DNA from: a virus
Virus record (IMG/VR): IMGVR_UViG_3300027911_000030
Span: 1 to 41,139 of that record
Strand: one strand, 5' to 3'
Length of the DNA: 41,139 nucleotides
The notes beneath the pieces are model-generated. The model had not been told where the DNA came from. It worked only from the letters and a program-made list of their open reading frames with translations, and made no database searches. Position numbers and translations under genes: made by a program. Shown here one piece after another: positions 1 through 41,139 of the stretch (within the stretch, counting starts at the first letter, position 1; the number at the start of each line of letters is the position of its first letter).

Positions 1-756
1 CGCCGAGGCGCCAGGGCTCGCGGCCTCCGCCGCTGCGATCCCTTTGACGACCTCGGGATGATCGCCGCGAAAGCCGCCGATCATGAAGAGGCCCGCGATC
101 GCAACCCCGCCGAGCGCGAAAGCCGGATCGGCGGCCAGCGCCTGCTTGAGAACGCCCACAGGGTCGCCAGAGAGGGCGTAGTAGTCCGCGATCGCGCGAT
201 CGTACTGCGCCTGCCAGAACTGCAGGCGATCGAAGTTCTTGATCCAGAGCTGCGCTTCGAGAAGGCACGCGGCGACGAGGAGTTGCGGCGCGTTCAGGGT
301 GAGCCAGTTCGTCTGCGTCGCGGTATCGAGCGGCTGCTGGCGCACGTAGCACAGGATCTCGTTCGTGTAATTCTGGTCGCAGCTTGGCGCAATGAGCCAG
401 TTGTTGAAGTCGTAGTCGGCGTAGTAGCGCGGCGGCTTCGTGGCGTTGGGATTGGGCCAGTAGTTGCGGCAGTACTCGTAGGAGCGCGGCAGGATCTGGT
501 TCGCGTTGCCGTTCGCGTCCGTGAAGTTCATCGAGACCGTCTCGCGCCAGAAGTTGGGCTTCGAGATCGCATACTGCCCCACAAGCAAGCCCCCCGTCAT
601 GGGCGTGAGGTACCCCAGGATGTGCGCTTCCGTCGCGATCCGGTTCTCCGCCATCATCACGAGGCGCGGGATCTGCGCGACGAAGTTCGCGTCCGAGCGC
701 TCACTGTACGTCTGCATGTCGGAGACGAGCGAGTTGTACGTGAGCGTGGCGGGCAT
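1..756 (-). CDS. Phage neck/adaptor protein (SU10-adaptor-like), partial
   Basis: The gene starts at ATG 756 and stays open to the window edge, so its C-terminus is missing (252 codons seen). The first ~190 residues fit the phage SU10-type adaptor family: a start of the type TYNSLVSDMQTYSERSD followed by VAQIPRLVMMAENRIA, then a Tyr/Trp/Asn-rich beta region, then a helix (LNAPQLLVAACLLEAQLW). Such proteins sit below the portal in the neck of short-tailed phages; that role is from the family, not shown here. After residue ~205 there is a less typical tail with a hydrophobic patch (ALGGVAIAGLFMIGG) and an Ala-rich end. It lies 4 bp after the spanin stop and has only a weak ribosome site, so it may be translationally coupled to the lysis genes. 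Confidence 0.7.
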   Translation of the reverse strand, partial: MPATLTYNSLVSDMQTYSERSDANFVAQIPRLVMMAENRIATEAHILGYLTPMTGGLLVGQYAISKPNFWRETVSMNFTDANGNANQILPRSYEYCRNYWPNPNATKPPRYYADYDFNNWLIAPSCDQNYTNEILCYVRQQPLDTATQTNWLTLNAPQLLVAACLLEAQLWIKNFDRLQFWQAQYDRAIADYYALSGDPVGVLKQALAADPAFALGGVAIAGLFMIGGFRGDHPEVVKGIAAAEAASPGASA

Positions 757-760
757 GGCG

Positions 761-1276
761 CTACTTCCCGGGGCAGAGGAGCTTGCTCTCGATCAGGGTG
801 CGCTGGACGTAGTCCTGGAGCCCCCGGAGCTTGGTTTGGTCGGCTCGGCAGGTGCCGTAGTTGTCGACGACGGAGGCGGTAGCGGCTTGAGCGGAGACGG
901 GGGGACCATCAGGGATGGGTCCGGTGGGGGGATCGTCACCACGAGCGGCGGCGTCGATGAGCACGCCATCAGCGTGAGTGAGGAGAGCAGGGCAATCCTG
1001 CGTAGCAACGGGAACGTGGACAATTTGCACCTCCGGAACTTTCTGGATGAGCGTCTGCGTGACGACCTTGATGCGCTCGACTTCGTGGACGATGGGGGCC
1101 GCGGCCACGGCGTTGTCGGTCGTGAGCTGCTGCGTATGCTCGGTGGCCTGGGACATGGCGGTGGCGCGATCCTTCTGGAACTCGCGCTGCGCGTACTCGT
1201 AGCCGCCAAAGGCGGAGGCGAGCGTGAAGAGCACGAGCACCACAACGCCGATTGCGATTTTCGTGAGCGGATCCAT
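761..1276 (-). CDS. Inner-membrane spanin (Rz-like)
   Basis: 171 residues. A single N-terminal membrane segment (IAIGVVVLVLFTLASAFGGY, about residues 7-26) is followed by a coiled-coil-like periplasmic stretch rich in Gln, Glu, Lys and Val, and a Cys-containing C-terminal helix. This is the layout of i-spanins, which span the periplasm and, with an outer-membrane lipoprotein partner, fuse the two membranes at lysis. ATG 1276 was chosen over the longer open frame because it overlaps the TAA of the preceding gene (TAATG) and starts directly at the membrane segment. A second reading frame inside the gene encodes the partner (793-1023), which strongly supports the assignment. Confidence 0.85.
   Translation of the reverse strand: MDPLTKIAIGVVVLVLFTLASAFGGYEYAQREFQKDRATAMSQATEHTQQLTTDNAVAAAPIVHEVERIKVVTQTLIQKVPEVQIVHVPVATQDCPALLTHADGVLIDAAARGDDPPTGPIPDGPPVSAQAATASVVDNYGTCRADQTKLRGLQDYVQRTLIESKLLCPGK
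793..1023 (-). CDS. Outer-membrane lipoprotein spanin (Rz1-like), nested in Rz
   Basis: 76 residues, entirely inside the Rz-like gene in another frame. A GGAG motif (complement of 1031-1034) lies 7 nt before a TTG start at 1023. The product begins with a short positive segment (LLRR), a hydrophobic run (IALLSSLTL) and a lipobox L-M-A-C, predicting cleavage before Cys at residue ~22 and lipidation. The mature part is Pro/Ser/Thr-rich, as is usual for Rz1-type o-spanins. Nested Rz/Rz1 pairs are well known in phages of Gram-negative bacteria. There is no ATG before the hydrophobic run, so a standard ORF caller using ATG would miss it. Confidence 0.83.
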   Translation of the reverse strand: MSTFPLLRRIALLSSLTLMACSSTPPLVVTIPPPDPSLMVPPSPLKPLPPPSSTTTAPAEPTKPSSGGSRTTSSAP

Positions 1277-1602
1277 TACTGCAGGCCCTGTTGCACGACC
1301 TTGAGCGTTGCCGTTCCGCCGCCCGCTGCCGTCACCGTGAGGCGAACGGCGCGCGGAATCGTGGTCGAGGTGACGGTCGTGCTCGTCGTCGTGGAGGGCA
1401 CAATCTGCCCGCCCACGGTGACGGGGGAGGGCGACCACGGGTTCTGGAACGGATCGTCATCGGTGTAGTCGACCTGGGCCGTGCAAGCGCCGCCGGAGAT
1501 CACGAGATCGAGCCGCACCGAAGGAGTGGTTGCGTATTGATCCAGCACGAGCCATGCACTGGATCCGTTGGCGTTGAGTGATACGGGTTGCAGAGCGCGC
1601 AT
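1276..1602 (-). CDS. Small beta-rich phage protein, unknown function
   Basis: 108 residues with a beta-sandwich look: alternating hydrophobic strands, a Thr/Ser-rich stretch (STTTSTTVTSTTIPRAVRLT) and a Gly-rich turn near the C-terminus, ending KVVQQGLQ. It has no signal peptide, membrane segment or motif I recognise. It lies between the putative holin and the spanins, with its TAA overlapping the ATG of the i-spanin. A minor virion or decoration protein is possible; I have no firm assignment. Confidence 0.7.
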   Translation of the reverse strand: MRALQPVSLNANGSSAWLVLDQYATTPSVRLDLVISGGACTAQVDYTDDDPFQNPWSPSPVTVGGQIVPSTTTSTTVTSTTIPRAVRLTVTAAGGGTATLKVVQQGLQ

Positions 1603-1603
1603 C

Positions 1604-1837
1604 TCACTTCTCCTGGAGGGGGCGGTTGGTCTTGAAGCGCAAGAGGATGTTTCCCACCACGAGCGCCCCCATCGTGTAGTGGTACCACTTGTCGGGAACG
1701 TAGCCCTGCAGCGCAGGAAATTGATCCTGCGCCACGGGGAGTACCACGATCGCAGTTCCCATCACGGTGTTGAACCAGATGGTGAGCGACTTGTGCAGGT
1801 TCGCGCACTTCGCCTTGACGGTCGTCCAGTCGATCAT
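1604..1837 (-). CDS. Small membrane protein, holin candidate
   Basis: 77 residues. An amphipathic N-terminus (DWTTVKAKCANLHKSLTIW) is followed by two hydrophobic segments at about residues 23-36 (NTVMGTAIVVLPVA) and 53-66 (YTMGALVVGNILLR), and a short basic tail. Proteins of this form are common in phage lysis cassettes and are often annotated as holins. Its place just before the spanins supports a lysis role, but no direct holin signature is visible. ATG 1837 overlaps the TGA of the upstream gene (ATGA), so the two are probably translationally coupled. Confidence 0.6.
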   Translation of the reverse strand: MIDWTTVKAKCANLHKSLTIWFNTVMGTAIVVLPVAQDQFPALQGYVPDKWYHYTMGALVVGNILLRFKTNRPLQEK

Positions 1838-2073
1838 GGCTGGGGCTCCGAGGCATTGGCGGGGGCCGTTGAGTCGGCGAGAGCGGAAGCCTGCCGCTCC
1901 TGCGCGGCCTGTGCGGCGAGCTCCTCGGCCTTCTTTTGCGCTTCCACCATGTCGTTCAAGGCCGCTTGCAGTTCCTGCATCGCAGATTGCGTCGATGACG
2001 CCGTGTGCTGCAGGGCGTTCAGGATCGCGTTGAGCGCGTGAGGCGAAAGATTGATATTCACGAGTTGCAACAT
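1834..2073 (-). CDS. Small coiled-coil protein, unknown
   Basis: 79 residues. The middle is strongly helical and heptad-like (STQSAMQELQAALNDMVEA, then QKKAEELAAQAAQERQ), and the tail is Ala/Ser/Pro-rich. There is no membrane segment. A GGAGAG-type ribosome site lies about 10 nt before ATG 2073, and the stop overlaps the next start. It sits in the lysis/small-membrane-protein cluster; its function is unknown. Confidence 0.65.
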   Translation of the reverse strand: MLQLVNINLSPHALNAILNALQHTASSTQSAMQELQAALNDMVEAQKKAEELAAQAAQERQASALADSTAPANASEPQP

Positions 2074-2126
2074 TTCAGTATCTCTCCTCTACTGAAGTTC
2101 TGCGCGCGAGGGATTTCGCACGCAGT

Positions 2127-2432
2127 TCACAAAATCTTTTCCAGAAAATGCTTAATCCCCGCCCCGCCCGCCGAAGCGCCGGACATGAGGAGCGCAAGGA
2201 TCTTCCAATCGACACGCTCCTTCTTCGCCTCCACGCGAGATTCCGCCGAAGCCATAGCGGAAAGGTTCGCCTGCCCGACTTCGAGCGCACCGATCTTGTC
2301 TTCGATCTTCTCCTGCTTCGTCTCCATCTTCTCCTGGCGCGTTTCCATGCGCTTGATCGTCTCGGCAACGATCAACACCGTGGTCTCGACGTGCGCGACG
2401 GACTCCGTCACTCTCTCCAGAGTTCGTTCCAC
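2127..2432 (-). CDS. Coiled-coil protein with C-terminal membrane anchor (XhlA-like)
   Basis: 101 residues from a GTG start at 2432, preceded 7 nt upstream by AGGAG (in TAGGAGCTACAACGTG). The longer frame upstream of this GTG has no ribosome site and an unrelated composition. Residues 1-75 form a long charged heptad repeat (RMETRQEKMETKQEKIEDK). Residues ~80-95 are a hydrophobic segment (KILALLMSGASAGGAG), followed by a basic tail. This layout resembles XhlA-type lysis accessory proteins, so a role in lysis is a reasonable inference. The antisense and alternative frames here are shadows. Confidence 0.65.
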   Translation of the reverse strand: MERTLERVTESVAHVETTVLIVAETIKRMETRQEKMETKQEKIEDKIGALEVGQANLSAMASAESRVEAKKERVDWKILALLMSGASAGGAGIKHFLEKIL

Positions 2433-2476
2433 GTTGTAGCTCCTACGATCCGGCTTGTCAGCGTCCAAGGCAATTC

Positions 2477-2992
2477 CTACGTCGTCGAGTTGATGGTGAG
2501 CCACGGCCGGATCTGGAAGCAAAATACCACCGGACCCGGAAGATCCATCTCGGCGAGCTTGTAGCCAAGACGGATCTGCGCGCACTTCGTTGCGGACCAC
2601 GCCCACACGGCATTCCACTCCCAGTACGTCGCACCGTTCACCGTCATGCGCACACTACAGACCCCAGGCGTGTAGGGATCCTTCGTCTTGGGGTAGGCGG
2701 GCGTCGTGTACGTGCGCACCGCGCCCGCAGGAGCAATCGGCGCGAGGTACCAAAAGAGCCCATTCAACTGGTTACGAATACCGAGCCAGTACCACGTCTT
2801 CACCTTTTGCCCATACTTGGCGAGGATCGATGCCACCGCAGGCTCGTAGAGCCCCTGCTTGAGCGGATCCGGATCGTCAGGCGTATTCATCCACCACGGG
2901 ATCGAGAGCCCGAGAAGGACGTACACCCCCACCACGAATGGCGTCAACACGAGCGCCACCGCGTTGAGCAGGAAGAGAAGCAACCAGCTCAC
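2477..2992 (-). CDS. Membrane-anchored phage protein (DUF7338-like)
   Basis: 171 residues from GTG 2992, which overlaps the TGA of the upstream gene (GTGA) and opens straight into a membrane helix (LLLFLLNAVALVLTPFVVG). Next come a MNTPDDPDP motif, a central Trp-rich part (WYWLGIRNQLNGLFWY) and a C-terminal region containing WEWNAVWAW. This pattern resembles a family of phage proteins of unknown function that I recall as DUF7338; that match is from memory and was not checked. The longer frame upstream is an extension through the previous gene. The function is unknown. Confidence 0.62.
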   Translation of the reverse strand: MSWLLLFLLNAVALVLTPFVVGVYVLLGLSIPWWMNTPDDPDPLKQGLYEPAVASILAKYGQKVKTWYWLGIRNQLNGLFWYLAPIAPAGAVRTYTTPAYPKTKDPYTPGVCSVRMTVNGATYWEWNAVWAWSATKCAQIRLGYKLAEMDLPGPVVFCFQIRPWLTINSTT

Positions 2993-3141
2993 TTTTGCTT
3001 GATGCTCGTCTGGTTGGTGTTGGAGCTGCCTCCACCGCTGCCGGAGGACGGCGCGCTGGAAGAGCTCGCGCCCTTCTTGAGCAGGAAATAGACACCGACT
3101 CCGACAAGACCCACGATAACTGCCGCGATGACGACACTCAT
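2989..3141 (-). CDS. Small single-pass membrane protein
   Basis: 50 residues. ATG 3141 is chosen because a clear AGGAGG lies 5 nt upstream, while the longer frame lacks one. Residues 2-22 form one membrane helix (VVIAAVIVGLVGVGVYFLLK), followed by a Ser/Gly-rich flexible tail ending KQK. Its stop overlaps the next GTG start. It could be a holin-type or antiholin-type peptide, but size and topology alone do not decide this. Confidence 0.6.
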   Translation of the reverse strand: MSVVIAAVIVGLVGVGVYFLLKKGASSSSAPSSGSGGGSSNTNQTSIKQK

Positions 3142-3149
3142 ATTGCCTC

Positions 3150-3770
3150 CTATGTGTACGTGAATGTGACTTGCCAAGTACCCCCAGCACCGCCAGAGCC
3201 AGTACCTGTCTGACCACCACCACCACCGCCAGGAGTAGACCCAGTACCTGCGGCTCCCGCACTATTTGATGTTGGCGTAACCGATCCGCCATTTGGCGCA
3301 CCAGGAGCGGGCCCGTCAGAAGCTGACGTATCAGTGTTCCCGGCAGTATTGGTATCCCCGCCTGTTGCTGTGCCACCGGCATTGGTGCTTGCCTTGGCTG
3401 GGCCCAAGGTCAGCGTGAAAGAAGGAGATGCGCAAGACACTACAAAATTTGTACTGCCGTCACCGCCCAATCCGTCGCCTCCAGTTCTCCCGGCGCCAGG
3501 AGTCGAGGTCGTGTTGTATGTGAAACTTGTAGTTCCGCCAGTGACAGCGACAGTTTTCTTGGAATAGCCGCCAGAAGGAGCAGCGTTGAAATTCCCTACA
3601 AGGGCATGATCCCTGAAACCACCGGCCCCTACCCCCCACGCCTCAACTACGCACTGCGCAGCCCCAACAGGAGCCGTTTCGCTACCGCTTCCTGGTGTCG
3701 CGCTGTTATACGTGTGCACAGCGCCAGTAAAGCCCAGCGCCCCAAGCAGCATCTGCTGATTGGCACCCAT
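3150..3770 (-). CDS. Glycine-rich tail-tip/adhesin protein
   Basis: 206 residues. The N-terminal part is followed by VVEAWGVGAGGF and GGYSKKTVAVTGG, which resemble the glycine-rich domain found in tail-tip and receptor-binding proteins of many phages. The C-terminal half is low-complexity Gly/Thr/Ala/Pro (GGGGGGQTGTGSGGAGG) and ends in a beta strand (WQVTFTYT). ATG 3770 is preferred because it forms TAATG with the stop of the tail fibre gene; an upstream TTG at 3800 has no better ribosome site. It probably acts with the fibre just upstream. Confidence 0.65.
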   Translation of the reverse strand: MGANQQMLLGALGFTGAVHTYNSATPGSGSETAPVGAAQCVVEAWGVGAGGFRDHALVGNFNAAPSGGYSKKTVAVTGGTTSFTYNTTSTPGAGRTGGDGLGGDGSTNFVVSCASPSFTLTLGPAKASTNAGGTATGGDTNTAGNTDTSASDGPAPGAPNGGSVTPTSNSAGAAGTGSTPGGGGGGQTGTGSGGAGGTWQVTFTYT

Positions 3771-6700
3771 TACGAAAGTCCCGTCCCGGAAATGATCCAA
3801 CTCGTGCTACTAACCTTGCGCGCCGTGGCGACACCATTTTGCGCCAGGGTGCGCGTGCCCGTCGTGGTACTGCCCGCCTTCGTGAGCGTGTCGGTGTTGA
3901 TCGCGATCGACAGATTCGACGAGTTGAGGTTCGTGAACGTGAGGCACGTTCCCGTCGGATACGCCACCGAGCCGTTGGCTGGGATCGTCACCGTCAGGCT
4001 CGTGCCGTTCATGTCGATCGACTTGCCGCTGTCCGCAAGCACGCAGGTGTAGTTAGCGGTTTGCGCTTGTGGGGGAACTTCCAGGAACCCGGCGTTGTAG
4101 AGCGTGGTTCCACTATCCCCAATTTTCGTCGAGTGCGTGCCGGAAACAGAGTTGACAGTAAGAGCGTTGTTGCCGGAAACCGGCGACTGTATAGCGACAT
4201 TGCCCGTAGAATTAACGATACTGATCCGCGTACCGCCGTTAGTATTGATATTGAAACTGTGTGCTGTGTTCGTGCCAACAGAACCTATTCCACCTGTCTG
4301 CGCCTGTAGCGTAACGATGACGCCGCCGTTATTACCCTGCACCGTGTATTGCGCGCTGCCTCCGGCATTGGCATTGTTAAGAATTACCTGCGCGTACCCA
4401 GCAACATTGGAAGCGAACGAAGTGTTGCTGCCCGTCGTATCACTGACCGTAAGTGGGTAGCCACTGCCTGTTGCATTGATCGTGACATTGCCAGAGCCGG
4501 AGATGTTGACTCGGCTCACCGCATTCGTGTAGAGACCAAGCGTCGTGTTCTGCCAAGTCCCAAGGTACATCTGCGTCGAATCGACCCCGAGTTCCCCGTA
4601 TATCGTCAAAGTATCGTTACTACCCCAACGAATCAAACTGGGGTTATTGGTACTCGTCGAACCCCACAAATCCATCAAGTAGTTGTTGGTCGCACCGGCC
4701 CACATGCGCAGGGTCGTGGCGCCAGAGGTGGCGCCGTTGCTACCGGAGCCGTTACCAATTACCAGGGTAGGAGAGCTTCCGCTTCCCGGAGTGTTAATCG
4801 TCCAGTTACCCGCCCCAGTGATATTTCCTTGACTCGCATTCGTGGTGAAGCTGTAGAAGTCGAGCGTGCCCGACGCCACACCACCTTCGCGCAGGTACCA
4901 CTTGTTGACGGAGTTTTCCTGGAACTGGAACCCACTATTCGATGCAGCAGGACTATTGGCAACGAAAGCCGCGAATCCTCCATTCACAATTCCTACAGTC
5001 TGCCCATTCAAAACTGCAGCCAAACCCGACCCAGCGGTAACTGTCAAGGCATTGCCGCTGCTCGGCGCATTGATCGTGACGTTGCCGCTTGGGTTGATCG
5101 TTATCGCACCGAGCCCCGGCGTAGCTCCTCCGTTACCGCCGATCTGCAGGTTGTTCGGCGACGTGGGGGAGCCGCTGTTTGCATTGGCAGTGATCCAGTA
5201 CCGAGTACCGCTGTCTCCTTGGATAGCAAAGGTACCCGCCACACCAGAACCGGTGGCAATTTCGTAGATACCAGCAGCCGCAGCGCTCGAATTGACAGTC
5301 AGCGCGAATCCGCTCGTCGGCGCATTGATCGTGACGTTGCCGGTATTGTTGATCGTCATTCGCGCCGTGGCTGCACCCGCAGCATTGGTAGTGCCAAAGT
5401 TCAATGTCCCGCTGGCCGCTCCCGCGCCATGTGCATTGAACATCGTCCAGATTGCCGCCGCGTCGTTGCCTCCTTGCGCAACGAATGAAATCGTCCCAAA
5501 GTTGCCTACGGTGTTGGACGAGTTCTGGATAAGAATCCGAGAACCGTTGTAATAGCTCGCCGTATCAGTAGACGACGCGATTCCAGAAAACGAAGTCTGC
5601 GCAGCACCGCCCAGCGCATTGACGATCAAGGAGTTGCCGCTCGCGGGGGCGTTAATCGTCATCGCCGGACCCAGCAACGTAAGCATCGTTGCCGTGAGAT
5701 CGAAGCGCTGCGTTCCGCTGATCGTGAAATCGAGGTGGCCCGTTGCCGACTGGTAGAGCCCGGTCGATGGATCAACCGAGAACCCGATCGCCGGGGTGCT
5801 CTGACTGCCCTGGCCGAGAAGCAACGACGTGAGGCCGCTCACCGTCGTGGCGCAATTGATGACGTTCGTGCCATCCGAGAAGAGCACGGCGTTCTGACCG
5901 CTGGGCACCGTGATCTGCGAACCCGCACCACTCTTGAACGTGAGATTGAACGCGCCGGTCGTGGCGTTCTGGACGTAGTACACCTGCACCGTAGGCGGAA
6001 ACACCACAGTCTGGTTGGACCCCAGCACGCCCTGGTACTTCTGAACGACGTTCGCCGCCTGCGTTTGACTGAGCGTGAGCGTACCGCCCGTGACAGTCTG
6101 CACGAGCTCGGTGAAGGCGAACTTCGTGTTGGAGATGTTGCCGAAGCTGTACCACCCGGCGCTTGTTGCGAAGTACGCTGCTGAGTAGCCCGGATTGAGC
6201 GTCTCCGTCGCCGCGCCATCGACGGTATCCGCACCGTTGGGCGTGACGATGAGCGCGCCACTCCCCTTGTTGTTGAGGATGACGAAATACCCAAGCGGCG
6301 TGGGGATGGAACTGAGCGGTGGAAGATTGGCAGCTCCCGTGCCGCCCGTCCACACGTACTGCGCCGCGCGGTCCGTCGTCGCGCTCAAGTTGAGCGGAGA
6401 GGCCGAAGCGATCGAGCTCAAGAAGTTGGGCGAGAGCGTCGCGCCCAGCGCGATCATCCCCGTACCGGCAATCGCCGCAGCGGAGAGCGCACTCGACCCC
6501 GCGCCGAAAAGGAACGCCCCCCACGTCCCGCCAACCGTCGTGTTGTTGGTGAGGTAGACGTAGTACTGCTGCCCGGGCGCGATCGAGGCGATCGTCGTGC
6601 CAGTGTTCGAAAGAAGCGTGAAGGTGAAGGCGCCGTTGTTGTTGATGAGGATGTCAGTACCCAGGCCCTGTGCGTTGGCGGGGGGTAGGGTGATTGAGAG

Positions 6701-6874
6701 ACTGCCCGCGCCCGGCGTGCAGTCCATGATCCTCGTGACGATGGGGGAGCCGCTGGGCGCCTGCGTGGGCCACACGAGCGCCTGACTGACGGCGAAGGCC
6801 AGGGCGGAGTAGCTCGCCTGCGCCGCCGCTACGGGACCGCCGCCGAATACCTGATTGAAGCCGGGACCGGACAT
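3770..6874 (-). CDS. Long tail fibre protein with internal beta repeats
   Basis: 1034 residues, almost wholly Gly/Ser/Thr/Asn/Ala-rich beta sequence with no membrane segment. The N-terminal ~150 residues would be the virion-attachment part. From about residue 405 to 910 a motif of the type GNVTINAPxSGxALTV recurs six times at irregular spacings of 85-107 residues. The C-terminal ~110 residues (ANYTCVLADSGKSIDMNG, then TCLTFTNLN) resemble the C-terminal region seen in many phage fibres. The likely role is receptor binding or a shaft of the host-recognition apparatus. AAGGAA lies upstream of ATG 6874. Its position next to neck proteins and the Gly-rich protein fits a tail gene; the receptor is unknown. 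Confidence 0.75.
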   Translation of the reverse strand: MSGPGFNQVFGGGPVAAAQASYSALAFAVSQALVWPTQAPSGSPIVTRIMDCTPGAGSLSITLPPANAQGLGTDILINNNGAFTFTLLSNTGTTIASIAPGQQYYVYLTNNTTVGGTWGAFLFGAGSSALSAAAIAGTGMIALGATLSPNFLSSIASASPLNLSATTDRAAQYVWTGGTGAANLPPLSSIPTPLGYFVILNNKGSGALIVTPNGADTVDGAATETLNPGYSAAYFATSAGWYSFGNISNTKFAFTELVQTVTGGTLTLSQTQAANVVQKYQGVLGSNQTVVFPPTVQVYYVQNATTGAFNLTFKSGAGSQITVPSGQNAVLFSDGTNVINCATTVSGLTSLLLGQGSQSTPAIGFSVDPSTGLYQSATGHLDFTISGTQRFDLTATMLTLLGPAMTINAPASGNSLIVNALGGAAQTSFSGIASSTDTASYYNGSRILIQNSSNTVGNFGTISFVAQGGNDAAAIWTMFNAHGAGAASGTLNFGTTNAAGAATARMTINNTGNVTINAPTSGFALTVNSSAAAAGIYEIATGSGVAGTFAIQGDSGTRYWITANANSGSPTSPNNLQIGGNGGATPGLGAITINPSGNVTINAPSSGNALTVTAGSGLAAVLNGQTVGIVNGGFAAFVANSPAASNSGFQFQENSVNKWYLREGGVASGTLDFYSFTTNASQGNITGAGNWTINTPGSGSSPTLVIGNGSGSNGATSGATTLRMWAGATNNYLMDLWGSTSTNNPSLIRWGSNDTLTIYGELGVDSTQMYLGTWQNTTLGLYTNAVSRVNISGSGNVTINATGSGYPLTVSDTTGSNTSFASNVAGYAQVILNNANAGGSAQYTVQGNNGGVIVTLQAQTGGIGSVGTNTAHSFNINTNGGTRISIVNSTGNVAIQSPVSGNNALTVNSVSGTHSTKIGDSGTTLYNAGFLEVPPQAQTANYTCVLADSGKSIDMNGTSLTVTIPANGSVAYPTGTCLTFTNLNSSNLSIAINTDTLTKAGSTTTGTRTLAQNGVATARKVSSTSWIISGTGLS
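4170..5670 (-). repeat. Six-copy intragenic repeat in tail fibre gene
   Basis: Six copies of a DNA segment encoding (G)N(V/W)TI(N/Q)xPxSGxxLTV lie near 5647, 5325, 5068, 4790, 4472 and 4182. The copies near 5325 and 5068 share a run of about 25 identical bases, while the others have diverged. Spacing is about 257-322 bp. Such repeats could allow copy-number change by recombination. Confidence 0.75.
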
Positions 6875-6875
6875 G

Positions 6876-7325
6876 TCAATTCGTTCCTTGTTCCGTCACG
6901 ATTTGCGCCGAGGCGCCCGAAGTCTGTCCTTGCACGATCTCCGGCGCCCGGAACGAGAGCCCCTGCACCTCCTTCACCGTGAGCGTCGCGCCGACAAGGC
7001 TCACGTAGAGCGCAGTGACTCCGGACGAAAGGCCGAGGATCGTCTCCCCTGCGGAAAAGCTCCCCACAACACCCGCGACCGTCACGCTGTACTGCAGGTT
7101 CATCGGAACCGGCGTCTCGGGGCGCGGCATCCACACGGTGATGTCCTCCGTCGCGCGAGGGGGCAGACGCCAAGGATCGAACACGTCGCAGCATTCCTTG
7201 CACACGCGCAGGCCCGGCGTGTTGGGGTCCGACATCAACTCCTCGACGCTGTACTTCGTCTTGCACCGATCGCACAGGCCGATCGCGACCTGTCCGCGGC
7301 GCGAGGTGTCGAGGTAGAGGCTCAT
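6876..7325 (-). CDS. Zinc-ribbon virion/tail-associated protein
   Basis: 149 residues. Residues ~18-46 hold two Cys pairs, CDRC and CKEC (then another C), spaced as in a zinc ribbon. A Pro-rich linker follows (WRLPPRATEDITVWMPRPE), then an Ala/Gly/Val-rich beta domain to the end. A virion-associated role is inferred from its place between the neck protein and the tail fibre; the family is known to me only as a conserved phage protein. The start overlaps the stop of the upstream neck gene (ATGA), and it ends 1 bp before the fibre start. Confidence 0.65.
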   Translation of the reverse strand: MSLYLDTSRRGQVAIGLCDRCKTKYSVEELMSDPNTPGLRVCKECCDVFDPWRLPPRATEDITVWMPRPETPVPMNLQYSVTVAGVVGSFSAGETILGLSSGVTALYVSLVGATLTVKEVQGLSFRAPEIVQGQTSGASAQIVTEQGTN

Positions 7326-8317
7326 GCCGTGTAGGGATGGATGTTGGGCGTGAGGCGAATCGGGCTACCGTCGCTCTCACCCATCTCGGCGCGGCGCTTG
7401 GCGTCCGCCGCCTTGGCTGCGCAATAGGCAATCGTCGCAGGATCGCGATCAACTTTCGGGCGCTCATTGGCGATGAGCTCCGCGGTGCCCCAAATGACGT
7501 AGTTCTGCCAGCGCTGCGGGATCGCGAGCGTGTTCGTGAGTGCGCCCACGTCCTGCACGTGCATGTGCGTCACCGCGACGAGGATCTGCGTCGGGTCCGT
7601 GGGGACCTGCCACACCCACATCTGCGGAATGATCTGCTTGTCGTACCAGTACTGGAGGGGCTTCCCTGGCGCGGCCTTGTTGGGAAGGTCGTTGTACTGG
7701 TCGCGATTGAGCATACCCATGCGGATATCGCTCGGGGTGTTTCCGAACTGCACCGCTGTCACGCCGATGGAAACCGCGACGGTCTCGCGCACGCGCCACG
7801 CGCGCATCGAGAGCTGCGGCTGGATGTCGAACCAGTACGTGTTTCCCTGCACCGCCGTGAAGGTTGGGATCGTGTACGCGGTCGTCCACGTGGTGGCATC
7901 GGGGGAGTACTCAACCACAAGGTTTTGCGCACCCGCATTGCACGTGACGCCCACCGTCGTCGTGCTCGGGTTGCCCGAAGGCACGCCCGTATCGAGCCCG
8001 AGATAGGTCGCGCCGGAAATCGTGCTCCCGGCAAGGTAGGACATCGTGCGGATGTAGGCGCGCAGGAGATCGACCGTGCCGGTAGCGAGCGGATAAGTCG
8101 CCTGCCCCACCACGCAGCCCAGGAGCTGGCGCGTGATGCACCACAGGTTCACGCCGTCGTTGGCGAGATCCGTGAGGATGAAATAGAGGTTGTCCTTCGC
8201 GGAGAGCTGCTGCTCCCCTTCGATCTTGGAGGTGTCGACGCCAGCACGACGGAATGCGTGCTCCAAGATGCTTGAGACATCGACGACCGTTGCGCCGATG
8301 GTGCCGCTTGTCGCCAT
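7322..8317 (-). CDS. Head-tail connector / tail accessory protein (P22 gp4 / T7 gp11-like)
   Basis: 331 residues. The N-terminal helical part (VDVSSILEHAFRRAGVD) and the C-terminal part (LQYWYDKQIIPQMWVWQVP, then an Ala-rich helix) match the connector fold family that closes the portal in podoviruses. Between them, about residues 105-185, is a beta-rich insert (NLVVEYSPDATTWTTAY, then WFDIQPQLSMRAWRV) that resembles a discoidin or carbohydrate-binding type domain. GGAG lies 5 nt before ATG 8317. The assignment rests on motif resemblance and its position after the capsid gene. Confidence 0.65.
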   Translation of the reverse strand: MATSGTIGATVVDVSSILEHAFRRAGVDTSKIEGEQQLSAKDNLYFILTDLANDGVNLWCITRQLLGCVVGQATYPLATGTVDLLRAYIRTMSYLAGSTISGATYLGLDTGVPSGNPSTTTVGVTCNAGAQNLVVEYSPDATTWTTAYTIPTFTAVQGNTYWFDIQPQLSMRAWRVRETVAVSIGVTAVQFGNTPSDIRMGMLNRDQYNDLPNKAAPGKPLQYWYDKQIIPQMWVWQVPTDPTQILVAVTHMHVQDVGALTNTLAIPQRWQNYVIWGTAELIANERPKVDRDPATIAYCAAKAADAKRRAEMGESDGSPIRLTPNIHPYTA

Positions 8318-8441
8318 GGCTTCTCCATCTGCGCCGTCCTTCCTTCGCGCAGCCGCCTAGCGCAGCCGCTTCATTCTCGGACAGCTCCCTGTGGGGAGTT
8401 GACCTCCAGGCGACGGCGACGCCGCCTGGAGGGTGCTTCGT
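8318..8441 (-). other. Non-coding gap with hairpins and a short direct repeat
   Basis: 124 bp without a gene. It holds a perfect 10-bp inverted repeat (8403-8412 with 8423-8432, loop 10 nt), a second short hairpin CTCCC-CACA-GGGAG just beside it, and a perfect 10-bp direct repeat GCGCAGCCGC at 8347-8356 and 8360-8369. In the leftward transcript the large hairpin is followed by TCAACTCC, not a U-run, so it is not a typical intrinsic terminator. It may be an mRNA processing or stability element between capsid-region and tail-region genes. Confidence 0.6.
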
Positions 8442-8642
8442 TTACTTGCCGTGGTGCTTGTGGCTGGTCCAGCCGCCGTGCTTGAACTCTTCCTCGCGAC
8501 TGCCGTGCTCGTAGCCGCTCGACATGTCGGGGGCAAGCCCGCCCAAGCCCTTGACCGCTTTCCCGCCGCGATGCTTGACGCTCGCTTCGTGATCGCCGTC
8601 GAGGATCTCGCTCATGTGCTTGTGACCGTGGTGCTTTTCCAT
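8442..8642 (-). CDS. Small His/Lys/Gly-rich protein
   Basis: 66 residues, very rich in His, Lys, Gly and Glu (starts MEKHHGHKHMSEI, ends GGWTSHKHHGK). GAGG lies about 11 nt upstream of ATG 8642. It is probably disordered and metal- or nucleic-acid-binding by composition. It lies between a large structural gene and the connector gene and resembles the small basic proteins at 14059-15132. I do not recognise a defined family. Confidence 0.6.
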   Translation of the reverse strand: MEKHHGHKHMSEILDGDHEASVKHRGGKAVKGLGGLAPDMSSGYEHGSREEEFKHGGWTSHKHHGK

Positions 8643-8659
8643 GATCTCAGTTCCTCAGA

Positions 8660-9931
8660 TTAGCCAGCAAACTGCGTCGCTCCGAAGAGCGTGACGTAGT
8701 TCAGGTTGGTGGCATTGATCGCGTTGTAGGCCGGAATCGACATGAAGACCGCGAGCCGGATCGAGCCGTTGGGCGAAGTCGCGCTCGAAGAGCCCGCGCC
8801 ATTCGCACCAGCCTGCACCGTACCGCGCACGTCGCCCGTGATTGCCGTCGCCGGAGTCGTGGCATCCGCCGCCGTCCAGAGCGGGTTGGTGCTCCCGTTC
8901 GTGGCGAGGAAGGCGCCGTTGTAGTACATCGACATGTACTCGAAGAAGTCCGCACGCAGCGGAATCCCGAACGTGTCACCCGTGCCGAGCGTGATCGTGC
9001 CCGTCGTGGTGCCACCGCCTGCGTGATTGAACTGGATCGTGTTGACGTACTTCCACGCCTTCTTGCCGTACGCCGGAGTCGTGCCGTTGAGCGCGATGGT
9101 CTCGGTCATCGGGACACCGTACACGTCCCAACCCCGTACCGTCACGGTGAACGCCGACGTATCCGAAGCGCTCGACGAAACCACGCGCAGGCACCGCGCA
9201 AGCATCTGCGTCGGATCCCACAGCGCCACCGCCGTTCCTGCCGCGATGAGCGGCCAAGTTCCGGTGGTGGTCGTGTAGTTGGGCTGCCCGACGAGATCCG
9301 GCTCCGCCGCGCCGATCGGTTGGCTGGTGAAGCTGGTGCCGATCGGAGTGGTGATCGAGATCGTCGTTCCGCCGACAACGGGCGCAGCGGCCACCTGCGT
9401 GATGAGGGGGAGCGAACCGCTCGCCCCCGCACCCGCGATCATGATCGCCTGCCCCTTGTGGAAGAACTTGAACGCGCCTGCCGGGATCGTGACCGTGGTC
9501 TGCCCCGCCGTTCCCGTTCCCGTCGTGAAGCCGAAGTCCAGGGTACCGGGCACCGTAACGACGGTGTCCACCGGACCGGGCGGGAAAACGTCGAGCGGGA
9601 GGTTCGTGGAAACCGCGATCGACTGCGTTGCCGCATTGATCGTGCGCGGGGTCGTATTGCCCCCCGCCGGAATCACGAGACCGCCCGCCTGACTGTCGAG
9701 ATTGCCCGCTGCCGAAGCGGAGGGCACGGCGTCGATCAGCGAAATCATCTCGCTGTTGTAGAACCCCGGGACGAGGCGTCCCGGAGCTGCGTCGATCAGC
9801 GCGACGAGCCGCGGATCGATCAGGCCCTGCCCCTGGAAGATCAGGGAAGGGCCCGCGTCGCTGTCCTGGATCTGCGTGGGGTTGGTATTCCCCGCGACGA
9901 TCACCGGACCCGTAACTACGGAACGAGCCAT
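8660..9931 (-). CDS. Probable virion structural protein (head region)
   Basis: 423 residues, beta-rich with Gly/Thr/Ala throughout and no membrane segment. The first 90 residues contain two similar short segments, DPRLVALIDAAPGRLVPGFYN and SEMISLIDAVPSASAA. The rest reads as stacked beta domains (TTVTIPAGAFKFFHKGQAI; RVVSSSASDTSAFTVTVRG). A clean AGGAGG lies 8 nt before ATG 9931. It immediately follows the major capsid gene, so a head-surface, decoration or fibre protein is the likeliest role. I cannot name a family. Confidence 0.6.
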   Translation of the reverse strand: MARSVVTGPVIVAGNTNPTQIQDSDAGPSLIFQGQGLIDPRLVALIDAAPGRLVPGFYNSEMISLIDAVPSASAAGNLDSQAGGLVIPAGGNTTPRTINAATQSIAVSTNLPLDVFPPGPVDTVVTVPGTLDFGFTTGTGTAGQTTVTIPAGAFKFFHKGQAIMIAGAGASGSLPLITQVAAAPVVGGTTISITTPIGTSFTSQPIGAAEPDLVGQPNYTTTTGTWPLIAAGTAVALWDPTQMLARCLRVVSSSASDTSAFTVTVRGWDVYGVPMTETIALNGTTPAYGKKAWKYVNTIQFNHAGGGTTTGTITLGTGDTFGIPLRADFFEYMSMYYNGAFLATNGSTNPLWTAADATTPATAITGDVRGTVQAGANGAGSSSATSPNGSIRLAVFMSIPAYNAINATNLNYVTLFGATQFAG

Positions 9932-9957
9932 TTTGTAGCCCTCCTTGTCTCAGTGGG

Positions 9958-10878
9958 TTACTGGCCCGGGGTGCCGAAGTAGCAGCGAGGATCCGTCCAG
10001 CCCGGGATGTAGCGTTCCGTGGCCTTGTAGCGGATCGAGTCGGTCTCGAAGTCGCCTTCCATCGACTTCTCCAGCCGACGACGGACCAGCAACTTCGCGC
10101 CCTGCGGCGCGTCGGTGAGGATCCACCACGCGGTGGGAGAGGTGAGACGGGAGATGACGGCGGGCTCGGCCTCCAGCAACCCCATCGACTTCACAGGGTT
10201 GATGTCGTTGTTGGTCGTGCCGGTGCGCAAAACGCTCTTCAGGAGCACTTCGGCCTGGAAGATGTTCGCCGGGTGCACCACGAGCTTGCGGGGCTCCAGG
10301 CGGATCTTCTTGCCGTTGTTGTCGACCGCAAGACGGATCTGGATGAGCATCTGCTCCAGCGACGTTTGCGAAAGCGCGGCTGCGGTGTTGAGCTGGTTGC
10401 TGAACGTGCCACCGACAATCGGGTGCCCCGTGTTGATGAGCGACACGCCGTCGCCGCCGTTGTACGAGCCGGAGGTGTTAAAGGCGAAGTTGAGGACATT
10501 CGCAGAGAGCGTCTCCTTCGTCTCCATCAGCGACTGCGCGAGGTGCTCCGCGAAGATCGTGCCGATACGGATGTGATCGCCGTCTTCGACGAGCACCTTC
10601 GTGAGCGCGTACGCAAGCCCGAAGACTTGGTAGTAGTAGCGCTTGACGAAGAGCACGCCGCCCTGTTGGTAGTTGACCGGCTGTCCGTCGGGCAGCTGCG
10701 GCGCAGCTCCGAAACCGTACAACACAGGTTCTTCGTGGTAATTCCGGGGAATGCCGTCCTTCTCGACGAGGATCTGCTTGTACTCGTCGCGGCGCTGGTC
10801 GTACACGCCATCGAACGCTTCGTTGAGAATCGGTTCGACAATCGACCGGAAGTCGGTACTGCGCATTGGAAGTGCCAT
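9958..10878 (-). CDS. Major capsid protein (Mu gpT-like)
   Basis: 306 residues. The C-terminal half has the pattern typical of Mu gpT-like HK97-fold capsid proteins: LVVHPANIFQAEVLLKS, then GTTNNDINPVKSMGLLE, a tryptophan-rich strand (TAWWILTDAP) and the closing RYKATERYIPGWTDPRCYFG. The N-terminal part (STDFRSIVEPILNEAFDGV) fits the N-arm. It would assemble the head around the scaffold encoded upstream at 12397-13488. ATG 10878 has a GGAGAAGGA ribosome site upstream. The gene follows the putative decoration gene by 15 bp. Confidence 0.85.
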   Translation of the reverse strand: MALPMRSTDFRSIVEPILNEAFDGVYDQRRDEYKQILVEKDGIPRNYHEEPVLYGFGAAPQLPDGQPVNYQQGGVLFVKRYYYQVFGLAYALTKVLVEDGDHIRIGTIFAEHLAQSLMETKETLSANVLNFAFNTSGSYNGGDGVSLINTGHPIVGGTFSNQLNTAAALSQTSLEQMLIQIRLAVDNNGKKIRLEPRKLVVHPANIFQAEVLLKSVLRTGTTNNDINPVKSMGLLEAEPAVISRLTSPTAWWILTDAPQGAKLLVRRRLEKSMEGDFETDSIRYKATERYIPGWTDPRCYFGTPGQ

Positions 10879-10893
10879 GGCGTCCTTCTCCGG

Positions 10894-11508
10894 TTAGACC
10901 GCGACCTTGTTCGACACGTAGTGGTGCTGCGCGATCGAGCACTGAAAGATCACGAACGTATCGGTCAAGAAATTGTTATCGACTTGCTGCCCCGGCTCGA
11001 TGATCCGGAACTGCGCCTGTGCGGAAGCGGTCACGGTGGACCCCGCGAGCTTGGCCTGACTGATGCCGGTCGTGGCATTCGCAGCGCTCTCGTTGACCGA
11101 GTTCATCTGCGCGCCGAGCACGCCCTGCAGCCAGTTCGTGGCCGTTGCGACGTTGGCGAGCACGGCAAAGGTGCCGTCAGTCTGCGCCTCGAAGATGTCC
11201 GCCGGGTCATCCATGACCCAGGCGACAATCTGCGTCGCGTTGGCAACACCGCCCGTGGGCCAGAAGTTGCTGATGGTGGGCTTGCCGGTGAAATCGAGGT
11301 ACTGCACGCCGACCAGGGTGCCGAGAAGGTCGCCCGTGGTGCCGCCAGCGATGACCGTGCCGAGAGCGGTGGTCGTGCCGAAGGCAACAGGATCGTTCTT
11401 GGCAATCTGCGTGACGTACGACGCTTGAATCGTGTAAGGCCGCGCGCGATCCAGCCCCGAAGGATGGTAGATGGGGCGGAATCCGAACGGCGCTGCAGAA
11501 GCGCTCAT
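10894..11508 (-). CDS. Probable head decoration/structural protein
   Basis: 204 residues. ATG 11508 is chosen because GGAG lies 6 nt upstream; the longer frame to 11547 has no ribosome site. The start SASAAPFGFRPIYHPSG is typical of a conserved structural protein found just upstream of capsid genes in several podovirus-like phages. The body is beta-rich, with an Ala/Asn-rich middle. Decoration or minor capsid is the best inference. It heads the capsid pair behind a structured 290-bp leader, which suggests separate control of these highly expressed genes. Confidence 0.65.
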   Translation of the reverse strand: MSASAAPFGFRPIYHPSGLDRARPYTIQASYVTQIAKNDPVAFGTTTALGTVIAGGTTGDLLGTLVGVQYLDFTGKPTISNFWPTGGVANATQIVAWVMDDPADIFEAQTDGTFAVLANVATATNWLQGVLGAQMNSVNESAANATTGISQAKLAGSTVTASAQAQFRIIEPGQQVDNNFLTDTFVIFQCSIAQHHYVSNKVAV

Positions 11509-11523
11509 ACGAATCTCCAGTTG

Positions 11524-11562
11524 AAGGTTGAACAGCAAAAACCGCATGCTGCGAACAACCTT
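11524..11562 (-). promoter_or_regulatory. Leader hairpin just upstream of the decoration-gene ribosome site
   Basis: Perfect 7-bp outer stem (11524-11530 with 11556-11562) and an inner 5-bp stem CAGCA/TGCTG (11533-11537 with 11547-11551). In the leftward mRNA the hairpin ends about 4 nt before the GGAG of the gene starting at 11508. It could protect the mRNA or modulate ribosome access; its function is inferred. Confidence 0.5.
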
Positions 11563-11719
11563 CTCCAGAGCTTGGCACCGAGCGCCGCCAGGGGAGCCTC
11601 GACCTACGGCTGCGACCCTACTGGGCTGCTATGGATGACCGCCCGCGAAGATTTGTAGCTCGGGAGCCCCAGTCTTGCGTTTCCGCGGTCCTGGCGCCGA
11701 GTTGACCTACCCCAGCTGC

Positions 11720-11766
11720 AAAAGACCCCGGAAACGCTGGAAAGTGTCCAGACGCTTCGCGGGGTC
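11720..11766 (-). terminator. Putative intrinsic terminator between scaffold and capsid units
   Basis: In the leftward transcript GACCCCG (from 11766) pairs with CGGGGTC (ending 11724), with inner stems GAAGCG/CGTTTC (one G-U) and CTGGA/TCCAG around a CACTT loop, followed directly by UUUU (11720-11723). This is a long hairpin of about 18 pairs with small bulges and a short U-run. It lies 37-83 bp after the stop of the 11803-12387 gene. Alternatively it could be a 5' stabilising stem of the capsid mRNA. Confidence 0.5.
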
Positions 11767-11767
11767 A

Positions 11768-11797
11768 AGGATACACCGCCTGTCGCGGAGTTGTAAA
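11768..11797 (-). promoter_or_regulatory. Possible sigma70-like promoter, leftward, before capsid genes
   Basis: Read on the minus strand: TTTACA (11797-11792), 18-nt spacer, TATCCT (11773-11768). It matches 5 of 6 and 4 of 6 consensus bases. The predicted start near 11760 falls inside the terminator-like stem, so the two calls are in tension and either may be spurious. Confidence 0.3.
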
Positions 11798-11802
11798 GAG
11801 CT

Positions 11803-12387
11803 TCAGTCGGAAAAGACGGGCGGCGTCTCGGGGAGATTCCCGAGCTTGTTGAATCCATCGCCCTCCGTCGTCACGACATTGCGCCCCGCCTCCTCGTTGA
11901 TCTGGCTGGCGTTTTGCCCCATGCGCTCGCGAATGGCGCGCTCCTCGTCGCGCGGCTGGTAGTGGTGGAACTCCGCCATTGCGACTTGGTAGATTTCGCT
12001 GGGGATCTTCGCCAGAACCATCTCGTTGCAGGTGACGTAGTCCGAGTACTGGCTGGTGCCCGACTGCACACCGCGCTCGACCTCGAAGTTCTCCACCTCG
12101 TCCTTGCGCACGAGCGCGTAGCCGAGCTTGAGACGACGATGGACCGTGTCGGTGGGGTGCGTGGTGGAGAGCCAGCAAGTGTGAAACCCGGGGATCTCCG
12201 GAGGCGTGGGCAGCACGCTTTGCTGCCACTCGTTGCGGATCTGGCGACGACGATCCTCCATCGACATTGCCGTTCCGTCCTCCATCACCCGATCCCGGTC
12301 CTGCGCAGCGGCGGGATTGCCGCGCTGCGCTGCTTCGCCGTCGCGCTTGCGCAGACGGTTGTCTTCGCTTCCAACAGTGCGTGCCAT
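11803..12387 (-). CDS. Conserved phage protein, unknown (capsid region)
   Basis: 194 residues. The N-terminal 55 residues are highly charged (SEDNRLRKRDGEAAQRG), probably disordered or helical. The middle holds PPEIPGFHTCWLSTTHPTD and RLKLGYALVRKDEVENFE, a recognisable conserved phage block, and the C-terminus has a helical stretch (YQPRDEERAIRERMGQ). AGGAGG lies just before ATG 12387. It sits between scaffold and capsid genes, so a head assembly or minor head role is plausible. No family name can be given safely. Confidence 0.65.
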   Translation of the reverse strand: MARTVGSEDNRLRKRDGEAAQRGNPAAAQDRDRVMEDGTAMSMEDRRRQIRNEWQQSVLPTPPEIPGFHTCWLSTTHPTDTVHRRLKLGYALVRKDEVENFEVERGVQSGTSQYSDYVTCNEMVLAKIPSEIYQVAMAEFHHYQPRDEERAIRERMGQNASQINEEAGRNVVTTEGDGFNKLGNLPETPPVFSD

Positions 12388-12396
12388 GTCGTCCTC

Positions 12397-13488
12397 CTAC
12401 CGTTGCGAACCGGAAGCCCGGTCCATTTCCTGATACCGCTTCACCATGCGAGCACGCTTCACGGGATCGTTCCACATTCCCGCCTGCTGCATGGCCTCGA
12501 CACGCTCCTTGGAGAGCCGGTACGTGCCCTTGGAACCGCTATTGTCGGCGCCCCCACCACCAGAGCCGTTGAACTTGGGAGCTGCGGGCCTGCGCCGCTC
12601 CGCGCCCTGTGCAGCGCGTCCGTTGCGATTGTCCTCCGGCGCATCGTCGCCATCGTCTCGATCATCGTTGTTGCGGTTGCGGTCCATGGCGGCGTATCGG
12701 TGCGGTAGGTACTTCTTCATGCGACGGGTGAGCTCGTCCCAGTACTCGGGCGAAGTGGGATCGCGCCCCGGCTCCTTGGAAAGTCCCTCGTCGATCGCGA
12801 GAGCTACTCGCGAATCGGGGTCCGTAGGACTTGCCGGGTTGTACCACCGATTCTCCGCCATCCACTCGTTGGCGAGCGTCTGGTGGCGTGGATCAAGCGG
12901 TGCCGGGCGCGGTTGGTTCTGCTGATTGAGGTACGCGGTGCGCACATTGGCAAGCTGCTCGGAGCGCTGCGCGGCCTGCGTCATGCGTGCGGAAAAATCC
13001 GCCGCCGCCGTGCCGTCGTTCGCCTTGATGGCCTCGGCCATCTGCTCCTTGAACCAGTTTGCCGCATCCTTGGCTTCCTGGATGTTGCGCTCCAGCTGCT
13101 GCAGCTCTCCTACCGCGCCGCGGCCTTCGAGCGCTGCGAGACGCTGCGTGAGTTCACTGATGACGCGGTTCTGCGAATCCACCGTGACGCGCAGCCTGTC
13201 TTCGCGATCACGCCGGGCGGTACGGCGGCGGCGCTTTTCATCACGCCGGTCCGCGCGCATGCGCTCACGCTCCTCGTCGGTGTACCGGCGACCGGATGCG
13301 TCGTGCGTTGCGACTTCCTCGAACTCGTCCTCGTCGTGCCGGGTGCTGCGCTCCTCGCCTGCGGCAAGGACGTTGCCCTCGCCATCCACATCAACGGAGC
13401 CATCCTCGTTGGTGCGGATCTGCGGAGCCTCCTCTTCCACTGCAGCGCCGGGCGGCGCCGCGTTCTGCTCTTCCTGATTCTCTGCCAT
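12397..13488 (-). CDS. Putative capsid scaffolding protein
   Basis: 363 residues from ATG 13488, preceded by GGGGATGGGGAA; an upstream GTG (13515) is less well placed. Residues 1-60 are very acidic. Next come a charged Arg-rich segment (RADRRDEKRRRRTARRD) and a long predicted coiled coil (VISELTQRLAALEGR, then ELQQLERNIQEAKDAANW). The C-terminal third is Asn/Asp/Gly/Arg-rich and basic at the end. This acidic, coiled-coil, hydrophilic design and its place two genes before the capsid gene fit a scaffold. It is an assignment by context, without a sequence signature. Confidence 0.6.
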   Translation of the reverse strand: MAENQEEQNAAPPGAAVEEEAPQIRTNEDGSVDVDGEGNVLAAGEERSTRHDEDEFEEVATHDASGRRYTDEERERMRADRRDEKRRRRTARRDREDRLRVTVDSQNRVISELTQRLAALEGRGAVGELQQLERNIQEAKDAANWFKEQMAEAIKANDGTAAADFSARMTQAAQRSEQLANVRTAYLNQQNQPRPAPLDPRHQTLANEWMAENRWYNPASPTDPDSRVALAIDEGLSKEPGRDPTSPEYWDELTRRMKKYLPHRYAAMDRNRNNDDRDDGDDAPEDNRNGRAAQGAERRRPAAPKFNGSGGGGADNSGSKGTYRLSKERVEAMQQAGMWNDPVKRARMVKRYQEMDRASGSQR

Positions 13489-13511
13489 TTCCCCATCCCC
13501 TTTCGGAACGT

Positions 13512-14039
13512 TCACAAAATGTAGACCCGCATCTTGAGCGGATCGCCAAGCACCTTGCCGATGATCTCGTGGTCATTGAAGCAGACGAACGTCACGCTTG
13601 CACCGCCATCCGGAGCAGCGACCACGATGCGGTCACCGTTCCAGCGCGGTACCCGCACGAAATCGCCCACCTGTGCCCACATTCCTTCCGGCCAAGGCTC
13701 TCCCGTCTCGCGATGACGAAAGCACAACGGACCCAGTGCAACCACCTTCGCAACCTGCTGGTTCCAACTGATGTCCTGCTGCGTCACACCGGAGAGAATG
13801 ATCCCTCCCCGGCTCTTCATTTGCGGCCTGCGCATCTGCACGAGCAACCGCGTACCAAACGGAACGAAGTTCGGCTCGACATCCGAAGGAAACGCATCCT
13901 CCAGCGTCTGCGGCGCGAGATCCACCGTATCCTGCCCCGGCATCCTCTCGAACCCTTCCGTCTCCCTTTGCGCTGCGATGTGCTGGCCTTCGAGAATCTG
14001 ATCGATGGCCTTCACATCCTCCCTCGACAAAACACCCAT
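13512..14039 (-). CDS. Phage-encoded GroES-like co-chaperonin
   Basis: 175 residues. Residues 59-168 follow the Cpn10 pattern: PFGTRLLVQ (first strand), KSRGGIILSG (compare GroES KSAGGIVLTG, the mobile loop that binds GroEL), QVAKVVALGP, VGDFVRVPRW and a closing ...EIIGKV. The N-terminal ~58 residues are an extra acidic extension absent from bacterial GroES. A perfect AGGAGG lies 5 nt before ATG 14039. The gene directly precedes the scaffold gene. By analogy with T4 gp31, it may cap host GroEL and help fold the capsid protein; the sequence match is direct, the role is inferred. Confidence 0.83.
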   Translation of the reverse strand: MGVLSREDVKAIDQILEGQHIAAQRETEGFERMPGQDTVDLAPQTLEDAFPSDVEPNFVPFGTRLLVQMRRPQMKSRGGIILSGVTQQDISWNQQVAKVVALGPLCFRHRETGEPWPEGMWAQVGDFVRVPRWNGDRIVVAAPDGGASVTFVCFNDHEIIGKVLGDPLKMRVYIL

Positions 14040-14058
14040 GAAACCTCCTCTGACTGGG

Positions 14059-14340
14059 TTACTTGCGCTTGAGCGTTTCCGCCAAGCGACTCTTCTTCGC
14101 CTTCTTGCTCCCGCCCTTCTTCATGCCACCACCGGCTCCCGGAGGCCCCATCGGAACGGGGCCGGGAGCGCCACCTGCACCACCCGGGCCCATCATCCCG
14201 CCAGGAGCGGGAGCGAGCTGCGCCGCAGAGGGCGGAGGCAGAATCGGCATGGGGCCTGCGCGCGACATACGGGCTTCCGAAGGCAGCAACGCCTTGGCGG
14301 CACCGCGTGATCCAGGGCGACTGCCCTTGGGTGATCCCAT
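14059..14340 (-). CDS. Small Pro/Gly-rich basic-tailed protein
   Basis: 93 residues from ATG 14340, which has GAGGAG upstream and follows the preceding stop by 1 bp. A basic N-terminus is followed by a Pro/Gly/Met/Ala low-complexity centre (GGMMGPGGAGGAPGPVP) and a Lys-rich end (KKGGSKKAKKSRLAETLKRK). It is probably disordered and may bind nucleic acid. The longer frame to 14550 overlaps the next gene out of frame and is not used. It belongs to a cluster of small basic proteins upstream of the co-chaperonin. Confidence 0.6.
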   Translation of the reverse strand: MGSPKGSRPGSRGAAKALLPSEARMSRAGPMPILPPPSAAQLAPAPGGMMGPGGAGGAPGPVPMGPPGAGGGMKKGGSKKAKKSRLAETLKRK

Positions 14341-14341
14341 G

Positions 14342-14563
14342 TCAGTTCTCCTCGGGGGCGTTCTCTTCAGCTGCTGCAACGACGGGCGCCGGAGCTTGCG
14401 CGGCGGATGTGATGACGTGGCCGGAAGATGCTTCCACTTCCGCCGCCGTCGGTTTCCCGAAGACGGAGTTGGCGACATCGTCCACGGTGCTGTGCTCCGA
14501 GCTTCGGTGCACGCTCTCCGTGCCGTCCGCCCACTTGATAAGGAACTCATTGACTTGCGTCAT
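14342..14563 (-). CDS. Small phage protein, unknown
   Basis: 73 residues. The N-terminal half is an ordered-looking alpha/beta stretch (VNEFLIKWADGTESVHR, then STVDDVANSVFGK); the C-terminal half is an Ala/Glu/Pro-rich acidic tail. ATG 14563 overlaps the stop of the upstream gene (ATGA), indicating coupling. I do not recognise it. Confidence 0.6.
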   Translation of the reverse strand: MTQVNEFLIKWADGTESVHRSSEHSTVDDVANSVFGKPTAAEVEASSGHVITSAAQAPAPVVAAAEENAPEEN

Positions 14564-14742
14564 TTCCTTGCGCCTCCCAAAATTTCCTCGATGAACCCAA
14601 TCGCCATGCTGAGTCCCTGGTCACGACCGCGCGCTACGAGATAGTTTGCAAAAGAGTTCTCGTCGATCGAACCGTGCTCGAATATCGCTGCGCGAGCGTT
14701 CTCACGCTCTTCGAGAAGCCTCGCATGCAGCTTTTCGATCAC
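14560..14742 (-). CDS. Small helical protein, unknown
   Basis: 60 residues, largely helical and charged (EKLHARLLEERENARAAIF; GRDQGLSMAIGFIEEILGG). The start is GTG at 14742, overlapping the TGA of the upstream gene (GTGA). Both ends overlap neighbours by 4 bp, so it is part of a coupled run of small genes in the head region. The function is unknown. Confidence 0.58.
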   Translation of the reverse strand: MIEKLHARLLEERENARAAIFEHGSIDENSFANYLVARGRDQGLSMAIGFIEEILGGARK

Positions 14743-14987
14743 GGACGACCCTTCGCAACGCCGACGCGGCGACCCTTGTCGGTTCCCTTGTGATCGACCC
14801 CGGCGCGGGATTCAAGATCCGGCTTGTCGGACCCCAGCACCTTCGTCGCATGCTTGGTGGGCTCCTCGTCGTTCTTGATCGTCGCCTTGCCAGGGCGCGG
14901 AATCACCATACCGCCGGAGCGCGGATCCTGCCGCGGCTCATGGCCCATGGCGAGCCGCTTTCGCGGAGAGATCGGGAGTTCGGCCAT
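14739..14987 (-). CDS. Small basic protein, unknown
   Basis: 82 residues from ATG 14987 (AELPISPRKRLAMGHEP...). Rich in Lys, Arg, Gly and Asp, with no hydrophobic core, so probably disordered. The G-rich stretch GGGAGGGGG of the upstream gene's end serves as the ribosome site. It overlaps the next start by 4 bp. The composition suggests nucleic-acid or protein binding; the function is unknown. Confidence 0.58.
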   Translation of the reverse strand: MAELPISPRKRLAMGHEPRQDPRSGGMVIPRPGKATIKNDEEPTKHATKVLGSDKPDLESRAGVDHKGTDKGRRVGVAKGRP

Positions 14988-14988
14988 C

Positions 14989-15132
14989 TCAGCACCCCCT
15001 CCCGCCGTGCGCCTTCTTCTCGACCTTGCCACCCTTCTTGAGCGTCTGTCCCGTGACCTTCATACCCATTGCGAGTTTTTTATGCTGATCGATGGGACCG
15101 CCCTTCATCGGGGATTCTTTCTTCGTTGCCAT
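14989..15132 (-). CDS. Very small Lys/Gly-rich protein
   Basis: 47 residues (starts MATKKESPMKGGPIDQHKK, ends KVEKKAHGGRGC). AGGAG lies 8 nt before ATG 15132, and the stop is 1 bp before the next start, so it fits the operon perfectly although it is short. It is rich in Lys and Gly with one terminal Cys. It resembles in composition the proteins at 8442-8642 and 14059-14340. The function is unknown. Confidence 0.6.
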   Translation of the reverse strand: MATKKESPMKGGPIDQHKKLAMGMKVTGQTLKKGGKVEKKAHGGRGC

Positions 15133-15174
15133 GATTCCACTCCTTTCTCGTTCGGCGTTCCGCGCCGCGCGGTC

Positions 15175-17742
15175 CTACATCAAGAGCAAATCGTCATCGT
15201 CGTCATCGTCCTGCGTCTCGACGAGATAATCGATGAGTTTACGACGCTGTTCGGAGACTGCAACCCTCACGCTTTGCGAAACCCCCATGATCTGTTGCCG
15301 GATCCGCCGCTCAGCGCTCGGAGCATTGTTCGTGGGGGGCAGGGGCGTGATCTGCAGAACGATCGGGGAAGAGAGCGTCGTATCCGTGACCGGACGCACC
15401 CGATCCGCCTGATGCGGCGGAGCGTTGAAGAAGGGCGTCGTGCTGTCGGGATTGATGAGCGCACTGACTGACTGGCTCGTGTCCGCAGGCTGGAAGATGA
15501 AGCGCTGCGGCCCATAGTGCGGTCCGGGTACGAAGGGCGGCGCAAGGAAAGAGAGGAGCGCAAGCGGCGAGGACTGCGAGGTATCCGTGACCGGGCGAAC
15601 ACGATCCACCATGAACTGCGGCGCGTTGACGATCGGTGCGGGAAGGACTGCAGTCGCGATCAGAGGCGATTGCTGGGTCGTGTCGACGACAGGACGAACG
15701 CGGTCCGCCAGGAACTGCGGCGCGTTGAAGAACGGTATCGTGCTATCGGGATTGAGGAGCGCGCTGACGGACTGGCTGGTGTCTGCGGGCTGCCAGAAGA
15801 ACTTGACCGGTGCAAAGTGCGGCGGCGGAACGAATGGCGCCGGTGGGATCGACAACAAACTTCCAGGCGTCGATTGCGACGTATCGACGACAGGCCGCAC
15901 CCGATCGGGCGCGGTCCACGTCGAGTTGCTGAACGGCGTCGTGCTGTCAGCGTAGGTCGCCTTACCCGAGCTCTGGCTCGTATCCGCAGGCAGCCACGGG
16001 TAGCGCTGGGGCGCAAGGTGCGGCGCTGGTACGAACGGAGGCGGCAGCACCGCCGTGAGGATCGGCGGCGTCTCCTGCGTCGTGTCAACGACAGGGCGGA
16101 TGCGATCGGGCGCGGTGTGCGGCTCGACGAAGAACGGAGTCGTCAGGTCGCCATACGTGACCTTGGGCGCCGCTTGGCTCGTATCCGCAGGCAGCCAGGG
16201 GTAGCGGATCGGCGCGTAGTGCGGAGGCGGCGTGAAGGGCGGTAGCGGCGCGGTGAGGAGCGCTCCCGGCGTCGAGAGCGATGTATCAACAACCGGGCGC
16301 ACCCGATCGGGCGGCGTCCAGGTGGAATTGAGCGCAGGTGTCGTCGCATCGCCGTAGAGCGTCTTGGGCTGCGTGTTCGTCGTGTCAGGCGGCTGCCAGC
16401 GCGGCTTATCCGGCACGCTCTGTGGCGTACCTGCACCGACCGGCAGCGGCTGCGCGAGGAGCGCGAGGGGGCTCGCCGTGCTCGACTCGGGCTGAACGCG
16501 CTGCGGCCCTGGCAGCACGCTTTGCGGCGTGGGCTGTCCTGGTGGCAGGGGCGGCGCGGCTGCGGGGAAGAGCGTGAGCGGAGTCGATTGCGAGGTGTTC
16601 GTCGCGAGCAGCGTCTGCTGCGGATCGACCCACGCCGCCGAGAAATTGTCGACCTGTTCCCCGACCGGGGCAGTCGCATCCGCCGTGAGCGTCTTGGGGA
16701 TGCCCTTCGAAGTATCAGGAGGCTGCCACCAGACCTTGGGCGGCGCCTGATGCGGCGCAGGCAAGAACGGATTGACGACTGCCGCCGTGAGCACGAGCGG
16801 CGTGCCGCGTGAAGTTTCCAGCGGAATCTTGTAAACCGCGCGCCCATCAGCCTGTAGGAACGGGTAGTCGCGAACCTGCTGCGTTGCATCCTGCGTCAGC
16901 GTCTTGGGCGTGCCGCGCGACGTGTCGGCGTTGATGACGAGGTTGTGGCTCGGATGGTGAACCTGCGCCACCATCGTTTCGTTGTTGTGCTGCAGAGGAA
17001 GCGGCAGCGGCACAATCGGCATGAGCGCAGTCGCAAGCCCCGTGACAAGCACCTGCCCCACGCCGCGCTGCTTATTCGCGTTGTCGTACTCCCCAGCCTG
17101 TCCCGTACCGGGCGCGGGCGAGCTCGCAGAGCGCAGCTCCAGCGCCGCCATGGCCCAGTTGGTGGCCGTTGCCGTGACGCCGTTCGTGACCGAGCCAGCA
17201 GCGGCTGCGGTGTTGTCGTTGAGGCTTACGGAATCAAGTTGTCCAGAAAATGCGAGGGCCGTGCGCAGCGTCCCGGTCCCTGCCGTGGGCGCCGTCGCAA
17301 CGTTGCTGACAAACCCCGCCACCACCCAGTTGTTCGCATCGACCGTCGTTGCCGCGATCGTCGGGTTGGCAGCAGAGCCCGTCGTGACGTTCGTCGTGCC
17401 GAGCGCCACGACGCCCGTGTAGGAAAACACCGCCGCGGCGACATTGCTCGATGCAGGCACATTGACCGTAACGGCTGTGGAAGCCACTGCCGCACTCGCA
17501 TTCGTGGCCCAAATCTCCACGCGAGTGAGCTTCGTGCTGTTGTACCCGGCAGCGATGAGACGATACTTGGAACCGCCCGTATCCGTGACGGACGTTGCCG
17601 AAGGCGCTGGTGCAGTCGTGACAACCGTCGTGACAACGACCACCACCGTGTCGCTGTTCGCATGCGTACGCGTCACCGTCACCGAGCTTGCGGCAGCGGC
17701 GGAGTTCGATACGGCAGCGGTGGCGGATGCGGCGATTGCCAT
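15175..17742 (-). CDS. Large repeat-rich virion protein
   Basis: 855 residues. Residues 1-~210 are an Ala/Thr/Val beta region resembling a jelly-roll-like domain (VEIWATNASAAVASTAVTVN; NWVVAGFVSNVAT; NWAMAALELRSASS). Residues ~270-795 hold about sixteen copies of a 30-35 residue unit centred on (A/V/T)DTSxxxPxxL, often flanked by DRVRPV or RYPWLPAD and a Pro-rich PPFVPPPH spacer. The end is basic-helical, then a run of seven Asp. The ribosome site is weak. Its place between portal and head genes suggests a virion protein, perhaps a fibrous head or neck appendage. I recognise no named family. Confidence 0.65.
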   Translation of the reverse strand: MAIAASATAAVSNSAAAASSVTVTRTHANSDTVVVVVTTVVTTAPAPSATSVTDTGGSKYRLIAAGYNSTKLTRVEIWATNASAAVASTAVTVNVPASSNVAAAVFSYTGVVALGTTNVTTGSAANPTIAATTVDANNWVVAGFVSNVATAPTAGTGTLRTALAFSGQLDSVSLNDNTAAAAGSVTNGVTATATNWAMAALELRSASSPAPGTGQAGEYDNANKQRGVGQVLVTGLATALMPIVPLPLPLQHNNETMVAQVHHPSHNLVINADTSRGTPKTLTQDATQQVRDYPFLQADGRAVYKIPLETSRGTPLVLTAAVVNPFLPAPHQAPPKVWWQPPDTSKGIPKTLTADATAPVGEQVDNFSAAWVDPQQTLLATNTSQSTPLTLFPAAAPPLPPGQPTPQSVLPGPQRVQPESSTASPLALLAQPLPVGAGTPQSVPDKPRWQPPDTTNTQPKTLYGDATTPALNSTWTPPDRVRPVVDTSLSTPGALLTAPLPPFTPPPHYAPIRYPWLPADTSQAAPKVTYGDLTTPFFVEPHTAPDRIRPVVDTTQETPPILTAVLPPPFVPAPHLAPQRYPWLPADTSQSSGKATYADSTTPFSNSTWTAPDRVRPVVDTSQSTPGSLLSIPPAPFVPPPHFAPVKFFWQPADTSQSVSALLNPDSTIPFFNAPQFLADRVRPVVDTTQQSPLIATAVLPAPIVNAPQFMVDRVRPVTDTSQSSPLALLSFLAPPFVPGPHYGPQRFIFQPADTSQSVSALINPDSTTPFFNAPPHQADRVRPVTDTTLSSPIVLQITPLPPTNNAPSAERRIRQQIMGVSQSVRVAVSEQRRKLIDYLVETQDDDDDDDLLLM
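15360..16940 (-). repeat. About sixteen degenerate ~98-bp coding repeats
   Basis: The part of the gene coding for residues ~270-795 consists of tandem units of about 90-105 bp, each encoding DTS/DTT-xx-P. Two alternating subtypes are visible: one with RPVVDTS(Q/L)STP and one with W(L/Q)PADTSQ. Neighbouring copies are similar at DNA level but not identical. Confidence 0.75.
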
Positions 17743-17763
17743 TGCAAATTCTCAGATGCGGAG

Positions 17764-17783
17764 CGGAACCCCTCCCGGTTCCG
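17764..17783 (-). other. Intergenic hairpin before the repeat-rich gene
   Basis: Perfect 7-bp stem CGGAACC/GGTTCCG with a 6-nt loop. On the leftward mRNA the loop reads GGGAGG, a ribosome-site-like sequence, 28 nt before ATG 17742, which itself has only a weak ribosome site. No U-run follows, so it is not a standard terminator. Confidence 0.5.
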
Positions 17784-17792
17784 ATCCTTACG

Positions 17793-18287
17793 TCACACCA
17801 ATTCGTAGATCATGTGACCGGAGACCTGCCCTGTACCCGTCTTGCTGGAGAGCAGCACCTCACCACCCGTGGCCGTGTTGCCAAAGGTCGTGATCTCCTC
17901 GCCGTAGCGGGCCTGCCAGCGCGCAATGCCGCCGTACGCATTGAGCGAGAGCTGCAGGAGATAGAGCGTCGAGGAGCGCTGCGCGCCGGAAGTGGCTGCC
18001 GTATTGCCCCAGCTCGCCGTGGTACCCGGCGCCGTAGAGTTGAAGTCCATCAGCGCGTTGTTGCCCACCGACAGCGCTCCGACGGAGAGCGTCGAAGCTC
18101 GCGCCAGGATCATCGTGCAGGGGTTCGAAGCGCCCGACTCACCACCGATGTAGACCTCGTTGATCTTGGTCTGCACCGTGGCGCCGCCGTTTCGGAGACT
18201 GCCGGGGTAGGTGGCGTTGGTGGCAGCGACGGTGTCCGCGAGCGCGGCCAGCGTGACGGACGAGAATGTTGCAGAGTAGCGTGCCAT
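17793..18287 (-). CDS. Probable virion structural protein
   Basis: 164 residues, beta-rich and Ala/Ser/Thr/Gly-rich (ARYSATFSSVTLAALADTV; NPCTMILARASTLSVGAL; STLYLLQLSLNAYGG). No membrane segment. AAGGA lies upstream of ATG 18287. The composition and location between the portal and other structural genes suggest a minor virion component. I do not recognise a named family. Confidence 0.6.
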   Translation of the reverse strand: MARYSATFSSVTLAALADTVAATNATYPGSLRNGGATVQTKINEVYIGGESGASNPCTMILARASTLSVGALSVGNNALMDFNSTAPGTTASWGNTAATSGAQRSSTLYLLQLSLNAYGGIARWQARYGEEITTFGNTATGGEVLLSSKTGTGQVSGHMIYELV

Positions 18288-18308
18288 TGCGTTGGTCCTT
18301 TCGTGAAG

Positions 18309-18635
18309 TTACGGCCGAATGATTAAGGAAGCGTCACCGTCCGGCCCTCGGCGCGCCACATCGTCAAGATGCTCATCGAATTTTTGTGCCATCGTTTTGC
18401 ACGCTGCGCCTGCCACGCGTTCCGCCGCGCAGCTGTCGCAAATGTGGTGATTGCACCCGCGGCACTTGTAGCGCTCCCGCGTGCGCGCCGGATTGAGCAC
18501 GACCACGGCATTGCAGTGGGAGCACGTATACGTGTCGGCCTCGAACACCGTCGGGGCACCGGAAACCGGATCCGCGTGTCGAATCTCCAGGTATCCAAGC
18601 CCGCGCGGATTTCCGTCGGTAATCAGCAGTGTCAT
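18309..18635 (-). CDS. Zinc-ribbon phage protein
   Basis: 108 residues with three CxxC pairs: CSHC at about residue 38, CRGC at about 58 and CDSC at about 66, plus a later Cys and a His pair between them. This is a double zinc-ribbon or RING-like array (RYKCRGCNHHICDSC). The remainder is a short N-terminal beta part and a helical C-terminus. The gene follows the portal gene by 13 bp. The role is unknown; zinc-stabilised small virion proteins occur in related phages. Confidence 0.65.
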   Translation of the reverse strand: MTLLITDGNPRGLGYLEIRHADPVSGAPTVFEADTYTCSHCNAVVVLNPARTRERYKCRGCNHHICDSCAAERVAGAACKTMAQKFDEHLDDVARRGPDGDASLIIRP

Positions 18636-18648
18636 CTCCCTCTTCTCC

Positions 18649-21600
18649 CTACGTCAACTCTTCGGGCTTGGCGATGCGATCGATCGCGAACTTCTTGCCG
18701 AACTTGTCTTTCCCGAGCGTGCGGATCCGCGGCTGCGTGGCGTTGGCCTGGAGCGTCGCGATCGCGCTCTTCAAGGCATCCACCGAGCCACCGTGCGCCG
18801 CGTGCATCTCCTGCGCCTGATCGCCCATGTCTTCGAGAGCCCGCAGGATCTGCTCATTGCCCTGCGCGATGATGGAGCCATTGGCCTGCATGCCCTGTGC
18901 AATCTGCGCCCCCATCGCCTGCAGGCCGTGCGAGAGCTCCTGCGCCTGACGGTTCTGCCCCTCGACGATCATGCCGATGAGCTCCGTGATCGCACTGCGC
19001 TGGCGCTCGACGTGCTCCGACATCTGCCCGTTCTGGATGTCGGGCATGCGCTGGAGCGCCTCGCCGAGCTTCGTGAGCGCCTGCGTGTGCTCGGGATCCT
19101 GCTGCACGACAATGGGCTGCGCGGCCTGCGCGCGCCCGCCCTCGGCCATCTTCTCGGGAATCTGCGAGAGCGGTGCAAGGTGCTGCGCGATCGTGTCCGT
19201 GATGTTTTGCAGGTGCTGGCGGTGCGTTTCGTGGCCCTGCTTGATGCTCTCCAGCACCTGATCGTTGTAGAGCTTCTTGTCGGCGCGCACGTTCTCCGCC
19301 TGCAAGCGCTCCTGCTCGCGCTGGTTCCTGGCGTTCTCCGCCTCCTTCTCGCGCGCATCTTTTTGCGCCTGGATCATCGCGTCGAGCTGGTTCTGCGACT
19401 GGAAGCGCCCCTGGTCGAGCTGCGCCTGCGACTGCTGCTTTTGCGTCTCCAGCATATGGTTGCTCTGGATGCGCGTCATCTCCGTCTTGTTATTCATCTG
19501 GTCGGCCTGCGCCTTGCGCTGCACCTCCGCCATACCGACCTTCATCTGCACCTGCGAGGCAGGATCAAGCGGCGGTTGCTGCGCCTGCTGCTGCGCCTGC
19601 TGGAAGAGCTGCATCGCCTGCTGGAACATAGGCCCGAGCTGCTGGAAGTCGTTGGAGAGCGCGTAATCGACAAGGTGCATCGTCACCGCGAAGCGATCGT
19701 CCGTGGATTTCGAATCCATCTTCATAAGCGACCCGGCGCGCGCCGCCGCGACGCTGTGCTCGACGTAGAGGTAGGTCATGTGCTCCACGACGTGCGCCAT
19801 GAGGGGCGGTAGCACCTTGGGCCCGAGGAGCGGATTGGCGCCGTACATCGGGGACGTGAGGTAGTGAAGGTGCACCTTCAGGTGCGCCATGTGATCCTGC
19901 TGCTGGAACGCCTTGATGGGCTGCTCGCCGAGCGCCGTCACCATGTTTTCGGAGATGGGATCGAGATCCTCGGCCTCGGGCTGGAACTTGAAGAGCTCCT
20001 CGGGATTGTCGATGTGGAGGAGGTTGAGCGTGCGCTTCAAGATCCCGTCAGGGTTCGCCTTGGGCATGAAGACGGGGTTCTCGGCGAGCTGGTGCACCGC
20101 CTGCATTTGCGCGTAACGCTGCGTCTCGCTGAAGATGTGCGGATCGGAGACCGGAATGATGTCGCAAGGACCTTCGAAGTCCTCGCGCATCACGACAAGG
20201 TCGCCGAGCTCCTCGACCGTTTCCTTGTCGGAGAGGTGCCACTTGTTGAAGCGGTGCAGAACCTTGAGCTCTTGCGCCTGCGAGTGATGGAGACCGCTGT
20301 GGATGTCGGAGAAGACGCCGCTCCCCTGCTCGATGAGCGCGAGCACGCTTCCCACCGGCATGTCGTTCTTGCCGTCCGCGAGCTTGTCGCTTGCCACGCT
20401 CACGACGCCGCGCGCCTGATCCACCATCCACTGGATGGTGTTGAAGAGGACCGGCGTGCTGGGCGGGAAGGGGTAGGGCATGTAGAGCTTGCGGATGTCG
20501 TCGACCGTTCCCGCAGTCGGGCCTTCAAGCTCCGCCGTCTCGCCGACCGAGGGCTGCTCGCTCGTGCCGCTCACCTTGCCGCCCTTGAGCTTCACGCCGC
20601 TCATGGAGTTTTCGGCAAGCGCCTTGTCCAGAATCGAGCGCAAGCCTCCGGTGATCGCTCCCGAAAGCGAGCCGATGAGGTGGAGGAGCCCTACGCCCTG
20701 CGGACCGCGCCAGTGGATGAAGGTGTAGTCGATGAGAAAGTGCATGCGCTCGCGCGTCTCATCGTCCTCCTCCCAGTTGCGGTAGAGCCCCAGCACCTTG
20801 CGCGTCGTGGCATCGATGTGCCAGATGTAGGGCGTGGGATCGCCGCCCGATTCCTTGTCATCGTCGAACGCCTCGCACTCGCTGTTGACGACGTAGATCG
20901 TGCGCAGCCCGTCCTGGTTGTAGGGGTCGAGCGAAACGCCTGCAACCTTCTCCGTCGCCTTCGCGCTCGATGTGAGCTCGGGGTCGAGCGGATGCGCGAT
21001 GTCCACGTCGACGTACATGCCGGAGTCGACACGCGAGAGGAACTTTTGCTCCGTGATGTCCTGGCGGTGCGTGATGCGCTGGCAGGAGTAGAAGTCCTGC
21101 GACTCCGACGGAAGGATCACGTGATCGATCGGCACGAACTCATTGCGCGGACGCTTGAGCTCGTGGTCGTACCACCAGTTCTTGTACTGCGAACCCCCGA
21201 GCGGAAGCTGCGTGAGCATCTTCTTGGTTTGCGTGCGCGTCTCGACGATCTTGGTCGTCATCTGCCAGTTCATGTACTTGCGCTTGCGCTCGGCCTTGTC
21301 GACCTTCTCGGGCGTGCTCTTCCCAATGATCTTGGTTTTGCACGGCCCATCAGGCGGGAAAATCTCCTTCATCGCCTTGGCCGAAAAGTCAATGCACTGC
21401 TCGGCAAGCACCGGGTGCACCGCGCGCGATGCGCCCTCGAACTGCGCGCCGCCGGGCGCATCACCACCGAGTCCCGTGCGCTGGATGCCCTCGGCCTGCT
21501 GCTTGTCGCGCTCCTTGCGCGCCTCGATGTCGCGCTCGATGAGCTCCAGGAGCTCGTCCGCGCGCTTTTGTAGGACGGAAGCATCAATCACGCCATCGGC

Positions 21601-21834
21601 AAGGTTGGCGTAGAAGTCCCCCGCGTTGTTGTTGCTGTGGTCGTCATCCTCCCCGAGCGAGACGAGCGCGGACCCATCGTCCTGCATCTCCACATCATCG
21701 TCGGGAATGGAGTCGGGCCCATCATCGGGCACATCGGTGTCCTCGGGAGGACCGCCAACCGGCATGCCGTCCGCATCGAGCGGAATCGCGGAAGAGCCGT
21801 CCTGCGCCTCAGCGGGGAGATCGTCGTCAAGCAT
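18649..21834 (-). CDS. Portal protein, unusually long
   Basis: 1061 residues. After an acidic N-terminus (about 1-70), a core to about residue 680 has portal hallmarks: SRAVHPVLAEQCIDFSAKAMKEI, the NWWYDHELKRPRNEFVP region, a LHLIGSLSGAITGGLRSILD helix, and the late helix leading to Met/Gln-rich sequence. From ~690 to ~1000 it becomes a very long Gln/Ala/Glu coiled coil (QLFQQAQQQAQQPPLDP; QKDAREKEAENARNQRE), comparable to portal barrels or wings but longer than usual. The portal forms the DNA gate at the capsid vertex. GAAGGGA lies upstream of ATG 21834, and the start overlaps the preceding gene by 8 bp. Confidence 0.88.
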   Translation of the reverse strand: MLDDDLPAEAQDGSSAIPLDADGMPVGGPPEDTDVPDDGPDSIPDDDVEMQDDGSALVSLGEDDDHSNNNAGDFYANLADGVIDASVLQKRADELLELIERDIEARKERDKQQAEGIQRTGLGGDAPGGAQFEGASRAVHPVLAEQCIDFSAKAMKEIFPPDGPCKTKIIGKSTPEKVDKAERKRKYMNWQMTTKIVETRTQTKKMLTQLPLGGSQYKNWWYDHELKRPRNEFVPIDHVILPSESQDFYSCQRITHRQDITEQKFLSRVDSGMYVDVDIAHPLDPELTSSAKATEKVAGVSLDPYNQDGLRTIYVVNSECEAFDDDKESGGDPTPYIWHIDATTRKVLGLYRNWEEDDETRERMHFLIDYTFIHWRGPQGVGLLHLIGSLSGAITGGLRSILDKALAENSMSGVKLKGGKVSGTSEQPSVGETAELEGPTAGTVDDIRKLYMPYPFPPSTPVLFNTIQWMVDQARGVVSVASDKLADGKNDMPVGSVLALIEQGSGVFSDIHSGLHHSQAQELKVLHRFNKWHLSDKETVEELGDLVVMREDFEGPCDIIPVSDPHIFSETQRYAQMQAVHQLAENPVFMPKANPDGILKRTLNLLHIDNPEELFKFQPEAEDLDPISENMVTALGEQPIKAFQQQDHMAHLKVHLHYLTSPMYGANPLLGPKVLPPLMAHVVEHMTYLYVEHSVAAARAGSLMKMDSKSTDDRFAVTMHLVDYALSNDFQQLGPMFQQAMQLFQQAQQQAQQPPLDPASQVQMKVGMAEVQRKAQADQMNNKTEMTRIQSNHMLETQKQQSQAQLDQGRFQSQNQLDAMIQAQKDAREKEAENARNQREQERLQAENVRADKKLYNDQVLESIKQGHETHRQHLQNITDTIAQHLAPLSQIPEKMAEGGRAQAAQPIVVQQDPEHTQALTKLGEALQRMPDIQNGQMSEHVERQRSAITELIGMIVEGQNRQAQELSHGLQAMGAQIAQGMQANGSIIAQGNEQILRALEDMGDQAQEMHAAHGGSVDALKSAIATLQANATQPRIRTLGKDKFGKKFAIDRIAKPEELT

Positions 21835-24502
21835 CGGAAATTCCCTTCAGAAATGGCGCGAAGTCTTCCTTCACCTTCGCGTCCCAATCGACTTCACCGC
21901 CCGCCGCCATGCGAAGCGGCGTGGCGTACGGATTCTTGCCGATCTTGGGTGCGTGGCGCATGAGATGCGCAACGACAGGATCGCTCGACGTGGCAGCGGT
22001 TGCCGCCGTGCGTCCACTCATCATCATGCGCACAGGGCCTCCGACAGCGTAGGGCATGCCGTTTTGCAGGATGTCGTTCTGGATGTCGGGCGTCATGCTC
22101 ACCGAGCGATACGGGATCGCGTTGCCGCTGCTGGTGCCGTACGTGCGCCCTTCCGTGATCGGCACGTTGTAGTGCTTGGCAAAGGGTTCGAGCACGTCCT
22201 GCGGGAGCGCTTGGTCGTAGAGCCAGCCGTAGTCCTTGCTGCCGCGCAGGGACTCGATCGCCTTTGCCGCAGGCACTGCAAACGCGGAAGCGCCCGACTG
22301 CGCTGCGTGGTGGAGTGCTGCCGCACCAATCTGCCCCGTCCAATCCTGGAGCGAAGCAGGCGCCTCCTTGGCGGAGCCCAGGCGCGAGAAGGTCTGCGCA
22401 GGATCCGACTGCGCTTCTTCGAGGAAGAAGGGGTTGGTACCTAGCGCCGCGGAGCTGTCTCCCCCAGGCATCAAGGAGCCGCGAAAGTGCCCGAGGTACT
22501 TTTCGCGCACATCGGCAGGTGTGAAACCCGGGTAGTGCGAGGTAAGTCGGCGCTCATCGGGCGACATCTGCTGCAAGCGAGATGCGAGGCGCGCCCAATG
22601 CTGCGCATCGTAGGAAGCATCGGGTGCGCCGCCCTTGTCGATGAGCTTTTGTAGGTTCGCCATCGGGATCGTGGGGCGGTATGCAAAATCTCCGTGTTGC
22701 ATCGCGAGCCGCAAGCCCGTAGGAGCATTGGAGAAGACGTTTTGCTCGGTGTAGTAGCGCGGATCCGTGGGATCGAAGAGGCGCTGCGTATTGCTGTAGG
22801 CCCAGGGCTCGGCTTCTTGTGGCTCACGATCACCACCCAGGTCGTTTCTTGCTTCTTCGTACGCATCATCAAAATGACGTTCGTGGAATACGTCGCGCGC
22901 ACTATCCAGGTGATTGTTGACGTGCTCAGAAAAAAGATTGTTGAACCCCGGATCGAAGTGCTCCTTCTCGTCAAGCCGAGCAAGCGATCCGAACTGCGGG
23001 AAATTCCCCGCATCCGCAAGGTCACTTACGAACGCGTGGTAGTTGGGATCGTCCGTGTCGATCCCCAGGTGGTGCGTGGCGATGTTGTGCGCAGTGTCCG
23101 TGTCCCCCGAGAGACCCGCGCGGTAGAAATCTGCAAGCGTCGTGCGCTCACGCTTGGTTAAGTCCCTTTCGTTTGCACTGCCGCTGCCACCGATGAGAGG
23201 AAGCCTGCGCTGCACGCCCGACATCTCCTGCTGCTCACGAAGCGAGCCCGTGGGAGGAAGGCCCTTTTGCATGAGGATGTCGTTGAGCATCTCGTGCGCA
23301 TGAGCAGCTTTCCAGGACGAGACATCGTTTCCCTGCAAATACTTGTCGAGATCATCGAATACATCGTGCATCACTTCCTGGTGGTCGTAATGCTCCGAAT
23401 GATCCGCGTTGTCCCACCAGTCCTGAAGGATCTCGTGCGCACGGTCATGGACCGCTTCATCACTCGGTCCTTCCTCCTCGTCATTCGCAAAGCCGAACTT
23501 GCGCTGCCACTTCTCGGGCAGCACGTCCTGGCGGTTGATGACGCGCACGAGTCCCGGAGGATTCTGGAGCGCCCCCGCAAGCTGGCTCTTCGTGAGCGTG
23601 GCGTTGGGGTTCCCGCCGGTGAGCCGGTTGATCGCCTCCTCGCGCACCGCACGCAAGGCGCCGGGCCGCGCGCCCGTTTGCTGCGCGGCGTTCTGGAGCT
23701 GGCGCGCAAAGTCCGCCGCCTTTTGCGTCTCGCCCCCGCGCAGCACGCTCGCTGCGGCGGTGCCCGTGATGGGCTGCAGCGGCACATCGCGCCGCAAGCC
23801 GTAGAACTTCTTCATCCACTCGATAGCCTTGACCGCATCGCCACCTGCGCCATAGCGCGGCATCTCGGCAAGAGTGCCCGCGGTGGGGTGCTCTCCGAAC
23901 TTGCGAAGGAGCGCCGGGATCTTCGCGCCCGCACTGCGCGCCTTGCTCGTGATGGCGCCCGCTCCCACGCCCATGTCGCCGACGAACTGCCCCATGTCTT
24001 CCCCGACATCTCCGGCGTGTTGCAGGCTCTGCGAGGGCGCAGGATTGCGCAGGTACTGCGCATACTTGCGGATGTCATCCGAGGAGAGCGGGATATTGCG
24101 CTTGATCCAATCGGAAGCCATGCCCGGCGCGCCGCGCTCCATCTCGTCGGGGCGCGTTGCCCAATCCGCCATGTCGAGCGCGCCCGTCACCGCGCCGTGC
24201 GGCAAACCCAGGACGCCCGCAACGCCGCCACGCCCCGCGCCCTTGGTGAACTCCCAAAGGTGGCGCATCTGGTCGCCGTAGGGCATGGGCGTGGCACCAG
24301 GAGCTGGGGGCGGCGCGCTCACCGGGAAGGGCGCATCGTCCATCGATGGAGGAACAGCGCCACCGTCGGCGAACTTGCGGCCCACATCGGCGCTCGCAAA
24401 GTCCCGGCCCACGCTCTGCGGCACACCGGCCTTGCGCGCAAAGGATGGCGAGTGCGCGATCGCCTCCATGAACCGGTGCTGCTTGGCGGATTTACTTGGC
24501 AT
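21827..24502 (-). CDS. Large phage protein with polyvalent-type EEaQSD domain
   Basis: 891 residues. Residues 3-40 (SAKQHRFMEAIAHSPSFAR...GVPQSVGRDF) are a short conserved phage motif seen near packaging genes. Residues ~690-820 match the pattern of a C-terminal domain in phage large polyvalent proteins: FFLEEAQSDPAQ, an Ala-rich helix, WLYDQALPQDVLEPFAKHY, then SVSMTPDIQNDILQNGMPY. In the middle is a His/Asp-rich acidic helical region (HDRAHEILQDWWDNADHSEH). Such proteins are thought to be injected with DNA; that role is inference. It lies between portal and large terminase, overlapping both (8 and 11 bp). Confidence 0.6.
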   Translation of the reverse strand: MPSKSAKQHRFMEAIAHSPSFARKAGVPQSVGRDFASADVGRKFADGGAVPPSMDDAPFPVSAPPPAPGATPMPYGDQMRHLWEFTKGAGRGGVAGVLGLPHGAVTGALDMADWATRPDEMERGAPGMASDWIKRNIPLSSDDIRKYAQYLRNPAPSQSLQHAGDVGEDMGQFVGDMGVGAGAITSKARSAGAKIPALLRKFGEHPTAGTLAEMPRYGAGGDAVKAIEWMKKFYGLRRDVPLQPITGTAAASVLRGGETQKAADFARQLQNAAQQTGARPGALRAVREEAINRLTGGNPNATLTKSQLAGALQNPPGLVRVINRQDVLPEKWQRKFGFANDEEEGPSDEAVHDRAHEILQDWWDNADHSEHYDHQEVMHDVFDDLDKYLQGNDVSSWKAAHAHEMLNDILMQKGLPPTGSLREQQEMSGVQRRLPLIGGSGSANERDLTKRERTTLADFYRAGLSGDTDTAHNIATHHLGIDTDDPNYHAFVSDLADAGNFPQFGSLARLDEKEHFDPGFNNLFSEHVNNHLDSARDVFHERHFDDAYEEARNDLGGDREPQEAEPWAYSNTQRLFDPTDPRYYTEQNVFSNAPTGLRLAMQHGDFAYRPTIPMANLQKLIDKGGAPDASYDAQHWARLASRLQQMSPDERRLTSHYPGFTPADVREKYLGHFRGSLMPGGDSSAALGTNPFFLEEAQSDPAQTFSRLGSAKEAPASLQDWTGQIGAAALHHAAQSGASAFAVPAAKAIESLRGSKDYGWLYDQALPQDVLEPFAKHYNVPITEGRTYGTSSGNAIPYRSVSMTPDIQNDILQNGMPYAVGGPVRMMMSGRTAATAATSSDPVVAHLMRHAPKIGKNPYATPLRMAAGGEVDWDAKVKEDFAPFLKGISDA

Positions 24503-26123
24503 AGGGATTCTCGCCGCGCTTTCGCGCCTTGTGGTAATCCTTGAGTGGCGGAGGATCGCGCGGAATCTCGGGGAGCGCGAGCAGTCCGTCGTTCTTGAAG
24601 AGGATCACGGCCTGTGTGAAGGTGTCTACGTAGTCGTCGTGCTCGCCCTTGGGGAACTCTTCGAGTTGCTTGAGGAACGGACGCGCCCACATGATGGGCT
24701 TGCCTGCTTCCTTCTTCGATTCGAGCACGTAGAGCAGACCCAGCTCCAGAATAGGCGCGGACAGATGAGCGCGAACCAGTTTGTCAGCACGGCCCGGGTC
24801 ATACCCACGTGCAGGAACTCCGGCTTGGCGCAGATCCTGCAGCAGCGAAATACCACTGCCCTTTTCCTCGACGAGTACAAGATCCGCGCGCCGCGGAGGA
24901 TGGTTGAGTTTGAAGCCGCCACCTTCCTCAATGCCACCGTACGTAGCACGGTAGTCCTCCATCGCCTTCTTACGAAGCTGCGGATAGGAGAGCCGATCGT
25001 CCCAGCAATCGAGAAGGAGCGCGCAGTTCACCTTTCCAGTCCAGTCGCCATAGTTGATCTGCTTTTCGAAGATACCCCACACCGTGCACGCCGTCGCATC
25101 GTTCTCCGTCTTCTCGGTGAAGGCCGTGTCGTAGGACTGCACGACGAATAGAAAATCGGGGAGCTTGCGATCCGCACCCCAAAGACGGAAGTTCGTAATC
25201 TTGAGCAAGCCCCCGCCGATCGGCGAGGGACGCTGCTGCATCTGCCCCGCCGTGCCGTACTCGCCCAGGCGCTTCTTGAGCACGTCGACCGTCTCGAAGG
25301 GGAAGAGCTCGGGCCACATGAGATCACCGACCTTCTCGCGCGGGTCGTTCATGTAGACCTTGGAGCGCGTCATGCGCCCCGGCTCGTACTCCATCGGGAT
25401 GCACACGTGCTCCCAGTTCTTGCGAAAGTCTTCGAGTTCCGTGATATGGCCCGTGAGATCCTTCGCATGCAGGCGCTGCATGATGACGAGCGTGCCCGCG
25501 TTGCGTGAGGCGCCCCGCAGCGAGAGCGTAAGGTCGAACCACGTGATCGCCGCCTCGCGCTCCACGTCGCTCTCGGCCTCCTTCACGTTGTGCGGATCGT
25601 CGACGATCTTGAAGTCCGGGTGCTCACCCGTTGCACGACCACCGACAGAAGTGGCGATCCGCCACCCGCCCTGGACAGTGTGAAAGCGAGTCTTGGAGTC
25701 GTTCCGAGGATCGACGGCAACCATTGAACCCCAGAGACCTTGAAACCACTCGCTTGCAATGAGCTCACGAGCTCGCACAGAGTCTCGAACGGAAAGGTCT
25801 CCCCCGTAGCTGGCAGTGAGAAATCGCTTCGAGGCATCCTGGCTCCAGACCCAAGGATGAAAACACACGGAGCACAGGATCGATTTCATCGAGCCCGGCG
25901 GCACGTTGATGAGGAGATTGTTGATCTCGCGACGATAGAAGGCTTCGAGGCGCTCAGCAAGCATGTCGAGGTGCCAGTTGTGCGAATAGAACGCATCGGG
26001 GCCTTCCACGCTCTTCCATGCGGCGCGCATGAATGGAACAAGGGAGCGGTACTTGCGCCGCTCCCTCTCCAGCGCGACCGCTCCACTGATCGCGCTGAGT
26101 TCCGTTGCCGTGAACTGCGTCAT
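24492..26123 (-). CDS. terL: Terminase large subunit
   Basis: 543 residues. ATPase motifs: Walker A NVPPGSMKS (residues 73-81), Walker B FKIVDD (171-176), coupling motif TLVIMQRLH (~211). Nuclease (RNase H-like) acidic motifs: QSYDTAF (~340), LVLVEEKGSG (~430) and HDDYVDTFTQA near the C-terminus. This motor packages DNA into the prohead through the portal. The length and motif order are those of a complete TerL. It is 4 bp after the membrane protein gene and overlaps the following gene by 11 bp. Confidence 0.95.
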   Translation of the reverse strand: MTQFTATELSAISGAVALERERRKYRSLVPFMRAAWKSVEGPDAFYSHNWHLDMLAERLEAFYRREINNLLINVPPGSMKSILCSVCFHPWVWSQDASKRFLTASYGGDLSVRDSVRARELIASEWFQGLWGSMVAVDPRNDSKTRFHTVQGGWRIATSVGGRATGEHPDFKIVDDPHNVKEAESDVEREAAITWFDLTLSLRGASRNAGTLVIMQRLHAKDLTGHITELEDFRKNWEHVCIPMEYEPGRMTRSKVYMNDPREKVGDLMWPELFPFETVDVLKKRLGEYGTAGQMQQRPSPIGGGLLKITNFRLWGADRKLPDFLFVVQSYDTAFTEKTENDATACTVWGIFEKQINYGDWTGKVNCALLLDCWDDRLSYPQLRKKAMEDYRATYGGIEEGGGFKLNHPPRRADLVLVEEKGSGISLLQDLRQAGVPARGYDPGRADKLVRAHLSAPILELGLLYVLESKKEAGKPIMWARPFLKQLEEFPKGEHDDYVDTFTQAVILFKNDGLLALPEIPRDPPPLKDYHKARKRGENPYAK

Positions 26124-26127
26124 GCCA

Positions 26128-26880
26128 TCAGCGGATCACGCCCATGAAGTGAAGCCCAGCAATGACACCCGCCGCGGCAACCGCCGCGATGGCGCCCCAC
26201 ACCCAGCCCGGCGTGCCGGAGGATGCAGGAGCGGGCTGCGCAGCGCCACGCACCGCGCTATTGAGCGCGCCGATGCTCGCCTGCACAGTCGCCTCGTGCT
26301 TTTCCAGGATGTTGGCGTGCGCCGCAAGATCCTCAGCGGACGCAGGCGTGTTCTCCGCGGACTGCGCTGCGGCCTGCTGCGCAACCGTGCTGTGCGGCTC
26401 CACGTGATCGAGGATCGCGCTGGCGGACTCGTGTACGGCTTCGGCAAGCGCCTGCACCTTCTCCGGGTTGAGCACCACGTTTCCAACCGCGGCATCGCTT
26501 GCGTGATCCGCGAGCTGCTGCGCCGCCGAGAGCACGATGCCCGAGTGGATCGCGACGTAGTGCTCATCGGGCGGCGGAGGCGCCGGAGGAAGCGCCTGGG
26601 GAGGCGGCGCGCGAAAGAACGGGCTCATGTTCGGAGGTATCGCAGGCCCTTGCATGGAAGCTCCTGATGTGGAGCGCATCTCCTGCGGGCTGCCCTGCCC
26701 ACTTTGCGAGCCATCCGTCATCGCGGCGCGCTGCATTCCTCCTACGGAGATGTCGAGCGGGTGAGTGCCTACGACGAGGTCGAGCTGCTGCTGCCCGCGC
26801 TGCGCATCCTGCTGGCGCCTTGCATTCTCCTCATCGCCCATCGGTTGCGTCGGAGCACCTTCGTGATTCTGTTCGTCCAT
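26128..26880 (-). CDS. Membrane-anchored Ala/Pro-rich protein, unknown
   Basis: 250 residues. The N-terminal ~115 residues are Gln/Gly/Pro-rich and probably disordered (FFRAPPPQALPPAPPPP). Residues ~115-215 are Ala-rich helices (ADHASDAAVGNVVLNPEKV). The C-terminus is a single membrane helix (WVWGAIAAVAAAGVIAGLHF) with a short basic end, so a tail-anchored topology is predicted. CTGGAG lies upstream of ATG 26880. It sits just before TerL. The function is unknown. Confidence 0.62.
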   Translation of the reverse strand: MDEQNHEGAPTQPMGDEENARRQQDAQRGQQQLDLVVGTHPLDISVGGMQRAAMTDGSQSGQGSPQEMRSTSGASMQGPAIPPNMSPFFRAPPPQALPPAPPPPDEHYVAIHSGIVLSAAQQLADHASDAAVGNVVLNPEKVQALAEAVHESASAILDHVEPHSTVAQQAAAQSAENTPASAEDLAAHANILEKHEATVQASIGALNSAVRGAAQPAPASSGTPGWVWGAIAAVAAAGVIAGLHFMGVIR

Positions 26881-26901
26881 TGCAAGTCTCCAGTGGATGG
26901 G

Positions 26902-27234
26902 TCAGCAGTGACCCGATTGAAAGATGTCGAGGATATTGGGGCAGATGTAGTCCGCCACGCGCTGCCGCCAGGAGCCGTCGTGAAACGCGCGATAGCGCGT
27001 CAAGCGCTGCGTGAGCGTCCATTCACGAGGGAGGTCTGCGAACACGATCGTAAAAAGCGTGGCGTTCATCACCACGTCGAGCGCGAGACCGAAGAGGAGC
27101 CAGGGCGCGAGAGCCCACTTCCATTTGGTCATCGTCGGCCAGTGGAACGCGAGCGATGCGTACGTGATGTAGAGCACCCAGCCACCCGTGAGGACGAGGT
27201 AGAGGGCGATCGCGAGCTTGAGCACTTCGAGCAT
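26902..27234 (-). CDS. Conserved phage membrane protein
   Basis: 110 residues from ATG 27234, preceded by GAAGGAACCACC; the longer frame to 27438 overlaps the spike gene and is not used. Two membrane helices: residues ~3-28 (LKLAIALYLVLTGGWVLYIT) and ~41-65 (WALAPWLLFGLALDVVMNAT). A cytosolic block LPREWTLTQRLTRYR and a Cys/His-ending tail follow. This pattern is familiar from a widespread phage family of unknown function. Confidence 0.68.
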   Translation of the reverse strand: MLEVLKLAIALYLVLTGGWVLYITYASLAFHWPTMTKWKWALAPWLLFGLALDVVMNATLFTIVFADLPREWTLTQRLTRYRAFHDGSWRQRVADYICPNILDIFQSGHC

Positions 27235-27244
27235 GGTGGTTCCT

Positions 27245-29611
27245 TCAACTTGCGAGTGCGGGGTCGTTCTGGTTGTAGCTTTGCACGCAACCGATGTCGC
27301 TGTTCGTGCCATAGAACGTATGGCTGTTGAGATCACCAGGGGGCGCGATGAGCGGAGGCAGCGTGGGAGCTTGCGACGCGTAAGGCCACCCCACTCCAGC
27401 CGCAGTGAGGTACATAATGACGGCCGAGACACCTGCAACCGAAGTGATTCCGCTCACGGTCCATGGACTGCCGCTGCCGGAGATCGTCGTGAGCGCCGAG
27501 TTCGTCTGCCCTGCGAAGTACGGTCCTCCCATGCCGGTGACGACCGTGCCAAAGATCGTGGAGTTGACGGTGAGCGATGTACCGTTGGCAGCGATCGTTC
27601 CCGTGATGACAGCGCCATTGGGAACCACGGGCGCAAATTGCGAAGTCCAGTTCGAACCGATCGCGATCGGAACATTGTTCTGCTTGTAGTACTGCCCACC
27701 GACTGTGCTGAATTGCGCGTAGACGTTGTATCCGATAGCAGACGCTGGAGGATTCGCAGGGGCCGTGATCGTCGGCCCATTGGTCCCGCTCGTAACCGCC
27801 TGCGCGGTCGCCGGACCGGGCAGCGTCTCGCCGCCCAGCGTGACGTAGGTGATCTTGAAGTTCCACGTCCCCGTGTTCCAGGTGTAGGACGCATTGGCGG
27901 AAGTCCCCGTGACAGGGGCAGCGGGCGCGAGTGTGTTGAGCTGCCACGTCGAGAGCCCCGTGCCAACGAGCTGCAGCGCCGTCGTGGGAGCAGTGCTGTC
28001 GTTGAACGGCATCAGGTTGAGACCATTCGGGGTCATGTACTGACCAGGACGCCCGAAGTACCCAGGAGGGTTGTTGGTGAAGATCGAGGGCTGGAACTGC
28101 GACGTGAATCCAGGATCACCATAGGGCAAGAACGCCGAGTGCGCGTCCATCGGCGCAGCTGCAGCCTGCCACGTAGCGAAACCATTTTGCGTGGAGTTGT
28201 TGATTGCGCCGATGAATCTGTTGCTATTCGCAACGCTCGGCGCGTCCGTGGTGTACGAGAAGTAGACGTTGTAATCCCCGTGCAGGGAGTTGTACGGATT
28301 CGTCTGCCCATAGATGCTGTACGTAGAAGCGACACCATTGAGCATGAAAGCACCGATGACGCAGTTCGTAAGCGTCGTGTCGGTCGAATCGCTCACATAG
28401 GTGGACGTGGCATTGGCCGAGTAGATGGTTGCACCACTGGGCTGCGAAGTGGTTGCGTTTTGCGTGCCGACAATCACACAATGATCGAAAATCAACGAGC
28501 CGCCCGTATTCAGGATGCACTGCAGACCAGAATTTATGAAGACGGACGACGTGAAGCGATTGTTGTAGTTCGACCCATCGCCACCGCCTGGAGTGCCCGA
28601 CTGCGTGAAGCAGGGTCCGGGGTTCGTCACCGACGAATTGCAAGCGATGTTGTTCGTGACCTGGATGCCGTTGAAGTCGTTGCTATTGCAGTTCTGCCAC
28701 AGGTAAAGCCCCTGTCCGCAATTGTCGATGCGGATGTTGCGGAACGTTCCGTTTTGAATGCCCATCAAGTCGAGCGAACCACGCAGCCCGTTCGTGATGA
28801 GCATGTCCTCGATGTACGCGCCCTGGACGAGACCATTCAGCCCAGGCCCTGCGCCAAAGAGCTGAATGCTCGTATTCTCCTGCGCGTTGCGAGCGCAGGA
28901 CGAGTCAATCTCCAAGTGCTTGAGCGTGTAGGAGCCGATGAGAGGAAGCGTGTTCGAGAACTGCAAAAAGAAGCAGTCGTCATACGCTCCCGCAAAACGA
29001 AGCGATTCCGCGTAGAAGTTTCCCTGCGTGCTCGTGAGATTGAAGCAGCGCTGAATGCTGCTGTACTCCATCACGAGGTTGTTGGGATTGGAGCCCGACA
29101 GATTGACGTAGGCGTTCACGCCGTCGTTGTAATAGCTAAACGGAGTGGAGGCAACAAGCGCAACGCTCGTCGTCTTCTGAAGCGACGTGCCGTAAGGGTT
29201 GTTGAGAACGTTGAGCGAGCTGTACGCCGAGGCCACTGCAGACACCACGGCATTGTTGCTGGGGCTTCCGCCGACGAACCAGCGATCATCATTGACGTGC
29301 GGTGTCTGCCAGATATTCGGATAGGTCGCGTTGACTGTCCACGCAGTCGCGTTGAGGGCAGTGCCCGATAAGATCGGCTTCGCCCCAGTCCCGTAGACAC
29401 CCAGGGACAGATTGCTCGCCGTAGCAGGTGGAGTGAGGGTAGATGTGAGACGCCCGAACGTGCCGGACTTGAAAAGAATCGGCAGACCACCCCAGTTCAA
29501 CGGGTTCGTCGTGTTCGCGATCGCCGTCTGTAAATCGAGAAGCGTGTAGGGTAACGAAATCGTTCCCTTGCCGCCCGTGCCACTCAATGAAGGGTCGACA
29601 TACCAAGCCAT
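27245..29611 (-). CDS. Right-handed beta-helix tailspike
   Basis: 788 residues. The N-terminus (AWYVDPSLSGTGGKG...LDLQTAI) is the usual opening of phage beta-helix proteins. Residues ~60-500 have the parallel beta-helix character: repeated short strands with Asn/Ser turns (SIQRCFNLTSTQGNF; IEDMLITNGLRGSLDLMG; TFRNIRIDNCGQGLYLW; CVIVGTQNATTS). Residues ~560-700 look like immunoglobulin-like beta domains (YTWNTGTWNFKITYVTLGG). Spikes of this type bind and often cleave surface polysaccharide; no catalytic residues can be assigned by eye. It is placed between the packaging genes, well away from the long fibre. Confidence 0.75.
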   Translation of the reverse strand: MAWYVDPSLSGTGGKGTISLPYTLLDLQTAIANTTNPLNWGGLPILFKSGTFGRLTSTLTPPATASNLSLGVYGTGAKPILSGTALNATAWTVNATYPNIWQTPHVNDDRWFVGGSPSNNAVVSAVASAYSSLNVLNNPYGTSLQKTTSVALVASTPFSYYNDGVNAYVNLSGSNPNNLVMEYSSIQRCFNLTSTQGNFYAESLRFAGAYDDCFFLQFSNTLPLIGSYTLKHLEIDSSCARNAQENTSIQLFGAGPGLNGLVQGAYIEDMLITNGLRGSLDLMGIQNGTFRNIRIDNCGQGLYLWQNCNSNDFNGIQVTNNIACNSSVTNPGPCFTQSGTPGGGDGSNYNNRFTSSVFINSGLQCILNTGGSLIFDHCVIVGTQNATTSQPSGATIYSANATSTYVSDSTDTTLTNCVIGAFMLNGVASTYSIYGQTNPYNSLHGDYNVYFSYTTDAPSVANSNRFIGAINNSTQNGFATWQAAAAPMDAHSAFLPYGDPGFTSQFQPSIFTNNPPGYFGRPGQYMTPNGLNLMPFNDSTAPTTALQLVGTGLSTWQLNTLAPAAPVTGTSANASYTWNTGTWNFKITYVTLGGETLPGPATAQAVTSGTNGPTITAPANPPASAIGYNVYAQFSTVGGQYYKQNNVPIAIGSNWTSQFAPVVPNGAVITGTIAANGTSLTVNSTIFGTVVTGMGGPYFAGQTNSALTTISGSGSPWTVSGITSVAGVSAVIMYLTAAGVGWPYASQAPTLPPLIAPPGDLNSHTFYGTNSDIGCVQSYNQNDPALAS

Positions 29612-29614
29612 GGC

Positions 29615-30238
29615 TCACCCCAAGAGAACGTTCATGTTGATCGGAGCCGTGCCGGTCGGCGCCTGATTCACATCCGGAGCCACGACAAGGTAGGTTGCAT
29701 TGGCCGGTATCGCAATCACTGGTGCATCACCGACATCAGCGCGAATCGGCGCGTCGTGCGCAGTGTCGACAACGGAAGCGAAGTTCCCGAATCGCAGCCG
29801 CGCAACGATCCCAGTTGCCGATCCGAGATAGAGCGTGCCGGTCGCAGTGCCTCCGATCACGGCGTAGATGCCTTGCGTGACGTTGGCAGGAATCGGGTAG
29901 TACGTACCTGCCACGAGCGAGAGCGTGCCCGTCACGGGATCCGTCGTCGTGGTCGTCGCCGAATCGTAGAGGTTGAGCGTTCCCGAACTCGACGTAGCGC
30001 AAAGAAAGCCGAGCACCGACACCGCACCAACAAAGAGGTTGCCCGTAGCGCTCACCGCCTTGTAGTTCTCTCGAAAGATGGGAGACTCGACCTGTATTTT
30101 CACGCTGCGCGCGCCACCCAATGCAATCTTGGCTTGGCGCACGATGTCGACGAACGACACCGGGATCGCAATGCGCGGCGTGAACCCGGATTGCGATGTG
30201 CCCGATTGTTGCGGCGGGAACTGACGATCAAAAGGCAT
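29615..30238 (-). CDS. Virion-associated protein, unknown
   Basis: 207 residues. A Gln/Ser-rich N-terminus is followed by a helix (VSFVDIVRQAKIALGG) and a beta-rich remainder (GILSLVAGTYY-type strands, GIYAVIGGTATGTLYLG). GGGAG lies upstream of ATG 30238, and it ends 3 bp before the spike start, so it may act with the spike as an anchor or structural partner. I recognise no specific family. Confidence 0.6.
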   Translation of the reverse strand: MPFDRQFPPQQSGTSQSGFTPRIAIPVSFVDIVRQAKIALGGARSVKIQVESPIFRENYKAVSATGNLFVGAVSVLGFLCATSSSGTLNLYDSATTTTTDPVTGTLSLVAGTYYPIPANVTQGIYAVIGGTATGTLYLGSATGIVARLRFGNFASVVDTAHDAPIRADVGDAPVIAIPANATYLVVAPDVNQAPTGTAPINMNVLLG

Positions 30239-30256
30239 GAGAGACTCCCGAGAGGT

Positions 30257-30466
30257 TCAAGCGTTGCCGCCAACACATGCGCTCGTCGCGTTGACGAGCC
30301 CGCTGCGAAATCCTTCGTACCACGCGAGCCAGAGCTCCTGCTCGGTCTCCGTCACCGGGCGCTCCTCGATCGATGCGCCGCGCTTCGTCTCCAGGCGCAC
30401 GCTTGCATAGCGCGATGCCATGAGGTGAAGCCGACCGCCATCTTCCTCGACGTGCAGCACGATCAT
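30257..30466 (-). CDS. Small phage protein, unknown
   Basis: 69 residues: a beta-strand N-terminus (MIVLHVEEDGGRLHLMA) followed by an alpha helix (TETEQELWLAWYEGFRSGL) and a short tail. The start ATG overlaps the TGA of the preceding gene (ATGA), so it is coupled to the putative small terminase. The function is unknown. The overlapping longer frame at 30228-30551 is a shadow. Confidence 0.6.
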   Translation of the reverse strand: MIVLHVEEDGGRLHLMASRYASVRLETKRGASIEERPVTETEQELWLAWYEGFRSGLVNATSACVGGNA

Positions 30467-31008
30467 GTCTTGCTCGCTTTCTCCAGCATCTTCGAGAGCA
30501 TTTCAAGCTCCTTGTCGGAGAGCTTCGATACGTCGATCGTCGTGCTGCCAATCGCGACGATCGAACCGTTCACGGCAGGCTCACCCTCAACGCCTGCGAT
30601 GCGCTTGGGCTTCTCGGACATTTGGTAGGGAAGGAGCGCCTTTGCGATGCCGATGCGATCGCGAAAGGGAAGGAACGGTTGATGCATCGCATGCGTGAGG
30701 AGCTCGTACGGAGTCCAGCCTTGCGAGCGCTGCCAGCGCTCTTCCTCGGTGAGCGCTTCGTCGGTAGGAAGCTGGGACTCCGCAGGCCCACGACCGATCG
30801 AGAGGCGATCGAATCGCTCGATGTACTCGCGTGCCTCGTCGTCGGTGATCGGCGGCGGGACGGGCTGCCAGTAGGTGAGGAAGTGCTTGCGGTCATCGAG
30901 CTCGCGCCCCGTAGGCGGCGGGTCGTCCGCTGTGGGCAACGGCGCGCGGCGTGGCGTTGCATCGTTTGGCGCCGGGGGCTTGCGCTTGGGGCGAGAGGAT
31001 CCCGGCAT
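30463..31008 (-). CDS. Candidate terminase small subunit
   Basis: 181 residues from ATG 31008 (a GTG six bases upstream is an alternative; neither has a strong ribosome site). The N-terminal 40 residues are Pro/Arg-rich. A helical centre (DDEAREYIERFDRLSIG; QGWTPYELLTHAMHQP; IGIAKALLPYQM) precedes a C-terminal beta piece (VNGSIVAIGSTTIDV) and a final helix (SDKELEMLSKMLEKASK). It is the first gene of the leftward packaging/virion block, where small terminases usually lie. The assignment is by position and helical character, not by a recognised HTH. Confidence 0.5.
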   Translation of the reverse strand: MPGSSRPKRKPPAPNDATPRRAPLPTADDPPPTGRELDDRKHFLTYWQPVPPPITDDEAREYIERFDRLSIGRGPAESQLPTDEALTEEERWQRSQGWTPYELLTHAMHQPFLPFRDRIGIAKALLPYQMSEKPKRIAGVEGEPAVNGSIVAIGSTTIDVSKLSDKELEMLSKMLEKASKT

Positions 31009-31210
31009 CGACACCGCAGTCCGTGGCTCAGTGCGCTGACCGCACCAACGCAGCGGAAGGTATCACGCGAGCGCCTTGGGGGGAAGGGAGGATGCTGGTG
31101 GTACACGAGGAAAAGTCATGTACCACTCATGTACCAGCGGGTTTTCAGAGGAGAAAAGAAGGTTTGGAATATAGGTACATTGGTACATTACCTTCTAAAA
31201 AGCTATAGAA

Positions 31211-31253
31211 AAGTGTATACATAACATAATGCGTATATTATGGCAAAACACTT
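31211..31253. repeat. Central AT-rich dyad of the array
   Basis: Nested inverted repeats: AAGTGT (31211-31216) with ACACTT (31248-31253), and CATAAT (31225-31230) with ATTATG (31237-31242). The centre is near 31232-31233, the same as the centre of symmetry of the ten hexamers. Low melting stability would suit strand opening. Confidence 0.7.
31218..31246 (-). promoter_or_regulatory. Possible leftward promoter in the dyad
   Basis: Minus strand: TTGCCA (31246-31241), 17-nt spacer, TATGTA (31223-31218). It has a good -35 and a poor -10 match. It would drive the packaging/virion block and lies between the two inner pairs of GGTACA sites, so it would be covered by a bound protein. Confidence 0.3.
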
Positions 31254-31367
31254 ATATAAAAGAGTTTTGGCGAAAAGTAATGTACCGCATGTACCAGTGT
31301 GCAAGCACTGATTCAAAACGACTTTTTTGGTACATCACTTTGGTACATCACATGTACCACCCCGAAT

Positions 31368-31396
31368 TTGACACTCGACCCTCTTCGGCGCAGACT
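31368..31396 (+). promoter_or_regulatory. Candidate rightward promoter P1
   Basis: TTGACA (31368-31373), 17-nt spacer, CAGACT (31391-31396). The -35 is perfect and the -10 is weak. The outermost array site (TGTACCACC, 31353-31361) ends 6 bp before the -35, a position suited to activation. It would transcribe the gene at 31442. Confidence 0.45.
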
Positions 31397-31441
31397 TAAC
31401 CGCAAACTACCACACCCTTAATTTTCAGCGCAAAGCCCCGA

Positions 31442-31831
31442 ATGGACACCTCTTCCTTCCTCACGCACAAGCTCCACTTCCGCATTGCCCAGGACGACGA
31501 TCTCCTGCACGAGTTCGAGCGCTTGGCCGCGATCGAGCTTCCCGAGCTCCTCGCCGCCAAGGAGGCGCAGCACTTCAACCGTCCTCGCTACACCGCCGCG
31601 AGCGCATGGCGCTGGTTCAACGAGCACTGCACCCAGGACCAGCGCCGTCGCTACCGCACGATCACGACCGCCAGGGGCAAGAAAGCCGGGGACCTTTACG
31701 TGAAGGACGTGTGGGAGAAAGCCTTCCCACAGCGCCCGCCTGTGCGTCCCACAGGGCTCCTCACCAACCAGCAGGTGCAGGCGATCGCCTACGCCCGCGC
31801 TCTTCGAAAGCTCCTTGACAAGAACCAGTGA
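31442..31831 (+). CDS. First protein of rightward block, unknown
   Basis: 129 residues, mixed alpha with many charged and aromatic residues (ISCTSS frame excluded). Visible pieces: FRIAQDDDLLHEFERLAAIE, AASAWRWFNEHCTQDQRRRY, TGLLTNQQVQAIAYARALRK. No membrane segment and no HTH I can name. The start ATG lacks a clear ribosome site. As the first gene after the operator array it is a candidate regulator or replication accessory protein; this is by position only. Confidence 0.65.
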   Translation: MDTSSFLTHKLHFRIAQDDDLLHEFERLAAIELPELLAAKEAQHFNRPRYTAASAWRWFNEHCTQDQRRRYRTITTARGKKAGDLYVKDVWEKAFPQRPPVRPTGLLTNQQVQAIAYARALRKLLDKNQ

Positions 31832-31883
31832 CAGCCATGTGAAATCGTTGTAGCCTGATTACCCTTCTCTCGAAGAGGCTTGC

Positions 31884-34010
31884 GTGTCATCCCCTCCACA
31901 GCTCGTCATTAACGACCTTGCTCGCAGTGGTCTTGCGTTCGATCCCGACACCATGCGTGCGGCCAATCCCCACACGGACCCGGCGCTCGTTGCCGTTGTC
32001 GCGCCCCAGCTCGACGTGAAGGAAGCCGACGCGATCCTCACGTTCCAGTACTACCGATTCAACGAGGACGGCACGCTGCGCCCGCTGCCCCTGGGGGACT
32101 TTGCGCGCACGCGCGTCTACTGGAAACCCCGCACGGGCTTTGACGCGCTCGCAACGAAGGACCCGCGCCCCAAGTACCTGCAGCAGCCCGGCACGCCCGT
32201 CGAGCTCTACATCCCGCCTACGCTCGATTGGACGGAGTACTTCAAGGAAGATCACTACCCGCTCATCGTGACGGAGGGCGAGAAAAAGGCGCTTGCGATC
32301 GCGCAGCGCGGACTCTATGCCGTGGGTTTGGGCGGCGTGAGCTCCGTTGCCCCGGGCAAGAAGAAGGGTGGGCGCGACATGGAGCTCCTTCCCGATCTTG
32401 CGCGCGCCGCTGCGGGGCGCATCGTGTACGTCGTCTTCGACATCGATGCAGGGTATCGGGGCTTGAAACCCGAAGTGAGCACCGCGGCGCGCCGCCTTTG
32501 CTCGCGCCTTGTGCTGGCAAACGCCAAGCCGCGCGTTTGCATCCTGCAGCGCAATCCCAATGTCGATGTGGCGACGAAATGGGCGGTCGATGATTTCCTC
32601 GTTGCCAATCCCGACATGGATGCAGAAGAGTTCCATCGCCGCGTGCACCACGATTCCGAAGCCGATGCGAGCGCCGAGAAACTCCTCTCGATCGATGCGA
32701 AGTACGTCTACGTGCGCGATCTTCACGCCATCGGGGATCGCAAGACACGATCGTTCCACGCCAAGGACAACTTCCTCACGATCGCCAATACCGATCAGGT
32801 GGCGATGACCGAGCTCACGATCACGCGCGAAGGATTGCACACCTTCCGCGAGCGCGCGATGCCGCTGGGTAATGGTTGGCTGCAGTGGCGGGGCCGCAGC
32901 GAAGTGCGCACGGCGGACTACCGCCCCGGGTGCGAGAGCGAGATCGCGCCCGATGGCGTCTTCAACCGCTGGAAGGGCTGGGGGCAGGCGCCCGATGCGG
33001 ATGCGGACCTGGAGGATATAGAGCGCTTTCGCGATGGGCTCATGCTCCTTCATGGTGAAGAGGATTGGTACCACATGTTCCTCTGGTACATGTACCCGCT
33101 CGCCTTTCCCGAGATCAACAAGCAGTACGTGGTGCCGGTGCTGCAAAGTGAGGCCGAAGGAGTGGGGAAGAGCTTCTTTCCCGAGATGGTCGGGATGCAC
33201 TGCTACGGGCCCGACAACTACACCTCGATCTCGGAAGGCAACATCGATGACCGGATGGAGTTCGTGGGGGAGCGCATGTTCGTGCAGCTCGACGATGTGA
33301 ACTCTTTGAAGATGCAGCAGGCCAAGCTCAATTCCATCATCACGAACAAGACGCTGCGCGTCAACGAGAAGTACGTGCGCAGCCGCGATGTCGCCAACCG
33401 CATCAACATCGTCATCACCACGAACCATACGAACCCGCTGCGGATCACCGAAGACACGCGGCGCTTTTTCTTCCCCGAGATCATCGGACGCAAGGACCCC
33501 AGCTATTGGAACGCGCTGCGCGAATGGTTCGAGGGCGGAGGCGGCGGCAAGCTCATCGGGGTGGCTCGCAAGATGCGCGCCTGGGGGGTGTTCGCCGACT
33601 ACGATCCGCGCGCTGCGGCGCCCGTCAATGCGCGCCACCATGAGCTGGAGGAGCTCTCCGTCACGGAAGCCGATCGCTGGACCGAGAAGAGCTTCGTGCA
33701 GCAGGCGGTGCGCGACATCGTGACGTTCAACGAGGCGTGCGCGGCCTTCCAGGCGCTCATGCAGGCGCAAGGGGCGCGGCCCGTGGAGTACGCCACCTCC
33801 GTTTTCAAGCGCGCGGTGAACCTGTGGACGCGCGACAACGAGCACGCCAAGCGCGTGCTCTCGGCCAGGAAGGATGGCAAGCGCGTCAACATCACCGCGT
33901 ACTGCGTTCGCAACATCGAGCGCTGGGGCGGCGAAGACGATATGGCGTGGAAGAAGGAGATCGACACCAAGCCCCACGCCTACCGGGGCAACATCCCGAA
34001 GAACTACTAG
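31884..34010 (+). CDS. Primase-helicase fusion (TOPRIM-like + SF3 ATPase)
   Basis: 708 residues from GTG 31884, with AGAGG about 7 nt upstream. The N-terminal half contains a TOPRIM-like (DUF3854-type) core: LIVTEGEKKALAIAQRG (E131) and VYVVFDIDAG (D186, D188). The C-terminal half is a D5/SF3-type ATPase: Walker A SEAEGVGKS (~421-429), acidic Walker B FVQLDDVN (~467), sensor-like VITTNHTNPL (~510) and an arginine-finger segment TRRFFFPEI. It would unwind and prime phage DNA at the origin. It is the main replication gene seen here; no polymerase accompanies it. Confidence 0.83.
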   Translation: MSSPPQLVINDLARSGLAFDPDTMRAANPHTDPALVAVVAPQLDVKEADAILTFQYYRFNEDGTLRPLPLGDFARTRVYWKPRTGFDALATKDPRPKYLQQPGTPVELYIPPTLDWTEYFKEDHYPLIVTEGEKKALAIAQRGLYAVGLGGVSSVAPGKKKGGRDMELLPDLARAAAGRIVYVVFDIDAGYRGLKPEVSTAARRLCSRLVLANAKPRVCILQRNPNVDVATKWAVDDFLVANPDMDAEEFHRRVHHDSEADASAEKLLSIDAKYVYVRDLHAIGDRKTRSFHAKDNFLTIANTDQVAMTELTITREGLHTFRERAMPLGNGWLQWRGRSEVRTADYRPGCESEIAPDGVFNRWKGWGQAPDADADLEDIERFRDGLMLLHGEEDWYHMFLWYMYPLAFPEINKQYVVPVLQSEAEGVGKSFFPEMVGMHCYGPDNYTSISEGNIDDRMEFVGERMFVQLDDVNSLKMQQAKLNSIITNKTLRVNEKYVRSRDVANRINIVITTNHTNPLRITEDTRRFFFPEIIGRKDPSYWNALREWFEGGGGGKLIGVARKMRAWGVFADYDPRAAAPVNARHHELEELSVTEADRWTEKSFVQQAVRDIVTFNEACAAFQALMQAQGARPVEYATSVFKRAVNLWTRDNEHAKRVLSARKDGKRVNITAYCVRNIERWGGEDDMAWKKEIDTKPHAYRGNIPKNY

Positions 34011-34019
34011 GAGAACGAG

Positions 34020-34265
34020 ATGGGCATCCGCGGCGATTGGGCAGGGATCATCGCAACGCACTTCGAGTGCAGCTACACCGACCCGCGCGTGTGGCTCGCC
34101 TACGATGCGATCGTCGAATCGCTCACGAGCGGGGATTTCGTGCGCGCGATCGAGGCGCGCTGCCCCGAGAAGATGGGGCCTGCCTTCGTGCTATGGGAGC
34201 TGCAGCAGCTTCTGAAAACGGATCGCTCAAAAATTAGGCAGCCCAGGGAAATTTGGGGGTGTTGA
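34020..34265 (+). CDS. Small protein after primase-helicase, unknown
   Basis: 81 residues, helical with conserved-looking aromatic residues (YTDPRVWLAYDAIVESL; AFVLWELQQLLKTDRSK). AGGAGAACGAG stands before ATG 34020. Its TGA stop (34263-34265) lies within the -35 box TTGACA of promoter P2. The function is unknown. Confidence 0.62.
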   Translation: MGIRGDWAGIIATHFECSYTDPRVWLAYDAIVESLTSGDFVRAIEARCPEKMGPAFVLWELQQLLKTDRSKIRQPREIWGC

Positions 34266-34305
34266 CATACCGGATAGATAAGTCTACTGTTCGGCTTGTA
34301 CCACC
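34262..34305 (+). promoter_or_regulatory. Promoter P2 with TGTACCACC operator
   Basis: TTGACA (34262-34267), 17-nt spacer, TACTGT (34285-34290), then 6 nt, then TGTACCACC (34297-34305), which covers the expected start site. The -10 region TAAGTCTACTGTTCG is identical to that of P3. The 9-mer equals the outermost site of the array at 31353. Likely a repressible promoter for 34327 onward. Confidence 0.7.
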
Positions 34306-34326
34306 CCTCTCTCCTGGAGATTGACC

Positions 34327-35103
34327 ATGCAAGCTGCAACCCATAGCGGTACCTGCCAGATTTGCGGCAGCCTTCAAAAGCTCCCCCGCGGCGTGCTCGC
34401 CAAGCACGGCTACACGACGAAGTGGGGCTTCTTCTCCGGCGTGTGCACCGGCTCCGACTACAAGCCCTTCGAGGAAAGCAAGGGGCTCATCGATGCGGCG
34501 ATCGATGACGCCCTGGGGCGCATGCGCCTCGTCGAAGCGGCGATCCGTGACCTGGAGCGCACCCCCACGCAGCCCAAGGCGTGGAAGGAGGTGTACGTCC
34601 AGAAAGCGCATCCCAGGGCGCGCGGCGGCTGGAGCCCCGGCTACGTTTGGGTCCTCGGCACCATCGAGACCGAGCACGTCACGGGGCAAAGCGGCTACGA
34701 ATACGATCGCTTCTGGCTCGTCGTGGAAGGCCCGCACGCAGGGCGCTACAAGATCGAAACGCACGGCCATCACGAAGACGCCATCGAGCTTGCGCGCAAG
34801 CTCAACGTGGTGCGCGCGGAGCGGGTCGAGCGCGTGACGCTCAAGCAGCTCACCGAGTACGTGACGTGGCAGCGGGGCCGCATCGCCGCCTGGAAGCCGC
34901 ATCCCGAGCAGCTCGTGCCGGTCCCCGCCAGTGCTGGGCCGCTCGTGCACTGGCGCGTCAAGGACTGGGGTAAGGCGTGCGCCGCCTCCCGCCGCGCTGC
35001 GGACACGGGCCGTGTGACGGATCAACCCGCCCAGGTCACTTGCAGCCGCTGCAAGCTCTCCCACAGTTTCACCCGCGCGATTGCCGCGCAACCTTCCCTC
35101 TAG
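34327..35103 (+). CDS. Zinc-finger-containing early protein, unknown
   Basis: 258 residues from ATG 34327, with CTGGAG upstream (a TTG six bases earlier is less likely). The N-terminus has CQIC followed by a conserved-looking LPRGVLAKHGYTTKWGFFSG and a later Cys. The C-terminus has CSRCKLSHSF. The middle is mixed (GYVWVLGTIETEHVTGQ; DAIELARKLNVVRAERVER). Proteins with this N-terminal zinc motif are widespread in phages and plasmids, without a settled function. It is the first gene of the P2 transcript. Confidence 0.65.
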   Translation: MQAATHSGTCQICGSLQKLPRGVLAKHGYTTKWGFFSGVCTGSDYKPFEESKGLIDAAIDDALGRMRLVEAAIRDLERTPTQPKAWKEVYVQKAHPRARGGWSPGYVWVLGTIETEHVTGQSGYEYDRFWLVVEGPHAGRYKIETHGHHEDAIELARKLNVVRAERVERVTLKQLTEYVTWQRGRIAAWKPHPEQLVPVPASAGPLVHWRVKDWGKACAASRRAADTGRVTDQPAQVTCSRCKLSHSFTRAIAAQPSL

Positions 35104-35113
35104 GAGCACTGCC

Positions 35114-35407
35114 ATGGCAATTCTTACCGCAAAAGAGCTCAAGGAGCACGTCGACAAGGGCACACGCATGGTCGGCCCGCGCGCCGCATCCTTTCTTCGC
35201 AAGGAGGGCGAGGAGTACGTCATGTACGGACTCACCGGGGTCAACCGCCTCACGATCTGCGTGACGGACGCCGAGCGCCTCCTGGCGCACTGGGAGGGAT
35301 TTCAGTTCAAGAACGCTGTGCGGTACATGGAGCGTGTCTTTGATTGCGAGTTCGAGCTTATGTCCCAGGCTCGCGAGCACGAAGTCCACGACATCGTGGA
35401 GCGCTGA
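35114..35407 (+). CDS. Small early protein, unknown
   Basis: 97 residues from ATG 35114, preceded by TAGGAGCACTGCC. Compact alpha/beta look (KELKEHVDKGTRMVG; NRLTICVTDAERLLAHWEG; AVRYMERVFDCEFEL). No motif recognised. It lies 10 bp after the zinc-finger gene and 2 bp before the next GTG start, so it is part of the same operon. Confidence 0.65.
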   Translation: MAILTAKELKEHVDKGTRMVGPRAASFLRKEGEEYVMYGLTGVNRLTICVTDAERLLAHWEGFQFKNAVRYMERVFDCEFELMSQAREHEVHDIVER

Positions 35408-35409
35408 TC

Positions 35410-35721
35410 GTGGCCTACGTCATCCGCAAGGCGAACGACCATACCCTCTTCTACAAGCGGCGCCACGGCGCCTTCACGGGGCACTGGGACGTGCAGTCCA
35501 ACGCCGAGGTGTGGAAGACGCTGCGCGCGGCGCAGGCGAAGGCCCGCGAGCTTCGCTCCTACAAGTACAACGTGCAGATTGTGGAGTGCATCGAGGGGTT
35601 TCGCTATGAAAGCGATCTCCTTCGGGAGCGGCGCGTGCTCACGGCGCGCCTCGCCGAGATCGATGCGCTCCTCACGGGCACGCCCCGGGAGACGGACAAT
35701 GCGGTGGTGGAGGAGGTGTGA
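35410..35721 (+). CDS. Small early protein, unknown
   Basis: 103 residues from GTG 35410 with GGAG 8 nt upstream; the frame to the left overlaps the preceding gene. The N-terminus (AYVIRKANDHTLFYKRRHG) is beta-rich and basic. The rest is helical and charged (RVLTARLAEIDALLTG). It overlaps the next start by 4 bp (GTGA). Not recognised. Confidence 0.62.
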   Translation: MAYVIRKANDHTLFYKRRHGAFTGHWDVQSNAEVWKTLRAAQAKARELRSYKYNVQIVECIEGFRYESDLLRERRVLTARLAEIDALLTGTPRETDNAVVEEV

Positions 35722-35978
35722 TCTTCTACTACGTGAACTGCAACGAGCCCAAGTACTTCCCGACCCTGCACGCCGCCGCCAAGCACCTCAAGGCGAGGGT
35801 CGCTGGGAACCCCACGGAGGCGCGCTGGGCCGAGATTGAGGAGCTGGAGATAGGGAGCGATCGCAAGACGCTCCTTGCCATCCTCAACGATTCTGGAGGC
35901 TTCGTGAAGGTCACGCGCGGGCGCTGGAGCATTGGCCCCCAGGGTGGAGTCATCAAGGGAGCGGCGCCGGGATTATGA
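35718..35978 (+). CDS. Small early protein, unknown
   Basis: 86 residues from GTG 35718 with GGAG upstream, overlapping the preceding stop. IFYYVNCNEPKYFPTLHAA, a helix AKHLKARVAGN, and a basic Gly-rich end (KVTRGRWSIGPQGGVIKG). It could be a small DNA-binding or regulatory protein by charge. Promoter P3 begins 33 bp after its stop. Confidence 0.62.
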   Translation: MIFYYVNCNEPKYFPTLHAAAKHLKARVAGNPTEARWAEIEELEIGSDRKTLLAILNDSGGFVKVTRGRWSIGPQGGVIKGAAPGL

Positions 35979-36011
35979 CAAACTGCCTAAAAATGAGGCA
36001 AAAGAAAGTTG

Positions 36012-36055
36012 TTGACATAGGCGGCAGGTAAGTCTACTGTTCGTCCTGTACCACC
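36012..36055 (+). promoter_or_regulatory. Promoter P3 with TGTACCACC operator
   Basis: TTGACA (36012-36017), 17-nt spacer, TACTGT (36035-36040), 6 nt, TGTACCACC (36047-36055). It has exactly the layout of P2, with the same TAAGTCTACTGTTCG core, although the spacers differ in sequence. It drives 36074 and the UvrD-like helicase. Confidence 0.7.
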
Positions 36056-36073
36056 TCTCTCTTGGAGCCTGCC

Positions 36074-36364
36074 ATGTCCCAAACGCACCGCATCAACCGC
36101 AACAACACCACCGTCACGACGCTGCCCGACGGCACACGCGTCGTCGTCCTCCACAAGACCCCCGTCGTTACCGCGCATGCGGACGGTCGCGTGACTTTTT
36201 GCACCGGCGGCTGGTTCACCGCCACGACCCGCACGCGCATCAACCAAGTGTGCAGCGAGTGGGGCATCCCCTGGCGCGTGGGGTTCACCAAGGCAGCCAA
36301 CGCCGCCCGCAACTACGTGACCGGCGAAGTGCGCGAGTTCGTCGGCGACTCCCTCACCGTCTAG
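36074..36364 (+). CDS. Small phage protein, unknown (conserved)
   Basis: 96 residues from ATG 36074, with TTGGAG 8 nt upstream. Contains RVTFCTGGWFTATTRTRIN and a C-terminal helix (TKAANAARNYVTGE). The GGWFTATT-TR-N motif belongs to a conserved early-gene protein found in many phages and plasmids without known function. It is the first gene of the P3 transcript and ends 8 bp before the helicase start. Confidence 0.65.
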   Translation: MSQTHRINRNNTTVTTLPDGTRVVVLHKTPVVTAHADGRVTFCTGGWFTATTRTRINQVCSEWGIPWRVGFTKAANAARNYVTGEVREFVGDSLTV

Positions 36365-36372
36365 GAGCCGCC

Positions 36373-37824
36373 ATGCAACCCTCCACCTACCAGCAGGCCA
36401 TCTTCGACTTCGTCGCCACGGGGCACGGCAACGCGATCATCAACGCCGTTGCGGGCTCCGGCAAGACGACGACCGTCGTCGAGGCGCTCAAGCTCACGCA
36501 GGGCGATGCGGTCTTCCTCGCCTTCAACAAGGCGATTGCGGAGGAGCTCAAGGCCCGCGTTCCCTCGCACGTCCAGGCGCGCACGTTCCATTCCCTGTGC
36601 TACGGCCCCGTCACGCGGGCGCTGGGCGTGCGCGAAGTCAACACGAACAAGCTGCGCAACCTCGTCGAACTGACCTTCGAGGACGAGGAGCGGCGGCTCT
36701 ACGGCGCCTTTGCGTGCAAGCTCGTGGGGCTCGCGCGCCAGGAAGGTGTGCACGCCCTCGTGCCCGACACCGAAGGCGTGTGGGCCGACATCGTCGCCAA
36801 GCACAACATCGAGCTTGATTCCGACGATGCCACGATCGCACGCGGCATCGAGCTCGCGCGCAAGCTCCTCGAAATGAGCAATGGCATGCTCGACATGGAC
36901 TTCGACGACATGCTCTACTTCGCGGTCCTGAAGGGCATCAAGCTCCCTACGTTCGACTGGGTGTTCGTCGACGAGGCGCAGGACACGAACGCGATCCAGC
37001 GCGCGATCCTTCGCAAGATCCTGCGCCCGCGCGCGCGGCTCGTCGCGGTGGGCGATCCCGCCCAGGCGATCTACGGGTTCCGCGGTGCCGATGGCAACTC
37101 GCTGCAGCTCATCCGCGAGGAGTTCAAGGCGGCGGAGCTCCCGCTCTCCGTCTCCTACCGCTGCGCCAAGTCGATCGTCGATCACGCGCGCCAGTACGTG
37201 CCGATCATCCAGGCGCACGAGCATGCGGTTGACGGAGTCGTGCGCAGCATGGGCGAGGAGTGGAACCACGGCATCTTCAGCGCCGATGACCTTGTCGTGT
37301 GCCGCAACACGAAGCCCCTCGTGGCGCTCGCCTACAGCCTGCTGCGTGAGCGCATCCCCTGCCACATCATGGGCCGGGACATTGGGGAAGGTCTCAAGGC
37401 CCTCGTGCGGCGCATGAAGGCGCGCGATATCGATGCCCTGCAGCTGCGCCTGGAAGCCTACAAGACCCGGGAGATGGAGAAGGCCATTGCCAAGGGCGAG
37501 GAGGCCCTGGCAGCCGCGATCGAGGACAAGGTGGACTCCCTGCTCGTCGTCGTGGGCGGATTGCCTGAGAACGCGCGTACGGTCGCCGAGCTCCTGCGCG
37601 TGCTCGACGAGATGTTCTCCGACGCCGGGCGGCGCAACCTCACGCTCGCCACGATCCACAAGAGCAAGGGGCTTGAGGCGGATCACGTGTTCTGGCTCAA
37701 CCCCTCGGTGTGCCCCAGCAAGTGGGCGAAGCAGCCCTGGCAGCAGGAGCAGGAGCGCAACCTCATGTACGTTGCGATCACGCGCGCCAAGAGCAAGCTC
37801 ACGAAGATCGAACTACCCAGGTGA
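36373..37824 (+). CDS. UvrD/Rep-like superfamily 1 DNA helicase
   Basis: 483 residues from ATG 36373 with TAGGAG upstream. SF1A motifs in order: QQAIFDF (Q motif), AVAGSGKTTT (Walker A, 26-34), VFVDEAQDTN (motif II, ~199-207), VAVGDPAQAIYGFRGA (motif III), LSVSYRC (motif IV), TIHKSKGLEADHVF (motif V) and NLMYVAITRAKSKL (motif VI). All motifs are present, and the length is short compared with bacterial UvrD (~720), as in phage helicases. It would unwind DNA in replication or recombination. Confidence 0.93.
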   Translation: MQPSTYQQAIFDFVATGHGNAIINAVAGSGKTTTVVEALKLTQGDAVFLAFNKAIAEELKARVPSHVQARTFHSLCYGPVTRALGVREVNTNKLRNLVELTFEDEERRLYGAFACKLVGLARQEGVHALVPDTEGVWADIVAKHNIELDSDDATIARGIELARKLLEMSNGMLDMDFDDMLYFAVLKGIKLPTFDWVFVDEAQDTNAIQRAILRKILRPRARLVAVGDPAQAIYGFRGADGNSLQLIREEFKAAELPLSVSYRCAKSIVDHARQYVPIIQAHEHAVDGVVRSMGEEWNHGIFSADDLVVCRNTKPLVALAYSLLRERIPCHIMGRDIGEGLKALVRRMKARDIDALQLRLEAYKTREMEKAIAKGEEALAAAIEDKVDSLLVVVGGLPENARTVAELLRVLDEMFSDAGRRNLTLATIHKSKGLEADHVFWLNPSVCPSKWAKQPWQQEQERNLMYVAITRAKSKLTKIELPR

Positions 37825-37830
37825 ACCAAC

Positions 37831-37846
37831 GGGGGCTCCGGCCCCC
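37831..37846 (+). other. GC-rich hairpin after the helicase gene
   Basis: Perfect stem GGGGGC/GCCCCC around the tetraloop TCCG, 6 bp after the helicase stop. It is followed by ATCTCTCTAAGGAG, so no U-run. Possibly an mRNA 3'-stabilising hairpin or partial attenuator. Confidence 0.5.
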
Positions 37847-37867
37847 ATCTCTCTAAGGAGTCTGACC

Positions 37868-38095
37868 ATGGCAACGGAACTCACGAAGGAAGTGCGAAGG
37901 AAAAGCAGCGGGCTTGGCATCAACCGTCGGCAGTACATGGTGACGCTCGCCCCAGGGGACACGATCGGCTTTCGGGATCTGCGCACCCGCAAGACGTTCT
38001 GGACATCGCTCGCCGCGTGCTACGCGATGGCGGTGCGCCAGGAGGTGGCCTTCGAGAAGTCGCAGAAGGCGAAGGCAAAAAAGGAGATGCGATGA
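37868..38095 (+). CDS. Small basic early protein, unknown
   Basis: 75 residues from ATG 37868, with AAGGAG upstream. Basic (KEVRRKSSGLGINRRQYMVT) with a beta-strand region (APGDTIGFRDLRTRKTFWTS) and a Lys-rich end. The composition fits a DNA-binding protein. The stop overlaps the next start (ATGA). Confidence 0.62.
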   Translation: MATELTKEVRRKSSGLGINRRQYMVTLAPGDTIGFRDLRTRKTFWTSLAACYAMAVRQEVAFEKSQKAKAKKEMR

Positions 38096-38271
38096 AGAGC
38101 CCCGCATTCAGGCACTGGTACCGGACGCAGTTTCCCGTCGTGATGCCCCTCGGACACGAGGAGGACTGCTGGCAGGCATGGCTTGCGGCTGTCTACCACC
38201 TTCGTGCGGCAGCCAAGCGCACCACCGAGGAAATGAATGAGAAGTACAAGAAAGAGGAGCCGTTGCAATGA
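38092..38271 (+). CDS. Small early protein, unknown
   Basis: 59 residues. FRHWYRTQFPVVMPLGHEED, then a helix (WQAWLAAVYHLRAAAKRTTE) and a Lys/Glu end. The ATG overlaps the stop of the gene before, and its own stop overlaps the next start; AAGGAG lies just upstream. No motif recognised. Confidence 0.6.
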   Translation: MKSPAFRHWYRTQFPVVMPLGHEEDCWQAWLAAVYHLRAAAKRTTEEMNEKYKKEEPLQ

Positions 38272-38528
38272 CGCTCGGCGACCGGGCGGTGGTGACGGTG
38301 ATGCTCTTCGGGGCTGGGTTCACGACGGCCATGGTGATCTGGACGAAACCAGTGGACGTGTTCGAACGCCAGCTCTCCGTGCTTGAGCGCGAGCGCGCAG
38401 TGCAGTACGCTTCGCGGTTCTCGCAGGAGTGCACGCGCGATAACGGCGTGCCCGTCGCGATTCGTGTGCACGAGGATGTGCTGCAGATTCAGTGCATGGG
38501 CGGTTCCCAACGGATGAGGAGGAAGTAG
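38268..38528 (+). CDS. Small membrane-anchored early protein
   Basis: 86 residues. An N-terminal membrane helix (AVVTVMLFGAGFTTAMVIW, about residues 7-25) is followed by a charged helix (VFERQLSVLERERAVQYA) and a Cys-containing C-terminus. A single-pass inner-membrane topology is likely. Overlapping starts and stops place it in the same operon. The function is unknown. Confidence 0.6.
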   Translation: MTLGDRAVVTVMLFGAGFTTAMVIWTKPVDVFERQLSVLERERAVQYASRFSQECTRDNGVPVAIRVHEDVLQIQCMGGSQRMRRK

Positions 38529-38530
38529 TC

Positions 38531-38830
38531 ATGGTCATCAAGGGATTTGTTTGCGAAGTGCAGTCGGCGGAACTCCTGCGCCACTTCGAGGAGCGCATTG
38601 CGTACCACGCTGATCGGGAGCGCTACTACCTCGACCAGCTGGAGTCGCTGCCGGAAGTACCGCCAGGGATATCGAACAGCAGCAACGATCTCAGCACGAG
38701 TTTCAGGAGCCATCGTGCGAGCCACCGACAGCGCGCGGAGATGTTCCAGTACTACTGGAACCACCTCCCCGTGAATGCGACGTTCCAGCTCTCCGAACAC
38801 GAGCTTCGCAACCTGGAGCTCATCAAGTAG
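38531..38830 (+). CDS. Small helical early protein, unknown
   Basis: 99 residues from ATG 38531 preceded by AGGAGGAAGTAGTC; the upstream in-frame start overlaps the gene before. Helical and charged (SAELLRHFEERIAYHADRER), a short Ser/Asn loop, then another helix (RASHRQRAEMFQYYWNHL). Not recognised. Confidence 0.62.
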   Translation: MVIKGFVCEVQSAELLRHFEERIAYHADRERYYLDQLESLPEVPPGISNSSNDLSTSFRSHRASHRQRAEMFQYYWNHLPVNATFQLSEHELRNLELIK

Positions 38831-38862
38831 TTTTCCGATTACCTACCACGAGGAGAAGTGAG

Positions 38863-39201
38863 ATGGGCGAGCACCGAAGCAATCCCAATATCCGTGCGCT
38901 GCAGATGATCGGCGCCAACGGTCCTGCGGGCCAGGAGCACGCATGGCTCTACGGCGACCACTCCGACTACTTCCTGCACCTCCCGGATGGCAAGGTCGTG
39001 GCCGAAGTCACGATCAAGATTCCGCAGTCGCAGAAGAAGGAGGACGTGCTCTACATGGTGTCCTTCATCGACAAGAACGAAGCGGGCAAGCCCCCGGCGC
39101 TCCCCGATTTTTACGCCACGCGATCGGCGGCGCGCGAAGCGGTGGAGCTGCGCTATGGCGAGCGCACCGTCAGCCAGAACATGCTCACGGCGCTCCAGTG
39201 A
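38863..39201 (+). CDS. Early protein, unknown
   Basis: 112 residues with GAGGAG upstream of ATG 38863. Alpha/beta look (NIRALQMIGANGPAG; YFLHLPDGKVVAEVTIKIP; VLYMVSFIDKNEAGK; ATRSAAREAVELRYG). No known motif seen. It ends 1 bp before the next ATG. Confidence 0.62.
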   Translation: MGEHRSNPNIRALQMIGANGPAGQEHAWLYGDHSDYFLHLPDGKVVAEVTIKIPQSQKKEDVLYMVSFIDKNEAGKPPALPDFYATRSAAREAVELRYGERTVSQNMLTALQ

Positions 39202-39202
39202 C

Positions 39203-39550
39203 ATGCGCGAGTCCGCCGCTGGGCGCGCCTACCGAAGAGCGCAAGACGCAGCGCTGCGGCGGATGTGGGACGAGAACTCCACCGCCGTGACCCAGGCGGC
39301 GCTGCGGCGCTGCTTTCTCTGCAACCGGCCGCTCCTCGGGTCGTGGTGCGCCGTGCGCCCGCTGCCCGAGCACATCAAACTCTTTGACGGGGTCAAGCTC
39401 TACTGGCCCGAGATGCATGAGCAGCCGCGTCCGTCCCACTACACCTGCGCACTGGAGTACTTGCAATGGAAATCACGCCCAAGCTCTGGCTCCCCAATGG
39501 CGGCAAGCAGCTCGGATTCGAACTCAAGTCCGACGGCACCGTGCTCGTGA
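39203..39550 (+). CDS. Small Cys-containing early protein, long C-terminal overlap
   Basis: 115 residues from ATG 39203. The central CFLCNRPLLGSWCAV and later HYTCALEYLQW form a four-Cys pattern that could bind zinc. The C-terminal ~28 residues are Ser-rich and overlap the next gene by 85 bp in another frame, so they are probably unselected. The start follows the previous stop by 1 bp. Confidence 0.55.
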   Translation: MRESAAGRAYRRAQDAALRRMWDENSTAVTQAALRRCFLCNRPLLGSWCAVRPLPEHIKLFDGVKLYWPEMHEQPRPSHYTCALEYLQWKSRPSSGSPMAASSSDSNSSPTAPCS

Positions 39551-39711
39551 TGTGCGCGGATAACGTCGTGCGGCAGCTCCACCCTGCGGTCGTTGCCGCG
39601 CTGGGGGATGGACGGATCGCGCCGGGGGTGTGGCAGCTCGCGTGTCAAGCGATGCAGAACCCCAGGGCGCCGGGAATCATCCTGCCCCCTACCGCGTTTC
39701 GGTCAAGATAA
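39466..39711 (+). CDS. Small early protein, unknown
   Basis: 81 residues. CTGGAG lies 8 nt before ATG 39466. Beta-rich start (MEITPKLWLPNGGKQLGFE, then DGTVLVMCADNVVRQLHP) and a helix. It overlaps the previous gene by 85 bp out of frame. It is the last gene before a 270-bp non-coding segment. Confidence 0.58.
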   Translation: MEITPKLWLPNGGKQLGFELKSDGTVLVMCADNVVRQLHPAVVAALGDGRIAPGVWQLACQAMQNPRAPGIILPPTAFRSR

Positions 39712-39981
39712 ATCGGTTGCAAAGTCCGCAAAAGAAGCGTAGCGTGGATGTCGTGATGTGGTTCTCTCTGCTGGGCTGTACGTACCGAATACTCGTAGGG
39801 CAGAGAGACAGGAGGGGGACGGCCCTGCAAGCTGCAATGTGAGCCTTACGAGTGCCGCGGGTCTCCGCAGCAGTCTCCCACGTGCAGTACCGAACACCTG
39901 ATTTTGGGTCTGCCAGTACCCATCCAGAAACTGGCCTTGCTACGAACTGCGAACTACGAACTCAACTCTCTGGAGATTGAA
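39712..39981 (+). ncRNA. Structured non-coding segment, leader or small RNA candidate
   Basis: 270 bp without a convincing gene. Stem 1 (TCTCTCTGC, 39763-39771, with GCAGAGAGA, 39800-39808) is a perfect 9-bp pair whose 28-nt loop ends in ACTCGTAGG (39791-39799), which can pair with CCTTACGAGT (39844-39853, one G-U and continuing to 11 bp), giving an H-type pseudoknot. A GCGG-GTCT-CCGC hairpin follows at 39857-39868. GTACCGAA(T/C)AC occurs twice (39782-39792, 39887-39897) and a third GTACC lies at 39916. It could be a 5' leader of 39982 or an independent RNA. Confidence 0.45.
39940..39960 (+). repeat. Tandem heptamer CTNCGAA x3
   Basis: CTACGAA, CTGCGAA, CTACGAA in direct succession, ending 21 bp before ATG 39982. 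It may affect translation initiation or be a simple repeat; no function can be assigned. Confidence 0.5.
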
Positions 39982-40395
39982 ATGTCCAAGACCACCAGCC
40001 CCACCGTCGGCGAAATCGTCGACGAGATCCAGCTTCTGCAGGAAGAGCGCGACGCGATCAACGCAACCTTGAAGGCCAAGGAAGCCGAGATCGCCGCGAA
40101 GATGGAAGCCCTCGGCGCGCTCTTTGACGCGAGCGGCATCAACGGCGCCAAGGGCGCAGTCGGTACCGCGGAGAGGAAGAGCCAGCGCGTCTTCAACGCG
40201 ACCGACTGGCCCGCGCTCCATGCGTTCATCGCCAAGACCGGCGCTTTCGATCTCCTGCAAAAGCGCCTCACGAGCACGGCGGTTGCCGCGCGCTTCGAAG
40301 AGGGCGAACCCATCCCCGGCGTCGAGTCCTTCGATCGCTACTTCATCACCGTCAGGCCCGCCAAGGAGACCAAGGTCTCCCTGCGCCGCTCGTGA
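39982..40395 (+). CDS. Conserved early phage protein, unknown
   Basis: 137 residues from ATG 39982, with CTCTGGAGATTGAA upstream (the longer frame to 39904 lies in the non-coding segment). The N-terminal ~45 residues form a coiled coil (EIVDEIQLLQEERDAINATL), followed by a globular domain (TDWPALHAFIAKTGAFDLL; KRLTSTAVAARFEEGEPIP; FITVRPAKE). Similar two-part proteins occur in many phage early regions; the function is not known to me. Confidence 0.65.
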   Translation: MSKTTSPTVGEIVDEIQLLQEERDAINATLKAKEAEIAAKMEALGALFDASGINGAKGAVGTAERKSQRVFNATDWPALHAFIAKTGAFDLLQKRLTSTAVAARFEEGEPIPGVESFDRYFITVRPAKETKVSLRRS

Positions 40396-40404
40396 GGTGA
40401 TGCC

Positions 40405-40875
40405 ATGGCCTATATCAGCGTCTACAAGGCGATGTCCAAGGTGCTGCACACCAACGCAGCCCACCACCCGCTCGTGCACGAGTACGTCAAGGCGCACGGC
40501 CTTCCGGCCCGTCCAGGCCCGAAGAGCGGCGTGTTCGTTGACGAGAAGGTGCTCGGCGAGCACCGTGACGCCATCCTGGCAGCCATCCGCAAGAAGACGC
40601 CGCGCCGCGGTCTCAAGCAACTCGGGGTGCCCAAGGTCATGCCGAAGAAGATGAGCGGCTACACCAAGACGGGCGGGCGCAAGCTCAACACGTTCGCCAA
40701 CGACTTCTTCAAGGATGTCGAGCGCCGCGCGAGCGTCGCGAAGGAGGAAGGCGCTGCGGTCCTGGCGCGGCGCAAGGAGGGTGACGCCCTCTTTCGCGCG
40801 CTCGCGGCGATCCTTCACGAACAGCAGGAGATGAACCGCAAGCTCGATGTTCTCGTGAAAGCGTTGGCATCGTAG
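40405..40875 (+). CDS. Basic early protein with C-terminal helix, unknown
   Basis: 156 residues. Lys/Arg-rich in the middle (IRKKTPRRGLKQLGVPKVMP) with a C-terminal charged helix (ALAAILHEQQEMNRKLDVL). The N-terminal 45 residues look globular (YISVYKAMSKVLHTNAAHH). GAGGTGATGCC before ATG 40405 is a plausible ribosome site. The basic charge suggests nucleic-acid binding. Confidence 0.62.
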   Translation: MAYISVYKAMSKVLHTNAAHHPLVHEYVKAHGLPARPGPKSGVFVDEKVLGEHRDAILAAIRKKTPRRGLKQLGVPKVMPKKMSGYTKTGGRKLNTFANDFFKDVERRASVAKEEGAAVLARRKEGDALFRALAAILHEQQEMNRKLDVLVKALAS

Positions 40876-40904
40876 TGGCAATCCCCATGAAATCCGTCGA
40901 GAGT

Positions 40905-40921
40905 GGGGCGCCCGGCGCCCC
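40905..40921 (+). other. Short GC-rich inverted repeat
   Basis: GGGGCGCCCGGCGCCCC, a perfect inverted repeat about a central C, within the 116-bp gap after 40875. It would form a short, very stable hairpin. No U-run follows, so it is not a standard terminator. Confidence 0.45.
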
Positions 40922-40991
40922 GATGAATTCTGCCGCAGCGTGGCTCTCGCGCCTGCGCACTTCCAAGGCACTCAAGAGGAGCCGCACCACC

Positions 40992-41139
40992 ATGAACGAA
41001 CCCGCAGACAAGTCCCCCGTCGCCGCCAAGGCAGCGCCCCCCAAGCCCGTGGGCCGCAGCGCTGCCCCGACGCCCAAGGCCGAAGCGCCTGCCAAGAAGG
41101 CGCGCAAGAGTCCGGTCAAGCGCCGCAAGCCCCGCCGCA
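40992..41139 (+). CDS. Histone-like Lys/Ala/Pro-rich protein, partial
   Basis: 49 codons seen before the window edge. Very rich in Lys, Ala, Pro and Arg (EAPAKKARKSPVKRRKPRR), as in histone H1-like or AlgP-like proteins. AGAGGAG lies 11 nt before ATG 40992. An in-frame ATG at 40887 is an alternative start. It probably binds DNA through its basic tail. The C-terminus is beyond the window. Confidence 0.5.
   Translation, partial: MNEPADKSPVAAKAAPPKPVGRSAAPTPKAEAPAKKARKSPVKRRKPRR

Follow-up and report, generated by a model that had tools for sequence, protein, structure and literature searches.

We analyzed a viral DNA of 41,139 nucleotides (the window, an IMG/VR virus contig of 41 kb with no end repeats) and found that ten copies of the hexamer GGTACA, arranged as a mirror image around an AT-rich core, very probably form an iteron-type replication origin at which the phage's own primase-helicase would act. 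The best explanation of the array is a P4/PICI-type iteron origin carried by an autonomous tailed phage. A preliminary description had offered two readings, an origin with iterons and a binding array that controls both transcriptional directions; the first is well supported by the relatives of the phage, by P4 and by the PICIs, and the second found no support of its own.

All ten copies of GGTACA or TGTACC reported within 265 bp were confirmed by sequence match, at positions 31100–31358 and in the order + − − + + | − − + + −. From left to right, they are the outermost left site (31100–31105, +), two outer-left sites (31119–31124 and 31130–31135, both −), two inner-left sites that face the core (31174–31179 and 31182–31187, both +), two inner-right sites that also face the core (31281–31286 and 31290–31295, both −), two outer-right sites (31329–31334 and 31342–31347, both +) and the outermost right site (31353–31358, −). 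The orientations of the eight sites between the two outermost ones are as in relatives, and the extended form of most sites is TGGTACAT(g). The cluster is far from chance: the word occurs 23 times in the whole window, against 6.7 expected from dinucleotide shuffles (none of 100 reached 23), and the Poisson probability of ten copies in 265 bp is about 6 × 10⁻²¹ before correction for the windows and words examined. Each site has a mirrored partner, with opposite orientation in 5 of 5 pairs, and the computed pair midpoints (31229, 31233, 31232, 31234.5 and 31234) fall within the range 31229–31234.5 given earlier. Such symmetry has a probability of about 3 × 10⁻⁴ if ten sites are placed randomly and of about 1 × 10⁻⁵ if the right cluster alone is randomised; with positions fixed and orientations randomised, the effect is modest (p = 0.03).

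The AT-rich core between the inner sites (31188–31280, 93 bp), the presumed DNA-unwinding element, has an A+T content of 73%, whereas the genome as a whole is about 63% G+C. The two nested dyads described on the axis of the array are present, centred at about 31232–31233.5, with AAGTGT (31211–31216) and ACACTT (31248–31253) as the outer arms and CATAAT (31225–31230) and ATTATG (31237–31242) as the inner arms, all read from the sequence. They are short, however, and hairpins in the core are unexceptional, folding barely better than shuffles (z = −1.7). Many relatives (L027, L046, L048 and other loci of the group with the word GCTACA) have in common a purine-rich run (gaagaagaagaag) within the AT-rich core, which the window lacks. 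Rfam and tRNA scans gave no match. GC skew, computed as a check for an origin, gave a weak signal that is confounded with gene direction and pointed to no clear origin.

The array lies, as had been claimed, at the point where leftward genes that include the terminase diverge from a rightward block starting with the primase-helicase. The first leftward gene (30463–31014, −) encodes 183 aa without a family match, and its product is possibly terminase-small-subunit-like, given a weak visual resemblance. The leftward block also contains the terminase large subunit (24492–26123, −; phrog_38) and portal-like, head-protease and tail genes. The portal-like protein is very long (1061 aa; 18649–21834, −) and, like the 891-aa virion protein encoded by the adjoining gene (21827–24502, −), has weak family matches only; a GroES-like co-chaperonin (13512–14039, −; phrog_3188, E = 3 × 10⁻⁸) is encoded within this structural block. 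To the right of the array, the primase-helicase gene (31884–34010, +; 708 aa), whose product is the presumed initiator, is followed by a gene for a UvrD/Rep-family helicase (36199–37824, +), assigned by family match. An ORF of 129 aa (31442–31831, +) without a family match lies between the array and the primase-helicase gene; other loci have unrelated small ORFs in this place.

The single close relative, IMGVR_UViG_3300006162_000030, has an identical intergenic sequence and array, so that conservation is not tested by it. A DNA search of phage records with the window gave no match, genome contigs scanned with the primase as a single protein yielded none, and single-protein scans of IMG/VR say nothing on conservation because the near-identical contig was their sole return. 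An alignment-based scan for primase-helicase homologues yielded 80 loci, 70 of them non-redundant, with homologues about 25–28% identical to the window protein. An exact 6-mer array (5–12 copies) around an AT-rich core near the primase-helicase gene was present in 34 of the 70, a count that includes the near-identical relative and accepts as arrays exact 6-mers rarely reached by dinucleotide shuffles; five or more copies of a 6-mer were found in about 7% of 1607 control windows. The layout thus recurs in the related intergenic regions, although with other 6-mers in place of GGTACA, among them GGATCA, GTTACA, GCTACA, GCTTCA, GGTTCA, TGGTTC, CGGATA and AATTCG. About half of the homologous loci had no array by exact 6-mers, which indicates that the array is missing from some members or frequently degenerate; with one mismatch allowed, about five to seven more loci showed one (for example L031, − − − + + + | −) and the rest none. 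The named Pseudoxanthomonas phage PW916, Stenotrophomonas phage AXL_3 and phage ctUtU524, whose primases are about 26–27% identical to that of the window, have a gene order in common with it. At the array position, an AT-rich core lies between imperfect inverted repeats in PW916 and AXL_3 (arms of 37 nt and 34 nt, respectively), and ctUtU524 carries inverted CTGTTTC repeats.

To compare layouts, we let the member richest in sites stand for its word cluster, centred it on the AT-rich gap and set the inner-left sites to +. In the 17 other word lineages, with the window excluded, the counts of + and − sites were 4 and 27 at −125 to −80 bp, 31 and 0 at −80 to −30 bp, 0 and 29 at +30 to +80 bp, and 9 and 0 at +80 to +125 bp, where the normalisation sets the inner-left sign, the three other bins are free, and sites that belong to the same locus are statistically dependent. 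Relatives with an array have outer sites pointing one way, inner sites pointing toward the core, and then the mirror image. Eight window sites agree with this blueprint (− at −112 and −102, + at −58 and −50, − at +50 and +58, + at +98 and +110), and the window has an outermost pair beyond these eight. Without the window, mirrored pairs numbered 31, against 22.6 ± 2.3 when orientations were randomised (1 of 3000). The inner orientations were opposite, by majority, in 16 of 18 word clusters, the exceptions among exact words being GCTACA and GCTTCA; because degenerate CTACA sites are seen beside the core in the GCTACA group, exact-word counts may understate the symmetry. One locus with the word GTTACA, L070, is a near duplicate of the window design (− − | + + + | core | − − − | + +).

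A scan of DNA alone with the pattern GGTACAT-(0–10)-GGTACAT-(70–100)-ATGTACC found 20 contigs. In the unrelated elements retrieved, the array is in most cases next to a different primase/helicase gene (VapE, DUF5906, Toprim plus AAA_25 or DUF3987), often at its 3′ end and away from divergent promoters. At least seven sites were present in L097, a PICI-like Companilactobacillus element (+ − + + | − − + − −, beside a VapE-type Rep), and in L090 (DUF5906), L092, L098, L101 and L109 (Toprim plus AAA_25) and L104 (DUF3987), as well as in L093, where the gene beside the array had no match. In L092, L098, L101 and L109, the dense arrays lie directly 3′ of the Toprim plus AAA_25 genes with no AT-rich gap; since the sites are packed in this way, the layout of the AAA_25 group differs.

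These comparisons bear on the possibility that the array is a transcriptional operator, in which a phage regulator would occupy the ten sites and control divergent promoters of the virion and replication blocks. Its position within a divergent intergenic region suits such a role, and operator and origin functions are compatible, as an origin could autoregulate too. However, a search of positions 30900–31600 for sigma-70-like promoters, the one promoter type covered, found none; in L097, L090, L101 and L109, like arrays are found next to the 3′ end of a replication gene; and spacing and orientation are conserved about the AT core, not about a promoter. We consider an operator unlikely.

Whether the array belongs with the primase-helicase or with the terminase can be judged from one mosaic locus. 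A packaging site (pac or cosB-like), with the repeats bound by the terminase small subunit, would fit the many relatives whose terminase genes start immediately to the left of the array, and small terminase subunits of some phages do bind repeated sites. The terminase neighbours the array in most loci, but its families differ (phrog_2, 9, 38 and 979), and the blueprint is kept beside these differing families. Over all pairs, iteron similarity correlates with both primase identity and terminase identity (0.57 and 0.64, respectively), and these correlations are confounded by shared descent, so that we used the mosaic locus L021 alone to separate the two proteins. Its terminase is of the same type as, and 42–44% identical to, those of L015, L020 and L064, and its primase is 74% identical to that of L069, with which it shares the iteron GCTTCA. 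In this one case, the iteron word goes with the primase and not with the terminase. Given also that the like arrays of P4 and the PICIs are origins, a packaging site is very unlikely. Least probable of all is a partition (parS-like) site or a functionless repeat array, which the short arrays of the control windows would allow, but orientation and spacing agree site by site with relatives that use other words, and no partition gene was identified in the tested part of the gene set. The 129-aa ORF was also considered as the partner of the array and was dropped, as it has no family and many relatives could not accommodate it. Where the array lies about 280–340 bp upstream of the primase, an intervening ORF would hardly fit, if at all, and thus the small ORF is not the general partner.

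The primase-helicase is the most likely initiator of the proposed origin. It matches DUF3854, which we read as Toprim-like, as well as DUF5906 and VapE-like SF3 families, and it is related to phage primases. Among the homologous proteins it is a divergent member. In a Foldseek search, the NrS-1 helicase (6k9c) came first, and the SaPI5 primase-helicase and PriRep1 with dsDNA were among the next matches. AlphaFold models and the alignment place a presumed iteron-binding domain in the C-terminal part (approximately residues 583–697; 33630–33974, +). Its helices and beta pair or strands would fit a winged helix, and this part of the window protein is modelled at low to moderate confidence (pLDDT about 40–80, against 83.6 overall); the model of the L070 protein has a pLDDT of 90.8 overall and of about 90 up to residue 670. 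Four PICI-like Companilactobacillus elements (L110–L113) have Reps that are 92–100% identical and array words that differ (GGTACA, GATACA and GAGACA). In the best comparison, L110 with L111, the Reps differ at 15 of the last 108 residues and at 9 of 360 (p = 2 × 10⁻⁵). The arrays of these elements lie downstream of Rep, at about 7401–7700, and form a natural specificity-switch series.

In the mechanism that we propose, each GGTACA (extended TGGTACATg) would be one iteron, bound by the primase-helicase via its winged-helix-like C-terminal domain. The initiator would sit on both sides of the 93-bp core, with the inner pairs facing the core and the outer pairs facing away, and would open the core by melting and load SF3 helicase rings onto it. 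SF3 initiators of small eukaryotic DNA viruses form opposite-facing rings and replicate DNA bidirectionally, and the two-fold symmetry of the array suggests one ring per half-array, facing in opposite directions, which would lead to bidirectional replication. The array, its symmetry, the conserved blueprint, the association with primase-helicase genes and the one mosaic are observed; origin activity, like binding, core melting, two-ring loading and bidirectional replication, is what we infer from them.

With the window, the known design takes in an autonomous tailed phage, and with it a large group of relatives. We lean slightly toward a broader view, in which the four-block mirror-image iteron origin would be the common type in a wide range of autonomous Toprim-SF3 tailed phages, most of them uncultivated, with a fixed layout, a word that changes with the C-terminal domain of the initiator, and a symmetry that would place two opposite-facing helicase rings. 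If so, origin specificity would be readable from sequence, and origins, initiators and recognition words could be obtained for many uncultivated phages in this way. Words that switch rapidly while the layout stays the same would offer a ready system for studying initiator-origin coevolution and the ways in which the origin of one phage evades the initiator of another. The mirror-image design has so far been described as peculiar to satellites (PICIs, with P4 similar) (PMC6092414). Our results suggest that this design, called PICI-unique, also occurs in autonomous tailed phages, which bears on the source of satellite replication modules.

A literature search that covered a part of the journals found no description of these arrays in this phage group. 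The preliminary description held that no such design was known, but the P4 ori and crr and the PICI origins (PMC6092414) have a like layout, and the array is thus not without precedent, although a complete ten-site mirror is unusually regular against them. The window shares with this type the repeat sets flanking an AT-rich region, the outer and inner blocks on both strands, and the SF3 primase-helicase gene nearby. In the deposited annotation of P4 (NC_001609), the "ori type 1 repeats" run + + | − − + in crr and − − − + | − − in ori, that is, short iterons on both strands in the block order of the window. The P4 alpha primase-helicase likewise combines Toprim with an SF3 (DUF5906) helicase. 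DUF5906 is the sole Pfam match common to alpha and the window protein, in a profile alignment that spans 104 columns, and homology to alpha over its full length (zinc ribbon, Toprim, D5_N, DUF5906 and Pox_D5 C-terminus) was not found. The P4 word, in contrast, is the 8-bp TGTTCACC/GGTGAACA, and ori and crr are separate, with crr made of two 120-bp copies, whereas the window, from an autonomous tailed phage, has a single array whose ten sites form a complete mirror and which lies 5′ of the initiator gene.

PICI origins, including those of SaPIs (Pri-Rep), have an AT-rich region between two iteron sets and an SF3/VapE-like helicase in the initiator (PMC6092414), and a PICI-like Companilactobacillus element (L097/L110) has the identical GGTACA word in nearly the same order. 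PICI origins lie immediately 3′ of rep (PMC6092414), whereas the window array is 5′ of the primase-helicase gene; and PICIs are satellites, whereas the window has its own terminase, portal-like, head protease and tail genes. NrS-1, the closest solved helicase fold (6k9c), is likewise a phage with a DUF5906-type helicase and sequence-specific initiation, but it has an AEP PrimPol domain and two 8-nt recognition sites genome-wide instead of a Toprim-like primase and ten sites (PMC7102993). The window would work in a manner similar to the SF3 origins of eukaryotic viruses without being a member of that class, since the DNA-binding domain of the initiator, the host and the site sequence all differ. 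In those systems, which include SV40 T antigen and papillomavirus E1, short sites paired in inverted orientation bring in two helicase rings.

Follow-up and report, generated by a model that had tools for sequence, protein, structure and literature searches.

Twin promoter-like repeats and a putative iteron origin share a nine-nucleotide word in an uncultured tailed phage

The phage DNA analysed here, a stretch of 41,139 nt called the window, carries two near-identical promoter-like sequences, P2 and P3, 1.75 kb apart in its early region. The 9-mer TGTACCACC that follows both of them recurs at the edges of a TGTACC array farther upstream (Table 1). The question is whether one protein acts at all of these places or whether the promoters and the array are separate elements. 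An earlier note on this DNA took the former view, proposing a phage regulon in which one protein, probably a repressor covering the promoter start sites, acts at the array and on both promoters. The near-identical promoter-like pair and the 9-mer at the array edges stand, but a role of the array as an operator cluster and a single repressor over the start sites are not supported. The best reading, which we regard as probable, is that of duplicated early promoters and a separate iteron replication origin.

Table 1. Positions of the sequence elements and genes discussed, in window coordinates
Feature	Position	Strand	Remarks
TGTACCACC	6148-6156	+	within late gene 3770-6874 (- strand); probably incidental
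TGTACCACC	12840-12848	+	within late gene 12397-13515 (- strand); probably incidental
Array of 10 TGTACC sites	31097-31361		five per side, mirror-image orientation; putative iteron replication origin
AT-rich array centre	31190-31275		putative unwinding region
129-aa ORF	31442-31831	+	between array and primase
Primase-helicase, 708 aa	31884-34010	+	DUF3854 and SF3-type DUF5906/VapE helicase, winged-helix-like C-terminus; candidate origin-binding initiator
81-aa ORF	34020-34265	+	ends inside P2
AAAAATTAGGCA	34229-34240	+	upstream of P2, in common with P3
P2	34262-34290	+	-35 TTGACA 34262-34267, 17 nt, -10 TACTGT 34285-34290; putative sigma-70-type early promoter
TGTACCACC of P2	34297-34305	+	six nt past -10; presumed transcript start
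258-aa early protein	34327-35103	+	downstream of P2; phrog_17208
AAAAATGAGGCA	35989-36000	+	upstream of P3; overlaps perfect inverted repeat GCCT-N7-AGGC 35985-35999
P3	36012-36040	+	-35 TTGACA 36012-36017, 17 nt, -10 TACTGT 36035-36040; second promoter copy
TGTACCACC of P3	36047-36055	+	six nt past -10; presumed transcript start
96-aa early protein	36074-36364	+	downstream of P3; Kyano_Gp96/phrog_554 family
UvrD-like helicase	36373-37824	+	about 55% identical to that of Pseudomonas phages JG054, PaMx25, NP1

P2 and P3 are two copies of a 53-nt repeat with 83% identity, and TAAGTCTACTGTTCG is present at these two places only. The earlier note had placed their boxes, spacers and 9-mers exactly. 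Its view that the shared parts are selected while the spacers differ agrees with the distribution of the nine mismatches, six of which are clustered within 9 nt of the spacer (permutation p = 0.007). Hence, the -35 block, the 15-mer around the -10 box and the downstream TGTACCACCYCTCTCT look constrained. The public contig IMGVR_UViG_3300006162_000030, the only near-identical one, shows 100% identity over the parts compared and so provides no independent variation for the P2/P3 conservation.

The -35 box and the spacer length fit the sigma-70 pattern (TTGACA with a 16-18 nt spacer). The -10 box keeps three of the six TATAAT positions (T1, A2 and T6), and a generic promoter scan calls neither P2 nor P3. 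With so weak a -10 box, the promoters may depend on an activator or some other factor. The 12-mer AAAAATKAGGCA lies 5' of both promoters, 10 nt nearer the -35 box at P3 than at P2 (p about 0.03). The perfect inverted repeat upstream of P3, GCCTAAAAATGAGGC, has a degraded counterpart, GCTCAAAAATTAGGC, upstream of P2 at 34225-34239. The two differ by about one helical turn in their distance to the -35 box and are a possible activator site.

No phage RNA polymerase that would explain long conserved promoters was recognised among the proteins tested, and the outer array sites bear no resemblance to a P2-like promoter. When a relaxed P2/P3 pattern was searched for in other phages, it matched only at sites lacking the TGTACCACC context. 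The 81-aa ORF has its stop codon (34263-34265) within the TTGACA box of P2. Close relatives are lacking for most of the proteins tested apart from the UvrD-like helicase, as in a mosaic genome.

Besides the near-identical contig, an alignment-based search gave 79 loci coding for distant relatives of the primase-helicase, about 24-33% identical to that of the window. Of these loci, L040, L048, L069, L073, L079 and L039/L043 have duplicated sigma-70-type early promoters in which a segment past the -10 box is conserved. The first copy lies at most about 50 nt from the primase gene end in L048, L069, L073 and L079, and the position of P2, after the primase gene plus one 81-aa ORF, is comparable. 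The words after the -10 box vary by lineage, being ACGATCGANTNACGATCGG in L040, CTAAYCACGGTCAAC-like in L048 and L073, and TCATCAACAACCAACCTGCTGAGGA in L079. The L069 promoter reads TTTACA-17-TATYGT, and a third copy of it lies at the right-hand edge of the L069 array.

These promoter words are mostly unrelated to the arrays of their own genomes. In matched tests, promoters and own array share 9 nt in L048 (p = 0.07) and 9 nt in L069 (p = 0.15), and nothing notable in L040, L043, L073 and L079. The words shared in L048 and L069 come from the promoter core (-10 and -35), in keeping with promoters located at the array edges.

The array of the window sits where the late (-) and early (+) blocks diverge and ends about 520 nt 5' of the primase-helicase gene. 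Its sites are oriented - + + - - in the left half and + + - - + in the right half, at spacings of 19, 11, 44, 8, 99, 9, 39, 13 and 11. As the earlier note had said, TGTACCACC closes both outer ends, with copies at 31097 (-) and 31353 (+). The anatomy of the array and its conservation make an iteron-type replication origin its most likely role. We dropped the array as a pure operator cluster in view of its conservation beside primase-helicases throughout the family.

PICI origins are reported to have an AT-rich region between two iteron sets (PMC6092414), and the SaPI Rep is reported to recognise its iterons by the C-terminus (PMC7581432). The window shares with the SaPI/PICI origins and their Rep/PriRep proteins (structures 7ola, 7pds and 7om0) an adjacent initiator helicase of the SF3/PriRep type and an iteron word that varies by lineage. 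It differs from them in that the carriers are tailed phages with their own structural genes, and in that the putative origin lies upstream (5') of the primase-helicase gene at the divergent junction rather than immediately 3' of rep.

The predicted structure of the primase-helicase matches the NrS-1 primase and SaPI5 PriRep1 (Rep) structures. The C-terminal helicase of the NrS-1 primase-polymerase (6k9c, 6lrb) is the best match to the helicase half of the window protein in both sequence and fold. The NrS-1 N-terminus is described as an archaeo-eukaryotic Prim/Pol (PMC7102993, PMC8718748), whereas the N-terminal half of the window protein carries DUF3854. Pseudoxanthomonas phage PW916 and Stenotrophomonas phage AXL_3 have a homologous primase (about 29%) but a different repeat word. 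As in the window, terminase and primase diverge in PW916, and inverted repeats surround the AT-rich junction; a P2/P3-like promoter pair was not found in this phage.

Nearly all loci of the relatives whose upstream sequence is long enough have an AT-rich peak. It lies about 400-1250 nt 5' of the primase match, or farther away in a few, and terL is on the opposite strand wherever detected. Exact 7-mers are significantly repeated in 18 of 46 distinct AT-rich peaks versus none of 46 control windows; over half of the peaks thus fail this test, and some arrays are too degenerate for exact-word tests. The repeat words depend on the lineage and include TGTAGCG, TGTAACAG, TGTAATAGC, ATGTGAACC, CTGGATCAC, TATCCGAAT and others. 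Even where the word differs, doublets 8-13 nt apart again face an opposing doublet. The full arrangement, on both sides, is seen most clearly in the window, L082 and L033.

When DNA was searched for the TGTACC geometry, 21 stretches matched in addition to the near-identical contig, against a rough chance estimate of 2-3. The TGTACC arrays inspected usually adjoin a primase or helicase, of three unrelated cores (Toprim + AAA_25, PrimPol + VapE and DUF3987), which suggests convergent or common use of one origin word. The arrays of like geometry beside such unrelated cores are those of L097, L098, L099, L104, L106, L107, L108, L110 and L111. In L101, L103 and L116 the TGTACC sites are inside a different gene or next to one, and these matches may be due to chance. 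Taken together, the AT-rich peaks, the 18 repetitive ones, the recurring doublets and the TGTACC arrays beside three cores argue for the iteron origin.

The slot between array and primase holds varied small proteins in the relatives, some of them RHH- or HTH-like (for example, the ORFs at L022 2671-3048, L045 6306-6581 and L079 9382-9909). The 129-aa ORF in the window has no detectable similarity to these slot proteins. Profile comparison gives a probability of only 2% against the RHH-like ones and 0.3% against the other small slot family, and structure prediction gives a low-confidence helical model with no structural match.

How strongly the 9-mer ties the promoters to the array can be judged from its frequency. 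A count against shuffled controls, as the earlier note had proposed, gives six copies in the genome versus 0.13 expected from dinucleotide shuffles. The two copies beyond the promoters and the array lie in late genes; the earlier note had recognised the one at 12840 but missed that at 6148. Among other 53-nt stretches of the genome, 0.22% contain TGTACCACC (frequency 0.0022), and the frequency for TGTACC is 0.012. A core-containing array 9-mer occurs in 0.46% of them and any array 9-mer in 2.8%. In the matched-window test, both promoters share a 9-mer with about 4% of the other 600-nt segments (p = 0.04 for the array region). Overall, p is 0.002-0.04 for a 9-mer common to promoters and array edges; the range is nominal, and the sharing was spotted after the fact.

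In the favoured reading, P2 and P3 would be duplicated sigma-70-type early promoters used by the host RNA polymerase, P2 re-initiating transcription just past the primase-helicase operon and P3 doing so again farther on. Selection would keep their -35 boxes, -10 boxes and initially transcribed segment alike. The array would be a separate iteron origin built like those of SaPIs and PICIs, an AT-rich stretch lying between two sets of iterons. The C-terminal domain of the primase-helicase most likely binds the iterons and would then open the AT-rich centre. The TGTACC common to promoters and array would be a coincidence or at most a weak secondary site.

The separateness of the two elements is supported by the duplicated promoters of the relatives and by the array word, which is not enriched in the 10 kb after the array (six 8-mers observed versus 5.1 expected in 18 arrays of relatives). 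A weight matrix built from the ten array sites also supports it, ranking P3 16th and P2 32nd genome-wide, behind some coding sites. Against this reading stand the exact 9-mer, which each promoter carries in the same place and which closes the array on either side, a 13-mer shared likewise in L039, the weak -10 box and the many relatives' peaks without significant exact 7-mer repetition.

A narrower form, which we give nearly even chances, is that TGTACCACCYCTCTCT is kept as the initially transcribed segment or leader, acting in promoter escape or as the mRNA 5' end, with no protein in common with the array. The conservation of the segment after the -10 box in the relatives' duplicated promoters, each with lineage-specific words, agrees with it. 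The presumed P2 and P3 transcripts, on the other hand, have no conserved or significant leader RNA fold in common, and the match to the array edges is left unexplained.

In a rather unlikely reading, a single phage protein, which would be the 129-aa product or else the primase-helicase, binds TGTACCACC both at the edges of the array and at the P2 and P3 starts and represses early transcription once accumulated. Such a protein would explain why two promoters with diverged spacers have the exact 9-mer in the same position and why both outer array sites have it too, in line with the matched-window test. The idea keeps some standing because L039 has a 13-mer common to the left flank of its array and both early promoters (p = 0.017), and an RHH-like ORF lies beside that array. 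This 13-mer, CTTTTGCACTTTG, is at 8842-8854, about 13219-13231 and 14108-14120, and the ORF at 9305-9706.

The promoter sites, however, differ from most array sites. Nine of the ten array sites have A just 5' of TGTACC, where P2 has T and P3 has C; among 114 sites in 13 arrays, a selection partly biased to A, this base is A in 90, T in 15, G in 8 and C in 1. The promoters carry single sites, whereas doublets are typical of the array. These features, the low matrix ranks and the missing family-wide enrichment of the array word in early regions all speak against the repressor over the start sites that the earlier note had put forward. Moreover, no repressor was recognised among the early proteins tested, which gave no HTH or RHH family match, several early ORFs having no assigned family.

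Temperate phages can carry dispersed repressor sites, such as the stoperators of mycobacteriophage L5. Those sites and the ones in the window are both short and oriented with transcription, but the window has just two promoter copies and no recognised repressor gene among the early proteins tested. That the array is instead a transcriptional control region of the divergent blocks, with operators flanking divergent promoters, is improbable: it does lie exactly at the late/early divergence, and L069 has its promoter copy at the array edge, but mirrored iterons around an AT-rich core are conserved beside primase-helicases, non-homologous ones included.

We thus return to duplicated promoters and a separate iteron origin. 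It is doubtful that the origin-binding protein or a small origin-adjacent regulator also occupies the duplicated early promoter start sites; if true, one lineage-changing iteron-type site would control both replication initiation and early transcription. The P2 and P3 promoters themselves are ordinary. The iteron words, by comparison across lineages, appear to switch, and TGTACC occurs next to helicases of three unrelated types, so that origin mapping and specificity tests should be straightforward for many uncultured phages.
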